Shown here one piece after another: positions 1 to 51,848 of a stretch of DNA of 51,848 nucleotides; positions within the stretch are counted from its first letter, which is position 1, and every line of letters begins with the position of its first letter. The notes below the pieces were generated by a model, which was given only the letters and a program-made list of their open reading frames with translations, did not search any database and was not told the DNA's origin. Origin of the DNA: Planctomycetaceae bacterium (lineage in GTDB: Bacteria; Planctomycetota; Planctomycetia; Pirellulales; Pirellulaceae). Where the stretch lies: the NCBI GenBank assembly GCA_947463915.1, contig CANHVO010000010.1, positions 1 to 51,848 of the forward strand, given 5' to 3'. The translations under genes were made by a program, and so were the position numbers.

Positions 1-78
1 AACCACCGAAACTCTTGACGAGTTTCGCTACAAAATGCGAAACAGCGTTGCGTTACGCGGCTAGCGCCCGCGGCTCAG
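1..78. repeat. Partial copy of composite palindromic repeat (family C)
   Basis: Bases 1-32 match the right half of the 71-bp palindrome found complete at 27595-27665 and 46151-46221 (arm ending in TTTCGCTACA). Bases 33-52 are the exact reverse complement of 27551-27570, and bases 58-77 resemble the reverse complement of 27513-27532. The element is cut by the window edge. It sits just downstream of the stop of the PilB-like gene, where a terminator would be expected. Confidence 0.75.
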
Positions 79-92
79 TAATTTGACCGCAA

Positions 93-1463
93 CTACTTCG
101 ACGCCATCATTTTTTGGATTTCTTGCAACGAAGTCATTCCTAGCGCGCACGCGAGAATGCCCTCTTCTTGGAAGCCTAGGTGACCATTTTGTTTTGCAAA
201 TTGGCGAATCGCATCGGGGTTACCTGCCGACTTCATGATGGCTTGTCTCATCTTGTCGTCGATCGTGAGCAACTCAAAAATCGCCATGCGACCGAAGTAG
301 CCGCGGCCGTTGCACTTCTTGCAAATTTCGATTTCGATTTGGTTGCCTTTTGCATCGACCCGTTGTTCCGGTGGAGGTGGAATCGTGGGTTGAAACAGTT
401 TCTGAACACGACCTGCAGGTATCCCTAGTTTTTGAAGCAACTGAGGAGTTGGCTGAAATGGCTGCTTGCACCGATCGCACAATCGACGCACCAAACGTTG
501 GTTAAGCACCCCTGATAGGACCTTGATGATCTCCTTGGCTTCCGTCTTGTAGGTGCTGAGGAGCTTGATCGTCGCATCGACTGCATCGTTCGCGACCAAT
601 CTAGTGATCGAATGCTTGCCGTGTTGATTGATCTGATCCAGTACACGATCTGTGATGTACGAGTTAATCAGCGATGGCATAACCAAAACGTCTGGTTGAC
701 GAAGCAAGATCTTTTCAAATTGAGCTTCAGGAGTATCTCCCACTCCGGGCTCAAAGAAGTTTTGGAAAACATTGATGATCTCTGGATCTGCGTCCGCTTT
801 GTTTTCCATTGACACAAAGTCCCGAACAAACTTGTCCGCCGACTCGAGTGAAATTCGCCACGTCGTTGGCAGCCCTTGGCCAGCAGGACCACTGATCAGT
901 ACGATTCCTTTATCGCCGTTGAGCATACCTCGAAACGACTCTTGCATCGCATCGCGCATTCCCAGGTCGCTCAAGGTCTTAATAGTCGGCTTCTTTGTAT
1001 CGATCTGGAAAAGAACGCGTTCACCGTTCGGCACGCCGGCGCTTGTGAAATTGACGACCCAATCGATCTCTTTGAAGTTCGTAGCAAACTTTGCGTCCTG
1101 CTTGGCTCTTCGTTCGGCTGGATTGAGACCGAAGACTTTTTTGTAGACAACCAAAGCGGCATCGCCTGTCGGCCTATCCAATGGTGGAAGCGTTTCCCAG
1201 ACGCCGTCGATTCGATAGCGTACGACCGCACCTTGCGCGGAGTAATCCATCAAGATCCGATCGGCTCGCGCAGAAATGGCATTCGCAACCAGAACGATCG
1301 CAACCGGATAGCCCGGCAACTGCCGTGCTGCGATCATCAAGCCTTGGGCTTCGTCCTTCGGAATACCCGCGGTTTTGATTTCGAGTGGCGGTAGAACAAT
1401 TTCCTCACCACCTAACGTAGGTTGATCGCCTGCCGGTTTCGCTTTCTTTTTTCCAAATACCAT
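93..1463 (-). CDS. PilB/GspE-family protein with degenerate ATPase motifs
   Basis: A 456-residue protein of the type II secretion/type IV pilus ATPase family. The family fold is indicated by an N-terminal RYRIDGVWE segment (PilB/PilT N-domain) and a late pair of zinc-type CxxC motifs (CDRC and CKKC, about residues 335-395), followed by GRMAIFELL, as in PilB/GspE. The Walker A position reads GPAGQGLPTT, so the P-loop lysine is replaced by Leu. The Walker B position reads DVLVMPSLIN where the family has a glycine-glutamate pair, so the catalytic Glu is gone. It is therefore unlikely to hydrolyse ATP and may be a structural or regulatory partner of a real pilus ATPase. It follows pilT on the same strand with a 136-bp gap. 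The frame is open throughout, so it does not look like a pseudogene. Family is fairly sure; role is inference. Confidence 0.85.
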   Translation of the reverse strand: MVFGKKKAKPAGDQPTLGGEEIVLPPLEIKTAGIPKDEAQGLMIAARQLPGYPVAIVLVANAISARADRILMDYSAQGAVVRYRIDGVWETLPPLDRPTGDAALVVYKKVFGLNPAERRAKQDAKFATNFKEIDWVVNFTSAGVPNGERVLFQIDTKKPTIKTLSDLGMRDAMQESFRGMLNGDKGIVLISGPAGQGLPTTWRISLESADKFVRDFVSMENKADADPEIINVFQNFFEPGVGDTPEAQFEKILLRQPDVLVMPSLINSYITDRVLDQINQHGKHSITRLVANDAVDATIKLLSTYKTEAKEIIKVLSGVLNQRLVRRLCDRCKQPFQPTPQLLQKLGIPAGRVQKLFQPTIPPPPEQRVDAKGNQIEIEICKKCNGRGYFGRMAIFELLTIDDKMRQAIMKSAGNPDAIRQFAKQNGHLGFQEEGILACALGMTSLQEIQKMMASK

Positions 1464-1599
1464 ATTGGCCGCTCGTGCAATTCACTTCTCTAGAGATGAG
1501 TAGGTTGTATCTTAATCGTGAAACAGTGGGATAGGCTTCAAGCCTGTCATGTTCATTGAACAGCCTAAAAGCCTACCCCATTCAATGAGTACCGAAGCA

Positions 1600-2787
1600 C
1601 TAAATGATTCCAGGCGCGCTGACGTTGATTCCCTTGAGGGTCATCTTGAGAGCCTCGACATTCGGAGCGACTTCGAAAGCTGTCGGGCGATCGATCAGTC
1701 CATCGTCGATCAATTGCTTGAGGCTCATCGTAAAGTCTTGCATGCCGTCTTGAGCGCCAATTCGAATCGCATCAGAGAGCTTTTGATCTTTTTCTTCCAG
1801 GATGAGTTTCCTGACCATTGGCGTGAAGAGCATGATTTCGCAGGTGGGCACTCGGCTAACTCCCTGCTTGATCGATGGCAACAGCTTTTGAGCGACAATG
1901 CCCTTCATGTTAAAGGCCATCGCGTTTCGGATGGCTGTGTGCAACGCTTCGGGGAACAAGTCGAGAATACGACCGATGGTGGATGGGGCACCGGATGCGT
2001 GAATCGTTCCAAAAACCAAGTGGCCCGTTTCGGCCGCATGGATCGCCGTCATAAACGTTTCTTGATCCCGCATTTCACCGACGAGGATAATGTCTGGATC
2101 CTCTCGCACCGCGTGTTTCATCGCGATGTTAAAGTCCAATACGTCTGTACCGACTTCGCGCTGATTGATGAGGCACTTGTCTTCTTTGTAAACGAACTCG
2201 ATCGGATCCTCGAGCGTCAAGATATGCTTGCGATAGTTTCGATTGATCCAGTTGAGCATCGATGCAATCGTCGTACTCTTCCCTGAACCGGTAACTCCTG
2301 CGAGAAGCACCATCCCTTGGTCATACTTGCACAGCTCTTCGAGAACCGGCGGCAGGAACAGTCCTTCGAAATTCGGGATGAAATTATTGATTCGACGTGC
2401 CACGAGCCCTGGCCTGCCAAGCTGTTTGAGCATGTTCACTCGGAAACGCCAATTCTCTCCATCCACTGCGACGGTATACGAAAAGTCAGCCCCGCCTTCT
2501 TCTTCGAAGATGCGTCTGTTTCGATCGTCCAATAACGGGATCAGCAACCGAACCATTTCGTCTACTTCGATGGGAGGTCGGTTAAGCGTCTTCAAATCAC
2601 CTTTGCAGCGGACGATCGGAGGCGTTCCGACTTTGAGATGCAAGTCGCTCCCCTCCAGCTTGACGCAAGCTTTAAATAGCTTGTCGACCTCAAGCTCACG
2701 TTTTTCGACGAGAAGTGAAGCCGCCAAATCTTCTGCCGAGGAGACGGCAGCTGGTTTTTTGGGTGCTGCTGGTTTTGAGTGTCCCAT
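1600..2787 (-). CDS. pilT: Type IV pilus retraction ATPase PilT
   Basis: 395 residues, slightly longer than typical PilT (about 345-370) because of an Ala/Lys-rich N-terminus. Walker A GVTGSGKSTT lies near residue 165. The Asp box (LTLEDPIEF), Walker B (DPDIILVGEMRD) and His box (HAAETGHLVFGTIH) are all intact. The family forms hexameric cytoplasmic motors that depolymerise pilin and retract pili, giving twitching motility or DNA uptake. The start is ATG at 2787 with no clear Shine-Dalgarno sequence. It lies 79 bp downstream of hisF and upstream of the degenerate PilB-like gene, so the two may be co-transcribed. No pilin or assembly genes are in the window. Assignment is confident. Confidence 0.95.
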   Translation of the reverse strand: MGHSKPAAPKKPAAVSSAEDLAASLLVEKRELEVDKLFKACVKLEGSDLHLKVGTPPIVRCKGDLKTLNRPPIEVDEMVRLLIPLLDDRNRRIFEEEGGADFSYTVAVDGENWRFRVNMLKQLGRPGLVARRINNFIPNFEGLFLPPVLEELCKYDQGMVLLAGVTGSGKSTTIASMLNWINRNYRKHILTLEDPIEFVYKEDKCLINQREVGTDVLDFNIAMKHAVREDPDIILVGEMRDQETFMTAIHAAETGHLVFGTIHASGAPSTIGRILDLFPEALHTAIRNAMAFNMKGIVAQKLLPSIKQGVSRVPTCEIMLFTPMVRKLILEEKDQKLSDAIRIGAQDGMQDFTMSLKQLIDDGLIDRPTAFEVAPNVEALKMTLKGINVSAPGII

Positions 2788-2866
2788 AAATCAATTCTGA
2801 ACCAAAAGTTGAAAAGGAAAAGCTGGTTTCACTACTCTATGTTGACTCGACCAGCGAGAATTGGAA

Positions 2867-3634
2867 TCACAACCTGACAGGAATTCCGCTTTCCGCCATC
2901 ATGCGTTTGGTTTGTGAAATAGTAAACTCCCCGAAGTGGAAAATGCTGGCGGCCAAGACCGCGTCGGCTTTTCCGATAAGGATAGCCTCGACCAAATGCT
3001 CTGGTTTCCCAGCGCCGCCGCTAGCGACAACAGGTATTTTCACATGTTGACTGACAGCGGAAGTAATCGGCAAGTCGTAGCCGTCCTTGGTGCCGTCCCG
3101 ATCCATACTCGTGACAACGATTTCACCTGCCCCGAGCTCTTCGACTTGCTGTGCCCAGGAAACTGCTTCTAGACCAGTTGGGGTTCTTCCCCCGTTGATA
3201 TGGACTTCCCAGAATTCTTTGCCGTCTCGAATCACCCGTCGAGGATCGATGTTGACGACAATACATTGAGAGCCAAAACGATCGGCAGCTTGACGCACGA
3301 ACTCTGGGTTTTTGCAGGCTGTAGAATTGATGGATACTTTGTCGCAACCTGCTTGGAGCAACATGCGAATATCATCTAGTGTGCGAATTCCACCACCGAC
3401 CGTCAACGGCATGAAAACTTGTTCGGCCGTTCGGCGAACAACATCGAGCATGATTGCGCGGTCTTCATGACTTGCTGTAATATCCAAAAAGACCAGCTCG
3501 TCCGCACCCTCTAATTCGTATCGTTGAGCGATTTGAACGGGATCGCCAGCGTCACGGAGGTTTACGAAGTTCGTTCCTTTGACAACGCGTCCTTGGTGGA
3601 CATCGAGGCAGGGGATGACGCGTTTGGCCAACAT
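2867..3634 (-). CDS. hisF: Imidazole glycerol phosphate synthase cyclase subunit HisF
   Basis: 255 residues, the normal HisF length. HisF is a cytoplasmic (beta/alpha)8 barrel that uses ammonia from HisH to convert PRFAR into imidazole glycerol phosphate and AICAR, linking histidine and purine synthesis. The N-terminal [15 protein letters not shown] holds the catalytic Asp11. The second acid is in [10 protein letters not shown] (about residue 130). Phosphate-binding loops VGGGIR and VASGGAG are present. The gene starts 6 bp after the carA stop, so the two are almost certainly one transcript. Other his genes, including hisH, are not in the window. Confidence 0.97.
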
Positions 3635-3640
3635 AGGAAG

Positions 3641-4795
3641 TTAGACTCCCGACCTTTTCGCGACTTCGCGGTCCAAAGCCAATTGGAATTCATTGAACAA
3701 GTAACTGCTGTCGTGCGGGCCAGCGGATGCTTCTGGGTGATACTGGACGCTAAACGCTTCGACTTCTTTATGCCGAACACCTGCAATTGTGTTGTCGTTG
3801 AGATTGCGATGAGTAACTTCGAAACAGGCTGGCAGCCCCTCTTCTTGCACTGCAAATCCGTGGTTTTGGGAGGTGATTTCCACTTGCCCCGTTTTGCAAT
3901 TGAGCACAGGTTGATTTGAGCCTCGATGCCCAAACTTCATTTTGAAGGTCGTGGCGCCGCCAGCCAAGGAGAGCAGTTGATGCCCCAAACAAATTCCAAA
4001 AACAGGCTTTTTGCCGAGCAAATTTTTAATCGTTTGGATGGCGTACGTGAGCGGTTCCGGATCGCCCGGTCCATTGCTCAGAAAAACACCATCTGGCTTT
4101 TGAGCGAGCACTTCATCGGCCGTTGCCGAGCCCGGCAAAATAGTGACTTTGTTGCCTCTCTGCGCGAGGTGGCGGGGAATATTCCATTTCATCCCAAAAT
4201 CGAGGCAAACAACGTGCGGTTGCGATTTTGGAACCGGCGACTCGCTGCCGTTGATCGCCAAACTGTGGAGTGGTGCATCCCAACTGACCGGGCCACTTGG
4301 CATCACCTCTCGAACCAAATCCCGGCCAACTAAGCCCAAACTGTCTTTGGCTTTTTTGAGCAGGGAAGCAGCATCCGAATCGATTGTCGAAATGATTCCC
4401 TTGAGAGCGCCTGTGCTTCGGATCTTGCGAACAATCGCCCGCGTATCGATCCCGGCAATTGCGACAATTCCATGCTTCTTCAGATAATTTGGCAAGGAGC
4501 TATTTGCCCTGAAATTGCTGTGGAGACGACTGCATTCCCGAACGATAAAACCCGCGATTCTTGGGAAACCAGACTCGAGATCCTCTTCGTTTATCCCAAC
4601 ATTTCCGATCATCGGATAGGTCATCGTGACGATCTGACCTCGATAACTAGGGTCCGTCAGAATCTCTTGGTAGCCTGTCATTGAAGTATTAAACACAACT
4701 TCGCCGTCCATTTCGCCTTCTGCACCAATGGACACTCCCTCGAAAACAGTACCATCTTCAAGAGCGAGAAAACCTGGATTACCTTGACGAAACAA
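3641..4795 (-). CDS. carA: Carbamoyl phosphate synthase small subunit CarA
   Basis: 384 residues, the normal length. CarA is the glutaminase subunit that hydrolyses glutamine and channels ammonia to CarB to make carbamoyl phosphate for arginine and pyrimidines. The N-terminal CPSase domain shows FEGVSIGA and STGALKGIIS. The C-terminal class I amidotransferase domain has the nucleophile Cys269 in GICLGHQ and the His/Glu pair in VQYHPEAS. The start codon is TTG at 4795, supported by GAGGTAGG about nine bases upstream; no in-frame ATG fits the family N-terminus better. hisF follows 6 bp after the stop. carB is not in the window. Confidence 0.96.
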   Translation of the reverse strand: MFRQGNPGFLALEDGTVFEGVSIGAEGEMDGEVVFNTSMTGYQEILTDPSYRGQIVTMTYPMIGNVGINEEDLESGFPRIAGFIVRECSRLHSNFRANSSLPNYLKKHGIVAIAGIDTRAIVRKIRSTGALKGIISTIDSDAASLLKKAKDSLGLVGRDLVREVMPSGPVSWDAPLHSLAINGSESPVPKSQPHVVCLDFGMKWNIPRHLAQRGNKVTILPGSATADEVLAQKPDGVFLSNGPGDPEPLTYAIQTIKNLLGKKPVFGICLGHQLLSLAGGATTFKMKFGHRGSNQPVLNCKTGQVEITSQNHGFAVQEEGLPACFEVTHRNLNDNTIAGVRHKEVEAFSVQYHPEASAGPHDSSYLFNEFQLALDREVAKRSGV

Positions 4796-4945
4796 AGAAG
4801 CCTACCTCAGCCGTTAGAGTATTTAAGTAGGCCAAACCAAGATATATGTGCTCTTCCAGCTCGACCCAGGAAAATGATACCTCAACCGGAGCGCTCTCAC
4901 CAGCCTTGCTAGATACCAGAATTTAAGCATTCACCACTCACCATT

Positions 4946-5077
4946 CTAGGCTTTTTGGCGTATCTTAGGCGGCTTCGGGGATTTGAGACGAACCCAAGGT
5001 TCGTTGGTGACGTACCAGCCAAACCTCGCGGTGTTTCCCTGTTGATCCTTCGGTTGAATCGCGAAAGAACGCGACAC
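4946..5077 (-). CDS. Candidate small protein, 43 residues
   Basis: A short minus-strand reading frame in the gap between carA and the ABC permease. It begins GTG-TCG-CGT at 5077, preceded by an AAAGGGGG purine tract about 10 bases upstream that could be a Shine-Dalgarno site, and ends with TAG at 4948-4946. The product starts VSRSFAIQPKDQQGN and has an aromatic stretch (RFGWYVTNEPWVRL) and a basic, proline-rich tail (KSPKPPKIRQKA). The same frame stays open upstream across the permease start, so it could instead be the 3' remnant of a longer gene. No family recognised. It could also be a chance frame. Confidence 0.35.
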   Translation of the reverse strand: MSRSFAIQPKDQQGNTARFGWYVTNEPWVRLKSPKPPKIRQKA

Positions 5078-5119
5078 GATAACTTTTCCCCCTTTCAATT
5101 CGGTATGAGCTGATCTGCC

Positions 5120-6883
5120 ATGGCATTTGATTTCCCTGTTCCAATGTTCGCGGCGGCTGATTTCTGGATGACGCGGTGGTTGACCCCGGTTTGGTTTTTG
5201 GGGTGTGGAGTGGTTCTTGGGCTCTCTATCCTGACAATTTTTGTGATGGTCTTTTACGCCTTGTCGAAAATCACGGCGCTGGAAAAATTTCGACGAGACG
5301 GCTCTGCCAACGTGATGGCCTTGATTGCCACACTGGTTTCGGGTGGCCTCTTGGCTCTTTACTTCCGATTCAGCCTGGAAGGTCAGGGGCTCTTTAACTA
5401 TGGAGGGACCTTCGCCAATGACGAATGGGCGATGGTTTCCATCGCCTTTACGATGATGGTTGGAGTTGTTATCTGGTCGCTCGTGTTTTGTTCCTCACCT
5501 CGATTCTTGGGTGAGATCCGATCGCTTTTCTTTCAAGGGATCGGGTTGTACATGCTCTCAACTTTGGCCGTTACCTCCGCTATCGGCTTGGCTTCTACCT
5601 TGTTAGTCGAAAAGCCCATGGCGGCGATTCAATGTATTCCACAACTCTTTTCCTTCAACGATAAACAAGCGAGTTTCCCCGTCCCTGGACCAACTAAAGA
5701 GGACGAGCAATCTGTATTTCAGAAAATCGAATTGGAGTACGATCCAGCTATTCTTAGAGAAATCGAGATCACCTCGAACCGACGACTCGTTCTTCTAGAC
5801 GCGCCTAGTATCGGCGAAGCTCGGATCAAGCCTACAACAGTCGAGGCCGACCAGCCGCTCCGATGGAATACGAAAATGGGTGCAAGTGAGTGCCCATTGC
5901 CTCTCGCTCCTGGAGCCGAGCTTTATGCTCAAAACCAAGAAATCGACGCTGCGAACCTGACGATCCGAGTGATCTCAACGCCGTTGGTTCGCGAATCCAC
6001 AACGTTTATCCTTGTGGCAACCTTCGTTACCGTTTTTGGTTTGCTATTCATGCTGATGCAAGCGGTTTCTCCAAAAGTTGCTGCAATTGCTTTGTCCGCT
6101 GCCAAGAGCGAACTATCACAGCCTCTTCCTATCATCCTAATGATCATTGTCGCATTGGCGATCTTGCTCTTCGTCTTCTTGCCATTCCACACATTGGGTG
6201 AAGACATCAAGCTGCTCAAGGATTGCGGCGTGACCCTAATCTTAATCGCGGCAACCTTCCAAGCGGTCTGGTCTGCAAGTACCTCCGTCAACGAAGAAAT
6301 CGAAGGCCGCACGGCTCTGACACTTCTAAGCAAACCGATTCACCGCCGATCGTTTATCATCGGCAAAATCCTTGGCGTTGCCTGGATCGTCATGCTCATG
6401 TTTTTGGTTCTTGGCTCGCTTGAGCTCTTTGCTGTCGCCTACAAACCCATCTACGAGGCTCGCGAAAGCTCACTCGAACAGCCCAACTGGCAAGCGTGCC
6501 ACCAAGAAATGATGCAAACCATTCCTGGTCTTGCATTGGCATTCTTCCAAGCTGTAGTGCTCGGAGCGTTCTCGGTAGCGCTCGGCACTCGCTTTTCGCT
6601 GCTGGCTAACTTCACCATCTGCTTCTCGATTTACTTGCTGGGGCATTTGACCCCAACCATTGTCGAATCTGCGGCCGGCGGATTGCCGTTGGTCGAGTTC
6701 TTTTCCCAGCTCATTTCAGCAGTCATTCCAAACCTTAGTCACTTCTCAATGGAAGCGGCTATCGATGCGGAAGTGAGTATCCCTTGGTCCGTTATCGCAA
6801 GTGTTCTCGTCTACACGACGATCTACGGTATTGCGGCCACGCTCATCGGACTGCTTCTGTTCGAAGATCGGGATCTCGCGTAA
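5120..6883 (+). CDS. ABC-2 type transporter permease-like membrane protein
   Basis: 587 residues with many hydrophobic segments: about four in residues 20-165, a soluble region at about 165-300 that is probably extracytoplasmic, then further helices at about 300-325, 340-395, 405-440, 465-530 and 555-580. The cytoplasmic motif NEEIEGRTALTLLSKPIHRRSFIIGK is typical of ABC-2 permeases, where such an element precedes the second helical bundle and contacts the ATPase. The substrate cannot be inferred. No ATP-binding subunit is adjacent. The start is ATG at 5120 with a weak ribosome-binding site. A dehydrogenase begins 2 bases after its stop, suggesting a shared transcript. Confidence 0.8.
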   Translation: MAFDFPVPMFAAADFWMTRWLTPVWFLGCGVVLGLSILTIFVMVFYALSKITALEKFRRDGSANVMALIATLVSGGLLALYFRFSLEGQGLFNYGGTFANDEWAMVSIAFTMMVGVVIWSLVFCSSPRFLGEIRSLFFQGIGLYMLSTLAVTSAIGLASTLLVEKPMAAIQCIPQLFSFNDKQASFPVPGPTKEDEQSVFQKIELEYDPAILREIEITSNRRLVLLDAPSIGEARIKPTTVEADQPLRWNTKMGASECPLPLAPGAELYAQNQEIDAANLTIRVISTPLVRESTTFILVATFVTVFGLLFMLMQAVSPKVAAIALSAAKSELSQPLPIILMIIVALAILLFVFLPFHTLGEDIKLLKDCGVTLILIAATFQAVWSASTSVNEEIEGRTALTLLSKPIHRRSFIIGKILGVAWIVMLMFLVLGSLELFAVAYKPIYEARESSLEQPNWQACHQEMMQTIPGLALAFFQAVVLGAFSVALGTRFSLLANFTICFSIYLLGHLTPTIVESAAGGLPLVEFFSQLISAVIPNLSHFSMEAAIDAEVSIPWSVIASVLVYTTIYGIAATLIGLLLFEDRDLA

Positions 6884-6885
6884 AC

Positions 6886-7863
6886 GTGACGAACCTTGTT
6901 CATTGTTTTCCGATCCTACCAAGACATCGCGAGTGGATGCAAAATGCAGCTCCACACGCGATCTTGATCGAAGCGACTCAGGAAACGATTCCTGAACGTA
7001 TTTTTGATGCCGACATCTTTGTTGGACATGCTAAAGTACCCGTTCCGTGGCAAGATGTCGTCGCGGACGGTCGATTGACCTTTATCCAATCCTCTGCTGC
7101 CGGGCTAGACCACTGTTTGCATCCGTCGGTGATCAATTCGGATATCGTCGTCTGCAGCGCTTCCGGCCTGTTCGCCAACCAAGTTGCGGAGCAGACGCTC
7201 GCATTGCTGCTGGGGCTCCTTCGCGGCATTCCAATCTTCTATCGCCAATGGCAGAACAAAGAGTTTATTCGCCGGCCCACGGATGACTTGCATGGCAAAC
7301 GTGTCGGCATCGTTGGGCTTGGCGGAAACGGTCGACGCCTAGTCGATATCCTAAAACCGTTCCAGGTCACCCTACGCGCCACCGACTATTTTCCAGAACA
7401 CAAACCGCCAACCGTCGAACAACTCTTGCCTCACACAGAGCTTGAGCAGCTCGCAGCATGGTCTGAGGTACTAATCCTCACGCTGCCGCTTAACGCAATG
7501 ACGCGGGGAGTTGTCGATGCCAATATCTTGGCCAAAATGCCACAAGGTTCGTACCTCATCAATGTAGCGCGTGGATCGTGTGTAAACGAACAGGATCTTT
7601 GCAATGCTCTTGCAACAGGTCACTTAGCAGGTGCGGGTTTAGACGTGACCGACGTAGAACCACTGCCTGAGTCCAGTCCGCTCTGGGACTTCCCAAATGT
7701 ACTCATCACACCTCACGTCGGTGCTCAAGCGGCATGCCGAACCGACGACACCACGAAGTTGATTTGTGAGAATCTTCGTCGCTACTTCGCAGGTGAGCCG
7801 TTGTACAATTTTGTTGACAAGCGACTGGGGTTCCCACATCCATCGGTTTTGTACAAACTTTAG
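6886..7863 (+). CDS. D-2-hydroxyacid dehydrogenase family protein
   Basis: 325 residues from the GTG at 6886, chosen because it lies right after the permease stop; the upstream in-frame ATG at 6784 would overlap that gene by 100 bases. The protein has the two-lobed 2-hydroxyacid dehydrogenase architecture. The NAD-binding loop is VGIVGLGGNGR. The catalytic Arg is in INVARGS, the Glu in DVEPLPESSPLW, and the His in ITPHVGA. The family reversibly reduces 2-oxoacids to D-2-hydroxyacids with NAD(P)H in the cytoplasm. The exact substrate is unknown; it could be a glyoxylate/hydroxypyruvate-type or phosphoglycerate-type enzyme. It is probably co-transcribed with the permease. Confidence 0.88.
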   Translation: MTNLVHCFPILPRHREWMQNAAPHAILIEATQETIPERIFDADIFVGHAKVPVPWQDVVADGRLTFIQSSAAGLDHCLHPSVINSDIVVCSASGLFANQVAEQTLALLLGLLRGIPIFYRQWQNKEFIRRPTDDLHGKRVGIVGLGGNGRRLVDILKPFQVTLRATDYFPEHKPPTVEQLLPHTELEQLAAWSEVLILTLPLNAMTRGVVDANILAKMPQGSYLINVARGSCVNEQDLCNALATGHLAGAGLDVTDVEPLPESSPLWDFPNVLITPHVGAQAACRTDDTTKLICENLRRYFAGEPLYNFVDKRLGFPHPSVLYKL

Positions 7864-7902
7864 AGCCACTCAAAGCCTCAACAACCTTTCTTCCAAGTGA
7901 CC

Positions 7903-8394
7903 ATGCCTGATCTCAAGACCATACTTTCGACCCTTGATTTTTCTCGAGACCGACTTCTGGGCACGCTCGATAGCATCGCCAATTCAGGACACGATGTCCA
8001 GAAAGTACTCGCTTGGCGACCTGGCGTTGGCCGGGCCCATATCGCCTGGCAAGCCATGCATTGCGCGGCAACTCATGATAAATATGTCAATGTTCGAATG
8101 CGTGCTAGCGAACCGAGCGACCCAAAGCTTTGCGATGCATTTGCGGGCGGTTCGACCCCTTCGGATGATAACGTGCCGACGCTGGCGGCAATTCGTGAAA
8201 AGCTCGAGCTTAACTTCGAAGCATTCAAAGCGTTCCTCATGACCGCTGACCTAACCAAAGTCACCGACTTCCCTAATAACATCCAACGCACAATCGCTGA
8301 ATCCGCCATCCTACTGGCTTGGCACGAGGCGCATCACCAAGGCCAGATCCACTTGACTTGGAACATGTACAAAGCGGCCCACGGTGTGAGCTAA
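7903..8394 (+). CDS. DinB-like putative metal-dependent protein
   Basis: 163 residues from ATG at 7903; a GTG two codons earlier (7897) is an alternative. The DinB/YfiT four-helix fold is suggested by a first His in the AWQAMHCAATHDKY helix and the C-terminal HEAHHQGQIHL motif, whose histidines are the usual divalent-metal ligands. Known members include DNA-damage-inducible proteins and thiol transferases (bacillithiol or mycothiol dependent). Function here is unknown. It lies 39 bp downstream of the dehydrogenase, and a family B palindrome starts at its stop codon. Confidence 0.8.
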   Translation: MPDLKTILSTLDFSRDRLLGTLDSIANSGHDVQKVLAWRPGVGRAHIAWQAMHCAATHDKYVNVRMRASEPSDPKLCDAFAGGSTPSDDNVPTLAAIREKLELNFEAFKAFLMTADLTKVTDFPNNIQRTIAESAILLAWHEAHHQGQIHLTWNMYKAAHGVS

Positions 8395-8474
8395 GGCGAG
8401 CGGCAGAATAAAAACGACCGTATCTGGATTCGCCAGAATTCAGCTGGTTCTGAATTCTCACGAATCCAGCTACG
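8394..8474. repeat. Palindromic repeat family B, copy 1
   Basis: An imperfect palindrome at 8419-8474 with a CTGGATTCG arm, GAATTC cores and a CGAATCCAG return arm. It is preceded by a 25-bp leader (AGGCGAGCGGCAG onward) also found before the 12112-12167 copy. It lies between the convergent DinB-like and DUF1549 genes and may act as a bidirectional terminator. Confidence 0.75.
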
Positions 8475-8483
8475 AATCTTTTC

Positions 8484-11000
8484 TTAGTGATTGAACAAAA
8501 ACTCTCGGGATGTCATCAGACTCCAGAGCAAATCTTCGACGACCGTTCTTCGTTCGTCCACCGTTGAGTCCGTAAGCTCTTTGACCAATGACACCAATTC
8601 TTGCTCACTCGGGTAACGAGACAAACATCTCAAATACGCAACACGTACCATCGCTGCGAAGTCTTCTTGGTGCGACTCCAACAACTGATCGACCACGCTC
8701 CCTTTTTCCGCAAGCTTGGCGTTGAGCGTATCGCCATTGTTCAAATTCAAGACCTGTGTCACGCTTGGTTCATCGCTTCGCTCGCACTCGCAAGTAATCC
8801 GACGTTGATTGCGTCCGAAGGTCTTTAAGAAATTGTTATCGACACTGGAATCGAACAGCTGGATTGCTCGGGTCCCTTTGCCATAAAACTTGGTGTCGCG
8901 TTTGTCTCCGCCCAGAAAGGAAACTCTGTTGAAGGTTGTTGGAACGGTTGAAACAGAAACCATCGCATCGTGAATCACCTCAGCCATCAATCGGCGTGGA
9001 TAGTAATGCGAAAAATACTTTTTGTCCTCTTTGTTGAGCTCAGTGGTGTTGCTGCTCCGCTGGTATGTCTCGGAGTTCAGAATTACACGCATCAGTTCCT
9101 TAAGATCGAATTTGTGATCGACGGTATGTTGACAAAGGGCATCCATCAATTCTGGGTTGCTGGCGGGGTTGCTGGCCCGAAGGTCATCCACGGCGTTGAC
9201 AATACCGATGCCAAAGTAAGCGGCCCAAATACGATTCACAATCGCGCGAGTGAAGTAGGGATTTTCCGGGGAAGTCATCCACTGTGCGAGATAGATTCTG
9301 CGATCCTCGGTCGAATCCATCGCCAAAGGCTTTGCGTCCAAGGGGGCAGGCGGCTGTGGCTTGCCACGAAGTGGCTGAATCAATTCGCCGCGGTCCAACA
9401 CCATCAAAGTCCTAGCCGAATCGCCATCCCGAGTTTCACCGCCCCAGCCTTTTGCCCGAACACGAGCAAACAGATTAGCCATGGCGTAATACTGGTCGTT
9501 GGTCCATTTTTCGAGTGGATGATTGTGGCACTTCGCACAACCGATCGAAAGCCCCAAGAACGCTTGGCATGCATTCTCCGTCATGCTCTCCGGGTCTTGA
9601 TTGATCGCATAAAAATTGGTGGCGCCATTCTCGATCGCTTCGCCGCGTGCAGTTAAAATTTCGCGAGTAAATTGATCCCATGCGGTATTCTTTTGGACGT
9701 GCCCTCGAATCCACTGGTAATATGACTTGAGCCCGTCAGCTCGAAGCAGATTGCTGTTCAGCATCAGCAGGTCCGACCAGCGATAGGCCCAATAGTCAAC
9801 ATACTCCGGACTCTCCAAAATCGAATCGATCCAACGGGTCCGTTTGTCTGGAGAGCTGTCCTGCAAAAACTCTTCGACTTGTTTTTCCGTTGGTAATGTT
9901 CCCGTAACGTCCAAGGCAGTTCGACGAATGAACTCGCTGTCCGTCGATCGGCTTGAAAAATCTAGCCCTAAAGTCGCGAGCCGTTTGGTGACATGCTCAT
10001 CAATAAAATTGGCACGAACACTTGCGTTATCGGAGCCGCCATCTTTGCCGGAAAACGGCACACTGAGTCGTGAAGTGACGATCCGGCTAGCGAACCACGC
10101 GTTAATGGCTCCTTCGCCTGGTCCAATGACTTTGGCAAGCCCCTTTTCGTCAACGGTCGCGACCGCTTCGTCCGTTGAATTGAATTTGGCCCAGCGGGTC
10201 ACGTCTTCGATGCGGCCATTACTATAGTGAGCTCGCACGGAAATAGACTGTGTGTTTCCTCTTTCAAGCCGAACCGCGGATGGCAAAATTTCGAGGTGGT
10301 CCAAGACAGGATCGGTAGCTTTTGGGCCAACAGCTCCTGATGCAATCCACCTTGCAAGCATCTTATAATCATCCGATTCCGATGGTAGCCGCAGGCCTCC
10401 TTTGTGTTCGATCGAGCCGCTCGGTTTGGCAATGAGCAGCGACAATGCTGGAGAGGAAAATTCAACTCGGCGTCCCCCGTCTTGTCTCGTGATATTGAAA
10501 TGGTCGGTGGCCGGGTCGTAGCCTCGCAACGAAAGCTTGAATCCGCCTTTACCGGCCAATGCCCCATGGCAAGCCCCCATGTTGCAACTGCTGCGTGCTA
10601 GCACCGATTCAATGTGGTTCGCGAATTCTATTTCAAGTGGTTTCTCAGCGTCCCGGCAAATGATCGTGGCAGATGCCTTTACCGTTTGGCCGTCGCTCAA
10701 CTGATACTCGATTTGGAGTGTCGTTGCTCCGGATCGCTTTGCGGTCAATTGCAAGGTACCCGTCTCGCTGGCCTCCCATTGAACCAACGATGGGTCAAGC
10801 AACTGAACCTGTGGCTTGGACCCGATGGCAGGCCCGATCGAACCGTCGCTGAGAACGGTTTGAATGGTGATGCGTTGACTACTGTTTTGGTAGGTCAAAT
10901 CGATGTTCGATGGAAAGACTTGGATTCCAACTGGTTTTCCAGCCAGCAGCTGCTGTGACAAGGCGAGGACCAGGATTATTGCGAGGGAGGATGTTCGCAT
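8484..11000 (-). CDS. Exported DUF1549/DUF1553 (PSCyt2/PSD1) protein with Big-like and cytochrome-type motifs
   Basis: 838 residues from ATG at 11000, chosen because MRTSSLAIILVLALSQQLLAG is a clean signal peptide; the upstream in-frame start at 11048 adds 16 residues that spoil it. Order: signal peptide, Big-like beta domain, a CNMGACH motif (about residue 150), a second Big2-type domain (about 250-330), DUF1549 with CAKCHNHP (about residue 500) and DUF1553 at the C-terminus. CxxCH-type motifs suggest covalent haem. This architecture is a hallmark of planctomycetes, usually paired with a DUF1501 protein; no such partner is adjacent. The biochemical role of the family is not established. It is probably periplasmic. 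Confidence 0.92.
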   Translation of the reverse strand: MRTSSLAIILVLALSQQLLAGKPVGIQVFPSNIDLTYQNSSQRITIQTVLSDGSIGPAIGSKPQVQLLDPSLVQWEASETGTLQLTAKRSGATTLQIEYQLSDGQTVKASATIICRDAEKPLEIEFANHIESVLARSSCNMGACHGALAGKGGFKLSLRGYDPATDHFNITRQDGGRRVEFSSPALSLLIAKPSGSIEHKGGLRLPSESDDYKMLARWIASGAVGPKATDPVLDHLEILPSAVRLERGNTQSISVRAHYSNGRIEDVTRWAKFNSTDEAVATVDEKGLAKVIGPGEGAINAWFASRIVTSRLSVPFSGKDGGSDNASVRANFIDEHVTKRLATLGLDFSSRSTDSEFIRRTALDVTGTLPTEKQVEEFLQDSSPDKRTRWIDSILESPEYVDYWAYRWSDLLMLNSNLLRADGLKSYYQWIRGHVQKNTAWDQFTREILTARGEAIENGATNFYAINQDPESMTENACQAFLGLSIGCAKCHNHPLEKWTNDQYYAMANLFARVRAKGWGGETRDGDSARTLMVLDRGELIQPLRGKPQPPAPLDAKPLAMDSTEDRRIYLAQWMTSPENPYFTRAIVNRIWAAYFGIGIVNAVDDLRASNPASNPELMDALCQHTVDHKFDLKELMRVILNSETYQRSSNTTELNKEDKKYFSHYYPRRLMAEVIHDAMVSVSTVPTTFNRVSFLGGDKRDTKFYGKGTRAIQLFDSSVDNNFLKTFGRNQRRITCECERSDEPSVTQVLNLNNGDTLNAKLAEKGSVVDQLLESHQEDFAAMVRVAYLRCLSRYPSEQELVSLVKELTDSTVDERRTVVEDLLWSLMTSREFLFNH

Positions 11001-11113
11001 TGGAAATTCAGGTAGGATTGGAGTTAGGGCGATCGAAAAGCATGACATTGGTGAACCCTAAGTTTACAGCAAACCGCGATCCTTGCACAAACAGCCGAAC
11101 GAGAAAAACGCAC

Positions 11114-11986
11114 ATGTCAACAAATAAGCAAGATGGGTCTGGTTGTGCGACGATCTTAGGGCTTCTCATTGGCACTGGCATGCTTGTTGGCGGTCTCTAT
11201 GGCATGCAACTCAATCGAGCGGCCGGTGCCACGTTTTACTATTGCGCCATCACCGCTGGCATCGGGGCCATCATGCTGTTGGGGCACTTAGCCGGTTTCG
11301 TCACAAAAATTTTTGGCGGTTCGTCGGCCTCAGAGCAAAATTTCAAACGTGCGATGGCCAACGGAACTTGTCCGACAGAATCGGGGGAACCCGATCAACC
11401 ACTGATCATCGAGGCAGCAGAATCCCGAGTCGCCGTCGCGGTCGGTTCGTGGATCGGGGGGATTTGCTGGACAGGAATCATGGGGTTGATTTCGGCTGGA
11501 CTACTCCAGAACAAACACTGGATTCCTTTTTTGTTTGTTTCGGTATTCGTGCTGATTGGGGTGGCTATTTTGGTTTTTGCATTTTATTCAACTTTGCAAA
11601 TATTTAATCCGAAACCGATCCTAGCAAGCAGCCAGCGCGATCTTTATCCAGGCAGTGAGTTCGAACTCAGTTGGATGTTTCGCGGCGACGTCAAAAAAAT
11701 CCAGCACCTTGAGATTGTGCTAGAAGGAATCGAAAAAGTTTCGTACCGTGAGGGTACTAGGACTAGGACCGAAGAGAGACCTTTCTTTCTGCAAAAGATC
11801 GTCGACAGCGAAACACCAGAACAGATTGCGAAAGGCTTTGAGTTGGTAGCTCTACCGCTGGAAACCATGCATTCGTTTCAGTCGACGAACAACTCGTTTA
11901 CTTGGCAGATACGGGTATTAGGCAAGATCGCAATGTGGCCTGATATTCACGACCGATTTGAGATCGTCGTGCTCGCGCCAAGATAG
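11114..11986 (+). CDS. Membrane protein of unknown family with C-terminal beta domain
   Basis: 290 residues from ATG at 11114. The longer in-frame reading from 10910 would overlap the 5' end of the DUF1549 gene on the other strand. Hydrophobic segments lie near residues 13-30, 38-60, 110-135 and 140-165, followed by a soluble domain of alternating strands (about 175-290) containing a very basic loop (EGTRTRTEERPF). The C-terminal half resembles an arrestin-like or immunoglobulin-like sandwich in its strand pattern, but this is only an impression. No family is recognised. It is divergent from the DUF1549 gene. Confidence 0.75.
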   Translation: MSTNKQDGSGCATILGLLIGTGMLVGGLYGMQLNRAAGATFYYCAITAGIGAIMLLGHLAGFVTKIFGGSSASEQNFKRAMANGTCPTESGEPDQPLIIEAAESRVAVAVGSWIGGICWTGIMGLISAGLLQNKHWIPFLFVSVFVLIGVAILVFAFYSTLQIFNPKPILASSQRDLYPGSEFELSWMFRGDVKKIQHLEIVLEGIEKVSYREGTRTRTEERPFFLQKIVDSETPEQIAKGFELVALPLETMHSFQSTNNSFTWQIRVLGKIAMWPDIHDRFEIVVLAPR

Positions 11987-12013
11987 CGGGCAGCTACCGA
12001 TGCAAATGCCTCT

Positions 12014-12081
12014 CGTTTAACAGTCAGCCGAAGGCGTACCGCAGACCAAGTGACAGTACGCCTTCGGCTGACTGTTAAACG
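12014..12081. repeat. Palindromic repeat family A, copy 1
   Basis: A 68-bp imperfect palindrome. The left arm runs CGTTTAACAGTCAGCCG; the right arm is its near-perfect reverse complement ending CGGCTGACTGTTAAACG, with GTAC-type inner arms and a short unpaired loop. Further copies lie at 13139-13204, 21109-21174 and 28830-28896. It lies downstream of the 11114-11986 gene and could fold into a long terminator-like hairpin. Confidence 0.85.
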
Positions 12082-12086
12082 CTTTT

Positions 12087-12167
12087 AGGCGTGCGGCAGC
12101 ATGAAAACTACCGTAGCTGGATTCGTAAGAATTCAGAGCAAGCTGATTTCTTACGAATCCAGCTACG
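12087..12167. repeat. Palindromic repeat family B, copy 2
   Basis: The palindrome at 12112-12167 pairs CGTAGCTGGATTCG with CGAATCCAGCTACG. It carries the same leader (AGGCGTGCGGCAG onward, 12087-12111) as copy 1. It sits 11 bp past the flgH stop, adjacent to a family A element, so two repeat families are stacked in one intergenic region. Confidence 0.8.
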
Positions 12168-12178
12168 ATTATAGGCCA

Positions 12179-13069
12179 TTAGAAAGGTTTGATTCGGGCC
12201 ATGAGCTTTGTTAAAAAACCTCGCGAGTAACCATCGCGAACGTGCCCGAGGTCTTGTTTTTCGATTCGTGAATTGAGTAGGTTTCTGCTGAGCAAAACGT
12301 TGTCAGGTCCGATGTCTTGACTCCGGCATACGCCTGTCAGCGAGATCCTCCAGCTATTGTCGTTAATAATGGTGGTCTTCGATGCGTCCAACACGATTTG
12401 CCCGTTTGGCTTAATGTCAACGATTTCTGCAGCGATATTGGAGGTAAGCGATTCACGTGTCTGAACTGTCGAATCTCCTCGATACACTTCGTTCTGGTTG
12501 GTTTGAAGTCGTGGGTCGCCGTCGGCTTGCACTGCTGGCTTGATCGTATCCAATCCAACCAACCTCAGCCAGTCTTTGATGGAGGCATCGTAACTCGTCG
12601 TCTTTCGCGAGGTTGCGTTGCCTGTTGCCAGTGCCGTCGAGGTTTCCTCAATTCGAATGGAAACAATGTCGTGCAGTTTCAAGGCTCTCGCAGGAACCGG
12701 CGGGACATAGCTCCATGACGTCTGGAGGCCAAGATTTGCAGCATTCTCCATGGGCGAAGGAAAATAGCCACCTTGCAATTGATTCGCTGGAACCATGGGT
12801 TGACCAAATGGACTCAAGTTTGGCGTGGACGGCAAGGCATTGGCATTATTCTGAAGTCCAGCGGGATTTGTGTTGGATGGTGCAGGCAAGGACTCACCTT
12901 GTGCCCCCACCCCACCTGCTTGAGACACATACGAAACGGGGCGATGAAACAGACTACTGTTCTGTGCAGCACCGATGTTGGCATAGGCAAAAAAACAAAT
13001 GGGCACCCCTATCAACATATGGATTTGCTTGAAAAAAACCGAACATTGAATGTTTTGGACGAAGCCCAT
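12179..13069 (-). CDS. flgH: Flagellar L-ring protein FlgH
   Basis: 296 residues from ATG at 13069, preceded by AGGTGAT; the GTG at 13078 lies inside that ribosome-binding region and is less likely. FlgH forms the outer-membrane ring around the flagellar rod. The conserved FlgH core is clear: LHDIVSIRIEE (about 140), ESLTSNIAAEI, NGQIVLDASKT, DIGPDNVLLSR and the C-terminal GYSRGFLTKLM. It is longer than enterobacterial FlgH (about 230) owing to an N-terminal Pro/Asn/Gln-rich linker of about 90 residues. FlgH is normally a lipoprotein, but I see no lipobox cysteine near the signal peptide end (FFAYANIGAAQ). It is last in the flgF-flgG-flgA-flgH run. Confidence 0.93.
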   Translation of the reverse strand: MGFVQNIQCSVFFKQIHMLIGVPICFFAYANIGAAQNSSLFHRPVSYVSQAGGVGAQGESLPAPSNTNPAGLQNNANALPSTPNLSPFGQPMVPANQLQGGYFPSPMENAANLGLQTSWSYVPPVPARALKLHDIVSIRIEETSTALATGNATSRKTTSYDASIKDWLRLVGLDTIKPAVQADGDPRLQTNQNEVYRGDSTVQTRESLTSNIAAEIVDIKPNGQIVLDASKTTIINDNSWRISLTGVCRSQDIGPDNVLLSRNLLNSRIEKQDLGHVRDGYSRGFLTKLMARIKPF

Positions 13070-13138
13070 GGTTATCACCTATCGAATTGATTTTTGTTTT
13101 GTTGGATTGTTCGCTGTAGATCAGCTTCGCTGAAATCT

Positions 13139-13204
13139 CGTTTAACAGTCAGCCGTAAGCGTACTCGTCGCCTTTGACAGTACGCCTACGGCTGACTGTT
13201 AAAC
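13139..13204. repeat. Palindromic repeat family A, copy 2
   Basis: 66 bp, arms CGTTTAACAGTCAGCCGTA and TACGGCTGACTGTTAAAC. It lies between the flgA stop and the flgH start, inside a flagellar operon. Read-through must therefore occur here, or flgH has its own promoter downstream of the repeat. Confidence 0.85.
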
Positions 13205-13226
13205 AAATACTTGAATCGTGTTGCAT

Positions 13227-14534
13227 TTAACGTCGAATCGCAGTGCTCGCCTGCCCTACATTTTTTTGAGTCGGTTGAGAATTGCTTACGGCAATATTGG
13301 AAATGACCTCTGCAGATCGATCGCCGGTGATTCTGGCCATCACTCTTTTTCGATGCGGTTGAACTTCGATTTGAATCAAATCATCGAGCGCGCCAGCTTC
13401 GATGGCCCTGCCGTTGGTTTCGACAGTTACACCACCAGACACAATCGAAATACCGATCAAGTCTCCGACTTGAATAATGGTTGGGGGACCGACTTCATTG
13501 ATTCGAATCACCTGCTGAGTACTCATCGACCGACGAAGTTGTTGCCCCACGGCCATCTCGGGTTTCGTGAAACAAGTTTCGGGGCCGTAGCTTAGACCGC
13601 GAGGCATTGGGATCCAATCGAGGTCTGTTTCTTTTAACACATAGCCTTTGGAAAGAGGTCGTTTGACGGCAACGACCATGTCCGGCAGTTTTACGGTGGC
13701 TGGGATCGCAATGGTTTCTTCTCCGTTGGGCCCTTTGATGAGAAACTGAAACACTTGTTGCCCTTCCCAAGGTGGCTGGCCACCAGCAATGCCCAAAATT
13801 TTGAAGCGTTGCGAGATAAGCTTGGCATGTTCCGTCGGCATCTGAACAGTAATGTCCCAACGGCCCGAGGAAGAAGTCTTGTTTTGGAGATACGCCTCAA
13901 TGGCTTGCGCGGCAATGCTCTCGGCTTGAGAGACAGTCGACGGGGTTGTGAAGGCGGTCGTGAATTGAGACTTGTCAATCGGATTACCTGGCTTTTGAGC
14001 CTGAGACTTGGAGACTCCCAATGAGTCTTTACCAACAGGCTCTTGGAAAGCAGCTTCTATCACTGCCGTCTTTTGACCGTTCGTTGCTGTGGTGTCGGTT
14101 GATGTAGGCTTGCGAGTCTCGCGTCGTTGCCCCTCAACTCGGCGGACGCTGCATTCTAAGGAGCCTTGCCAACGAATGGCTTCTGCCGCAACCCCTCGAA
14201 GGGAAAGCGATTTTTCGATGTCGCTGCGAGTCCAAGTTTGAGCGTCGCCAACTCTAGGAGCTGGTGCGAGCGGTAGGTCGATAACTTGTTGCACTAAAGT
14301 GTCCGAACCTTGGACGTCAACCAAATCCGAAAGGAGCAGCAAGTTTGAGGGACACTCCGCCCGCGATTGCATTTTCAATTCGAGCTTCACTCCTTGTTTG
14401 CTGTTGTTGCTCGAAACGCGAGGCGTTTGGTTTTGATTTCGCTGAGGTTGCCTTGCGGAAGCAACTGGAGAGGACATGAACGAAAAGGCAATAAAGATTG
14501 CAACACCAAGGCAACGGACAAGTATGTATGTCAT
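13227..14534 (-). CDS. flgA: Flagellar P-ring assembly chaperone FlgA-like protein
   Basis: 435 residues from ATG at 14534. The reading frame extends to 14621, but the extra 29 codons translate an intergenic GC-rich repeat (giving PHPQPLSPKRGEG), while MTYILVRCLGVAIFIAFSF is a good signal peptide. The C-terminal half holds the SAF/FlgA region: VVAVKRPLSKGYVLKETDLDWI, AVGQQLRRSM and the closing VGDLIGISIVSGGVTVETNGRAIE. FlgA is a periplasmic chaperone for P-ring (FlgI) assembly. The protein is about twice the usual length because of an N-terminal region of about 200 residues that may be a second SAF-like unit plus a linker. It sits between flgG and flgH, separated from each by repeats. Confidence 0.88.
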   Translation of the reverse strand: MTYILVRCLGVAIFIAFSFMSSPVASARQPQRNQNQTPRVSSNNSKQGVKLELKMQSRAECPSNLLLLSDLVDVQGSDTLVQQVIDLPLAPAPRVGDAQTWTRSDIEKSLSLRGVAAEAIRWQGSLECSVRRVEGQRRETRKPTSTDTTATNGQKTAVIEAAFQEPVGKDSLGVSKSQAQKPGNPIDKSQFTTAFTTPSTVSQAESIAAQAIEAYLQNKTSSSGRWDITVQMPTEHAKLISQRFKILGIAGGQPPWEGQQVFQFLIKGPNGEETIAIPATVKLPDMVVAVKRPLSKGYVLKETDLDWIPMPRGLSYGPETCFTKPEMAVGQQLRRSMSTQQVIRINEVGPPTIIQVGDLIGISIVSGGVTVETNGRAIEAGALDDLIQIEVQPHRKRVMARITGDRSAEVISNIAVSNSQPTQKNVGQASTAIRR

Positions 14535-14804
14535 GATGACTTTGCCTCCCTCGCCCCTTTTAGGGGAGAGGGGTTGGGGGTGAGGGGTTTTGAACTGTGG
14601 CAAGATTGGAGTTTGGGTCACGGATTCAATACCTTGCCGAATAATGTTACTCTCCCTCGGGGAGATAGCCTGATTTACGCACCCTCCCTCTGGGAGGGTC
14701 GAGCGAAGTGAGGGGAGGGTGAAGTGTCAGTGACAATTGTGCAAGTCAGTTCACCCTCCCCGGCCTTTGGCCGACCCTCCCCGAGGGCGGGTGACTAAAC
14801 CCAA
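14535..14804. repeat. GC-rich hairpin cluster between flgG and flgA
   Basis: Three inverted-repeat blocks occupy the whole flgG-flgA spacer: one around CGCCCCTTTTAGGGGAGAGG near 14549-14572, a perfect ACCCTCCC-TCT-GGGAGGGT hairpin at 14681-14699, and a block with GGCCTTTGGCC and CCTCCCCGAGG near 14756-14790. Sequences of this style are common intergenic repeats. They may attenuate transcription between flgG and flgA. Confidence 0.7.
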
Positions 14805-15608
14805 CTATCGTCGGAGGTTGGCAATTTGCTGAAGAATTTGGTCGCCAGCTTGAATGGCTTGTGAATTCAATTCGAAACCGCGTTGCGTTGTGATCAAGTC
14901 GATCATTTCCCGCACCGGTTCAACGTTTGACTTCTCCAAGGAACCTTGCCGCAAGACCCCGAATCCGTTCTGACCAGCTTGCCCCTGTTGCACTTGCCCG
15001 CTTGCATCCGTCGACTGATACAGATTCTCCCCAACTTTGAGCAAACCATCTGGATTGACAAACGATGCCATGGTGATCGTGCCGGCTGGTGTCAAGTTGT
15101 TCTGTCCAGGTGCGCGTACTTGAACGACTCCATTGGTTGCGATGACGATATCTGTGGTTCCAGGTGGGATGTTCACGGGCGGATTGAGCAAACGTCCGGT
15201 TTGGGCCGAACCGATTACCAATTGACCGTTCGCATTGATGTCGAGATTGCCAGAACGTGTATAAAGCGGGTTGCTAGTAACCGGATCGGTTACCTCGATG
15301 AACCCATTTCCTTCGATCGCGATGTCTAAATTCCGTCCCGTTTGTTCGAGAGTCCCCTGGCCGTAGTCCTTTTGCGTGCTCTGAACGCGAGTACCAAGCC
15401 CCACTTCGACGCCGACTGGGGTTGCATTCTGTTGGGCGTCTTGGATCCCCGGAAAGACTTTGGTGCGGTAGAGCAAATCTTCGAAATTGGCTCTATCTCG
15501 CTTAAAGGCAGTTGTATTCATATTCGCTAAATTATTAGCGATCACGTCCAACTTGGTCTGCATGGCTTCCATGCCGGTGGCCGCGGTGTAGAGTGTTTGC
15601 ACGCTCAT
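14805..15608 (-). CDS. flgG: Flagellar distal rod protein FlgG
   Basis: 267 residues, typical FlgG length. FlgG builds the distal rod that crosses the outer membrane through the P and L rings. The N-terminal rod helix TAATGMEAMQTKLDVIANNLANMNT is diagnostic, with FKRDRANFEDLLY following. The C-terminal NVEPVREMIDLITTQRGFE and the last residues ending IANLRR match FlgG. A good AAGGAA ribosome-binding site precedes ATG at 15608. It starts 35 bp after flgF in the same operon. Confidence 0.96.
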   Translation of the reverse strand: MSVQTLYTAATGMEAMQTKLDVIANNLANMNTTAFKRDRANFEDLLYRTKVFPGIQDAQQNATPVGVEVGLGTRVQSTQKDYGQGTLEQTGRNLDIAIEGNGFIEVTDPVTSNPLYTRSGNLDINANGQLVIGSAQTGRLLNPPVNIPPGTTDIVIATNGVVQVRAPGQNNLTPAGTITMASFVNPDGLLKVGENLYQSTDASGQVQQGQAGQNGFGVLRQGSLEKSNVEPVREMIDLITTQRGFELNSQAIQAGDQILQQIANLRR

Positions 15609-15643
15609 GCTTGTATTCCTTGAACTCTAAAACAGGGGTGACG

Positions 15644-16396
15644 TTATTCTTTTAGGAGGCGGCCGATCAAATTGCCGTAGGCTTGATCGTGATGTTGAAT
15701 GAGTCGAAGATTGGATTCGTACGCCCGCGTCGCTTCGATCAATTCCATCATGGCTGTCGTTGGATTGACGGCGGACTTTTCGAGGCTGCCACTGACGACG
15801 GCTCGTTCGTTCGGTGGGACGGGTTGTGTTTGAGCAAGCGGTCGAAATAAGTTGTCACCAACGCGAGCCAAGTCACCCAAAGATTCCGGTCGAGTCAGCA
15901 TAATGGGTATGTTTCGTCCATCTTGCTGGATCACGCCATTGTCGCTGACTTCATAACGTCGCGATGGATCGATTTGAATTGGATTCCCATCTGCGGCCAT
16001 GACAGGGTCGCCATTGGTGGTGGTAAGTTGGCCTGACGCGTTGAAAACAAATCCCCCAGCGCGAGTCAGAAACTCTTCGTCTCCTCGCTTGACCAAAAAG
16101 AAGCTCTTTTCGTCGCGGATAGCGAAGTCGGTTTTATTGCCAGTTGTTTCGATTGGTCCGGTTTCGAAAACAGTTTTCGTGGGTGTGATTTTGGCACCGC
16201 CACCAATGTCGGCAAGCGTACCTGAATTCGGCGAGACTTCGCCATCCTCGATGGCTTTGTTGTTGCGAGCTTGAACAATAGCTAAACTGGGCTTGAAGCC
16301 CGGGGTATTGATGTTGGCTAAATTATTGCTGAGAACTTCCAAGCGATGGTTCTGGACGTGTGCTCCAGACGCTGAAAGGTACATTCCGTATGGCAT
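15644..16396 (-). CDS. flgF: Flagellar proximal rod protein FlgF (FlgF/FlgG family)
   Basis: 250 residues with the rod/hook family signature: N-terminal YLSASGAHVQNHRLEVLSNN then LANINTPGFKP, a middle domain with ESLGDLARVGDNLF, and C-terminal SAVNPTTAMMELIEATRAYE. Together with flgG directly downstream, this makes FlgF, a proximal rod subunit, the best call. The SD-like AAGGAGTTGAGGA sits immediately upstream of ATG at 16396. It is first in the flgF-flgG-flgA-flgH run and divergent from a DUF2752 gene, so the operon promoter should be in 16397-16510. Another FlgG-like rod paralogue cannot be excluded. Confidence 0.9.
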   Translation of the reverse strand: MPYGMYLSASGAHVQNHRLEVLSNNLANINTPGFKPSLAIVQARNNKAIEDGEVSPNSGTLADIGGGAKITPTKTVFETGPIETTGNKTDFAIRDEKSFFLVKRGDEEFLTRAGGFVFNASGQLTTTNGDPVMAADGNPIQIDPSRRYEVSDNGVIQQDGRNIPIMLTRPESLGDLARVGDNLFRPLAQTQPVPPNERAVVSGSLEKSAVNPTTAMMELIEATRAYESNLRLIQHHDQAYGNLIGRLLKE

Positions 16397-16510
16397 TCCT
16401 CAACTCCTTGCAAGGCGTGAACGACGATTTGACTCTAGCGGTTGCGAAAATTGACCGAAACGTCAATATTTGGGTAGAGAATCAAAATTCCGAAGCTAGT
16501 TTGAAATCCC

Positions 16511-16969
16511 ATGGAAAACCCCGCTACCCAACTTATCCAGACTCGCCAGGATGGCGAAGCCTACAATCGAAATGAAAGGTTTGGGATATTTGTACTTGGG
16601 ATGCTTTTGTTTGGAATGTTGGCTGCGGCAGCTTGGCTCAAGCCCAATCCCGCAGGCATGGGGACTCATACCCAACTGGGTTTGCCTGGCTGTACCATGT
16701 ACACGATAGTCGGAATCCGATGTCCTGGGTGCGGAATGACAACCTCGTGGGCGCATACCATGAACGGCGATCTAACGAGCGCGCTTCGAGCCAACGTCGG
16801 CGGCGTGCTGCTTTGTTTTCTCGCGGCCGCCGTTTTCCCATGCTTAATGTGGATGGCAATACGAGGCAGGGCAATCCAAGGGCGTTGGTTTTCTTCCGTG
16901 GCTATCGGAGTCCTCATAATCGCGATTGGAATTTCGATCATCGAATGGGTGATCCGTCTAGCGGTCTAA
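16511..16969 (+). CDS. DUF2752 membrane protein
   Basis: 152 residues with about three membrane helices (residues 22-43, 93-115 and 127-150). The loop after the first helix carries the DUF2752 hallmark GIRCPGCGMTTSWAH, with the CPGCGxT signature. The family is widespread and uncharacterised; the cysteine pair may bind metal or form a redox-active site. The gene starts with ATG at 16511 and is divergent from flgF with a 114-bp shared upstream region. Its C-terminus is close to the membrane surface. Confidence 0.88.
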   Translation: MENPATQLIQTRQDGEAYNRNERFGIFVLGMLLFGMLAAAAWLKPNPAGMGTHTQLGLPGCTMYTIVGIRCPGCGMTTSWAHTMNGDLTSALRANVGGVLLCFLAAAVFPCLMWMAIRGRAIQGRWFSSVAIGVLIIAIGISIIEWVIRLAV

Positions 16970-17108
16970 CTTTTCATTTGCTACAAGCGGGCCGCACGGA
17001 CGCAAGTTCTTAGGGCAGAAGAATGCAAATGGAAAGGATTCCTGCATGGCTGCAAGCAATCAAGTAAGATCGCCACGGCGACAAATTTTGTCTCGCTACC
17101 TCACTACG

Positions 17109-17756
17109 ATGTCAAAAGTTTGGATTTTCTATTCCGCTTGCCTGTTACTCGTGATGAATGCGGGCTGCGGGCTAATGGCAAACGCCATTTACATTGTCAA
17201 AGGGGTAGATGCCCCTGCTGAATTTGACGAGCTTAAAGAGAAAAAGGTAGCTGTGATTGTCGGCACCAGCGCTGGGCTGAATGCGGACGCATCAGGCATC
17301 CTGATGTCCAGGCACATCAACGAGCTGCTTGCAAGAAACGTCAAGAAGATCGAAATGATCAATCCGGAAGAAGTTGATCGGATCATCAACGACCAGCCGA
17401 TTGCGAATCGATCAATCCCAACCATCGGTAGCCGATTGCGAGCCGATTATGTGGTCTTGGTGGAAGTCTCAAACCTCAAGCTTCGAGATGGCCAAACACT
17501 ATTCAAAGGTCGCAGCAATGTCGTCTTGTCTGCCTACAAAGTATCAGCAGGAGACCAAGCCGTTTTCAGAAAGTCTTTTCCTGAATTTGTGTACCCTCAA
17601 AACGGTGCTCCAGTTACCGACTTCGATGAAGTTCAGTTTCAACGTATCTATCTTTCCGAGCTCGCCCTTCGGGTCGCTAGAACTTTCTATCCCTATGATC
17701 CATCGATTGACGTTGCCAAAGACGCAGCGGTTTCTTCTCTGGGTGCGGTACAGTAA
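17109..17756 (+). CDS. Lipoprotein of unknown function, CsgG/LpoB-like pattern
   Basis: 215 residues from ATG at 17109; the upstream start at 17046 gives an overlong basic leader. The signal peptide ends in a lipobox (LVMNAGC, Cys20), so it should be a lipid-anchored envelope protein. The body begins KKVAVIVGTSAG, then has MSRHINELLARNVKKIEMI, EVDRIIND and RADYVVLVEVSNLKL. This pattern resembles CsgG/LpoB/GNA1162-type periplasmic domains, but that is only a structural impression. It is 12 bp upstream of the next gene in a likely three-gene operon of exported proteins. Confidence 0.78.
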   Translation: MSKVWIFYSACLLLVMNAGCGLMANAIYIVKGVDAPAEFDELKEKKVAVIVGTSAGLNADASGILMSRHINELLARNVKKIEMINPEEVDRIINDQPIANRSIPTIGSRLRADYVVLVEVSNLKLRDGQTLFKGRSNVVLSAYKVSAGDQAVFRKSFPEFVYPQNGAPVTDFDEVQFQRIYLSELALRVARTFYPYDPSIDVAKDAAVSSLGAVQ

Positions 17757-17768
17757 GGTATTGAAATC

Positions 17769-18512
17769 ATGCGATTCACAGCAGCCATGCTAGGCACTCT
17801 CCATCTCCTGGCCTCGGTTGGGGTTTGCTACGGGCAAATCACCGACTTTCGTATCGATATCGACATCTACAAAGACGAGCAAAAGCCGCCGATCAGTAGC
17901 GTTCAAACTATTTTCGCGGATCGGAAATACATCGAAGTTGATGAAGATCGGAAACGCGTAACCGTTGTGGATCCCGGCAAAGGTTTTATCACAATCCTTG
18001 ACTCGCAAAACAAATCACGGGTCGAAGTCAACATGGCCGACCTCGAACGCCAACTCAATGCAGCTCTGCAAAACATGTCGGATGAGCAGCGTCGCGCCCT
18101 TTCGAGCGATCGCGAACCGATGATCGAAGGTGACAATCTCTTCGTGATTGGCAACGAACGTTTGCGGTACAAATTCAGACCCATCACGCCAGCGAATCCC
18201 ATGATCGCAACGAGCTACGGCGATTTTGCAAATTGGTCAGTTCGAATCAATGCATTGTTCAACAAGACGCCACCTTTCATACGAATGGAACTGAATCAGC
18301 TGCTGATCGACCAACGCCAACTACCTTCCGAACTTCGCCGCGTGACCGTCGTTCCTCCCAACGAAAAAGAGCCACAAGGAAAAACAGAGGAAATCGTAGC
18401 ACGATTGATCTTGAAGGAGACGCTTTCAGCCTCCGACAGGACTCGTGTGGCATCGGTATTGAAATCGATGAATGAATACAAATGGACCAGTGAGAAAGAG
18501 TTCTTTCGATAG
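17769..18512 (+). CDS. Exported protein of unknown function
   Basis: 247 residues with a cleavable signal peptide (MRFTAAMLGTLHLLASVGVCYGQ). The mature part starts with beta-rich sequence (TDFRIDIDIYKDEQKPP), then a region about 85-120 rich in charged helix (MADLERQLNAALQNMSDEQRRAL), and a C-terminal stretch with RVTVVPPNEK. No catalytic motif or family recognised. It has ATG at 17769, lies 12 bp after the lipoprotein gene and 20 bp before the peptidase-like gene, so the three are probably co-transcribed and act in the envelope. Confidence 0.78.
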   Translation: MRFTAAMLGTLHLLASVGVCYGQITDFRIDIDIYKDEQKPPISSVQTIFADRKYIEVDEDRKRVTVVDPGKGFITILDSQNKSRVEVNMADLERQLNAALQNMSDEQRRALSSDREPMIEGDNLFVIGNERLRYKFRPITPANPMIATSYGDFANWSVRINALFNKTPPFIRMELNQLLIDQRQLPSELRRVTVVPPNEKEPQGKTEEIVARLILKETLSASDRTRVASVLKSMNEYKWTSEKEFFR

Positions 18513-18532
18513 CCTTGAGCGATTTCTGACGG

Positions 18533-19489
18533 ATGCCGCAAAACACGCGACTAATGAACGATACAAGAACGGACCGGAGACCTGAGCCTTTGGAGATTTG
18601 TGTTCGGATTCGAGGCTGGATCGCGTGTTTGATTTGCCAATGTTTCTGTTGCTTTTGCACCTTGGTGATTTGCCCTTTTCTCCTCGGTCAAGACTCACCC
18701 GTTCAACTCGCTTCGGCAACATCGGCTTCTACAGTTGCTTCTATTCCATCCGCTGCTTCTACATCTGGCGGAGCGATGACGAGTAGATGGCCCTACCGGG
18801 AACGCGTCGGGCAATTTCACGTGCATTCAACTGTGCCTATTGCAAAATTGGAAATGCACTTGTTGTACTTGTCGACTTTGCCAAAGGAGCTTTCAAGCTC
18901 GTTAGCCATTTCTATATCGGAACAGCCGATCCATTTGGTGGTCTTGGATAGCCGCGAGTCGTTGGATAACTATGTTAATCGCCTGTTGCCCGACGCACCA
19001 AGCCGCCGAGCATTGTACATACGTCACCGCGGCCCCGGACTCGTACTGACCTACTTCAATCCTGGCTGGGTGACCGATGCACGCCACGAATGCACACACG
19101 CTTTGCTCGATGCGAGTGGCGTGAAAGTCCCGCAGTGGCTGGACGAGGGGCTAGCCGAGTATTTTGAGACAGCGTCCACCAATCCTCTCAAACATGTAAC
19201 CCATGGCGTCGCCGTTCAATCGCAAATTCGTTATGGTCAAGTAGCCGACATTCAACAACTGGAACACACCGATTCCAATACAGCTTTGTCAGCCAAGGAT
19301 TACCGGGACGCGTGGAGCATTACCGCGTTTGCACTCAACTCCTCCGAGCAAACAAAGTCCATCTTTCAAAAGTACCTGCAAGACCTACAAAGCGAACGGG
19401 CCGCTGGTTTGCTAAGCCACCGTTTGCAACCTTCCGTGCATTCGTGGCGAGAGGACTTCACCCAGTTCTTCCGACGACAATCACACTGA
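18533..19489 (+). CDS. Membrane-anchored or exported zinc-peptidase-like protein (HExxH, gluzincin type)
   Basis: 318 residues. A hydrophobic stretch at about 28-50 (IACLICQCFCCFCTLVICPF) is a signal anchor or long signal peptide; a later start at 18554 is possible. The catalytic motif is HECTH at 185-189, followed by WLDEGLAEYFE with Glu205 as likely third zinc ligand: the HExxH plus downstream EGxAxY arrangement of gluzincin (MA clan) peptidases, as in planctomycete DUF1570-like proteins. It probably cleaves or binds proteins outside the cytoplasm. It closes the likely operon with the lipoprotein and the exported protein. Substrate unknown. Confidence 0.82.
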   Translation: MPQNTRLMNDTRTDRRPEPLEICVRIRGWIACLICQCFCCFCTLVICPFLLGQDSPVQLASATSASTVASIPSAASTSGGAMTSRWPYRERVGQFHVHSTVPIAKLEMHLLYLSTLPKELSSSLAISISEQPIHLVVLDSRESLDNYVNRLLPDAPSRRALYIRHRGPGLVLTYFNPGWVTDARHECTHALLDASGVKVPQWLDEGLAEYFETASTNPLKHVTHGVAVQSQIRYGQVADIQQLEHTDSNTALSAKDYRDAWSITAFALNSSEQTKSIFQKYLQDLQSERAAGLLSHRLQPSVHSWREDFTQFFRRQSH

Positions 19490-19515
19490 CGTACCCCCCT
19501 CTAACGCGATCGAAG

Positions 19516-19612
19516 CTGGTGTACCGCCTTCAGGCGATCGGCGGAACGAAATCTACCCGTCGTCGTTTGGGACCATTGTCCCGAACATGGAAATGGACGG
19601 AACAATGGTCCC
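19516..19612. repeat. Intergenic hairpins in the 19490-19772 gap
   Basis: This gap holds a GTGTACCG-type element near 19516-19536 (GGTGTACCGCCTTCAGGCG, related to 24586-24696 and 42981-43098) and a hairpin with arms GGGACCATTGT (19569-19579) and ACAATGGTCCC (19602-19612). No gene is evident in the gap. It lies between two plus-strand genes and may include a terminator for the exported-protein operon. Confidence 0.6.
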
Positions 19613-19772
19613 ATCCTACGGTATCTTTCGTACTGACGCTCGCCTAACAAGAGCTCATTGCATTTGGACCAATGTACTTCCATATTTCGCCAATGATATG
19701 CAAGGCATTTCTCTTGCTACAATAGGTTCTACTACCAAACCTTCAACGCGGCACATCGGATAAAGAAACAAC

Positions 19773-21044
19773 ATGCACATCAATCGAAGAAACTTTGCGT
19801 ACATGACCGGTATGGGGTTGGCTCTATCCCAATTCGAGGCTGGTCAATCAGCTCCTTTGCAACGCAAACGCATCGCATTTTTGGGGACGGAAGTTCGGCA
19901 ACACTCCCACGCACAGCATTTCCTTGATCGACATGCGATGGGGTACACTTTTGGAGGCCGCTGGCAAGAGCCACGTTTCGATATCGCTTCGGTTTTCATC
20001 GACCAGTTCCCTGAGTCCGATTTGGGCAAACAACGGATTGCAAAGTACAAACTAGCATCCTTTCCTACAGTGGAGGAGGCGCTCACGCTGGGGACTTCGA
20101 AGCTGGCAGTCGATGGCGTAGTCATCATTGCAGAGCATGGCGAATACCCAGTCAATGAAAAGGGGCAAAGGCGGTATCCGCGTTACGAATGGTTCAAGAA
20201 AGTCGTCAAAGTCTTTGAGGATTCCGGACGCAGTGTTCCCGTGTTTAACGACAAGCATTTGTCGACCGTTTGGTCCGAGTGCAAAGAAATGGTTGATGAT
20301 TCCGTCCGATTGAAGTTTCCGTTTTTAGCGGGCTCGTCCTTGCCTGTGACCTGGCGATTGCCCGCCACCGAGATTCCGATGGACACACCGCTCAAGGAAA
20401 GCGTGTGCGTCTGCTACGGTGGTGTCGACAGCTACGACTTCCATGGTTTAGAAACCGCACAGTGCATGTCGGAGCGACGTCGCGGGGGCGAAACTGGAGT
20501 CAAGCGTGTGCTTGCAGTGAAAGGGGAGGCGGTTTGGCAGCAGATGGAGCGTGAAGACCGAATCGATACGCGACGACTTTTTGTTTCCGCGTTGACGCGA
20601 AGTCATAACTTGCCCGTTGAAGGTGGGTTTCCGACAGCGCCAGTCACGTATGAGTGGGCCAAGAAAACGATGCAGGAGTCTGTTACGGCCTACTTCATTG
20701 AGCATAACGATGGCTTTCGGACTTGCATGTTCCTATGCCCCATTCGGGACTTCAACTATGCCGGCTTGCGGTCCGATAATGGAGCCATTGTTTCATGCCA
20801 GATGTATCTGCCGATGCCGACGCATGGATCGACTACCGCAGATTTCTTCAACCCGCTGGCGCGTCACATCGAAGATGTTGTGCTGACAGGTCGGACACCT
20901 TACCCGGTAGAGCGTACGTTGTTAACCTCTGGCTTGGTGATCGCCGCGGTTGACTCCTTGTTTCAAAAGCAAGTGCCTATCGAAACGCCACACTTGGCAG
21001 TTCGCTACCAAGCGACTGCAGAATCCGCATTTTGGCGTGAGTGA
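19773..21044 (+). CDS. Tat-type exported protein of unknown family, possible oxidoreductase-like fold
   Basis: 423 residues. The N-terminus MHINRRNFAYMTGMGLALS fits a twin-arginine signal (RRNF followed by a short hydrophobic segment), suggesting export of a folded, perhaps cofactor-bound protein. After the signal, KRIAFLGTEVRQHSHAQHFL resembles the first strand-turn-helix of a Rossmann-like fold. A cysteine-bearing stretch ESVCVCYGGVDSYDFHGLETAQ lies near residue 215. No catalytic motif is identified. The start is ATG at 19773. It ends before a family A palindrome. Function unknown; comparable exported Rossmann-like proteins are common in planctomycetes. Confidence 0.75.
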   Translation: MHINRRNFAYMTGMGLALSQFEAGQSAPLQRKRIAFLGTEVRQHSHAQHFLDRHAMGYTFGGRWQEPRFDIASVFIDQFPESDLGKQRIAKYKLASFPTVEEALTLGTSKLAVDGVVIIAEHGEYPVNEKGQRRYPRYEWFKKVVKVFEDSGRSVPVFNDKHLSTVWSECKEMVDDSVRLKFPFLAGSSLPVTWRLPATEIPMDTPLKESVCVCYGGVDSYDFHGLETAQCMSERRRGGETGVKRVLAVKGEAVWQQMEREDRIDTRRLFVSALTRSHNLPVEGGFPTAPVTYEWAKKTMQESVTAYFIEHNDGFRTCMFLCPIRDFNYAGLRSDNGAIVSCQMYLPMPTHGSTTADFFNPLARHIEDVVLTGRTPYPVERTLLTSGLVIAAVDSLFQKQVPIETPHLAVRYQATAESAFWRE

Positions 21045-21108
21045 GCGCATGACAACGTGTTTTTGCTCCCCTGCAAGCGAAACGGCGCAAGCGGCTTGTT
21101 AATTTAGT

Positions 21109-21174
21109 CGTTTAACGGTCAGCCGTAGGCGTACTGCGTTCTTTTGAAGTACGCCTACGGCTGACTGTTAAACG
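21109..21174. repeat. Palindromic repeat family A, copy 3
   Basis: 66 bp with arms CGTTTAACGGTCAGCCGTAG and CTACGGCTGACTGTTAAACG. It is followed by a trailing segment (AAGTC, then CCGGACGACTT) that resembles the tail after copy 4. It lies in the gap before the DUF255 gene. Confidence 0.85.
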
Positions 21175-21215
21175 AAGTCTCTTTACCGGACGACTTTTTT
21201 ATTAAGGTAACGTTG

Positions 21216-23153
21216 ATGCTTCGAATGCGAATTGCGCTCTGTTTTGGTCTCGTCTCCCTATTCTACAACGACTCTCTAGCGCAACATGACAATCGGTTGG
21301 CCAATGAGTCTAGCCCTTATTTGTTGCAGCATGCTCATAACCCTGTCGATTGGTACCCTTGGGGAGAGGAGGCTCTCGAGCGTGCAAAAAAGGAGAACAA
21401 GCTCATTTTTTTGTCGGTAGGCTACGCCGCATGTCATTGGTGCCATGTTATGGAGCGGGAAACCTTTGAGGACGAAGAGATTGCTAAGTATTTGAACGAG
21501 AATTATGTCTGCATCAAAGTGGACCGCGAAGAACGCCCAGATATTGATCAAATCTACATGACTGCTGTTCAGCTCATGTCGGGCCGCGGAGGCTGGCCGA
21601 TGACGGTGATCATGACCTCCGGCGCCAAGCCGATCTTTGGCGGATCGTATTTCCCTGCGCGAGACGGCGATCGAGCCAATTTGCCAGGCTTCTTCACGAT
21701 TGCAAAGCGGGCTGTGCAACTTTGGACGGAGGACCAAGCCGAACTCAAAGCCCAAGCGGAACGGATCGCAGAAGCAATAAACAAATCGTTGGCATCTTCC
21801 GAGTCAATCCCTGCAGGAACGGAGATCGACCGGGAGACCTGTCGAACAATGACCCAAGAGACCCAACAACGATTGGCCGCAAGTTTTGACGCAACTCACG
21901 GTGGCTTTGCGTACGTCGAATCGAATCCCAATCGACCCAAATTTCCGGAACCTGCCAACCTCGTCTTCTTGCTCGAGCGATCCAAACGCTCTTCACTGTC
22001 GCAAGAGGTTCGTGCGGAGGCAAACAAGATGTTGGTTAAGACGCTCGACTCCATGGTGGCGGGCGGAATTTACGATCATTTGGGAGGTGGCTTTCATCGC
22101 TATAGCGTTGATCGATTTTGGCGCATTCCTCACTTTGAAAAAATGCTGTATGACAATGGGCAACTGGCTCAACTGTACGCGAGTGCCTTCGAGGCAACTG
22201 GCAGCGAGGAATATCGAATGATCGCCGAGGGGACCTGCGATTTCGTTTTGCGAGAAATCACGGCGCCAGGTGGTGCTTTCTATTCATCGCTCGATGCCGA
22301 TTCCGAAGGAGAGGAAGGGAAATTCTATCGTTGGGACAAAGGGGAATTAGAGATTGCCACGAAAAGAGATAGCACGATCGATGCGTTCCTGAGCGTTTAT
22401 GGGCTCAAGTCATCGCCTAATTTCGAAGGAAAGTACTTCGCCCCACAACCCGGTAAGCCCCTAACTCAAATTGCGAAAGAGAAAAGCCAAACGCTTGACG
22501 TTTTCGTCAACTCACTCAAAACAGCCAAGGAATCGCTTTTGGAGATCCGCTCGAAACGAATAAGACCGTCAACCGACGTCAAGATTCTAACGTCTTGGAA
22601 TGGCTTGATGATCGCTGGGCTGGCGGACTCAGGACGGATTCTGAAACGACAGGATTACATTGACGCCGCCGCCAAAGCTGCTGAGTTCGTCTTGCGGGAA
22701 TTGAAAACGAGCGAGGGGCGATTGCTAAGGAGTTATGCGTTGGGAGAAGGAAAGCTTTCGGGCTATCTCGACGACTATGCTTTTCTCGTTCATGGGCTCT
22801 TGCGATTGCATCTAGCGACACAAGAAGAGAGGTGGTTGCTGCAAGCCGTTGAACTCAGCCGAACTCAACTGCGATTTTTCGCAAATGAACAAACCGGTGG
22901 ATTTTATTATACGGCCAACGATCAGGCAGAATTGATCGCTCGTTTTCAGGATCCAGTTGACGGAGTGATTCCATCGGGCAACAGCGTAACCGCTTCTAAC
23001 TTCATGTATTTGACCTATGTCGCCAAGCGGGCGGAATTCGATCCGCCGCTCAAGCGAGTTTTGCTCTCTTCGTTTTCACTGCTAAGGAAGAACCCAAGAA
23101 GTGCTTCGTTGATGTCGGCGCAGCTGGACAACTGGCTTGACAAGCAAGAATAA
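21216..23153 (+). CDS. Exported thioredoxin-fold DUF255 (YyaL/SSP411-like) protein
   Basis: 645 residues from ATG at 21216, with AAGG upstream; a TTG one codon earlier is less likely. It has a cleavable signal peptide ([20 protein letters not shown]). The N-terminal DUF255 thioredoxin-like domain has [14 protein letters not shown] and the CxxC motif in [15 protein letters not shown] (about residue 74). The remainder is the alpha/alpha toroid half seen in YyaL/spermatogenesis-associated protein 20 ([30 protein letters not shown]). The family is poorly characterised. Most members are cytoplasmic, so the signal peptide here is notable. A family A palindrome lies about 40 bp upstream. Confidence 0.93.
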
Positions 23154-23238
23154 TGATAGAATAAACTCTTTACTTCCTTGCCGATGTCAGTCCGTTTTGA
23201 GGCACTGATACGGGCTCTACTCTTACCAAAAAACGCAT

Positions 23239-23772
23239 ATGGAAATACATCGAACATCGTCTAACTATCGCCCCTACCCGCCGCCTCGCAAGAACGTCTT
23301 ACTGCTCAGTTGCATGGACTTGCGATTGATTGACGATTTGGTTCCGTTTATGGAGGGTGACAATCTTTCCAACCGATACGATCAGCTTGTTTTCGCAGGT
23401 GCTGCGTTGGGTGTCATCCAGCAGGACCATGAGTCATGGTACGATGTGTTCTTTCAGCACTTGGATATCGCTGTGCAGTTGCATCAGATCCAAGATGTGT
23501 ATTTGATGGAACATCGAGATTGCGGCGCCTATGCGAAGTTCTTAGGCGAGAGTGGCAAGTATGGAGATAGTCCAGCGGAGTTAAGGCGTGAGGAAGCAGA
23601 CCATCGCAGGTTTGCTTTTCAATTGAAAGACGAAATCGCAGCCCACTGTGCAAGGAAGATTGCGGAAGGTGGCGACCCAGAAGCCTGGGACGTACATGTC
23701 CGTTGCTTTTTGATGGATTTGCGAGGATCGGTTACTTGGCTCAAGGATGATGGTTCCGACGAGCCTTTTTGA
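23239..23772 (+). CDS. Beta-carbonic-anhydrase-like protein
   Basis: 177 residues. Beta carbonic anhydrases bind zinc through Cys, His and Cys and use an Asp/Arg dyad. Here LLSCMDLRL supplies Cys25, Asp27 and Arg29, and EHRDCGAY supplies His92 and Cys95, so the full ligand set is present. The usual CxDSR reads CMDLR. The protein is short and the region after the metal site is divergent, so catalytic activity is uncertain. It could hydrate CO2 in the cytoplasm or be a non-catalytic relative. ATG at 23239; a plus-strand gene of its own, 85 bp after the DUF255 gene. Confidence 0.83.
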   Translation: MEIHRTSSNYRPYPPPRKNVLLLSCMDLRLIDDLVPFMEGDNLSNRYDQLVFAGAALGVIQQDHESWYDVFFQHLDIAVQLHQIQDVYLMEHRDCGAYAKFLGESGKYGDSPAELRREEADHRRFAFQLKDEIAAHCARKIAEGGDPEAWDVHVRCFLMDLRGSVTWLKDDGSDEPF

Positions 23773-23836
23773 TTCCGTCGACATTACGCCAGCGGCACTC
23801 GCTTTCAATTGTATCCTTTTAACGCCAGAGCGCCAG

Positions 23837-23960
23837 TTTTGAAGTTGCACACCTGTGATTGCGTAGCAGAATTCGTGAGAATTCTGGCCGCGTCTTAACT
23901 GCAAAGTGTCTGAATTCTCACGAATTCAGCTACATTTCTCAACACAGTGCAACTTCAAAA
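23837..23960. repeat. Palindromic repeat family B copy 3 inside 14-bp inverted repeats
   Basis: The family B palindrome (23863-23933; arms GTAGCAGAATTCGTGAGAATTC and its near complement) is nested within a perfect 14-bp inverted repeat: TTTTGAAGTTGCAC at 23837-23850 and GTGCAACTTCAAAA at 23947-23960. This nested layout looks like a miniature element with terminal inverted repeats. The gap 23773-24080 otherwise holds only a small hairpin at 23996-24025 (GGAAGG/CCTTCC), similar to 28907-28936. Confidence 0.75.
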
Positions 23961-24080
23961 GACGCGAGCCCTCCAGTTTCGCATCAAACGGTCACTCACC
24001 GGAAGGCTTACGCCCTTCCGCTAACTGTGTGAGAGTGCCATTTGGCATTATCTTTGGTTCAGGTGGAACCCATGCAATTG

Positions 24081-24440
24081 TTAGTCATTAACCGAATTGG
24101 AGCCACTTAATTGTTCGGAGCGCGAGCCGGTCAGAATATCCACGAACTGACTTTGAACTTTGATAGCTCGAATGAGAGTCCAAACGTGTTTTGGTTCGAA
24201 TTCGCACGGTTCGGTTGAGGCCAGTTGGTCTAATTCTTGAGCGACGGCAGCATGTTGGTCATCAATGGAGTTTAGCCGAAGCTGAATTTCCTCAAGTAGA
24301 CTCAGGAACAACTCTCCATCGTTTAGGCATTTGAGTTGCGGATCTCGATCGCATAACAACATAGCTAAACACGCGACACGTCGATCGTTCGCATTCGGCA
24401 ATTGTCGTTGAAGTCGTTCGACGAGTTGGGTTAGTTGCAT
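24081..24440 (-). CDS. Small hypothetical protein
   Basis: 119 residues, mostly predicted helical and leucine-rich (LVERLQRQLP, LFLSLLEEIQLRL, AAVAQELDQLA). It has no signal peptide or membrane segment and no recognised family. ATG at 24440 lacks a clear ribosome-binding site. It is flanked by repeat-containing gaps on both sides and stands alone on its strand. Coding is judged from its protein-like composition and open length, so this is a moderate-confidence call. Confidence 0.55.
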   Translation of the reverse strand: MQLTQLVERLQRQLPNANDRRVACLAMLLCDRDPQLKCLNDGELFLSLLEEIQLRLNSIDDQHAAVAQELDQLASTEPCEFEPKHVWTLIRAIKVQSQFVDILTGSRSEQLSGSNSVND

Positions 24441-24585
24441 TGAGTTTTCGCTTTAGCAGCGAACCGAGTTCGGACCGGGAGAAAGTTCCTCGCAATTGTA
24501 GGTCTCAGAAGTCGCCAGCCAAAAATTTTGCGGCAAGCATTCGCCGCAAATCGCGCGTTACAATCGCTACAATTGGATGCTTGGG

Positions 24586-24696
24586 TTGGTGTACCGCCTT
24601 GAGGCGGCTACAAACTGGTCGGTGTACCGTCTTTAGACGGCGATAAACGCAACTAACTAAACTAACGATACAGCCGCCTAAAGGCGGTAAACCAGC
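24586..24696. repeat. GTGTACCG hairpin cluster
   Basis: Three related hairpins: CCGCCTTGAGGCGG (24594-24607), CCGTCTTTAGACGG (about 24628-24641) and, inverted, CCGCCTAAAGGCGG (24674-24687). The first two follow GGTGTA; the third is followed by TAAACCAGC, the reverse-orientation flank. They occupy the 24441-24772 gap, in which I see no gene. Same repeat style as 42981-43098. Confidence 0.7.
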
Positions 24697-24772
24697 TTCG
24701 ACCGTCTGAGCTCAAATGCCCAAGGCCGGGTAATTGGTTCCTTGTCCCAAAGTTACCCGAGGACTGGTTCCG

Positions 24773-25051
24773 TTACTCACCATCCAAGTCATCGATGTTC
24801 GATATCCCTTCGGATGCATTGCGACCTTCAGCGCGAAACTCTAATAGGTCGCCTGGCTGACAATCCAAAACGCGACAAATCGCATCGAGCGTACTGAAAC
24901 GTACGGCTTTCGCTTTGCCCGTTTTGAGCACGGATAGATTGGGAACACTGACCCCTACTGCCGCAGACAAGTCATTGAGCTTCATCTTTCGTTTCGCCAA
25001 CATCACATCTAAATTCACAACGATCGCAATGGCACCCTCCAAGCGAATCAA
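24773..25051 (-). CDS. XRE/Cro-family helix-turn-helix regulator (YozG-like)
   Basis: 92 residues. It has the HTH pattern of YozG-type regulators: VVNLDVMLAKRKMKLNDLSA, VGVSVPNLSVLKTGKAKAVR, STLDAICRVLDCQPGDLLEF. It starts with TTG at 25051, overlapping the upstream stop as TTGA, which supports translational coupling and this unusual start. It should bind DNA as a dimer, and such regulators commonly pair with DUF2975 membrane proteins, as here. The target is unknown; the operon itself is a natural candidate. Confidence 0.92.
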   Translation of the reverse strand: MIRLEGAIAIVVNLDVMLAKRKMKLNDLSAAVGVSVPNLSVLKTGKAKAVRFSTLDAICRVLDCQPGDLLEFRAEGRNASEGISNIDDLDGE

Positions 25052-25611
25052 ATGGTCAATTCGGCATCCTCACGCAATCGAATGCCAATACGCAGTATAC
25101 GTGCTATCACGACAACTAAGACGGCCGCTAACATGGAAGTTAGAACTCCGCCACCAACTACGGTTTCCCAAACTCCATCAACGGAATCGATGATTCCTTG
25201 CCCAATCAAGTACGTTGACAAAATTGGGATCTGAACGGACTCCGCGATGCCTTGCATTGCCAAGCCGTACCCAAACAACTCCAAACACCGAGCGACTCCA
25301 ATCGATAGAATTTCGCCTTTCGAAAAACAGCTCGAGAGCCGAAGGACTTGAAACAAACAGGACATCCAACACAAGATCGGGGGCAAAACGATGATGCTCG
25401 TTACCAACCGTTGGGTTCGATTGAAGTCGACGGCCGTCAACAGTTTGGTTCCGTGGGAAGTCTTCATGGCGATTGTGAAATCGCTGCTAAAGAAAAGCGC
25501 GCCAATCAAGTAAATCGTCCACGCGGTGCCGAGCCATGCAAAAACCGAAAGCACTCGGTTCCACCGCAGCAATTCCTTCCCGCCATCCATTTCTTTTCCG
25601 ATGTCATCCAT
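25048..25611 (-). CDS. DUF2975 membrane protein
   Basis: 187 residues with four predicted helices (about 20-45, 70-95, 110-130 and 145-175). This matches the DUF2975 family, typically encoded beside a YozG-type XRE regulator. The family may sense a membrane signal and control the regulator, but the mechanism is not established. Starts at ATG 25611. Its stop overlaps the regulator start (25048-25051), so the two products are probably made in fixed ratio. Confidence 0.88.
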   Translation of the reverse strand: MDDIGKEMDGGKELLRWNRVLSVFAWLGTAWTIYLIGALFFSSDFTIAMKTSHGTKLLTAVDFNRTQRLVTSIIVLPPILCWMSCLFQVLRLSSCFSKGEILSIGVARCLELFGYGLAMQGIAESVQIPILSTYLIGQGIIDSVDGVWETVVGGGVLTSMLAAVLVVVIARILRIGIRLREDAELTI

Positions 25612-25775
25612 GGCGGAATTCTACGCTTTGCATAATGACAGGCAATACCGATTTACCGTTTATCGATAAATTCACGTTATTTCTCCTCGGTTGAATTGGA
25701 TTTATGCCGATACAAGTGATGGCGGGTTTGGTCAGGTTTTCAAAAAGCAAGAAAGCAAATGGCACTAGGCAAATC

Positions 25776-26606
25776 ATGCGATGCAAGACAATGCTGCGAT
25801 TCAGCGTTAAGTACATAACTTTAGTCAGCCTAGCCAGTTGCAGCGGAGGCGCTGCTTTGGCTCAGTCGTCTCTCAATGACATGGCTTCGAATCCAAGGGT
25901 GTGTGATCAGGCAGATTGTGCCATTCAAGTTGAACGCGGAGCTAAGCGTCCTTTGATTGATGCGGCGGGTTGGTTTTTTGGAATCCCCCGCAAAATTCTC
26001 CAGTGGGATCGACGAGCCCAGAATCATCAGGTCTCTGATGCAACGGTTTGTGAAGTAACGGACTACATGGTGAAAAGCAACCTCGGCGATACTGTCGTTC
26101 GCGTAAACCAATATGCGCCGATCAAGGAATGGCAGCGTTTGACATCGAATCACCGTATTGCCCCCGGTTGGAGATACACAGTCGGTTCCCTTAAGTGGTT
26201 AAAATACACTTTTGTCCCAGGCCGTTTGTTTGGCAAAGACGAATACAACCCTTACAGCAATTCGATCTACCTTTACTCGGACATGCCAATGCTTGGGTTG
26301 GCAGAGGCTGCCTATCCAAAAGATATTAGCCAACGAGATCGCCCCGGTACGTACGCGGCCGTTCAAGAACTACCGGTAGTAGCCCTTTGGCATGAGACGA
26401 TTGCAACCAACGAAGTGATACAGTACGTGTCAATACATGGCAGTTCCGAAGAAATAGAGAATGTTCGGCATGACCTTTACGCGAGGTACGGCATCGAAAC
26501 AGCAGGGGCTGTCAGCCAAGTGCTACCAGATGGTTCAGGACTTTTTGCCATCGTTGGGGCGGTAGCCGGACATACCACCGCGGCGGTCGAAAACCGAAGT
26601 CCTTAA
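25776..26606 (+). CDS. Exported protein of unknown function
   Basis: 276 residues from ATG at 25776; ATG at 25704 or 25791 are alternatives. A signal peptide ending near AALAQSS is clear in MLRFSVKYITLVSLASCSGGAALAQ. The mature part shows a cysteine pair (VCDQADCAIQ), WFFGIPRKILQWDRR, and a C-terminal segment rich in small residues (GLFAIVGAVAGHTTAAVE). I recognise no family. Its stop overlaps the stop of the converging Uma2 gene by 4 bp. Confidence 0.7.
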   Translation: MRCKTMLRFSVKYITLVSLASCSGGAALAQSSLNDMASNPRVCDQADCAIQVERGAKRPLIDAAGWFFGIPRKILQWDRRAQNHQVSDATVCEVTDYMVKSNLGDTVVRVNQYAPIKEWQRLTSNHRIAPGWRYTVGSLKWLKYTFVPGRLFGKDEYNPYSNSIYLYSDMPMLGLAEAAYPKDISQRDRPGTYAAVQELPVVALWHETIATNEVIQYVSIHGSSEEIENVRHDLYARYGIETAGAVSQVLPDGSGLFAIVGAVAGHTTAAVENRSP

Positions 26607-27256
26607 AGCAACTTACGGATCGATTCAAGATTTTTCTGTTCATCAAAGAGGGCTTCGATCGCGAAGACAAAGCCTGGGATTGCTCGACTTTCCACAAGGC
26701 CAGAGTCCGATTTCTTCTTGAGTTCAAGCCCGTCCTTTTCGTGAAGGTACTGCTCAAGCACCCGTCGTTCAGAATCCACTATCCAATACTCGGTCACCCC
26801 TTGTGCTGAGTAATCGATAAACTTCGTACCGCGATCGCGTGCTTCAGTTGATTCGGATAGCACCTCAACCACCAGATCAGGGACCGGAAACTTAAGCGTA
26901 TCCAGATTGAGCCGTGAAGACTTCTCAACTCCAAAAAAGACCACATCCGGCTCGTAGTCATTGCGAGGGAACACGCACAAGCACTTTTCGGATTTGACCG
27001 TTCCAAGTCGATTCGCGATCACGAAGATGTTCATCGCCTGAAAAATGCAGCCGGTGGCGATCACATGCCGATTCTTAGCAGGCGAATGGAAAACAGCCGT
27101 TCCATCAATGAATTCAACTTTCTGTTCCGGCGTCATTTCCGCATAGAAGGTAGCGCGAAGCTGCTGTTCCCTAGCAATCTGCTGCAGCAACTCCTCGACG
27201 ATGCGAGGCAACAACGGCGAATGCCGAATCGGTTCGATGAGCTGGTCGAGAGTCAT
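26603..27256 (-). CDS. Uma2 family (DUF820) restriction-endonuclease-fold protein
   Basis: 217 residues from ATG at 27256; the TTG start at 27268 is less likely. It has the PD-(D/E)xK-like Uma2 signature: YEPDVVFFG, VPDLVVEVLSEST and DRGTKFIDYSAQGVTEYWIVD. Uma2 proteins are abundant in planctomycetes and cyanobacteria, often in many copies, and none has a settled role. It has a nuclease-type fold but activity is unproven. It is convergent with the exported protein gene (4-bp overlap). Confidence 0.9.
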   Translation of the reverse strand: MTLDQLIEPIRHSPLLPRIVEELLQQIAREQQLRATFYAEMTPEQKVEFIDGTAVFHSPAKNRHVIATGCIFQAMNIFVIANRLGTVKSEKCLCVFPRNDYEPDVVFFGVEKSSRLNLDTLKFPVPDLVVEVLSESTEARDRGTKFIDYSAQGVTEYWIVDSERRVLEQYLHEKDGLELKKKSDSGLVESRAIPGFVFAIEALFDEQKNLESIRKLL

Positions 27257-27767
27257 GGTTAGTTGCAAGTGCGTTTTTTAAGCGGTAGAGCAATCATACC
27301 AATTGTAATCCACAAAGAGACCCCAGGCTATCTAGCTTATCACCAGCGAATCGAGTTTGTTTCATTGCTAAGTACGTCGTCACTCGTCTTTGTCTTGAAA
27401 CTAAAAATTGCGGCACTGCGTTAGCCGCGGTTCTCGACGGATGTCGAGCACTTTTGGAAACCGGGGCTAGTGCTAAAAAGTCTTAAGTCTCTTCCAGTTG
27501 ATTGAAGCATACTGAGCCTGAAGCGCTAGCCGATTTCCAGAGGCGTGGCTCGCAACGCTGTTTCGCATTTCTCTCAATGCAAATTGGGCTTTCCTGTAGC
27601 GAAAGTCGTCAAGACTTTCGGCTGCATTGCATAAACCACCGAAACTCTTGACAAGTTTCGCTACAAATTACTTCACAGCGAGCCTCGTAGCTACGAACTA
27701 TCGCCGTTAGACTCTCTCATTTGCAATCGCCCCAACGCCTACCACTCCAATCACATGGAACCTTAAC
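27257..27767. other. 511-bp gene-free region with repeats
   Basis: Between the Uma2 gene and the hydrolase I find no convincing gene. 27513-27570 carries the flank of family C (shared with 33-78, including an exact 20-bp match at 27551-27570), followed by the full family C palindrome at 27595-27665. The promoter of the hydrolase is likely in 27666-27767. Confidence 0.6.
27595..27665. repeat. Palindromic repeat family C, complete copy
   Basis: 71 bp bounded by TGTAGCGAAA and TTTCGCTACA. Each half carries its own inner hairpin (GAAAGTCGTCAAGACTTTC and GAAACTCTTGACAAGTTTC), so the element is a palindrome of palindromes. It differs from the reverse complement of 46151-46221 at only four positions, so the two lie in opposite orientations. 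Confidence 0.88.
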
Positions 27768-28763
27768 ATGAATCAACAGCCTAAAAAATCGAGCAAAATT
27801 TGGATCGTGCTTGGGGTCTTGGGTGGCTTCTTCTTGCTCACCATTTGTATTTGTTGTGGGGCCGGGCTGTGGCTTATGCGTTTCCCAAGCGTGCCAGCTT
27901 CTGCGTCGCAAGCGTTCGACTACGGGACAAATCCGGTTCCGGCTGTTTCCATCAAAAGGACTTCGAAATACTTTCATGGTCTCGGGGCAAAGACCGAAGT
28001 CTTTTTCGGTGATGGCAGCGGATACGGCAAACCCGCGGGTAGCAATTCGAGGCTTTGGGTCTACATGCCCGATGCGAAACCGCAGCCGAGTTCAACTCCT
28101 TGTGTCTTGATTTGCGGCGCTGGCAGTACCTTGATGACAGGAATGAAATTGAGCGATGGGGATGAAGCAGAGCACCAGCTTTTTCTGAGAGCTGGTTTCA
28201 TCGTGGTTGCTTATGAACTCGATGGACCGAGTGACGACAATGCACCTGAACCGAAGTCATACCAAGCGTTTCGGGATTCCAACGCCGGCTTAGCCAACGC
28301 TCAAATTGCAATCGAATATGTATTGTCCAACATACCAGAAGTAAACCCAAAACAAATCTTTTCCGCGGGGCACAGCTCCGCTGGAACGACGGCATTGCTC
28401 TTGGCCGAACATGAACCGCGATTGGCCGGATGCGTTGCTTTTGCACCTTGCACGGATCTCAAAGCCAGAATCCCAGCTGCTTTGGTCAGGACAATGAGTT
28501 TTAGATTCGAGGGCCTAGCGGAGTTTTTAGTCAGAAGCTCGCCTCGCACCCATGAAATGCGAATCCAATGCCCCGTGATGCTCTTTCACGCGGCTGATGA
28601 TTCCAACGTACCAATCGAAGAAAGCCGGGCTTTTGCGGCAAGACTCCAAAACGCTGGAAAAGATGTCACCATCAAGGAAGTAGCCACTGGTGGCCATTAC
28701 CAACCGATGATTGATTCAGGGATTGCAGCTGGCGCCGCATGGATCAAGCAACATTTGAAATAG
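27768..28763 (+). CDS. Alpha/beta hydrolase with N-terminal membrane anchor
   Basis: 331 residues. A hydrophobic N-terminal segment (about 10-36, containing GVLGGFFLLTICICC) suggests a signal anchor or signal peptide; the Cys cluster could also be a lipobox. The hydrolase core has the nucleophile elbow GHSSAG (Ser about 203), an acid in FHAADDSNVP, and the His in TGGHYQ near residue 308. This is the layout of serine hydrolases of the prolyl-oligopeptidase/dienelactone-hydrolase type. Substrate unknown. ATG at 27768. It converges on jetC with about 200 bp between stops, and it is not a JetD. Confidence 0.83.
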   Translation: MNQQPKKSSKIWIVLGVLGGFFLLTICICCGAGLWLMRFPSVPASASQAFDYGTNPVPAVSIKRTSKYFHGLGAKTEVFFGDGSGYGKPAGSNSRLWVYMPDAKPQPSSTPCVLICGAGSTLMTGMKLSDGDEAEHQLFLRAGFIVVAYELDGPSDDNAPEPKSYQAFRDSNAGLANAQIAIEYVLSNIPEVNPKQIFSAGHSSAGTTALLLAEHEPRLAGCVAFAPCTDLKARIPAALVRTMSFRFEGLAEFLVRSSPRTHEMRIQCPVMLFHAADDSNVPIEESRAFAARLQNAGKDVTIKEVATGGHYQPMIDSGIAAGAAWIKQHLK

Positions 28764-28829
28764 ATGCAATTATGTCTGAAAGCGTCGATTTGACACACAC
28801 TCTAAGGCATTGCGGCTTGGAGATACTGT

Positions 28830-28936
28830 CGTTTAACGGTCAGCCGTAGGCGTACCGCATTCGTTTGACAGTACGCCTACGGCTGACTATCAAACGAAGT
28901 CCCCCCTCACCGGACGGCTTGCGCCGTTCCGCTAAC
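28830..28936. repeat. Palindromic repeat family A, copy 4, plus tail hairpin
   Basis: The palindrome at 28830-28896 (arms CGTTTAACGGTCAGCCGTAG and CTACGGCTGACTATCAAACG) is followed by a second small hairpin at 28907-28936 (CGGACGGC/GCCGTTCCG), also found in variant form at 23996-24025. Together they fill the gap where a jetD gene would be expected downstream of jetC. Confidence 0.8.
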
Positions 28937-28969
28937 CAAAAACGAAACGGGACAGATTACTAGTCTGAT

Positions 28970-31900
28970 TTAGGAATCGACAAAGTCGTTGAGCTGGTCA
29001 GCAGTGATGGAAATGAGTTCGCTGCGGTTGGTCTGCTTGTTCTTGACCACATGCAGATAAGTGCCAACGTATGGTTCAGTGACGCGAGCCTTCGCGTCCA
29101 ATGGAGCGACAATAAGCAACTGCAATCCAAATCGGGCAAACAAATCGAGCGCGTACTCCGCATGCGCATCGTCGCTCCTCGAAAACATCTCGTCCACCAT
29201 AACGAATTGAAAACGCTCACTCGTTGTCGCATCCGGGTCAAGGTCATATTGATAAGCAATGGCCGCAACCAAAACCAGAAACGCAAGCTTGCCCTTCTCA
29301 CCTCCGGATTGTCCCGTTCCTCCGTCATAGTAGCTGCGAGGCTCACCGGTCTCTTTGACAATCTCGCGTGCGGCGAAGTTGAACCAATTGCGCACGTCCA
29401 CGACCTTTTCTCGCCAACGTGTATTTCCGTCATCGCGAAGCTTCGCTACAAATTTTTCGATCCTTATGAACGTCGCTTCATTTGCCTCCGGCGACCCATC
29501 CAACGTGCCTGTCAAACAGCCCGCCAAGTCCCTTCGGAAATCTTGAATCTCGCGATCCTGAACATCTGTTGGCTCTAATCGCATGAACGTTCCGGACTTC
29601 CACTCCAGCAGCTTCAACGCCGTGTTAAGCTGCTCGATCTTGTCCCGAATCTCATCGCGTTCATCCTCGAGACCACCGTGCAACAAGCCAATCTCATTGA
29701 GCACGTTTTCATTCAAGCGACGTTTGAATCTCTCTTCATGCTTGGGCAAATCATCGACAGAAATCCGCTCAAACAAAGCCACAAAACTGGAAAGAGATCC
29801 GACGTCCGCATCCAATTCGATTTGCTCGTCCGGGAATTTCTTCAAGAACCGAGTCATGCCACTGGTCATTTCCCTGGCGATTGGAACGAGTCGCTCTTGC
29901 AATCGTTCGACGCTCTCGCGTTGAAGCCGCTCGGTCACGCCAGGCAATGTCCCTAAGTTCAAAATCGACAGAGGCTCTTTGAGCGAATCCTGAAGCGACT
30001 CGAATTGTTCGGTGGCTAACGTCAACGTACCTTCCGTATCGGCTCGCCGCAGTGTGTTGCGAGCACTTTCCAACAATCGATTGCCATCGTTCAACTCACG
30101 CTCTCGCATGGTTCGTTTGGCAATCGCTTGGTCGCGGTCCTGTTGATGCCCCACAACCTCGGCTCGTCGATCCGAGCACTGAGCTTTCAGCTCTCGAATG
30201 CGATCGTCGGATTCCTCGATGCGTTGCCGTTCGAGTTTCAGTTGTGATGCTTCGAACTCGTGTCGGAAATTGTCGATTGCATCAAAATCCTCTGTCTTGA
30301 GCGTTTGATCCAACGCCTCCAATGCGCCGGTGATTCGGTCTGTCTCTGCGTTCAGTTTCTGCACTCGCGATTGCAATTGCTGTAGGTCCTCAGTACCGCA
30401 TCGAATCGCTTCGGCCAAACTCAAACGCTTTTGCCGATTGTCCCAGCCCAGCACAAAATGCCGCCGATCGTCTGGCATTTGACGGTCATCTTTTTCGTGG
30501 CGCGCGTTTCCAGACTTGATGTGCCGATTCTTGGTCATCGCAGCCGCGTCAAGCTTCTGAAACTCTTCGATCGTTTCGCAAGCGACGTAGTCAAATCGCG
30601 ATTGGATCTCAGACCGAACCCAAGGAGCCAGCGGGTGGTCCGGAAACTCCAACTTGTGCATCAATCGCGATTGAGAACTGCTCGCTTGCGAACCGGGCGT
30701 CGATGGTCCGAACTTGGCTTTCGAGCCAACTCGCAAGTAAACAAGCCTTTGGCCTTGGCCTCGTCCGTCGACCAGACGTGTTCGATCGACGTAGCCAGCC
30801 ACCCGAGCGTAGAAATCCGGTGATACTAGAAGGCTTCTGGCAAACGAGTGCAACACTTGCTCGACAGACGATTCCCATTCTCGTTCCTTCGGGTTAACAG
30901 CAATCAACTCAGCCGCGAACGGCAAATCGCTCGGAGCCAATTTCAAATCGCGACAAATGGCATCTCGAACAGCAATAAACGACTCGGGCAAGTTGCCTTT
31001 TCGTTTTTCGAGAGCCTCGGCCTCCGATCTATCTTCGAAGAGCTGGCGGGTTAACGATCCAATTTCAAATTGCAGCGAGCTTTCTTGAGTTCGTTTTAAC
31101 TGACGTTCTTCTAGCAGCTTGGCTCGCCGTCCTTGACTCTCTTTGCGAACTTTTGCAAACTGTTCGGGTGAAGTCACTTGAACAGAAATACCGGCCGAAA
31201 CAAGCTGCGATTCAAACCTGGCACGGTAAGTTGCTTTAACCTTGGCGATCGCTTCAGCCTGTTCAATGAGCCCAGGCAGTTGTCGCAACCGATCGCCACC
31301 TGCATTCTCTATTTCGAACTCCAACCTAGCGATCTCGCTCCGCAATCGATCTTGCAATTTTTCTAATCGCAAAATGTCTTCATTGAGATTTTGGATCTGC
31401 TGCTGCCACTGGCTGCACATCGGTTCCAAAAGCTGAACCGTTCGATCTGCAAAGTAAAAGCGGATCGCGCTCTGTCGGAGTTTCGAAAGCTCGAGTTCTT
31501 CCAACCGCGATTGATAACGCTGGCCGGCTTCGACAATCGGACGCAAGAGTTCGTCTTGTTGCCGAACACGTACGAGCATGCGATGCGCTTCACTAAGCTC
31601 GGCGAAGTGCGTAAGCAGTCTGCCGACGCGTTCGTTCCAAGGCTTACGTTCGAGCATATGCTGCCGAATAAACTCATCGAGACGTTGCACGTCTTTGACC
31701 GCCACCGTTTGATTGAAGATGTCCATGGCTTTGGCAAGGAAGCCGGTCTTGCGCTGTAGCCACTGAAAGTACTCCTTGTAACTGCTCGTCGTTTTGAACC
31801 CGCGATCCTTGAGCGTGCGAGCAATCGAGCTGCCGGTCCCTAGTTCGCCGAGATCGCGAACGATGCCGCGTTCCGAATCGCAATACGCATAGACTTTTTC

Positions 31901-32401
31901 GACAGCGTTTTCGTTGTTCAGATAAAGCACTTGGCAGATCGTGAACATCGAACCAGCAGCGGCATTCGAAAAGCTGGCGAGCAGTGCGGTGTAGTGCCCA
32001 TTGCCATTGCGTAGGTACTGAATCTGAGGCCGTCCGCCGTCGCCGACAGTGCGGTCGTAGGCTCCGCGAATGTAAGTCTTCTCGTCCCGTTCGTTTTTTG
32101 ACGCACCTGCGGCAACGTTGTAGTTTCTTGTTTGGGGCCGAACTAGCAACGTCAACAAAGCATCGACTAAAGTCGACTTGCCCGAACCGTTTTCACCGAC
32201 CAGCAAAGTCGTTTGACCTCGAGGTTGAACAGAATACACCGCCCCATCGAACGTGCCCCAATTGTAGACCTCAAGCTTGGCCAGCCGATAGCCAGGTAAC
32301 GGCGGTCGGTCTGAGCCAGTCGCGCATACTTCATTTGAGCGTAAATCGGACGGCCTGATTGGCTCGATGGTCTTGTTTGATTTCGAATGCGTAGTCGTCA
32401 T
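28970..32401 (-). CDS. jetC: JetC: SMC-like ATPase of a Wadjet/MksBEF-type condensin
   Basis: 1143 residues. Walker A GENGSGKST is at 69-77. Long coiled-coil regions follow, with a central hinge-like section at about 480-640. The ABC signature GTGQSGGEKGKL is near 1028 and Walker B is FVMVDEMFSRSDDA near 1069, with the catalytic Glu. This is the MksB/JetC family, an SMC-like motor that dimerises and, with JetA and JetB, extrudes DNA loops. In Wadjet systems this feeds JetD, which cuts plasmid DNA. The start overlaps the jetB stop (ATGA, 32398-32401), showing tight coupling. The reading frame is complete. jetD is not next to it. Confidence 0.93.
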   Translation of the reverse strand: MTTTHSKSNKTIEPIRPSDLRSNEVCATGSDRPPLPGYRLAKLEVYNWGTFDGAVYSVQPRGQTTLLVGENGSGKSTLVDALLTLLVRPQTRNYNVAAGASKNERDEKTYIRGAYDRTVGDGGRPQIQYLRNGNGHYTALLASFSNAAAGSMFTICQVLYLNNENAVEKVYAYCDSERGIVRDLGELGTGSSIARTLKDRGFKTTSSYKEYFQWLQRKTGFLAKAMDIFNQTVAVKDVQRLDEFIRQHMLERKPWNERVGRLLTHFAELSEAHRMLVRVRQQDELLRPIVEAGQRYQSRLEELELSKLRQSAIRFYFADRTVQLLEPMCSQWQQQIQNLNEDILRLEKLQDRLRSEIARLEFEIENAGGDRLRQLPGLIEQAEAIAKVKATYRARFESQLVSAGISVQVTSPEQFAKVRKESQGRRAKLLEERQLKRTQESSLQFEIGSLTRQLFEDRSEAEALEKRKGNLPESFIAVRDAICRDLKLAPSDLPFAAELIAVNPKEREWESSVEQVLHSFARSLLVSPDFYARVAGYVDRTRLVDGRGQGQRLVYLRVGSKAKFGPSTPGSQASSSQSRLMHKLEFPDHPLAPWVRSEIQSRFDYVACETIEEFQKLDAAAMTKNRHIKSGNARHEKDDRQMPDDRRHFVLGWDNRQKRLSLAEAIRCGTEDLQQLQSRVQKLNAETDRITGALEALDQTLKTEDFDAIDNFRHEFEASQLKLERQRIEESDDRIRELKAQCSDRRAEVVGHQQDRDQAIAKRTMRERELNDGNRLLESARNTLRRADTEGTLTLATEQFESLQDSLKEPLSILNLGTLPGVTERLQRESVERLQERLVPIAREMTSGMTRFLKKFPDEQIELDADVGSLSSFVALFERISVDDLPKHEERFKRRLNENVLNEIGLLHGGLEDERDEIRDKIEQLNTALKLLEWKSGTFMRLEPTDVQDREIQDFRRDLAGCLTGTLDGSPEANEATFIRIEKFVAKLRDDGNTRWREKVVDVRNWFNFAAREIVKETGEPRSYYDGGTGQSGGEKGKLAFLVLVAAIAYQYDLDPDATTSERFQFVMVDEMFSRSDDAHAEYALDLFARFGLQLLIVAPLDAKARVTEPYVGTYLHVVKNKQTNRSELISITADQLNDFVDS

Positions 32402-33039
32402 GCTTCTTCCGATGGACTATCGTCTGTTTTTTTGCCGACGGCTGAAACGAGCGACAATCGCAACCTTTCTAAATCCGAGAGAGGCAACCGAGCCTTAATG
32501 ATTCGACGGACTTCCCAAGAGGGTGGCTCTTTTTCGAACTGTCGAACAAATTTCAGATCTTCCATTTTTCGCAATGCGGCCGTGAGCGAACGGTTGAGGC
32601 GAACCGAATCTGTTTGGTCCGGAAAGAACGCTTCCCAGAGTGATAACAAATCGTTTTGCGTGATGACGCACCGTTCGTTTTGGACATCTTCTTCTTCGTA
32701 TTGCCTGAGTTCATCTCGCAATAGCACGCAAAGCAAAGTCGCTTCGTATCCCAAAGGAGTTCTGCGAAACAACCGCGGCACGGCAGGAAAATCGGGTTGC
32801 ATCTCTTCCTCATCGAGCTGGCGCAGATACGCCATCGCGTCCGGTTCATCGACGACCAGCAGTAGCCCAAGCTTGCCGAAGTACTCCGTAATCGGAGATA
32901 CGTTTTCGAGAAGTTGTTCCCACAAATCGAGGTTGTCATCATGATAAACAACCCCTTGTAGAAGCCGAACTGCAACAGGACTCCAGTCCGCTGGAGGCGG
33001 GATTACATTGTTGTTTGCGTTGGGTGAGAAGAGGTCCAT
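32398..33039 (-). CDS. jetB: JetB: DUF4194 kite-like subunit
   Basis: 213 residues, the usual length for JetB/MksE. It carries DUF4194 features: AVRLLQGVVYHDDN at the start, MAYLRQLDEEE, LCVLLRDELRQYEEED, and a winged-helix-like C-terminal half (LNRSLTAALRKMEDLKFVRQF). In the complex it bridges the SMC ATPase and JetA. ATG at 33039 is directly preceded by a 7-bp tandem repeat with no Shine-Dalgarno motif. The stop overlaps the jetC start. Confidence 0.9.
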   Translation of the reverse strand: MDLFSPNANNNVIPPPADWSPVAVRLLQGVVYHDDNLDLWEQLLENVSPITEYFGKLGLLLVVDEPDAMAYLRQLDEEEMQPDFPAVPRLFRRTPLGYEATLLCVLLRDELRQYEEEDVQNERCVITQNDLLSLWEAFFPDQTDSVRLNRSLTAALRKMEDLKFVRQFEKEPPSWEVRRIIKARLPLSDLERLRLSLVSAVGKKTDDSPSEEA

Positions 33040-33040
33040 G

Positions 33041-33206
33041 TCAGTTATCAGTTATCAGTTATCAGTTATCAGTTATCAGTTATCAGTTATCAGTGGGCAC
33101 ATTCCATGTGCCGTCCACAGGAGTTCCAAAAACAACGGACCGGCAGACGGCACGACAGAGCACAACTACATTCATTGTCGCAGATAGGCAGATAGGCGGA
33201 CGGCAC
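33041..33206. repeat. Heptamer tandem repeat and inverted repeats in the jetA-jetB spacer
   Basis: 33041-33094 is TCAGTTA repeated seven times plus a partial unit (TCAGT), ending 1 bp upstream of the jetB start; on the jetB strand the unit reads TAACTGA. It is followed by a perfect GGCACAT-TCC-ATGTGCC hairpin (33096-33112) and a 9-bp inverted pair (GTGCCGTCC at 33108-33116, GGACGGCAC at 33198-33206). This is a repeat-packed insertion inside an operon whose genes are usually adjacent. Confidence 0.85.
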
Positions 33207-33235
33207 GCGGAGCTTGCCTGCTACTTTGGACTTGA

Positions 33236-34753
33236 TCATCGCGGTTTTGTTGCCACTTCGCGTGTTAACGCTTTTGCCTGAAATTCGACATGGGGGACGG
33301 AGACCGCTAACGTGGATGTTTTTCCTCGCGATTTGAGGATGATCTTGATGCGATCAATTGTGCTAGTATCGATTTTGTGCGAATCATCGTGTGCGATTTG
33401 CAAGTAGCCGAGCAACTCGACCACGCCGCCTGTCAATGGCCAGCGCTCTAGTAGTTCCGGCAGCGTCTCACTTTGGCCGAGTAAAGTTGCTTCGCGAATA
33501 TGGCTGCGCAGCTTTCGCAGATCCAATCGTTGCAGTTTTGAAAACGCAGAGGCCATGGCTTGAGCATGTCGCGGGTCAATCACTTGTTCGGTCAAATGCC
33601 TTTGGTCGAAGTCCTGGGGTGGAACCCAAAATGTCCGAGCCATCGGCGAGCTGATTTCCGCCTCAGCGTCCACCGAGATCTGGATCGATTGACATTCCGG
33701 TGCGCCACGCAAACGCAATGCCTGTTGTCGGATATCACGCAGTACATTAGCAAGTCGGACACGGTGTGCCGCTGCTCTTGCGTCGAGCAGTCGCCGCAAA
33801 GTTCCCGAGAGTCGAGCCGTAGTTCGCATGACCTTTTCCGCCTCGGCCAGGAGTGAAGGGACCATACGTCGAACGCGGGCTAGCGACTCGTGCTGGTCGG
33901 CCAGCGCCGCGAGCTGCTGTATCTCCTCGATGTTCTTTCTGAGGATGGCTTGTTGGTTTGGCGAGAACAAAAAGGACACGAACGCAAAGAAGCTGATCCC
34001 TTCGTCTTGCTGTTTGAGCAAGTCTTCCGAGTCCAAAGCGTGGCCCAGGATGTGACCTCGAGAATCATCGCCAGATGCTTGCAGTTGTTGTACCTCACGA
34101 GCGATCGCTTGAAAGCGTTCTTCGACAGCCCGAAAGTCCGATTGCAGAGCTCGCAAGAGATCGACCGCGGTTTGAAATCGTTCCCGTATTTGGGCTGGCC
34201 GATAGACTTGAACCGATTTCCCAGACTCGATGGCTGTGATCTCGGCATCAATCAGTGCGCGCTGAGCTCGCAGGTATTCAAGTCGGCGGTCGGGGTTAGC
34301 GGACGCACCGCGGACGATATCCTCTAGAGTATCGATGACCAGTCGAAGTCGACTTTCCGTTCCGACCAAATTGGAACCGCGAGCGACTGCGGCATCGACG
34401 AACTGGATCGCTTCTTCGGCGTAACGAGTCAGCTGGAATTGAGGTTCGAGCGACGCCGCTTCGAGAAAGCGCTGCAACCATCCCGAATCCGACCACTGAG
34501 TCAGATAACGTTCGGGCGGGCCAGACAATAGATTAGGTTCCGTTTCGTGGATTTCTTCTTGGTAGCCAATGAGACGTGTACGAAGATCCGATTGGCCGAT
34601 CGAAATGAGTTCTCCCGATTTGAACACGCGGTGGAGAAAATCAAGGATCAGAGGTGCGTTATCGGAACGAAGAAGCCGAGCGGTCGGTGACGCTTCAAAG
34701 AAGGTTCGGATGCTATCGCGTCGCAGGGACGAAACAAATCGACTGGTTAACAT
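33236..34753 (-). CDS. jetA: JetA: DUF3375 kleisin-like subunit
   Basis: 505 residues, normal for JetA/MksF. DUF3375 features: an N-terminal helical block (RTFFEASPTARLLRSDNAPL), ERYLTQWSDSGWLQRF, and an acidic/basic coiled-coil middle (about 160-330, LLRALQSDFRAVEERFQAIA). The C-terminal part contains LTGGVVELLGYLQIAHDD. JetA is the kleisin-like scaffold linking JetC heads and JetB. It is the first gene of the operon (ATG at 34753), separated from jetB by 196 bp of repeats instead of the usual overlap. Confidence 0.9.
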   Translation of the reverse strand: MLTSRFVSSLRRDSIRTFFEASPTARLLRSDNAPLILDFLHRVFKSGELISIGQSDLRTRLIGYQEEIHETEPNLLSGPPERYLTQWSDSGWLQRFLEAASLEPQFQLTRYAEEAIQFVDAAVARGSNLVGTESRLRLVIDTLEDIVRGASANPDRRLEYLRAQRALIDAEITAIESGKSVQVYRPAQIRERFQTAVDLLRALQSDFRAVEERFQAIAREVQQLQASGDDSRGHILGHALDSEDLLKQQDEGISFFAFVSFLFSPNQQAILRKNIEEIQQLAALADQHESLARVRRMVPSLLAEAEKVMRTTARLSGTLRRLLDARAAAHRVRLANVLRDIRQQALRLRGAPECQSIQISVDAEAEISSPMARTFWVPPQDFDQRHLTEQVIDPRHAQAMASAFSKLQRLDLRKLRSHIREATLLGQSETLPELLERWPLTGGVVELLGYLQIAHDDSHKIDTSTIDRIKIILKSRGKTSTLAVSVPHVEFQAKALTREVATKPR

Positions 34754-34877
34754 AAGAATCTAAAGGTAATTGAGAACAGTTGAAGTTAAACAATTTCCGG
34801 ACACGTTTGGTCACGGAATCTCAAAATTCCTTGAGTTTCGTGGAAAGCTAGCTAATCCCGCGTGGCCAACGCTGGCT

Positions 34878-34944
34878 TTTGGGAGGGCGACGCTCCTGCC
34901 GAGCCGCGGCGTTCCCAGCTCGGCAGGAGCCTCGCTCTCCCAAA
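34878..34944. repeat. Long hairpin between jetA and rsfS
   Basis: A 67-bp inverted repeat with 26-base arms (TTTGGGAGGGCGACGCTCCT ... AGGAGCCTCGCTCTCCCAAA), differing at two positions. The 34754-35140 gap between divergent jetA and rsfS otherwise shows no gene. The hairpin probably lies between the two promoters. Confidence 0.75.
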
Positions 34945-35140
34945 CGAATTGGACGGCTCAGATCAGACCTGCAGCCTCCTAGAATCCCAACGATTTCCAG
35001 AAAATCCCAGCCAAATGCTTGGAATAGCAGGCCTAAACCGCGACTTCTAAGTGAACCGTGGCGGCTTCAGGCGTGACAATTCCCTGGAATTCAAGTAAAC
35101 TTCTGAGTTGAAAATCAACCTCCACTCATTTGGCACACTA

Positions 35141-35572
35141 ATGGCACAACCGGATACGGCAACGACAACAACAGTACTTTCTCAGCAAACGCTTGCCGAT
35201 AGCGTAGAATGTGCAAAGCTTGCGGCGCGTGCTGCAGCGGAAAACAAAGGGCAGGACATACTCGTTTTGGACCTATCCAAGCAGACGAGCATCTTCGACT
35301 GCTTCGTGATCGCAACGGGTACAAGCCGCCGGCAATTGCAGGCCATCGCTGAAGAAATCCATCGCGTATTCAAGGCGCGCGGCGAATCGCGATTGAGCGT
35401 AGCAGGCTATGACGAAAGTCGCTGGATCGCTTTGGATTACGGCAGCGTCGTCATCCATTTGTTCGACGAAGAGTGCCGCAAGTTTTATGACTTGGAAGGG
35501 CTCTGGGCGGACAGCACGCGAATCGACCTGACTGAAACCTTGCGAGACTTGAATGCCAAGGCTAGTTTCTAA
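35141..35572 (+). CDS. rsfS: Ribosomal silencing factor RsfS
   Basis: 143 residues from ATG at 35141; the TTG at 35108 would add a non-conserved tail. RsfS binds ribosomal protein uL14 and blocks subunit joining, lowering translation under starvation. Conserved features: DILVLDLSKQTSIFDCFVIATGTS, RQLQAIAEEI, then SRWIALDYGSVVIHLFDEECRKFYDLEGLW. It is followed by a small membrane-protein gene 21 bp downstream. Confidence 0.95.
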   Translation: MAQPDTATTTTVLSQQTLADSVECAKLAARAAAENKGQDILVLDLSKQTSIFDCFVIATGTSRRQLQAIAEEIHRVFKARGESRLSVAGYDESRWIALDYGSVVIHLFDEECRKFYDLEGLWADSTRIDLTETLRDLNAKASF

Positions 35573-35593
35573 GCGAACGGAGTAGTGATCTTA

Positions 35594-35785
35594 ATGGCGA
35601 TATCGATCGAATACCTGTTGTGGCTGTTGCCGATTCTCGTTGCAGTCTCTTTGGTCATGGCAGCCACACGCCACGAACGCAACGAAAAGATCCTCGCCCA
35701 AGCGTGGCAAACCGGCTTATGGACACTCAGCTTCCTCGGAGCAATCGCCGCAACTCTCTGGTTCGCAATGTTCTGGATTGGCTAG
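35594..35785 (+). CDS. Small two-helix membrane protein
   Basis: 63 residues from ATG at 35594; GTG at 35585 is an alternative. Two hydrophobic helices (about 3-25 and 43-62) flank a basic, amphipathic loop (ATRHERNEKILAQAW). It is close behind rsfS and may be co-transcribed. No known family. The short spacing and clean helices support a real gene. Confidence 0.65.
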   Translation: MAISIEYLLWLLPILVAVSLVMAATRHERNEKILAQAWQTGLWTLSFLGAIAATLWFAMFWIG

Positions 35786-35852
35786 TGTAAAACGATTGTC
35801 CTCAATCGTTTAGGTGGCGAGATCCACCACGACGATACCATGTCCGTCTAAA

Positions 35853-37790
35853 TCATTTTTCGGTCATCAAACGAAGCTCATCAGCCATCCGCTCAAATAC
35901 CGATTCCCAATCGCCTCGCGTTCTTTGAGAAAACATTCGCATCGTTGGGTACCAAGGATTTGCTCCGTGTTCGTCGGAACGCCATCTCCAGTCCCAGTTG
36001 AAACTCTTGGCTAACCAAACTGGCCGCCCCAACCCGCCTGCCAAATGGGCCGTGGCCGTACACGAAGCTATGACCAAGTCCAGATTCATCATCATCGCGG
36101 CCGTGTCCATAAAAGGCCCTGCCATTTCATCGACGCCAGAGAACTGAGTCACGTTGAAGTCGATATCATTTAGTTGTTCCGTCCCATACCCCTTTTGGAG
36201 ACTTATCAACTCAACACCGGCGATCTGGGAGAGTGGCTTAAAGTACCTCAGTGGTACACTCCTATCTCGATCGAAGCCAAACTCTTTGTTCCCCTGCCAT
36301 GCGATTCCAACTCGGATCGCCGCCGATGGCTGGAATCGAATTCGCCATTCCGCAACCAAATTCGGATCCGCAACCAGATAGGGAACCTGACTTGGTATCG
36401 TTTCGAATGTTGTTTGCAATACGGTTGGCAAGCTCATCAACGCTACGTGGCTGTCGAAGGCTGGTGTCGGATCCGTTTCCGAGACCACTTCGTCTACTTC
36501 TAAGCACCCCCGGATGAATTGGACCAGCGGTCGCTGCGTCATGACCACGACTCGCCCTACTCGCTTCTTGACAATTTTCGCATATCGAACAAATTGCAAA
36601 GTGTCTCCAAGCCCCTGCTCAGCGTGAATCAAAACCGTATGCTCCGGATTGTTTTCGCCCCGCCACTCGGGCTCAGAAAACATGCGTGGCGCATTGGTTG
36701 ATCGCTTTCGCCATTCATACTCACGCCAGCCCATCTCAAAATCCCCATGCTGAAGTCGCAAGAGTGCGAGTATCAGATGGCTTTCCGCATGTTCTGAATC
36801 GATCGACAAGGCTCGATCGATGGCGATCTCTGCCGCAGCCAGATTGCCGAGTACATTTTCAATCGTTGCAAGCTGGCCATAGGCAATGCAGCCATACTTT
36901 TTCCAAGTCGGCTCGTCTACTAGGGAGTAGTTCTCACCGTCTCCCTCCAAGTCGCTCTCGAATTCTGCCGAACGATTTGCCTCCATCGCAATTGCCTGGC
37001 GAAAGCGATCTCGAGACTCTTCGTATCGCCCTTGTGCGGCTAGAACGATTCCGAGGTTGCAGATGGCGGGTAGAAATTCTGGGGCAAATTGAAGCGATCG
37101 CCGAAGCACTTCCTCGGCTTCCGTATCCTGCTTGCTGTTTTTCAGGACAGAGCCGTAATTGTTCAAGATGGCAGGGTTCGTCGGCGACATCTCGACAAGT
37201 CTTCGCCAGATCTGGACCGATTCTGCGCTCGCCACAGAATGCCGAAGCAAAACACGCCCTAGCCCTAATAGAGCTTTAAAGTGATTTGGCTCACGGCCAA
37301 GAATCCGCTCAAAGCAGACCTTAGCCTCTTGATTGCGGTCTAGTTTGTAAAGAGCAAGACCGTACTTCATCAATACCAGATCGGATGTGGGGTTAAGCGG
37401 AATCGCTCTGGACAGAACATCAACTGCAGCCTGGTACCGCTTCCATTTGATAAGGACTTCGGCAAGATTTTTTAGCGTCTCGACATTGCTTGGCTGTATA
37501 GCAAGCGAGCGAAGATAGGTTGCGACAGCCTCCTCTTTCCGCTCACTACGTGTGTACGCGATAGCCAGATTGTTTAGGATGGGGATCGATGTTGGCGCTC
37601 CCAGAACCGCGGCTTCCAGGTGGGGAATTGCAGATTTGGGCTCCTTCTTTTGAAGAAGCAGCGCACCTAACAATTGATGGACTTGCAGAGCAATCGAGGG
37701 CTCCTCAAGCAACCGCCGATAAAGTCCTTCGGCCCGGTTCAAGTCGCCGGATTGATGTACTTGAAACGCCTCAAAAAGCTCTTTATTCAC
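35853..37790 (-). CDS. TPR protein with C-terminal GT9/OGT-like glycosyltransferase domain
   Basis: 645 residues, starting with GTG at 37790. Residues about 5-370 are a run of tetratricopeptide repeats (for example PEFLPAICNLGIVLAAQGRY). The C-terminal part (about 380-645) resembles the family 9-type glycosyltransferase domain seen after TPRs: HAEQGLGDTLQFVRYAKIV, VGIAWQGNKEFG, and DLVIASCTATAHLAGGLGRPVW near the end. It could transfer a sugar to proteins or act in a surface-glycan pathway; acceptor and donor are unknown. It lies downstream of a small membrane-protein gene on the same strand. Confidence 0.87.
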   Translation of the reverse strand: MNKELFEAFQVHQSGDLNRAEGLYRRLLEEPSIALQVHQLLGALLLQKKEPKSAIPHLEAAVLGAPTSIPILNNLAIAYTRSERKEEAVATYLRSLAIQPSNVETLKNLAEVLIKWKRYQAAVDVLSRAIPLNPTSDLVLMKYGLALYKLDRNQEAKVCFERILGREPNHFKALLGLGRVLLRHSVASAESVQIWRRLVEMSPTNPAILNNYGSVLKNSKQDTEAEEVLRRSLQFAPEFLPAICNLGIVLAAQGRYEESRDRFRQAIAMEANRSAEFESDLEGDGENYSLVDEPTWKKYGCIAYGQLATIENVLGNLAAAEIAIDRALSIDSEHAESHLILALLRLQHGDFEMGWREYEWRKRSTNAPRMFSEPEWRGENNPEHTVLIHAEQGLGDTLQFVRYAKIVKKRVGRVVVMTQRPLVQFIRGCLEVDEVVSETDPTPAFDSHVALMSLPTVLQTTFETIPSQVPYLVADPNLVAEWRIRFQPSAAIRVGIAWQGNKEFGFDRDRSVPLRYFKPLSQIAGVELISLQKGYGTEQLNDIDFNVTQFSGVDEMAGPFMDTAAMMMNLDLVIASCTATAHLAGGLGRPVWLAKSFNWDWRWRSDEHGANPWYPTMRMFSQRTRGDWESVFERMADELRLMTEK

Positions 37791-37808
37791 TTTTTCATCA
37801 CGAAACGC

Positions 37809-38129
37809 CTAATCCCGCGTTCCACGCCCCAAAAAAATCGCGACAACCAAAGCGCCAATCGCGACGGCCTCCATCGCATTGATGAACAAATAGAAATAGC
37901 TCATAAATTGGGCGTTGTACGATGATCGCATCGTATAGGAAAAAATGGAGACAGCTACTCTCGCCACCGTCAAGAAAATCAATGCAGCAGATGCAATCAG
38001 TGTTACTAACGCAGGAACATACGCGCGTCGGAAATTGATAAATGCCAAAACGATTGCAGTGATAAACACAAGCATCATCGGCAAAGCAAAACCAAGCTGA
38101 TTGAAAAAAAATTGAACGTTGGAATTCAT
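37809..38129 (-). CDS. Small membrane protein of unknown function
   Basis: 106 residues from ATG at 38129, chosen because AGGGGAA precedes it at good spacing; the GTG/ATG further upstream (38213) is less likely. Three hydrophobic segments (about 12-28, 35-65 and 75-98) and basic residues between them. It lies between the octahaem cytochrome gene (upstream, 97 bp) and the TPR-glycosyltransferase gene (19 bp downstream). No family recognised. Confidence 0.7.
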   Translation of the reverse strand: MNSNVQFFFNQLGFALPMMLVFITAIVLAFINFRRAYVPALVTLIASAALIFLTVARVAVSIFSYTMRSSYNAQFMSYFYLFINAMEAVAIGALVVAIFLGRGTRD

Positions 38130-38225
38130 GATTCCCCTGCATTGATTGTCCATGACACAGTTACAGAAGTTGACATCTTGTGCCGCGCCTAGCATATCGC
38201 CGCGTGTGATCAAGTCAATTAGGCG

Positions 38226-40316
38226 CTATTGGCTACGGCTTTCCTGACCTCCTGGCATCGATGCTTTCGAAAGGAACGCCCTGACCCTCTCTATTGGGCC
38301 TCTACGCCCCTCTTTCGTTGCGTAATACCAATAACCAAACTCCTCGTTGAGCTTCTTGCCGACTAAACTTTCGACGGCTGTTTGCGTGAACTGGCGATTC
38401 ATTAGGTATTCGTCATCGAGAATGTTTACCAGCTCAGGTAGCCCCCATTGAGCGTTTTCTCTGGCCATCGCGGAAGCTGCAACAAGTCGCGTTGCAGGAT
38501 GTTCGGATTTGAGCCAGCCAACTCCAACGGATTCTTTGCGATTAGGATACGCCTTTGCAATCTTAGCGGCGTCATAGGTGCTTCCGTACCATGCTTTCAA
38601 ATGGTCAAGGGTCCAGTCGATTGTTTTTTCTAAATGGCAGAGATTGCACGCATTGGGCTGATTCTCATGAATCATTTCGGCATTGGTTGGCGAGAAGATC
38701 GTATGGGTGCGAACAACGTCCTGCATGCCTTCGTTGATGTGCGGCATATGACAATTCATGCAGCGATCGCCACTGCTACCGGACGCATGGCGAGTATGAC
38801 TTAGACGGACGTCCGCTTGACCGAATCGGTCATGGCACTTGAGGCACGACAAATCATCTTGATCTGGGGGTTTTGACCATTTTTTACCCGTTGGCTTGTG
38901 AGGGTCGTGGCACTGAACACACGTCAATTGTGTGTAACACTTTCCTTTCATCGCGTCGGTGTGTTCGGTCGAGTTCCAAGTTGCCATGCCTCCCGCGTAA
39001 GTCGGGCGAGCTCCGACATGACAACGGGCGCAGGTACTGTTGATGTTCTTGGCGGTTCGCCCCAAATCTTTTTCGGCAGGATCTGTATGGACATAAAGGT
39101 CAGGGCTTTGAGGCAAAAAAGAGGGCTTGGCTTCTTTGTTGTCGGCATGAAAACTACAGCCGAGGTGACATGCTTCGCAACTGATGCCCAAAGTAACTGC
39201 TTTGTCTTTCGCCTCGGACGCGGTGAACTTGCTAGTCTTGGATTTAAGTTCCTCAGATGGAAACGTTTCTGGTGGCGCTTTGCCGTCCCAAAAATCAGGA
39301 CGTGAATGCGCCAAATAGTTGCTCATCGAAAAGACTGCGGGTTCGGTCAGTGAAGCCCCGATGGTCTCGGGAAATCGAATCAACATATCGGCCAAAGGAA
39401 AAGTCGTATGACAAAAGTTACACGCTTTCGCGTAGGTGAGCGGCAATGGATCTTCGGTCGCGAAGAGGCCTCGGGAACGACTCACTTCAGAACTCCCGAC
39501 GTCCGGCCCGCTATCGGCGGGTTTAAGGTCGATCGCGCTTTCCCAACGGATCGATTCGGCCTGCTCGTCGTGGACATGCACGATGGGAACCCAAGCTTTT
39601 CGGTCGAGCCAAAACCCGAACGGGAGGACTTGATCCTCGCGGTAATAAGGGTGATCGGCGGCTTCGCTTCCTTTTATCCCCTTTCCGATGTAATACTGGT
39701 AGTATCTTGAACCGATGGTTTGCGTGATTTCGAAGAGTCGCGAAAGCTCACCTCGATCATAACTCATCAGGAATCGGTCGCCCTCGCGAAAGAAACGGCC
39801 TATCCCGCCCTTGTATTCAATGGTGGCTTCCCCGGTAAAGTCGCCAAAAACGGTCGATTCCGTTGCTAGTGCGTTCATCCACCTGTGCGGATGCCGCGAC
39901 CAGTCGTCATAGTTTGCTTGATGACATTCCTTGCATCGATCTGGCCCCGAATAGTCTGCGGGAGTTATGTTGCTTGTGGATGATGTCGGCTGGAGTTGCA
40001 TCATCAGATCGGGCCGAATTGTGTCCCAGGCCAAGGTCAAATTCCCTTTTTCAATGTAGCGATTCGAGGTCGAAAGCTGCTTGCTGTCCTTGTTCCTCAC
40101 GGTCGGTAACTTAGGAAGCGGAACAGCCGTATCCAGTTCGTCGTCCCATAGCGGCGGGCCGAAGAGATAGACCAAAGCACCCAACGAAAAAATGGCTAAG
40201 ACAACGAGGATTGCTGCACGGATCGCGCTCTTCGGAACAATAGACCTTGATTCGGAACTTTGCAACGGACTCGTTTTTTGGGTTTCGCGACTTCGTCGAG
40301 ATGCCATCTTTCGCAA
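38226..40316 (-). CDS. Membrane-anchored multihaem cytochrome c with eight CxxCH motifs
   Basis: 696 residues. One N-terminal membrane segment (about 32-52, AAILVVLAIFSLGALVYLFG) anchors it so that the rest is periplasmic. Eight CxxCH haem-binding motifs occur: CKECH, CNFCH, CEACH, CARCH, CVQCH, CLKCH, CMNCH and CNLCH. The C-terminal region (about 600-680) is helical and HEAT-like (ATRLVAASAMARENAQ). Such multihaem proteins carry electrons in nitrite/hydroxylamine/tetrathionate-type or metal-reduction pathways; the order of motifs does not let me assign one. The start could instead be ATG at 40307. Related cytochromes with a repeat tail are common in planctomycetes. Confidence 0.88.
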   Translation of the reverse strand: MRKMASRRSRETQKTSPLQSSESRSIVPKSAIRAAILVVLAIFSLGALVYLFGPPLWDDELDTAVPLPKLPTVRNKDSKQLSTSNRYIEKGNLTLAWDTIRPDLMMQLQPTSSTSNITPADYSGPDRCKECHQANYDDWSRHPHRWMNALATESTVFGDFTGEATIEYKGGIGRFFREGDRFLMSYDRGELSRLFEITQTIGSRYYQYYIGKGIKGSEAADHPYYREDQVLPFGFWLDRKAWVPIVHVHDEQAESIRWESAIDLKPADSGPDVGSSEVSRSRGLFATEDPLPLTYAKACNFCHTTFPLADMLIRFPETIGASLTEPAVFSMSNYLAHSRPDFWDGKAPPETFPSEELKSKTSKFTASEAKDKAVTLGISCEACHLGCSFHADNKEAKPSFLPQSPDLYVHTDPAEKDLGRTAKNINSTCARCHVGARPTYAGGMATWNSTEHTDAMKGKCYTQLTCVQCHDPHKPTGKKWSKPPDQDDLSCLKCHDRFGQADVRLSHTRHASGSSGDRCMNCHMPHINEGMQDVVRTHTIFSPTNAEMIHENQPNACNLCHLEKTIDWTLDHLKAWYGSTYDAAKIAKAYPNRKESVGVGWLKSEHPATRLVAASAMARENAQWGLPELVNILDDEYLMNRQFTQTAVESLVGKKLNEEFGYWYYATKEGRRGPIERVRAFLSKASMPGGQESRSQ

Positions 40317-40553
40317 AATCCTCTCATTCGGTTTGAATTACTTGGTGTAGTTCCTGCATCTGACTGCAGGCAGGACGTTTCTCCAATGCTTCGATCGACG
40401 CTCTCCAATAGAGCACGACTCTCGGTACCATCTATGATAACATGCGGATGCGTGGTGTCGCGTGATCGCGACTCAAGTTAGAATAGTAGGCTGGTAACAA
40501 ACTCGCTACTGACTTGAAAATCTATCGAATACCAGAAAGTGGATGAAGAAACG
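40317..40553. other. 237-bp divergent intergenic region
   Basis: Lies between the divergent cytochrome and CaMKII-association-domain genes. No gene or clear repeat is visible. It should contain promoters for both directions. The short reading frame at 40196-40408 overlaps the cytochrome and is not supported. Confidence 0.5.
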
Positions 40554-40949
40554 ATGTCGTTAGAATCCGATCGTGATGCCGTACTTGAATTGACCCAGAA
40601 ATTGCTTGTCGCAATCACAGCAGGAGATTGGAAGACCTATGCCGATATCTGCGACGAATCTCTCACGTGCTTCGAACCAGAAGCACTCGGCAATCTAGTT
40701 GATGGGCTCGAGTTCCATAACTACTACTTTAATTTGCCCGCCAGTGGGACGCCGACCCCCGTTCAATCCACGATTGTTGCTCCGCACATTCGCATCATGG
40801 GTGACGTGGCAGTAATCGCTTACATTCGGCTAACACAACGAATCAATGACGGAAAGCCTGTATCCTCTGCGATGGAGGAGACGCGAATATGGCACCGTCA
40901 ACAAGGCAAATGGAAACACGTTCACTTCCACCGAAGTCCCGCTCGCTGA
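40554..40949 (+). CDS. CaMKII-association-domain/NTF2-like (SnoaL-fold) protein
   Basis: 131 residues from ATG at 40554; GTG at 40539 is an alternative. The fold family is recognisable by VLELTQKLLVAITAGDWKTY, ADICDESLTCFEPEA, GLEFHNYYF and RIWHRQQGKWKHVHFHRS, matching the calcium/calmodulin-kinase II association domain (NTF2-like). Bacterial members form dimers or oligomers and often bind small ligands. No enzyme activity is implied. Its stop lies 10 bp before the nadE start, so the two are probably co-transcribed. Confidence 0.88.
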   Translation: MSLESDRDAVLELTQKLLVAITAGDWKTYADICDESLTCFEPEALGNLVDGLEFHNYYFNLPASGTPTPVQSTIVAPHIRIMGDVAVIAYIRLTQRINDGKPVSSAMEETRIWHRQQGKWKHVHFHRSPAR

Positions 40950-40959
40950 AGTCCAAACC

Positions 40960-42972
40960 ATGCATCCTTTAGGTTTTTTGCGGGTTACGGCAGCCTCTAC
41001 TCCGACCCATGTTGCCAATCCGGCCGCAAACAGTCGGGCCATTCAAGCTGCGATCAATTTCTTTCCCGATTCCGATGTGATCGTCTTTGGCGAGTTGTGC
41101 TTGAGCGGCTACACCTGCGGCGAATTGTTCACTCAAAACGTGCTCTTGGACTCATGCAAGACAGAATTAATCGCTCTGTCGCTTGCCGTTCAAAGCAAAC
41201 AATTGATAGTCGTCGGCTTGCCCTTCTCGCTTGATGGAAAACTTTTTAACGTCGCAGCGGTACTAGGGAATGGACGAATCCTCGGGATCGTGCCCAAGCA
41301 GCATTTGCCGACATACCAAGAGTTTTATGAGGGACGTTGGTTTCAGTCGGGGGCTGGCAAACGTAATTCGCAAGTAACGTTGACCATCGCTGGCGAGAAT
41401 GTCGTGGTTCCATTTGGAACCGATTTGCTCTTCGAATGTGGTGGCGCAACGGTGGGTGTTGAGATATGCGAAGACCTTTGGGTCCCGATTCCCCCAAGTG
41501 CCTGTCAAGCGATTGCGGGAGCAAATGTGCTGCTCAATTTGTCGGCAAGCAACGAAACGGTTGGCAAGGGCTTCTATCGCAAGCGACTCGTGACAACTCA
41601 GTCGGGGAAGTGCATTGCAGCCTATGCTTATGCAAGCGCAGGACCATCCGAGTCGACCACCGATTTAGTCTTTGGCGCCCACTGCTTGATCGCTGAAAAT
41701 GGTTCGCTACTGGCTGAGTCCGAGCGTATCGGAACAGGGTTAGCCTTAACCGACGCTTCTCGCGCCGATGGGGTTGTCAGTTTCGCGTCCAGCGACATAG
41801 ACCTGGATCGCTTGGAGCACGACCGACGGGTCTTTGGCACAATGCACCAAAGCGTAACCCCGGAGCTCCAGTTCCCATTTCGTCGCGTGCCTTTCGAGTT
41901 GAAAAGGGAGGCGGCGTCCCTCATTCGCTTCATCGATTCGCATCCGTTTGTCCCCCAAAACAAAGCCGAACTCGACGAACGCTGCGACGAGATTTTTGAA
42001 ATTCAATGCGCCGCTTTGGCAAAGCGTGTTTCCATGCTTGGCAAAGATGCTCGCCTATTCATAGGTGTTTCAGGTGGGCTCGATAGCACGTTAGCTCTCA
42101 TCGTTGCGGCCAAGATGTTCGAAGCCATGGGCTGGGATTCGGCTCGCCTGATCGGCGTAACGATGCCCGGGTTTGGCACAACGGATCAGACCAAGAACAA
42201 CGCCACACGACTGATGGAGCTTCTCGGCTTGACGATGGAAACGATCGACATTCGAGAAAGCTGCTTCCGCACTTTTTCGGATCTCAAGCACCAGCCATTT
42301 GGTATTTCGCTCGAGGGAAAAAACTGGCGATCATTGCAAGAGGAACTAGAGCGACTTCCCGACGAAAACCGAAACGATCTTGTCTTCGAAAATGTCCAAG
42401 CCAGAATGCGAACGATGCTGCTCATGAACAAGGGATTCGTGATCGGCACGGGCGACTTGTCCGAGTCGGCTTTGGGTTGGTGTACGTACAATGCCGACCA
42501 CATGTCCATGTACAATGTGAACTGCTCGGTCCCAAAGACTCTGGTACAGTTTCTCGTTCGACATGCAGCAATGAGCCGATTTGATGGCGATGTACGCAAA
42601 GTTTTACTGGATATTGCTGACACTCCGATTTCGCCAGAATTGCTTCCACTCTCAAAAGACAAATCGATGCACCAAAGTACAGAGGGTACGATTGGCCCTT
42701 ATGAGTTGCACGATTTCTTTTTGTATCACTTTGTTCGCGGTGGTGCTTCGCCCAGCAAAATATTGCTTCTGGCCAAACACGCCAAATTCGAACGCGCCTA
42801 TCCGGAAGAAGAGATTGCAAAAGTATTGAATACCTTTTTGCGACGATTCTTTGCAGCCCAGTTCAAGCGAACGTGTGTACCTGACGGCCCCAAAGTGGGA
42901 ACCGTTTCGTTGTCACCGCGCGGCGATTGGCGGATGCCGACCGATGCTGATGCTGCGTTGTGGCTTAAATGA
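40960..42972 (+). CDS. nadE: Glutamine-dependent NAD synthetase
   Basis: 670 residues from ATG at 40960; the longer frame from 40846 overlaps the previous gene and lacks the conserved N-terminus. The N-terminal nitrilase-fold glutaminase has the Glu-Lys-Cys triad (Glu45 in VFGELCLSGY, Lys near 112 in GIVPKQHLPT, Cys170 in GVEICEDLW). The C-terminal synthetase has the ATP-pyrophosphatase loop SGGLDST near 370. It turns nicotinate adenine dinucleotide, glutamine and ATP into NAD in the cytoplasm, the last step of NAD synthesis. Assignment is confident. Confidence 0.96.
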   Translation: MHPLGFLRVTAASTPTHVANPAANSRAIQAAINFFPDSDVIVFGELCLSGYTCGELFTQNVLLDSCKTELIALSLAVQSKQLIVVGLPFSLDGKLFNVAAVLGNGRILGIVPKQHLPTYQEFYEGRWFQSGAGKRNSQVTLTIAGENVVVPFGTDLLFECGGATVGVEICEDLWVPIPPSACQAIAGANVLLNLSASNETVGKGFYRKRLVTTQSGKCIAAYAYASAGPSESTTDLVFGAHCLIAENGSLLAESERIGTGLALTDASRADGVVSFASSDIDLDRLEHDRRVFGTMHQSVTPELQFPFRRVPFELKREAASLIRFIDSHPFVPQNKAELDERCDEIFEIQCAALAKRVSMLGKDARLFIGVSGGLDSTLALIVAAKMFEAMGWDSARLIGVTMPGFGTTDQTKNNATRLMELLGLTMETIDIRESCFRTFSDLKHQPFGISLEGKNWRSLQEELERLPDENRNDLVFENVQARMRTMLLMNKGFVIGTGDLSESALGWCTYNADHMSMYNVNCSVPKTLVQFLVRHAAMSRFDGDVRKVLLDIADTPISPELLPLSKDKSMHQSTEGTIGPYELHDFFLYHFVRGGASPSKILLLAKHAKFERAYPEEEIAKVLNTFLRRFFAAQFKRTCVPDGPKVGTVSLSPRGDWRMPTDADAALWLK

Positions 42973-42980
42973 GCACTCCC

Positions 42981-43098
42981 GTTGGTGTACCGGCTTTAGC
43001 CGGCCGTTGCTGTACCGGCTTCAGCCGGCCGTTGGTGTACCGGCTTCAGCCGGCCGTTGGTGTACCGGCTTCAGCCGGCTAAAGCCGGTACACCAACG
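42981..43098. repeat. 25-bp tandem repeat with inverted terminal copy
   Basis: Four direct units of 25 bp (GTTGGTGTACCGGCTTCAGC plus CGGCC) at 42981, 43006, 43031 and 43056, then an inverted copy ending CACCAACGGG near 43097. The last direct unit and the inverted copy form a hairpin with a 17-bp stem. It lies 8 bp after the nadE stop and may terminate transcription. It is not a CRISPR array: units abut with no spacers. Confidence 0.85.
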
Positions 43099-43248
43099 GG
43101 ACACGAAAGCATCGCAAATGTGAATTTTTGATTGATCTCTTCCGTTTGTTACTGTCTTCTTGGACAAGCAACTAGGCAACATGGTGGGTTGACTTAGAAT
43201 GGAGACCACGGTCTCTCGTCGTTCCCTTCCGTTTTATTTCGCAACTTC

Positions 43249-44940
43249 ATGAACTATCGAAACTACTCGCTGGCCTTAACGGCCCTTTCTCTTTTGGTTT
43301 GTTCCAACCTAGCAGCACAGGAAAAAACAGCAGAAAAAGTTGCGGAGAAAACGGACAGCCCAAAAATCCCAACTCCAGAGGAGATGGCCTCGTTCGATCG
43401 AATCGCACGACTGCAGGCAGAGGCGATTGCGTCCAGGACTGCAAGTTGGGGACACTGGGGAAACCGCCCTAGCAGCTACAACGCTTGGACAAACCACTCC
43501 AATCGACTTATTCCTGTCTACGTTTTTGGCGGATCGTTCGATAGCTATATGGGGGCCGGGAGCATCTACCGAGATTCGGCGAGGCTTGAAAGTTTGTTTG
43601 GTCGGCTGCCGACCAATACAGTTCGAGCAGATGCTCCCTATGCCGATCAAACAGATGTGTATCGATTGCAACGCACAGCCACCGAAACACTTGGAAAGAA
43701 GTACGTTTTCCTAGTTGTATTTGACGGAATGGATTGGCAAACCACCAAGGCTGCTGCCGTCTACAAGTCAAACAAGGTTGGATACACAGAAGGCAAAGGA
43801 ACTGGCCTACTGTTTCAAGACTACAGCAAATGCAAAACGGACTTCGGTTATGTTGTCACGTCACCTTATGGCGATGAAGTCGAAACGGATGTCGATGCTC
43901 AATTGAACACGAAACCGGTAACCAAATTCGGCGGCTATGATTCTCGATTGGCAGGGTCGTTTCCGTGGCAAACGGAAATTGATACCGAGTACCCGATCGG
44001 CCGATCGAAGATTTCAGAACATGCATATACCGATTCATCATCGTCTGCTACATCGCTAACGGCGGGTATCAAGACAATCAACGGTGCTCTCAACTTGGAC
44101 TACAAACTCAATCCAGTCGAAACGATTGGGCAATGGTTGCAGAGGACCAAGGGGTTTGCCGTGGGAACCGTGACAAGCGTTCCGATTAGCCATGCCACGC
44201 CAGCTGCAGCGTATGCTCATAATGTTAGCCGCGATGATTATCAGGACTTGACTCGCGATATGCTTGGCCTGCCAAGCGTGTCGCACAGATCAACACCACT
44301 GCCAGGACTCGATGTTGTTCTGGGAGGTGGCTATGGCGAGGAGACAGCAGACGGAAAAGGCCAAGGCCAAAACTTCATCGCGGGCAATCGATACTTGGCT
44401 GACGAAGACCGCAAGCTCGTGGATGTCAGCACCGGAAATCCGTCCGCAAAGTACGTGGTGGCTCAGCGGACACCTGGAACAAAGGGCGCCGCGTTGTTAG
44501 CTGAGGCAACCAAAAAAGCAGTAGCGGACAAGAAGCGTCTACTTGGGTTCTTCGGTGTCAAGAAGGGGCACTTGCCGTTTCGAACCGCCGACGGTGACTA
44601 CAAACCGGTATTGGATGTAAAGGACGCGGAAGTCTATTCGCAGGCAGACCTAGACGAAAACCCGACGTTGGCCGATATGACCCAAGCCGCCATCGACGTT
44701 CTGCAAGAAGACAAGGACGGGTTCTGGTTGATGGTCGAAGCAGGCGACGTCGACTGGGCCAATCACAGCAACAACATCGACAATTCGATCGGTGCTGTTC
44801 TGAGCGGAGAGTTAGCGCTCGAGAAAATTTTTGGTTGGATCGATGCTCGCAATGCATGGGAAGAATCGCTCGTGATCGTAACCTCGGACCATGGTCATTA
44901 TCTGCATTTGCTGCAACCGGAAGTTCTGACGAGCAAGTAG
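43249..44940 (+). CDS. Exported alkaline phosphatase
   Basis: 563 residues. An N-terminal signal peptide (NYSLALTALSLLVCSNLAAQ) suggests export. PhoA-type motifs: FDGMDWQTTK, then YTDSSSSATSLTAG with Ser263 as the phosphorylated nucleophile, VTSVPISHATPAAAYAH, DVDWANHSNN and TSDHGHYLH for the remaining zinc ligands. This family hydrolyses phosphate monoesters in the periplasm to scavenge phosphate. ATG at 43249, after a 25-bp repeat array. Its stop is 2 bp from the stop of the convergent BON-domain gene. Confidence 0.93.
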   Translation: MNYRNYSLALTALSLLVCSNLAAQEKTAEKVAEKTDSPKIPTPEEMASFDRIARLQAEAIASRTASWGHWGNRPSSYNAWTNHSNRLIPVYVFGGSFDSYMGAGSIYRDSARLESLFGRLPTNTVRADAPYADQTDVYRLQRTATETLGKKYVFLVVFDGMDWQTTKAAAVYKSNKVGYTEGKGTGLLFQDYSKCKTDFGYVVTSPYGDEVETDVDAQLNTKPVTKFGGYDSRLAGSFPWQTEIDTEYPIGRSKISEHAYTDSSSSATSLTAGIKTINGALNLDYKLNPVETIGQWLQRTKGFAVGTVTSVPISHATPAAAYAHNVSRDDYQDLTRDMLGLPSVSHRSTPLPGLDVVLGGGYGEETADGKGQGQNFIAGNRYLADEDRKLVDVSTGNPSAKYVVAQRTPGTKGAALLAEATKKAVADKKRLLGFFGVKKGHLPFRTADGDYKPVLDVKDAEVYSQADLDENPTLADMTQAAIDVLQEDKDGFWLMVEAGDVDWANHSNNIDNSIGAVLSGELALEKIFGWIDARNAWEESLVIVTSDHGHYLHLLQPEVLTSK

Positions 44941-44942
44941 GG

Positions 44943-45218
44943 TCAGCAAACATGGATTTTGTTTGCTGCAATCGTTTCCCCTGATACCTTTGTCGCCACG
45001 TGTTGAGCGAGTTGTTTGCTATGGTAGGAACCTACTGTCCCTTCCAAAATCAACCCATTATCCAACATCGTCACACGAAGATCGCCTACGCTAAAGCCGA
45101 ATTGCGATTTCAATATTGCATCAATTTTGCCTGTCAGTTCATCTAAATCCGTTCGAAAATCCTGCGAACGCGAGTGGACGATTTCCGGTCTAGCGGTAAT
45201 CAGGCTTGCTTCAATCAT
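44943..45218 (-). CDS. BON-domain protein
   Basis: 91 residues. A BON domain is visible from about residue 30 to the end (FGFSVGDLRVTMLDNGLILE, then GTVGSYHSKQLAQHVATKV). BON domains are small alpha/beta folds that bind phospholipid or act in envelope-stress proteins, often after a signal peptide; none is obvious here. ATG at 45218 overlaps the stop of the upstream histidine phosphatase by 4 bases (ATGA), so the two are translationally coupled. Confidence 0.85.
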   Translation of the reverse strand: MIEASLITARPEIVHSRSQDFRTDLDELTGKIDAILKSQFGFSVGDLRVTMLDNGLILEGTVGSYHSKQLAQHVATKVSGETIAANKIHVC

Positions 45219-45925
45219 CGTGGCACAACCAGTTCCCCGCCTTCGTTTTCCCAGCGTTCGATGGCTTTTCGCTTCGCCGCGTCACACGCGACCGACGCAA
45301 CGCCCCAACGTGGTCGTTTCAAAGTTGCGATTGATTCTTGTGAAGTAGAGTTCCATTGCAAAATCGCTGGTGCGTCCTCGTCGTTGTGTTGATAGCTGAG
45401 AATGCTCAGCGATGCCGTATTCAAGAGAAAGCGTTCCGCAATTTCCACAGGCAGACCGATCCATCTCGCGCCGAAAACGCGGCCAAAATGACCGTGTGTG
45501 AACAAGGCGATATCACCATTGAGTTTTCGAAGCTTTGCAATAACGCGATCGACTCGGTTCGAGATTTGCATCGGCGATTCGCCGCTGGGACATCCATCCC
45601 GAAATAGATTCCAACCAGGGCGTACGCTGTCGATTTCACTGTGCGTTTGGCCTTCATAGTCGCCGTTGTCCCATTCTGTTATCTCCGGCTCGATTTCAGC
45701 TTTTTCTCCAAAGCCTGCGGACTGGCATGTTTGCAACGCGCGCCGTAGTGGGCTAACGAAGACATGCTGAAATGAAACTCCTTGAATTTGTTCTCGCAAC
45801 CGAACCGCCTCAGTCTTTCCATTGGCCGTAAGTGAGATGTCGGCGCGCCCGGTGTGTTGACCTGACACAGACCATTCCGTTTCGCCATGGCGCATCAGGT
45901 AGATGTTCGGGAGTCGTCGAAACAT
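45215..45925 (-). CDS. Histidine phosphatase (phosphoglycerate-mutase-like)
   Basis: 236 residues from ATG at 45925; an in-frame start at 46051 adds a hydrophobic, non-conserved tail. The family signature RHGE occurs as LMRHGETEWS (about residue 12), with SPLRRALQTCQ and a second catalytic His in IALFTHGHFGRV (about 160). Typical substrates are phosphosugars or phosphate esters (cobalamin, phosphoglycerate, AMP/SixA-like types). The substrate here is unknown. It is co-transcribed with the BON-domain gene. Confidence 0.9.
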   Translation of the reverse strand: MFRRLPNIYLMRHGETEWSVSGQHTGRADISLTANGKTEAVRLREQIQGVSFQHVFVSPLRRALQTCQSAGFGEKAEIEPEITEWDNGDYEGQTHSEIDSVRPGWNLFRDGCPSGESPMQISNRVDRVIAKLRKLNGDIALFTHGHFGRVFGARWIGLPVEIAERFLLNTASLSILSYQHNDEDAPAILQWNSTSQESIATLKRPRWGVASVACDAAKRKAIERWENEGGELVVPR

Positions 45926-46150
45926 GGTGATTTCATTCAAAAATGATTGGATTGACAAAACAGGGCACACAAGCCAAATAGTAGGAGCAATTCGCGGACC
46001 GTTGCGTAGTGAATTGAATCTTAAGCACGTCGCCAAAAGTTTTCGGGGCAAAAGAACAAATCAGTCGCATAGCGTCAACCTTCTCACTACCAATATCTTT
46101 TTGACTTTGCTCCTCCCTTCCCACCTTTTTGGGAACGCTATGAAGTATTT

Positions 46151-46221
46151 TGTAGCGAAACTCGTCAAGAGTTTCGGTGGATTATGCAATACAGCCGAGA
46201 GTCTTGACGACTTTCGCTACA
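46151..46221. repeat. Palindromic repeat family C, complete copy (opposite orientation)
   Basis: 71 bp running from TGTAGCGAAA to TTTCGCTACA, four mismatches from the reverse complement of 27595-27665. It is flanked on the right by GAAAAGCCTG then GCTTCACAGCG, also related to the family C flank. The rest of 45926-46273 shows no gene. Confidence 0.88.
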
Positions 46222-46273
46222 GAAAAGCCTGTTTTCAGCAGAGGAAAATGCTTCACAGCGCTTTGAATGCTTC

Positions 46274-47134
46274 TCACTCAAAGCGAGGAATTTCGGCAAA
46301 TGAGAACACGATGACTTCTTCGCCGGTCACCGTACTAATGTCGTGATGCATGCTTCGCACTTTTACTCCTACTGCCTCGTAGACCAAAGACTCCAACATA
46401 GGGCGAGCTAATTCCAATAGTTGCTTACGTGTCTGCTTGATCAGATCACGCCCTTTTTCCGGTGTCGCCGTTTTGCCAAGTTGCCGCTCCGCTAGCGTCA
46501 ATACGCTGCGAATGCGAACCACCAGCAGATCCTTGATAAAGTGGATTTGCACTTGGTTTGAACGCCAGCCCAAATACTCTTCCTGAAAGCGAATGATGCC
46601 GTCGCAAATGGCAGCTTCGCTTTCGGTTTGGGTCAGCGATTTGGATTCTCGATCACTCCGGATTTTGCGCGCCTCGTCGATGGGAAGTCGATTCTCCAAC
46701 GCTTGATTTGGTCGACCTTTTGGCGCTTTCCGTGAACGGACAGCCGTACCTGAGCTTAGTTCTACGCTAGCGAGGACCGCCTTGATTTCGTCTAAAGCTG
46801 CTGGCTTAGTCAAAACCAAATCGCACCCTGCCTTCATCGCAAGCACCTTGTGGCGTTCATCCTTAAGCCCTGTGATGGCTGCGATTTTGGTTTGCTTGAA
46901 CGCCGGGATGCGACGCAACTGAGTAGCCAAGTCGCAGCCGTCGATGTCGGGCATCACCAAATCGATGAGCATCAAGTCGGGCTGAAAAGCGTTTGCAACG
47001 TCGAGGGCTTGGATTCCGCCATACGTCACATGCACTTGATTCCCGAGCGCTTCGACGAGCAACCCAAGCGCGTCGGCTCCATCGCGATTGTCGTCGACAA
47101 TGAGCACGCGCAGCGGTTTTTCGACGGTTGACAT
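46274..47134 (-). CDS. Response regulator fused to DUF2294
   Basis: 286 residues. Residues about 6-125 are a receiver domain: LRVLIVDDNRDGADALG (Asp pair), phospho-acceptor Asp58 in PDLMLIDLVMPDIDG, and Lys in DLVLTKPAA. Residues about 160-286 match DUF2294: IRFQEEYLGWRSNQVQIHFI, LARPMLESLVYEAVGVKV, and the closing SMHHDISTVTGEEVIVFSF. DUF2294 is a conserved domain of unknown function; there is no DNA-binding domain. The fusion suggests phosphorylation controls it. It is downstream of two hybrid kinases on the same strand (247-bp gap), so they are probable partners. Confidence 0.87.
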   Translation of the reverse strand: MSTVEKPLRVLIVDDNRDGADALGLLVEALGNQVHVTYGGIQALDVANAFQPDLMLIDLVMPDIDGCDLATQLRRIPAFKQTKIAAITGLKDERHKVLAMKAGCDLVLTKPAALDEIKAVLASVELSSGTAVRSRKAPKGRPNQALENRLPIDEARKIRSDRESKSLTQTESEAAICDGIIRFQEEYLGWRSNQVQIHFIKDLLVVRIRSVLTLAERQLGKTATPEKGRDLIKQTRKQLLELARPMLESLVYEAVGVKVRSMHHDISTVTGEEVIVFSFAEIPRFE

Positions 47135-47381
47135 AGTTTTTCAGTTCTCATTTGCGTTTCATCTCCCTTTTCAAACTGCCGGGCCGTTGGCCCTTTCAAT
47201 TCCTGCTTGTTTGGCCCCAGCCCTTCAGGCTGGGCTATGCAAACGAACGGGGCATTGCCCCTAAAACGAAATAGTGCATCTTCAAAACTTTTGCGTCGTG
47301 CTGGGGTGTTTTCCATTGAGGACGATTCAAGGTCACTCTCGGCAAGAGCGACCCAACCTAAGTGCAATCCACGTACCATTT
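47135..47381. repeat. Hairpin repeats between the response regulator and hybrid kinase genes
   Basis: Three hairpins: GGGCC-GTT-GGCCC (47181-47193), CCCAGCC-CTTCA-GGCTGGG (47216-47234) and GGGGC-ATT-GCCCC (47249-47261). The first two lie near GGCCC-rich spacing. No gene is evident. Confidence 0.7.
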
Positions 47382-50132
47382 TTACTTCATCGCAATACGA
47401 TTTTTTTGTTTCGATGCCGTAGCCAGTATCTCGCTTACTTGTTCGAGTCTCGCTGGCTTGACGAGATGGTGGTTGAAACCGGATTGGGCTGAGAGCGCGC
47501 GGTCGGTATCTTGTCCATAGCCCGTCAATGCAACCAAGATCACATCCTTACCTCCCGGTTGCAGTCGTATGCGTTTCGCTACTTCGTAGCCATTGAGCCC
47601 AGGCAGGCCGATGTCAAGCAGAACGACATCCGGGCTATTTTCACTGGCTACCTGCACTGCGGTTAAGCCATCGTTTGCAGAAAAGACCTCGTGCCCAGAT
47701 GCCCTCAGCAGGATGGAAAAACTGAGCACAGTATCTGCGTTATCATCGACCACCAAGACTCGCAACGGACGAATAACTTCGGGGTTGTCGATGTCGGCAA
47801 TCGGAACCGCATCGTCCAACTCGACGGACAGAAATGGGAGTCGGACAACAAACTCACTTCCTTGCCCAAGCGAACTTTTTACCTCCACTCGTCCTCCGTG
47901 CAGTTCCGTCAATCGTTGAACAAGTGCAAGCCCGATACCGAGCCCTCCCTGAGATCGATCGAGAGATCGTTCTGCTTGCGTAAAGAGATCGAATATCTTT
48001 GGTAAAAGAGATGGCGAGATCCCAACTCCCGTATCGCGAACTCGCAACACACATTCTTGCTCTTCGACGAGAACACTCAACGCAATTTGTCCCCCAATCT
48101 CGGTATACTTGGCGGCGTTGGTGAGGAGATTCACGACCACCTGTTCCAACCTCGCAGCATCTGCGTTGAGCCAAATAGTCTCTTTGGGAATAGATACGAC
48201 TAGCTCGTGCTTGCGCTGATTGATCAATGGGCGAGAGGTTTCAATGGCACCCTCAACGATGCCACGAATAGCAACTCGTTCCTGTCGGAGTTGGACCCGC
48301 CCGGTCGTGATACGAGACACTTCCAATAAGTCGTCGACCAAATGCTGTAGATGCCCGACTTGGCGTTCGATGATGCCTCTCGCTTGCTTTTGAAGAGAGC
48401 TTTCGACTCCACTCGGTAGGCCGAGCAGTTGGACTGCGTTGGCAATGGGCGCGAGGGGGCTTCGCAATTCGTGACTCAGCATTGCCAAAAACTCATCTTT
48501 GCGACGGTGCAAATCGGATAGCTCTGCTGCCTGCGCCAGCATCTGTTTCTCGAGTTTTCTTCGCTCGGAAATGTCCCGTATGTTGCATTGGATCACGGGA
48601 TTCAGTCCCTCTTCGTATTTATTGGCAACCATTTCCACCGGATGTTTGTTTCCGTGTCGATCTTCCAATGGAAGCCCTTCGTATCGAATCGAACCTTCTT
48701 CGTCTAATCGTTGCATTGCCAGTACGCTGGCTTGTTTGTCTTTGAGGAAACCAATCTCCCAAAGCTCCTTGCCCAAAAAATATTCGGCAGGGTAGTCGAG
48801 CAATGATGTCAGAAACGGATTTGCGTGCGTGATCTTGTGTGTCGTCGCATCCAGAATGAGAATTCCATCATGTGCTGCTTCGAAGAGCCGCCTAAAGCGA
48901 ATTTCAGAGTCCTCGAGCTTTAAAGCAATATTCTTTTCGGACGTCACGTCAAACACCGCAAGCATCGCGCGAACGGGATGACGATTGCTCCCCTCCCCCT
49001 CGAAATAGATTTGCTTACGAACTCGCAACCAATGCACATCGCCATTGGGCCAAACGACTCGGTGGTCCATCGCAAACCAGCCAGGTCCCTCGGGCGACAG
49101 CGAATCGGCGATTCGAACCGCCAACTCGGCCTGGTCGTCTGGATGAAACGTCGCATGTACCGTCTTACGCGGTACTACAAGAAAGTTTTGAGCTAAACCA
49201 AACAGTCTCGCCGCGTCTGCTGATAGATGATTTAGTCCAGTTTTGTAATCTACCTCTGCCAGCGCCAAACCCGCAATTTCAACTCCCAACGCCAGTCTCG
49301 ATTCACTTTCATGAATCGCCTTTTCGCTGAGAACGCGATCAGAGATATCCCGGATGGAACTGGAGATCAGTACGCCGCTATCCAGAACGATCGGACTCAA
49401 TGCAATCTCGACAGGAAACTCGCTACCATCTTTCCGGACGGCGGTGAGTTGACGCCCTTTACCCATTTTCCGAGCAAGCGGCCGCACCGTGAACTCCTCC
49501 CGCAATTGCACGTGATGAGCGCGAGCACTTGCTGGAATGAGGATCTCAACTCTGTTGCCAATCAGCTCGCTCGACTTATAACCAAACAGCCGTTGTGTTT
49601 CTGCGTTTACCAAAACGATCTTTCCGAGTTGATCAACAATGACCATAGCATCTGGGGCAGACTCCAGGAGCGATCGAAATTTTTCTTCGCTTTCTTTCAA
49701 AGCAAACTCGTACTTTTTGCGATCGGTCAGCATGGTAAAGCGGTCGATTGCATTGTCGATTGCGTAAGTAAGGTTTTCCGCAGTGATGGAATCCTTTTGT
49801 AAATAATCTTGCGCGCCTTTTCGCAACAGTTCTTTTCCCAGCAAACGATCTGAGCCAGTGAGTACCACAATGGGGCACGGCAGCAATTCATGACCATCGG
49901 ACAAAGCAGATAGCATCGCACTCGCATCTAAATCCGGCATTTGGCTGTCCAGTAGGATGCAGTCAAATGGTGTGTTGGAAGTCTCCCGAACTTGCTCCAA
50001 CGCGGTCGTGCCCAGCGCCGCCTCGTAGAACTCGTATTGACGATCTGAACCGCTCAGAATCAATTTCTGCAAGTTGGCTCGAGAGACGGGATTTTCTTCG
50101 ACTATCAGTATTCTGCGAAGGCTCTTTGTCAT
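47382..50132 (-). CDS. Hybrid histidine kinase (REC-PAS-PAS-PAS-HisKA-HATPase-REC)
   Basis: 916 residues. N-terminal REC with Asp62 (DCILLDSQMPDLDA) and Lys in GAQDYLQKD; three PAS domains at about 145-270 (SAPDAMVIVDQLGKIVLVNA), 280-405 (with WPNGDVHWLRVRK) and 410-535; HisKA with His554 in MLSHELRSPLAP; HATPase with NLLTNAAKY, DTGVGISP, GGLGIGLALV; C-terminal REC with Asp840 (LLDIGLPGLNG). No membrane segment, so it is cytoplasmic. The signal sensed by the PAS domains is unknown. Its start overlaps the stop of the next paralogous kinase (ATGA), so both are one operon. Confidence 0.95.
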   Translation of the reverse strand: MTKSLRRILIVEENPVSRANLQKLILSGSDRQYEFYEAALGTTALEQVRETSNTPFDCILLDSQMPDLDASAMLSALSDGHELLPCPIVVLTGSDRLLGKELLRKGAQDYLQKDSITAENLTYAIDNAIDRFTMLTDRKKYEFALKESEEKFRSLLESAPDAMVIVDQLGKIVLVNAETQRLFGYKSSELIGNRVEILIPASARAHHVQLREEFTVRPLARKMGKGRQLTAVRKDGSEFPVEIALSPIVLDSGVLISSSIRDISDRVLSEKAIHESESRLALGVEIAGLALAEVDYKTGLNHLSADAARLFGLAQNFLVVPRKTVHATFHPDDQAELAVRIADSLSPEGPGWFAMDHRVVWPNGDVHWLRVRKQIYFEGEGSNRHPVRAMLAVFDVTSEKNIALKLEDSEIRFRRLFEAAHDGILILDATTHKITHANPFLTSLLDYPAEYFLGKELWEIGFLKDKQASVLAMQRLDEEGSIRYEGLPLEDRHGNKHPVEMVANKYEEGLNPVIQCNIRDISERRKLEKQMLAQAAELSDLHRRKDEFLAMLSHELRSPLAPIANAVQLLGLPSGVESSLQKQARGIIERQVGHLQHLVDDLLEVSRITTGRVQLRQERVAIRGIVEGAIETSRPLINQRKHELVVSIPKETIWLNADAARLEQVVVNLLTNAAKYTEIGGQIALSVLVEEQECVLRVRDTGVGISPSLLPKIFDLFTQAERSLDRSQGGLGIGLALVQRLTELHGGRVEVKSSLGQGSEFVVRLPFLSVELDDAVPIADIDNPEVIRPLRVLVVDDNADTVLSFSILLRASGHEVFSANDGLTAVQVASENSPDVVLLDIGLPGLNGYEVAKRIRLQPGGKDVILVALTGYGQDTDRALSAQSGFNHHLVKPARLEQVSEILATASKQKNRIAMK

Positions 50133-51848
50133 GATTGATGTATTCCTTCTCCGCTAAGTTTCTCCGCGACGCTCGCAAGTATTTTCCGAACCTGCTCCAG
50201 CCTCGCCGGTTTGATAAGGTGATGATTGAACCCAGCATCCATCGAAGCTTGCCGATCTGACTCTTGGCCATAGCCCGTCAAGGCAACCAGAACGACATTC
50301 TTGAGCGACGGCTCTTTGCGAATTTGCTTGGCAACTTCGTATCCATTCAAACCTGGCAAGCCGATATCGAGCAAGACCACATCCGGAATGGTCTCGGTGG
50401 CAATCCGAATTGCAGTCTGTCCGTCATGTGCCGTTTGTACTTCATTTCCGGCCTCCTTCAGCAGCATCGAAAAGCTCAAGACCGTGTCGACATTATCATC
50501 GACCACGAGTATCCGCAGCGGTTTGTGGAGTTTGGAGGTAGTGGTGATTGGAACCTGAGCCCCAACTGTCTTGGGCACCACCGGAAGCCGAACCACGAAC
50601 TCGCTTCCATGCCGCAGAATACTAAAAACTTCGACGGTACCACCGTGCAACTCGGTCAATCGCTGAACCAGTGCTAGCCCGATTCCTAAGCCCCCCTGAG
50701 AACGATCGAGCGAGCGTTCAGCTTGAGTAAAGAGATCGAAGATACATGGGAGTAGTTCTGGGGTGATCCCAACGCCAGTATCTTTGACTCGCAGAATGCA
50801 TTCGGGCCCAGATTGTTCAGCGCTCAGCCAAATCGTTCCATTCAAGTCCGTGTATTTTGCGGCGTTGGTCAGCAAGTTGACTAAAACCTGTTCAAGCCTC
50901 GCTGCATCGGCATGCAACCAGATCGGTTCGGATGGCACAGCTACTTTGATTTCATGCCCGCGCTGCAGAATCAAAGGGCGCACCGTTTCGACTGCCGATC
51001 GGACAATCTCACCAACCGCAACCGAAACTTTTCGCAACTGAACCATCCCAGTCGTGATTCGCGATACTTCGAGAAGGTCATCGACTAGGTGCTGCAATTG
51101 GTTGGTCTGTCGCTCAATGATTCCCCTAGCTTCCTTCTGGAACTCGTTCTCATTGCTGCTTTGCATGCCAAGCATTTGCACCGCATTGGAAATAGGCGCC
51201 AAAGGGCTTCGAAGTTCGTGGGAAAGCATCGCTAGGAACTCGTCTTTGCGTCGATGCAAATCCGAGAGCTCGCCCGCTTGAAGCTGCATTTGTTTCTCAA
51301 GTCGACTTCGCTCTGTCACATCGCGGGCCGCCGCGAAGACTCCTTGCAGTTTCCTGTCTCGATCGTAAAACGTCGTTGCATTGTAGGAGACAATTGTTTG
51401 CTGGCCGTCTCGCGCTCGAGCTGTTAGCTCGTAGTCGTTAACTTTGCCAACGGCTAGAACTAACTTAATTCCGGCTTCCGCAAAATCAGGATTCGTAAAA
51501 TAGTCCTTGAAAGGTGCTCCGATGAGTTCATCCCGCGTGCAGCCCGTGAGCTCCTCCATCTGCTTATTCACGTCGCTAATGATTCCTCGTGGGTCCGTCG
51601 TGATGAGCGCGTCAATATTGGATTCGATCAGTGATCGCGTATAAAACTGAAGATCTCGAACACGTTGATCGAGCAACATACGTTCTGCTTCGACTTGCTT
51701 GCGAGCCGTAACGTCCCGAGCTGCGGCGATGACTCCTTGCAATTTGCGATCGCGATCGTAGAACGTGCTTGCGTTGTAAGAGACAACGGTTTCAACGCCG
51801 CTTTTGGTATGAGCCGTTAACTCGTAGTCAGTGACTTTGCCTTCGGCC
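50129..51848 (-). CDS. Hybrid histidine kinase, 5' end beyond the window (PAS-PAS-HisKA-HATPase-REC)
   Basis: The frame is open to the right edge of the window, so the start is missing; the first in-window candidate (TTG at 51742) lies inside a PAS-associated motif (LQGVIAAARDVT) and is not real. A second PAS unit follows (VSYNATTFYDRDRKLQGVFA), nearly repeating the first, then HisKA (MLSHELRSPLAPISN), HATPase (NLLTNAAKY, DTGVGITP, GGLGIGLALV) and a C-terminal REC with LLDIGLPGLNGYEV. It is a paralogue of the downstream kinase, overlapping its start by 4 bases. More PAS units probably lie beyond 51848. Confidence 0.93.
   Translation of the reverse strand, partial: AEGKVTDYELTAHTKSGVETVVSYNASTFYDRDRKLQGVIAAARDVTARKQVEAERMLLDQRVRDLQFYTRSLIESNIDALITTDPRGIISDVNKQMEELTGCTRDELIGAPFKDYFTNPDFAEAGIKLVLAVGKVNDYELTARARDGQQTIVSYNATTFYDRDRKLQGVFAAARDVTERSRLEKQMQLQAGELSDLHRRKDEFLAMLSHELRSPLAPISNAVQMLGMQSSNENEFQKEARGIIERQTNQLQHLVDDLLEVSRITTGMVQLRKVSVAVGEIVRSAVETVRPLILQRGHEIKVAVPSEPIWLHADAARLEQVLVNLLTNAAKYTDLNGTIWLSAEQSGPECILRVKDTGVGITPELLPCIFDLFTQAERSLDRSQGGLGIGLALVQRLTELHGGTVEVFSILRHGSEFVVRLPVVPKTVGAQVPITTTSKLHKPLRILVVDDNVDTVLSFSMLLKEAGNEVQTAHDGQTAIRIATETIPDVVLLDIGLPGLNGYEVAKQIRKEPSLKNVVLVALTGYGQESDRQASMDAGFNHHLIKPARLEQVRKILASVAEKLSGEGIHQS

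What the first reader, a model, noticed from the sequence alone, without database searches (positions are those of the whole stretch)
28970..34753. Wadjet/condensin operon jetABC with no adjacent jetD
Seen: intact jetA (DUF3375), jetB (DUF4194) and jetC (SMC-like, with Walker A, signature and Walker B). Expected from known Wadjet operons: a jetD gene (DUF3322/DUF2220, topoisomerase-VI-like nuclease) beside jetC. Between the jetC stop and the convergent hydrolase there are only repeats. Inference: a nuclease-free MksBEF-type condensin, a system using a distant JetD or another nuclease, or a decaying defence system.
Basis: partly seen in the sequence, partly recalled or inferred. Interest (0 to 1): 0.8.

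Follow-up and report, generated by a model that had tools for sequence, protein, structure and literature searches.

The report
Wadjet motor that lost its nuclease
A Pirellula-like bacterium keeps the DNA-reeling motor of an anti-plasmid defence machine but no detectable cutting enzyme; in close relatives the cutter gene sits elsewhere in the genome, and at the matching place in this species there is nothing.

Summary
Window 28970-34753 (-) carries intact jetA, jetB and jetC of a type I Wadjet motor. No jetD lies beside them, and none was found in the 618-contig assembly.

Relatives explain it. In the nearest one, G273 (JetABC 96-97% identical), a complete jetD lies about 10 kb away behind rsfS, not in the operon. 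At the matching place the window has an empty site (44939/44941) lacking 1.67 kb. In the genus, 13 of 27 genomes hold a full or nearly full JetC of this type. Six of them have a JetD on another contig; seven have none. Detached JetDs keep the catalytic residues and branch like JetC and SMC.

JetABC stays under purifying selection (dN/dS 0.04-0.07, G000 vs G273). The window lineage shows about twice its sister's amino-acid changes, a modest sign of relaxation.

Best reading: a split Wadjet whose detached nuclease was lost here, leaving a constrained nuclease-free SMC motor resembling MksBEF. JetABC without JetD is already reported in Stenotrophomonas; a vertically kept, detached jetD was not found in the papers searched.

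The parts
33236..34753 (-). jetA (DUF3375, kleisin), 505 aa, intact
32398..33039 (-). jetB (DUF4194, KITE), 213 aa, intact; overlaps jetC by 4 bases; no IFDR or IFDQ motif
28970..32401 (-). jetC (SMC ATPase), 1143 aa, Walker A, signature and Walker B intact
28764..28969 (.). stretch after jetC where jetD lies in linked Wadjet operons; here only dispersed inverted repeats
44939..44941 (.). empty site: the nearest relative G273 carries a 1.67-kb segment with a complete jetD here (L065 7612-9281), between the alkaline phosphatase and BON-domain genes
35108..35572 (+). rsfS, divergent from jetA; also beside jetABC in G243 and, across a contig break, in G273
43249..44940 (+). alkaline phosphatase gene flanking the empty site; used as a rate control
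44943..45218 (-). BON-domain gene (24.3 bits, under Pfam's cut-off of 27) flanking the empty site
33041..33094 (-). seven-base tandem array (7.7 copies) just before the jetB start codon

Best explanation
The locus is the motor half (kleisin JetA, KITE JetB, SMC ATPase JetC) of a type I Wadjet whose nuclease gene became detached from the operon in this Pirellula clade and was then lost in the window's lineage. In relatives that keep JetD, the motor presumably extrudes plasmid DNA and hands it to a JetD supplied from another locus. In the window's genome the motor would still load on and extrude DNA but could not cut it, so it should act, if at all, as a nuclease-free MksBEF-like SMC complex beside the canonical SMC. 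Shown: gene content, absence of JetD from the assembly, detached JetDs in relatives, the empty site, tree agreement, purifying selection. Inferred: that JetD works in trans in relatives, that the window lineage lost it rather than never having it, and that the remaining motor extrudes DNA and has a use.
For: No JetD in the assembly by two profiles. G273 holds a complete jetD about 10 kb away where the window is contiguous and empty. In the genus, 13 of 27 genomes hold a full or nearly full JetC of this type (G314's is cut by its contig end); six have a JetD, each on another contig, and seven have none. All seven JetDs assigned to this type lie in genomes with JetC of this type, two fragments counted (hypergeometric 0.007). 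The six detached JetDs form one clade (97/96) branching ((G311,G303),(G273,(G315,(G314,G304)))), as JetC does and SMC for the five of them in its tree. The catalytic E, D, D are conserved in 31 of 31 JetDs aligned. dN/dS of JetABC is 0.038-0.066 for G000 vs G273, and 0.067 (JetB) and 0.091 (JetC) for G308 vs G312, both without JetD. Linkage is the rule elsewhere: of the 80 JetC loci returned (best of 396), 77 could be judged; 65 have JetD within about 0.75 kb and 12 do not, 9 of these 12 from this genus.
Against: The assembly is broken into 618 contigs and even its smc gene is cut at a contig end, so a jetD in a gap is not excluded. The phosphatase neighbourhood is not conserved outside G000/G273, so the site alone cannot tell loss here from gain in G273. 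With three groups of detached JetD, the deep branching order would match by chance one time in three. The three groups have three different sites, which also fits separate acquisitions. The window lineage shows 33 amino-acid changes against 17 in its sister, which fits some decay. Low dN/dS in the window says little if the loss is very recent, and G312 is only 77% complete. G307 (76% complete) has a JetD in two pieces, not assigned to a type, and no JetC match.
Confidence: 0.68

Rival explanations
1. Decaying defence: after JetD was lost the motor has no use and is being lost too; it looks intact only because the loss is recent.
For: G000 has 33 amino-acid changes against 17 in G273 (outgroup G243), with synonymous changes about equal at 139 and 130. 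In gap-free columns the count is 33 to 14, while the SMC control is 16 to 17 and the phosphatase control 3 to 5. JetABC/SMC branch ratios are 0.80, 0.57 and 0.52 in lineages without JetD and 0.15-0.59 in five with it. G249 without JetD has a JetC branch of 0.94 against 0.23 in G208 with it.
Against: ATPase motifs are present in 9 of 9 JetD-less JetCs checked. G308 vs G312, both without JetD, has dN/dS 0.067-0.091, and G133 vs G297 JetA 0.096 at dS 1.33. Fisher test of JetABC against SMC changes gives p = 0.064. With outgroup G315 the phosphatase control leans the same way (7 to 4). Long JetC branches also occur with linked jetD (L150 1.15, G081 0.99, G099 0.92).
Confidence: 0.17
2. A JetD (or a substitute nuclease) exists in the window's genome but lies in an assembly gap or is too divergent to detect, and the system is complete.
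For: Relatives show that jetD can lie far from jetABC. The genome is in 618 contigs and smc is cut at a contig end. A Uma2-family nuclease gene lies nearby at 26603-27268.
Against: The assembly is 99.26% complete; 0 matches in two searches. The sister's site is empty. The Uma2 gene is also beside jetABC in G273, which has JetD, and the gene after jetC differs between the JetD-less groups examined.
Confidence: 0.1
3. The window lineage never had a detached jetD: G273 and the other groups each acquired JetD horizontally into genomes that already had a nuclease-free motor.
For: Three groups carry detached jetD at three different sites, and no ancestral site could be shown.
Against: The six detached JetDs form one supported clade that follows JetC and SMC branching. 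Wider relatives mostly have jetD after jetC.
Confidence: 0.15

Closest known systems
Type I Wadjet (JetABCD; also MksBEFG, EptABCD)
   Same: JetA, JetB and JetC families and gene order; JetC matches solved Wadjet JetC chains at 7e-57 and JetA solved JetA chains at 6e-16; G273's detached JetD matches MksG and JetD structures.
   Different: No jetD in the operon or the assembly; in relatives jetD is encoded apart. JetB lacks the IFDR motif, as do relatives with linked jetD, and matches no solved chain by sequence.
Wadjet I without jetD in Stenotrophomonas maltophilia (PMC11680222, passages read)
   Same: jetA, jetB and jetC conserved (>95%) with no jetD in the most frequent variant; the authors call it probably inactive.
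   Different: There a conserved incomplete operon in one species; here a genus with detached jetD in some species and none in others, with an empty site visible.
MksBEF of Pseudomonas aeruginosa (review PMC10586767, passages read)
   Same: SMC, kleisin and KITE without a nuclease; [quoted passage not shown]
   Different: Here the closest models are JetA1, JetB1 and JetC1, the step looks recent, and chromosome organisation has not been tested.
PADLOC 'other' models for partial Wadjet (PMC9252829, passages read)
   Same: The software class meant for such incomplete loci.
   Different: A detection label that also takes in Muk systems, contig breaks and pseudogenes; the passages make no claim about detached jetD.

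Membership tests
Type I Wadjet | JetA (DUF3375) | tested here: met
   301 bits, cut-off 28.6; JetA1
Type I Wadjet | JetB (DUF4194) | tested here: met
   121 bits, cut-off 32.7; JetB1
Type I Wadjet | JetC SMC ATPase with Walker A, signature and Walker B | tested here: met
Type I Wadjet | jetD in the operon | tested here: not met
Type I Wadjet | JetD anywhere in the genome | tested here: not met
   0 matches in G000 with PF09983 and with a 13-row JetD profile; limited by 618 contigs
Type I Wadjet | JetB N-terminal IFDR motif that contacts JetD (review PMC10586767, passage) | tested here: not met
   No IFDR or IFDQ in 36 of 36 JetBs of the window's type, relatives with linked jetD included; present in 7 of 8 JetBs of the other type (not in G023). 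It separates subtypes and does not mark JetD loss.
Type I Wadjet | restricts circular plasmids by cleavage | not testable with these tools
   needs a transformation assay
MksBEF nuclease-free condensin | SMC, kleisin and KITE without a nuclease gene | tested here: met
   JetB also passes the MksE family (43.8 bits, cut-off 27) below DUF4194
MksBEF nuclease-free condensin | phylogenetic placement with Pseudomonas MksB | not tested
   no Pseudomonas MksB was placed in the trees
MksBEF nuclease-free condensin | contributes to chromosome organisation | not testable with these tools
   needs Hi-C or a deletion

The most novel reading that the evidence does not exclude
This Pirellula clade catches a defence system turning into a housekeeping SMC complex: the nuclease gene first left the operon and worked in trans, then was lost at least three times (window species, G243, G308/G312), while the JetABC motor stayed under selection for a nuclease-free role. 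A second subtype (G133, G297, second copy in G311) has no jetD after jetC at any of its three loci.
Probability: 0.35. Interest if true: 0.68.

Novelty: new variant of a known kind. Interest (0 to 1): 0.5.

Why it matters
A review proposes that MksBEF arose from Wadjet by losing its nuclease (PMC10586767, passage). Here are related species with the nuclease detached and with it missing, including a sister pair that differs at one visible site, so the step can be tested directly. It also warns that a definition requiring the full set of neighbouring jet genes will call such systems incomplete when JetD is encoded elsewhere.

Tried and rejected
Another nuclease as substitute: the gene after jetC differs among JetD-less loci: a hydrolase in the window, a 575-aa gene without a Pfam match in G243 and a DUF676 esterase in G308 (a same-sized ORF in G312 was not scanned), DUF4332 in G133, G297 and G311's second copy, mnmE in G249. 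All but mnmE are convergent to jetC. No shared effector was found. The Uma2 gene is beside jetABC in G273 too, which has JetD. A 126-aa frame after jetC at the contig end of G299 is not a JetD piece (no Pfam match; no JetD-profile match).

JetB IFDR motif as a marker of JetD loss: rejected, because relatives with linked jetD lack it too.

Telling deletion from insertion at 44940 by an outgroup: failed, because the phosphatase neighbourhood is not conserved. The PIG-L neighbour of the G315-group jetD gave no answer for the window either, whose best match is only 40% identical.

A degraded jetD in the window: tblastn of five JetDs gave only chance-level matches (best E 0.064). JetABC replacing canonical SMC: rejected, since SMC was found in 13 of 13 genomes searched, 12 over the cut-off and a contig-end fragment in G000. 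Acceleration of JetABC without JetD: suggestive only. In 13 of 15 comparisons the JetABC/SMC branch ratio is higher without JetD; by hand, the exact one-sided value is 4 of 56. G299, also without JetD, does not fit (JetC 0.36 against SMC 1.05). JetB dN/dS of 0.121 for G315/G304 includes an over-long start called by the script.
Full report
WHAT IS THERE. Three genes on the minus strand, jetA (33236-34753), jetB (32398-33039) and jetC (28970-32401), are intact; jetB and jetC overlap by 4 bases. Pfam and PADLOC assign them to JetA, JetB and JetC of type I Wadjet. JetC carries Walker A, signature and Walker B motifs and matches solved Wadjet JetC chains. The 206 bases between jetC and the convergent hydrolase hold only repeats. 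The window genes scanned are mostly housekeeping or unknown (rsfS, flagellar genes, a histidine-biosynthesis gene, cytochromes), not a defence island; the only clear further PADLOC match among ten neighbours is the Uma2 gene, besides a weak HTH match.

JETD IN THIS GENOME. PF09983 finds nothing in G000, and neither does a profile from 13 JetDs. JetA is found once. The genome is listed as 99.26% complete in 618 contigs; its smc match covers only profile positions 360-1180 because the contig ends there, so gaps are real.

RELATIVES IN THE ORDER. Of 296 genomes sampled, 30 match PF11855 and 27 match PF09983. I set aside three partial or weak JetA genomes (G036, G083, G041). Of the remaining 27, 21 also have JetD_C and six do not: G000, G133, G243, G237, G249 and G218 (83% complete).

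THE NEAREST RELATIVE. G273, whose JetA, JetB and JetC are 97, 97 and 96% identical to the window's, has jetABC at the start of contig C22 and a complete jetD on C39. By synteny with the window the two contigs are neighbours: rsfS matches the end of C39 and jetA the start of C22. G273 jetD therefore lies about 10 kb from jetA, beyond rsfS. The window aligns on both sides of it: 43115-44939 and 44941-45396 match L065 11107-9282 and 7611-7156. The 1.67 kb with jetD is missing and both flanking genes are intact. tblastn finds no remnant.

THE GENUS. Record titles name its members as Pirellula or as unnamed planctomycete MAGs. Of 27 genomes, 13 have a full or nearly full JetC of the window's type (G311 twice; G314's is cut by its contig end) and two more a fragment (G306, G313). 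JetD of this type occurs in seven. Six are detached, on another contig than jetC (G273, G315, G314, G304, G303, G311); in G306 jetD directly follows the jetC fragment. Seven genomes with JetC have none: G000, G243, G308, G299, G133, G297 and G312 (77% complete); nor has G313. In G299 the contig ends 429 bases after jetC, and in G297 649 bases after. The 16 of 27 tally includes one genome with only a weak match at 6e-4 (G296) and one with JetD in two pieces, not assigned to a type and without a JetC match (G307, 76% complete). A second, distant type (about 25% identical) is a linked jetABCD in the loci examined. The detached genes sit at three kinds of site: beside the phosphatase in G273; between a glycine-zipper and a PIG-L gene in G315, G304 and G314; beside a DsbD-like gene in G303 and G311.

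HOW UNUSUAL IS THIS. The named-genome scan kept the best 80 of 396 JetC loci. Three were too short to judge. Of the other 77, 65 have JetD within about 0.75 kb after jetC (L148 cut by its contig end) and 12 do not: nine from this genus, L143 (the same assembly as G237) and two Selenomonas. Fisher p = 1.4e-9 for the nine against the rest. One of the two Selenomonas genomes has a JetD elsewhere. In G237 even jetAB and jetC are on different contigs, and in G208 jetAB, jetC pieces and jetD are all on different contigs.

DESCENT. JetC trees and an SMC tree agree on eight genomes: ((G303,G311),((G243,(G000,G273)),(G308,(G315,G304)))). Detached JetDs form one clade (97/96) with the matching order. 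This favours a JetD in the common ancestor and at least three losses (window, G243, G308 with G312). The limits: three groups match by chance one time in three, two of the JetC forks have 81 and 88% bootstrap, the SMC tree carries a long-branch warning, and different sites allow separate gains.

CONSTRAINT. G000 vs G273 dN/dS is 0.038 (JetA), 0.066 (JetB) and 0.049 (JetC); nine other genes of the window range from 0 to 0.30, and two had no counterpart found. Both without JetD: G308 vs G312 0.067 (JetB) and 0.091 (JetC). G133 vs the second copy of G311: 0.127-0.152; G311 does have a JetD, presumably the partner of its other copy. G133 vs G297 JetA 0.096 at dS 1.33, with JetB and JetC synonymous sites saturated. 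With detached JetD, JetA and JetC give 0.014-0.082 and JetD itself 0.118-0.178, like linked JetD at 0.116-0.147. With outgroup G243 the window has 33 amino-acid changes and G273 17, synonymous 139 and 130; outgroups G315, G304 and G308 give 28:13, 28:14 and 23:13. In gap-free columns with outgroups G243, G315 and G308 the counts are 33:14, 27:13 and 23:13 for JetABC, 16:17, 14:15 and 9:12 for SMC, and 3:5, 7:4 and 3:6 for the phosphatase. Binomial p = 0.008 for 33:14; Fisher against SMC p = 0.064. So selection persists, perhaps eased about two-fold. Long JetC branches are not confined to JetD-less lineages (L150, G081 and G099 have linked jetD).

MECHANISM. In known Wadjet, JetABC dimers extrude circular DNA and JetD is activated at the end of extrusion (passages of PMC10586767 and PMC12647877). 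The detached JetDs keep both the DUF3322 and JetD_C domains in the three scanned and the catalytic E, D, D in 31 of 31 JetDs aligned; the E aligns with the mutated residue of JetD(E248A) in structure 8q72. They are therefore likely partners in trans. Without JetD the window's motor should extrude but not cut. What it then does (chromosome folding, silencing of plasmids, or nothing) is not shown here; canonical SMC is present too.

PRIOR WORK. Wadjet I without jetD is reported in S. maltophilia (PMC11680222, passages), and loss of JetD is proposed for MksBEF (PMC10586767, passages). My searches (open-licence papers only, seen as listings) and the passages read in seven papers showed no report of a detached, vertically kept jetD. 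The primary structure paper was not held.

VERDICT. Observation right; the cause is most likely loss of an already detached nuclease gene. A new variant of a known kind, of moderate interest.

Noticed in passing
33041-33094: Seven-base tandem array (7.7 perfect copies) just before the jetB start; G273 has a different seven-base array at the same place (L064 about 1862-1898).
   Followed up: partly
28829-28897, also 12010-12081, 13138-13207, 21091-21196: Dispersed inverted repeat of about 70 bases, several copies in the window and in G273.
   Followed up: partly
27888-28820: Most of the hydrolase gene is absent in G273, which aligns up to 27887 and again from about 28829.
   Followed up: no
26524-27887: Stretch with the Uma2 gene is 96.8% identical to G273 while most aligned surroundings are about 90%, perhaps recent exchange.
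   Followed up: no
L059, L130, L133: Second JetABC subtype (G133, G311 second copy, G297) with a convergent DUF4332 gene after jetC and no jetD there (only 649 bases held after jetC in G297); long JetC branch.
   Followed up: partly
L061, L229, L066, L067, L224: In G237 jetAB and jetC are on different contigs; in G208 jetAB, jetC fragments and jetD are on different contigs.
   Followed up: partly
L182, L193: Selenomonas JetC loci without a jetD match after jetC; the genome of L182 has a JetD on another contig.
   Followed up: partly
L215: JetD reading frame in the genome of L142 with two internal stop codons at a contig start.
   Followed up: no
42979-43079: 25-base unit repeated four times between the NAD-synthase and alkaline phosphatase genes.
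   Followed up: no
L068, L071, L074, L112, L113, L115, L116: Seven of eight JetBs of the second, linked type carry an IFDR or IFDQ motif (not G023), which 36 of 36 JetBs of the window's type lack.
   Followed up: yes
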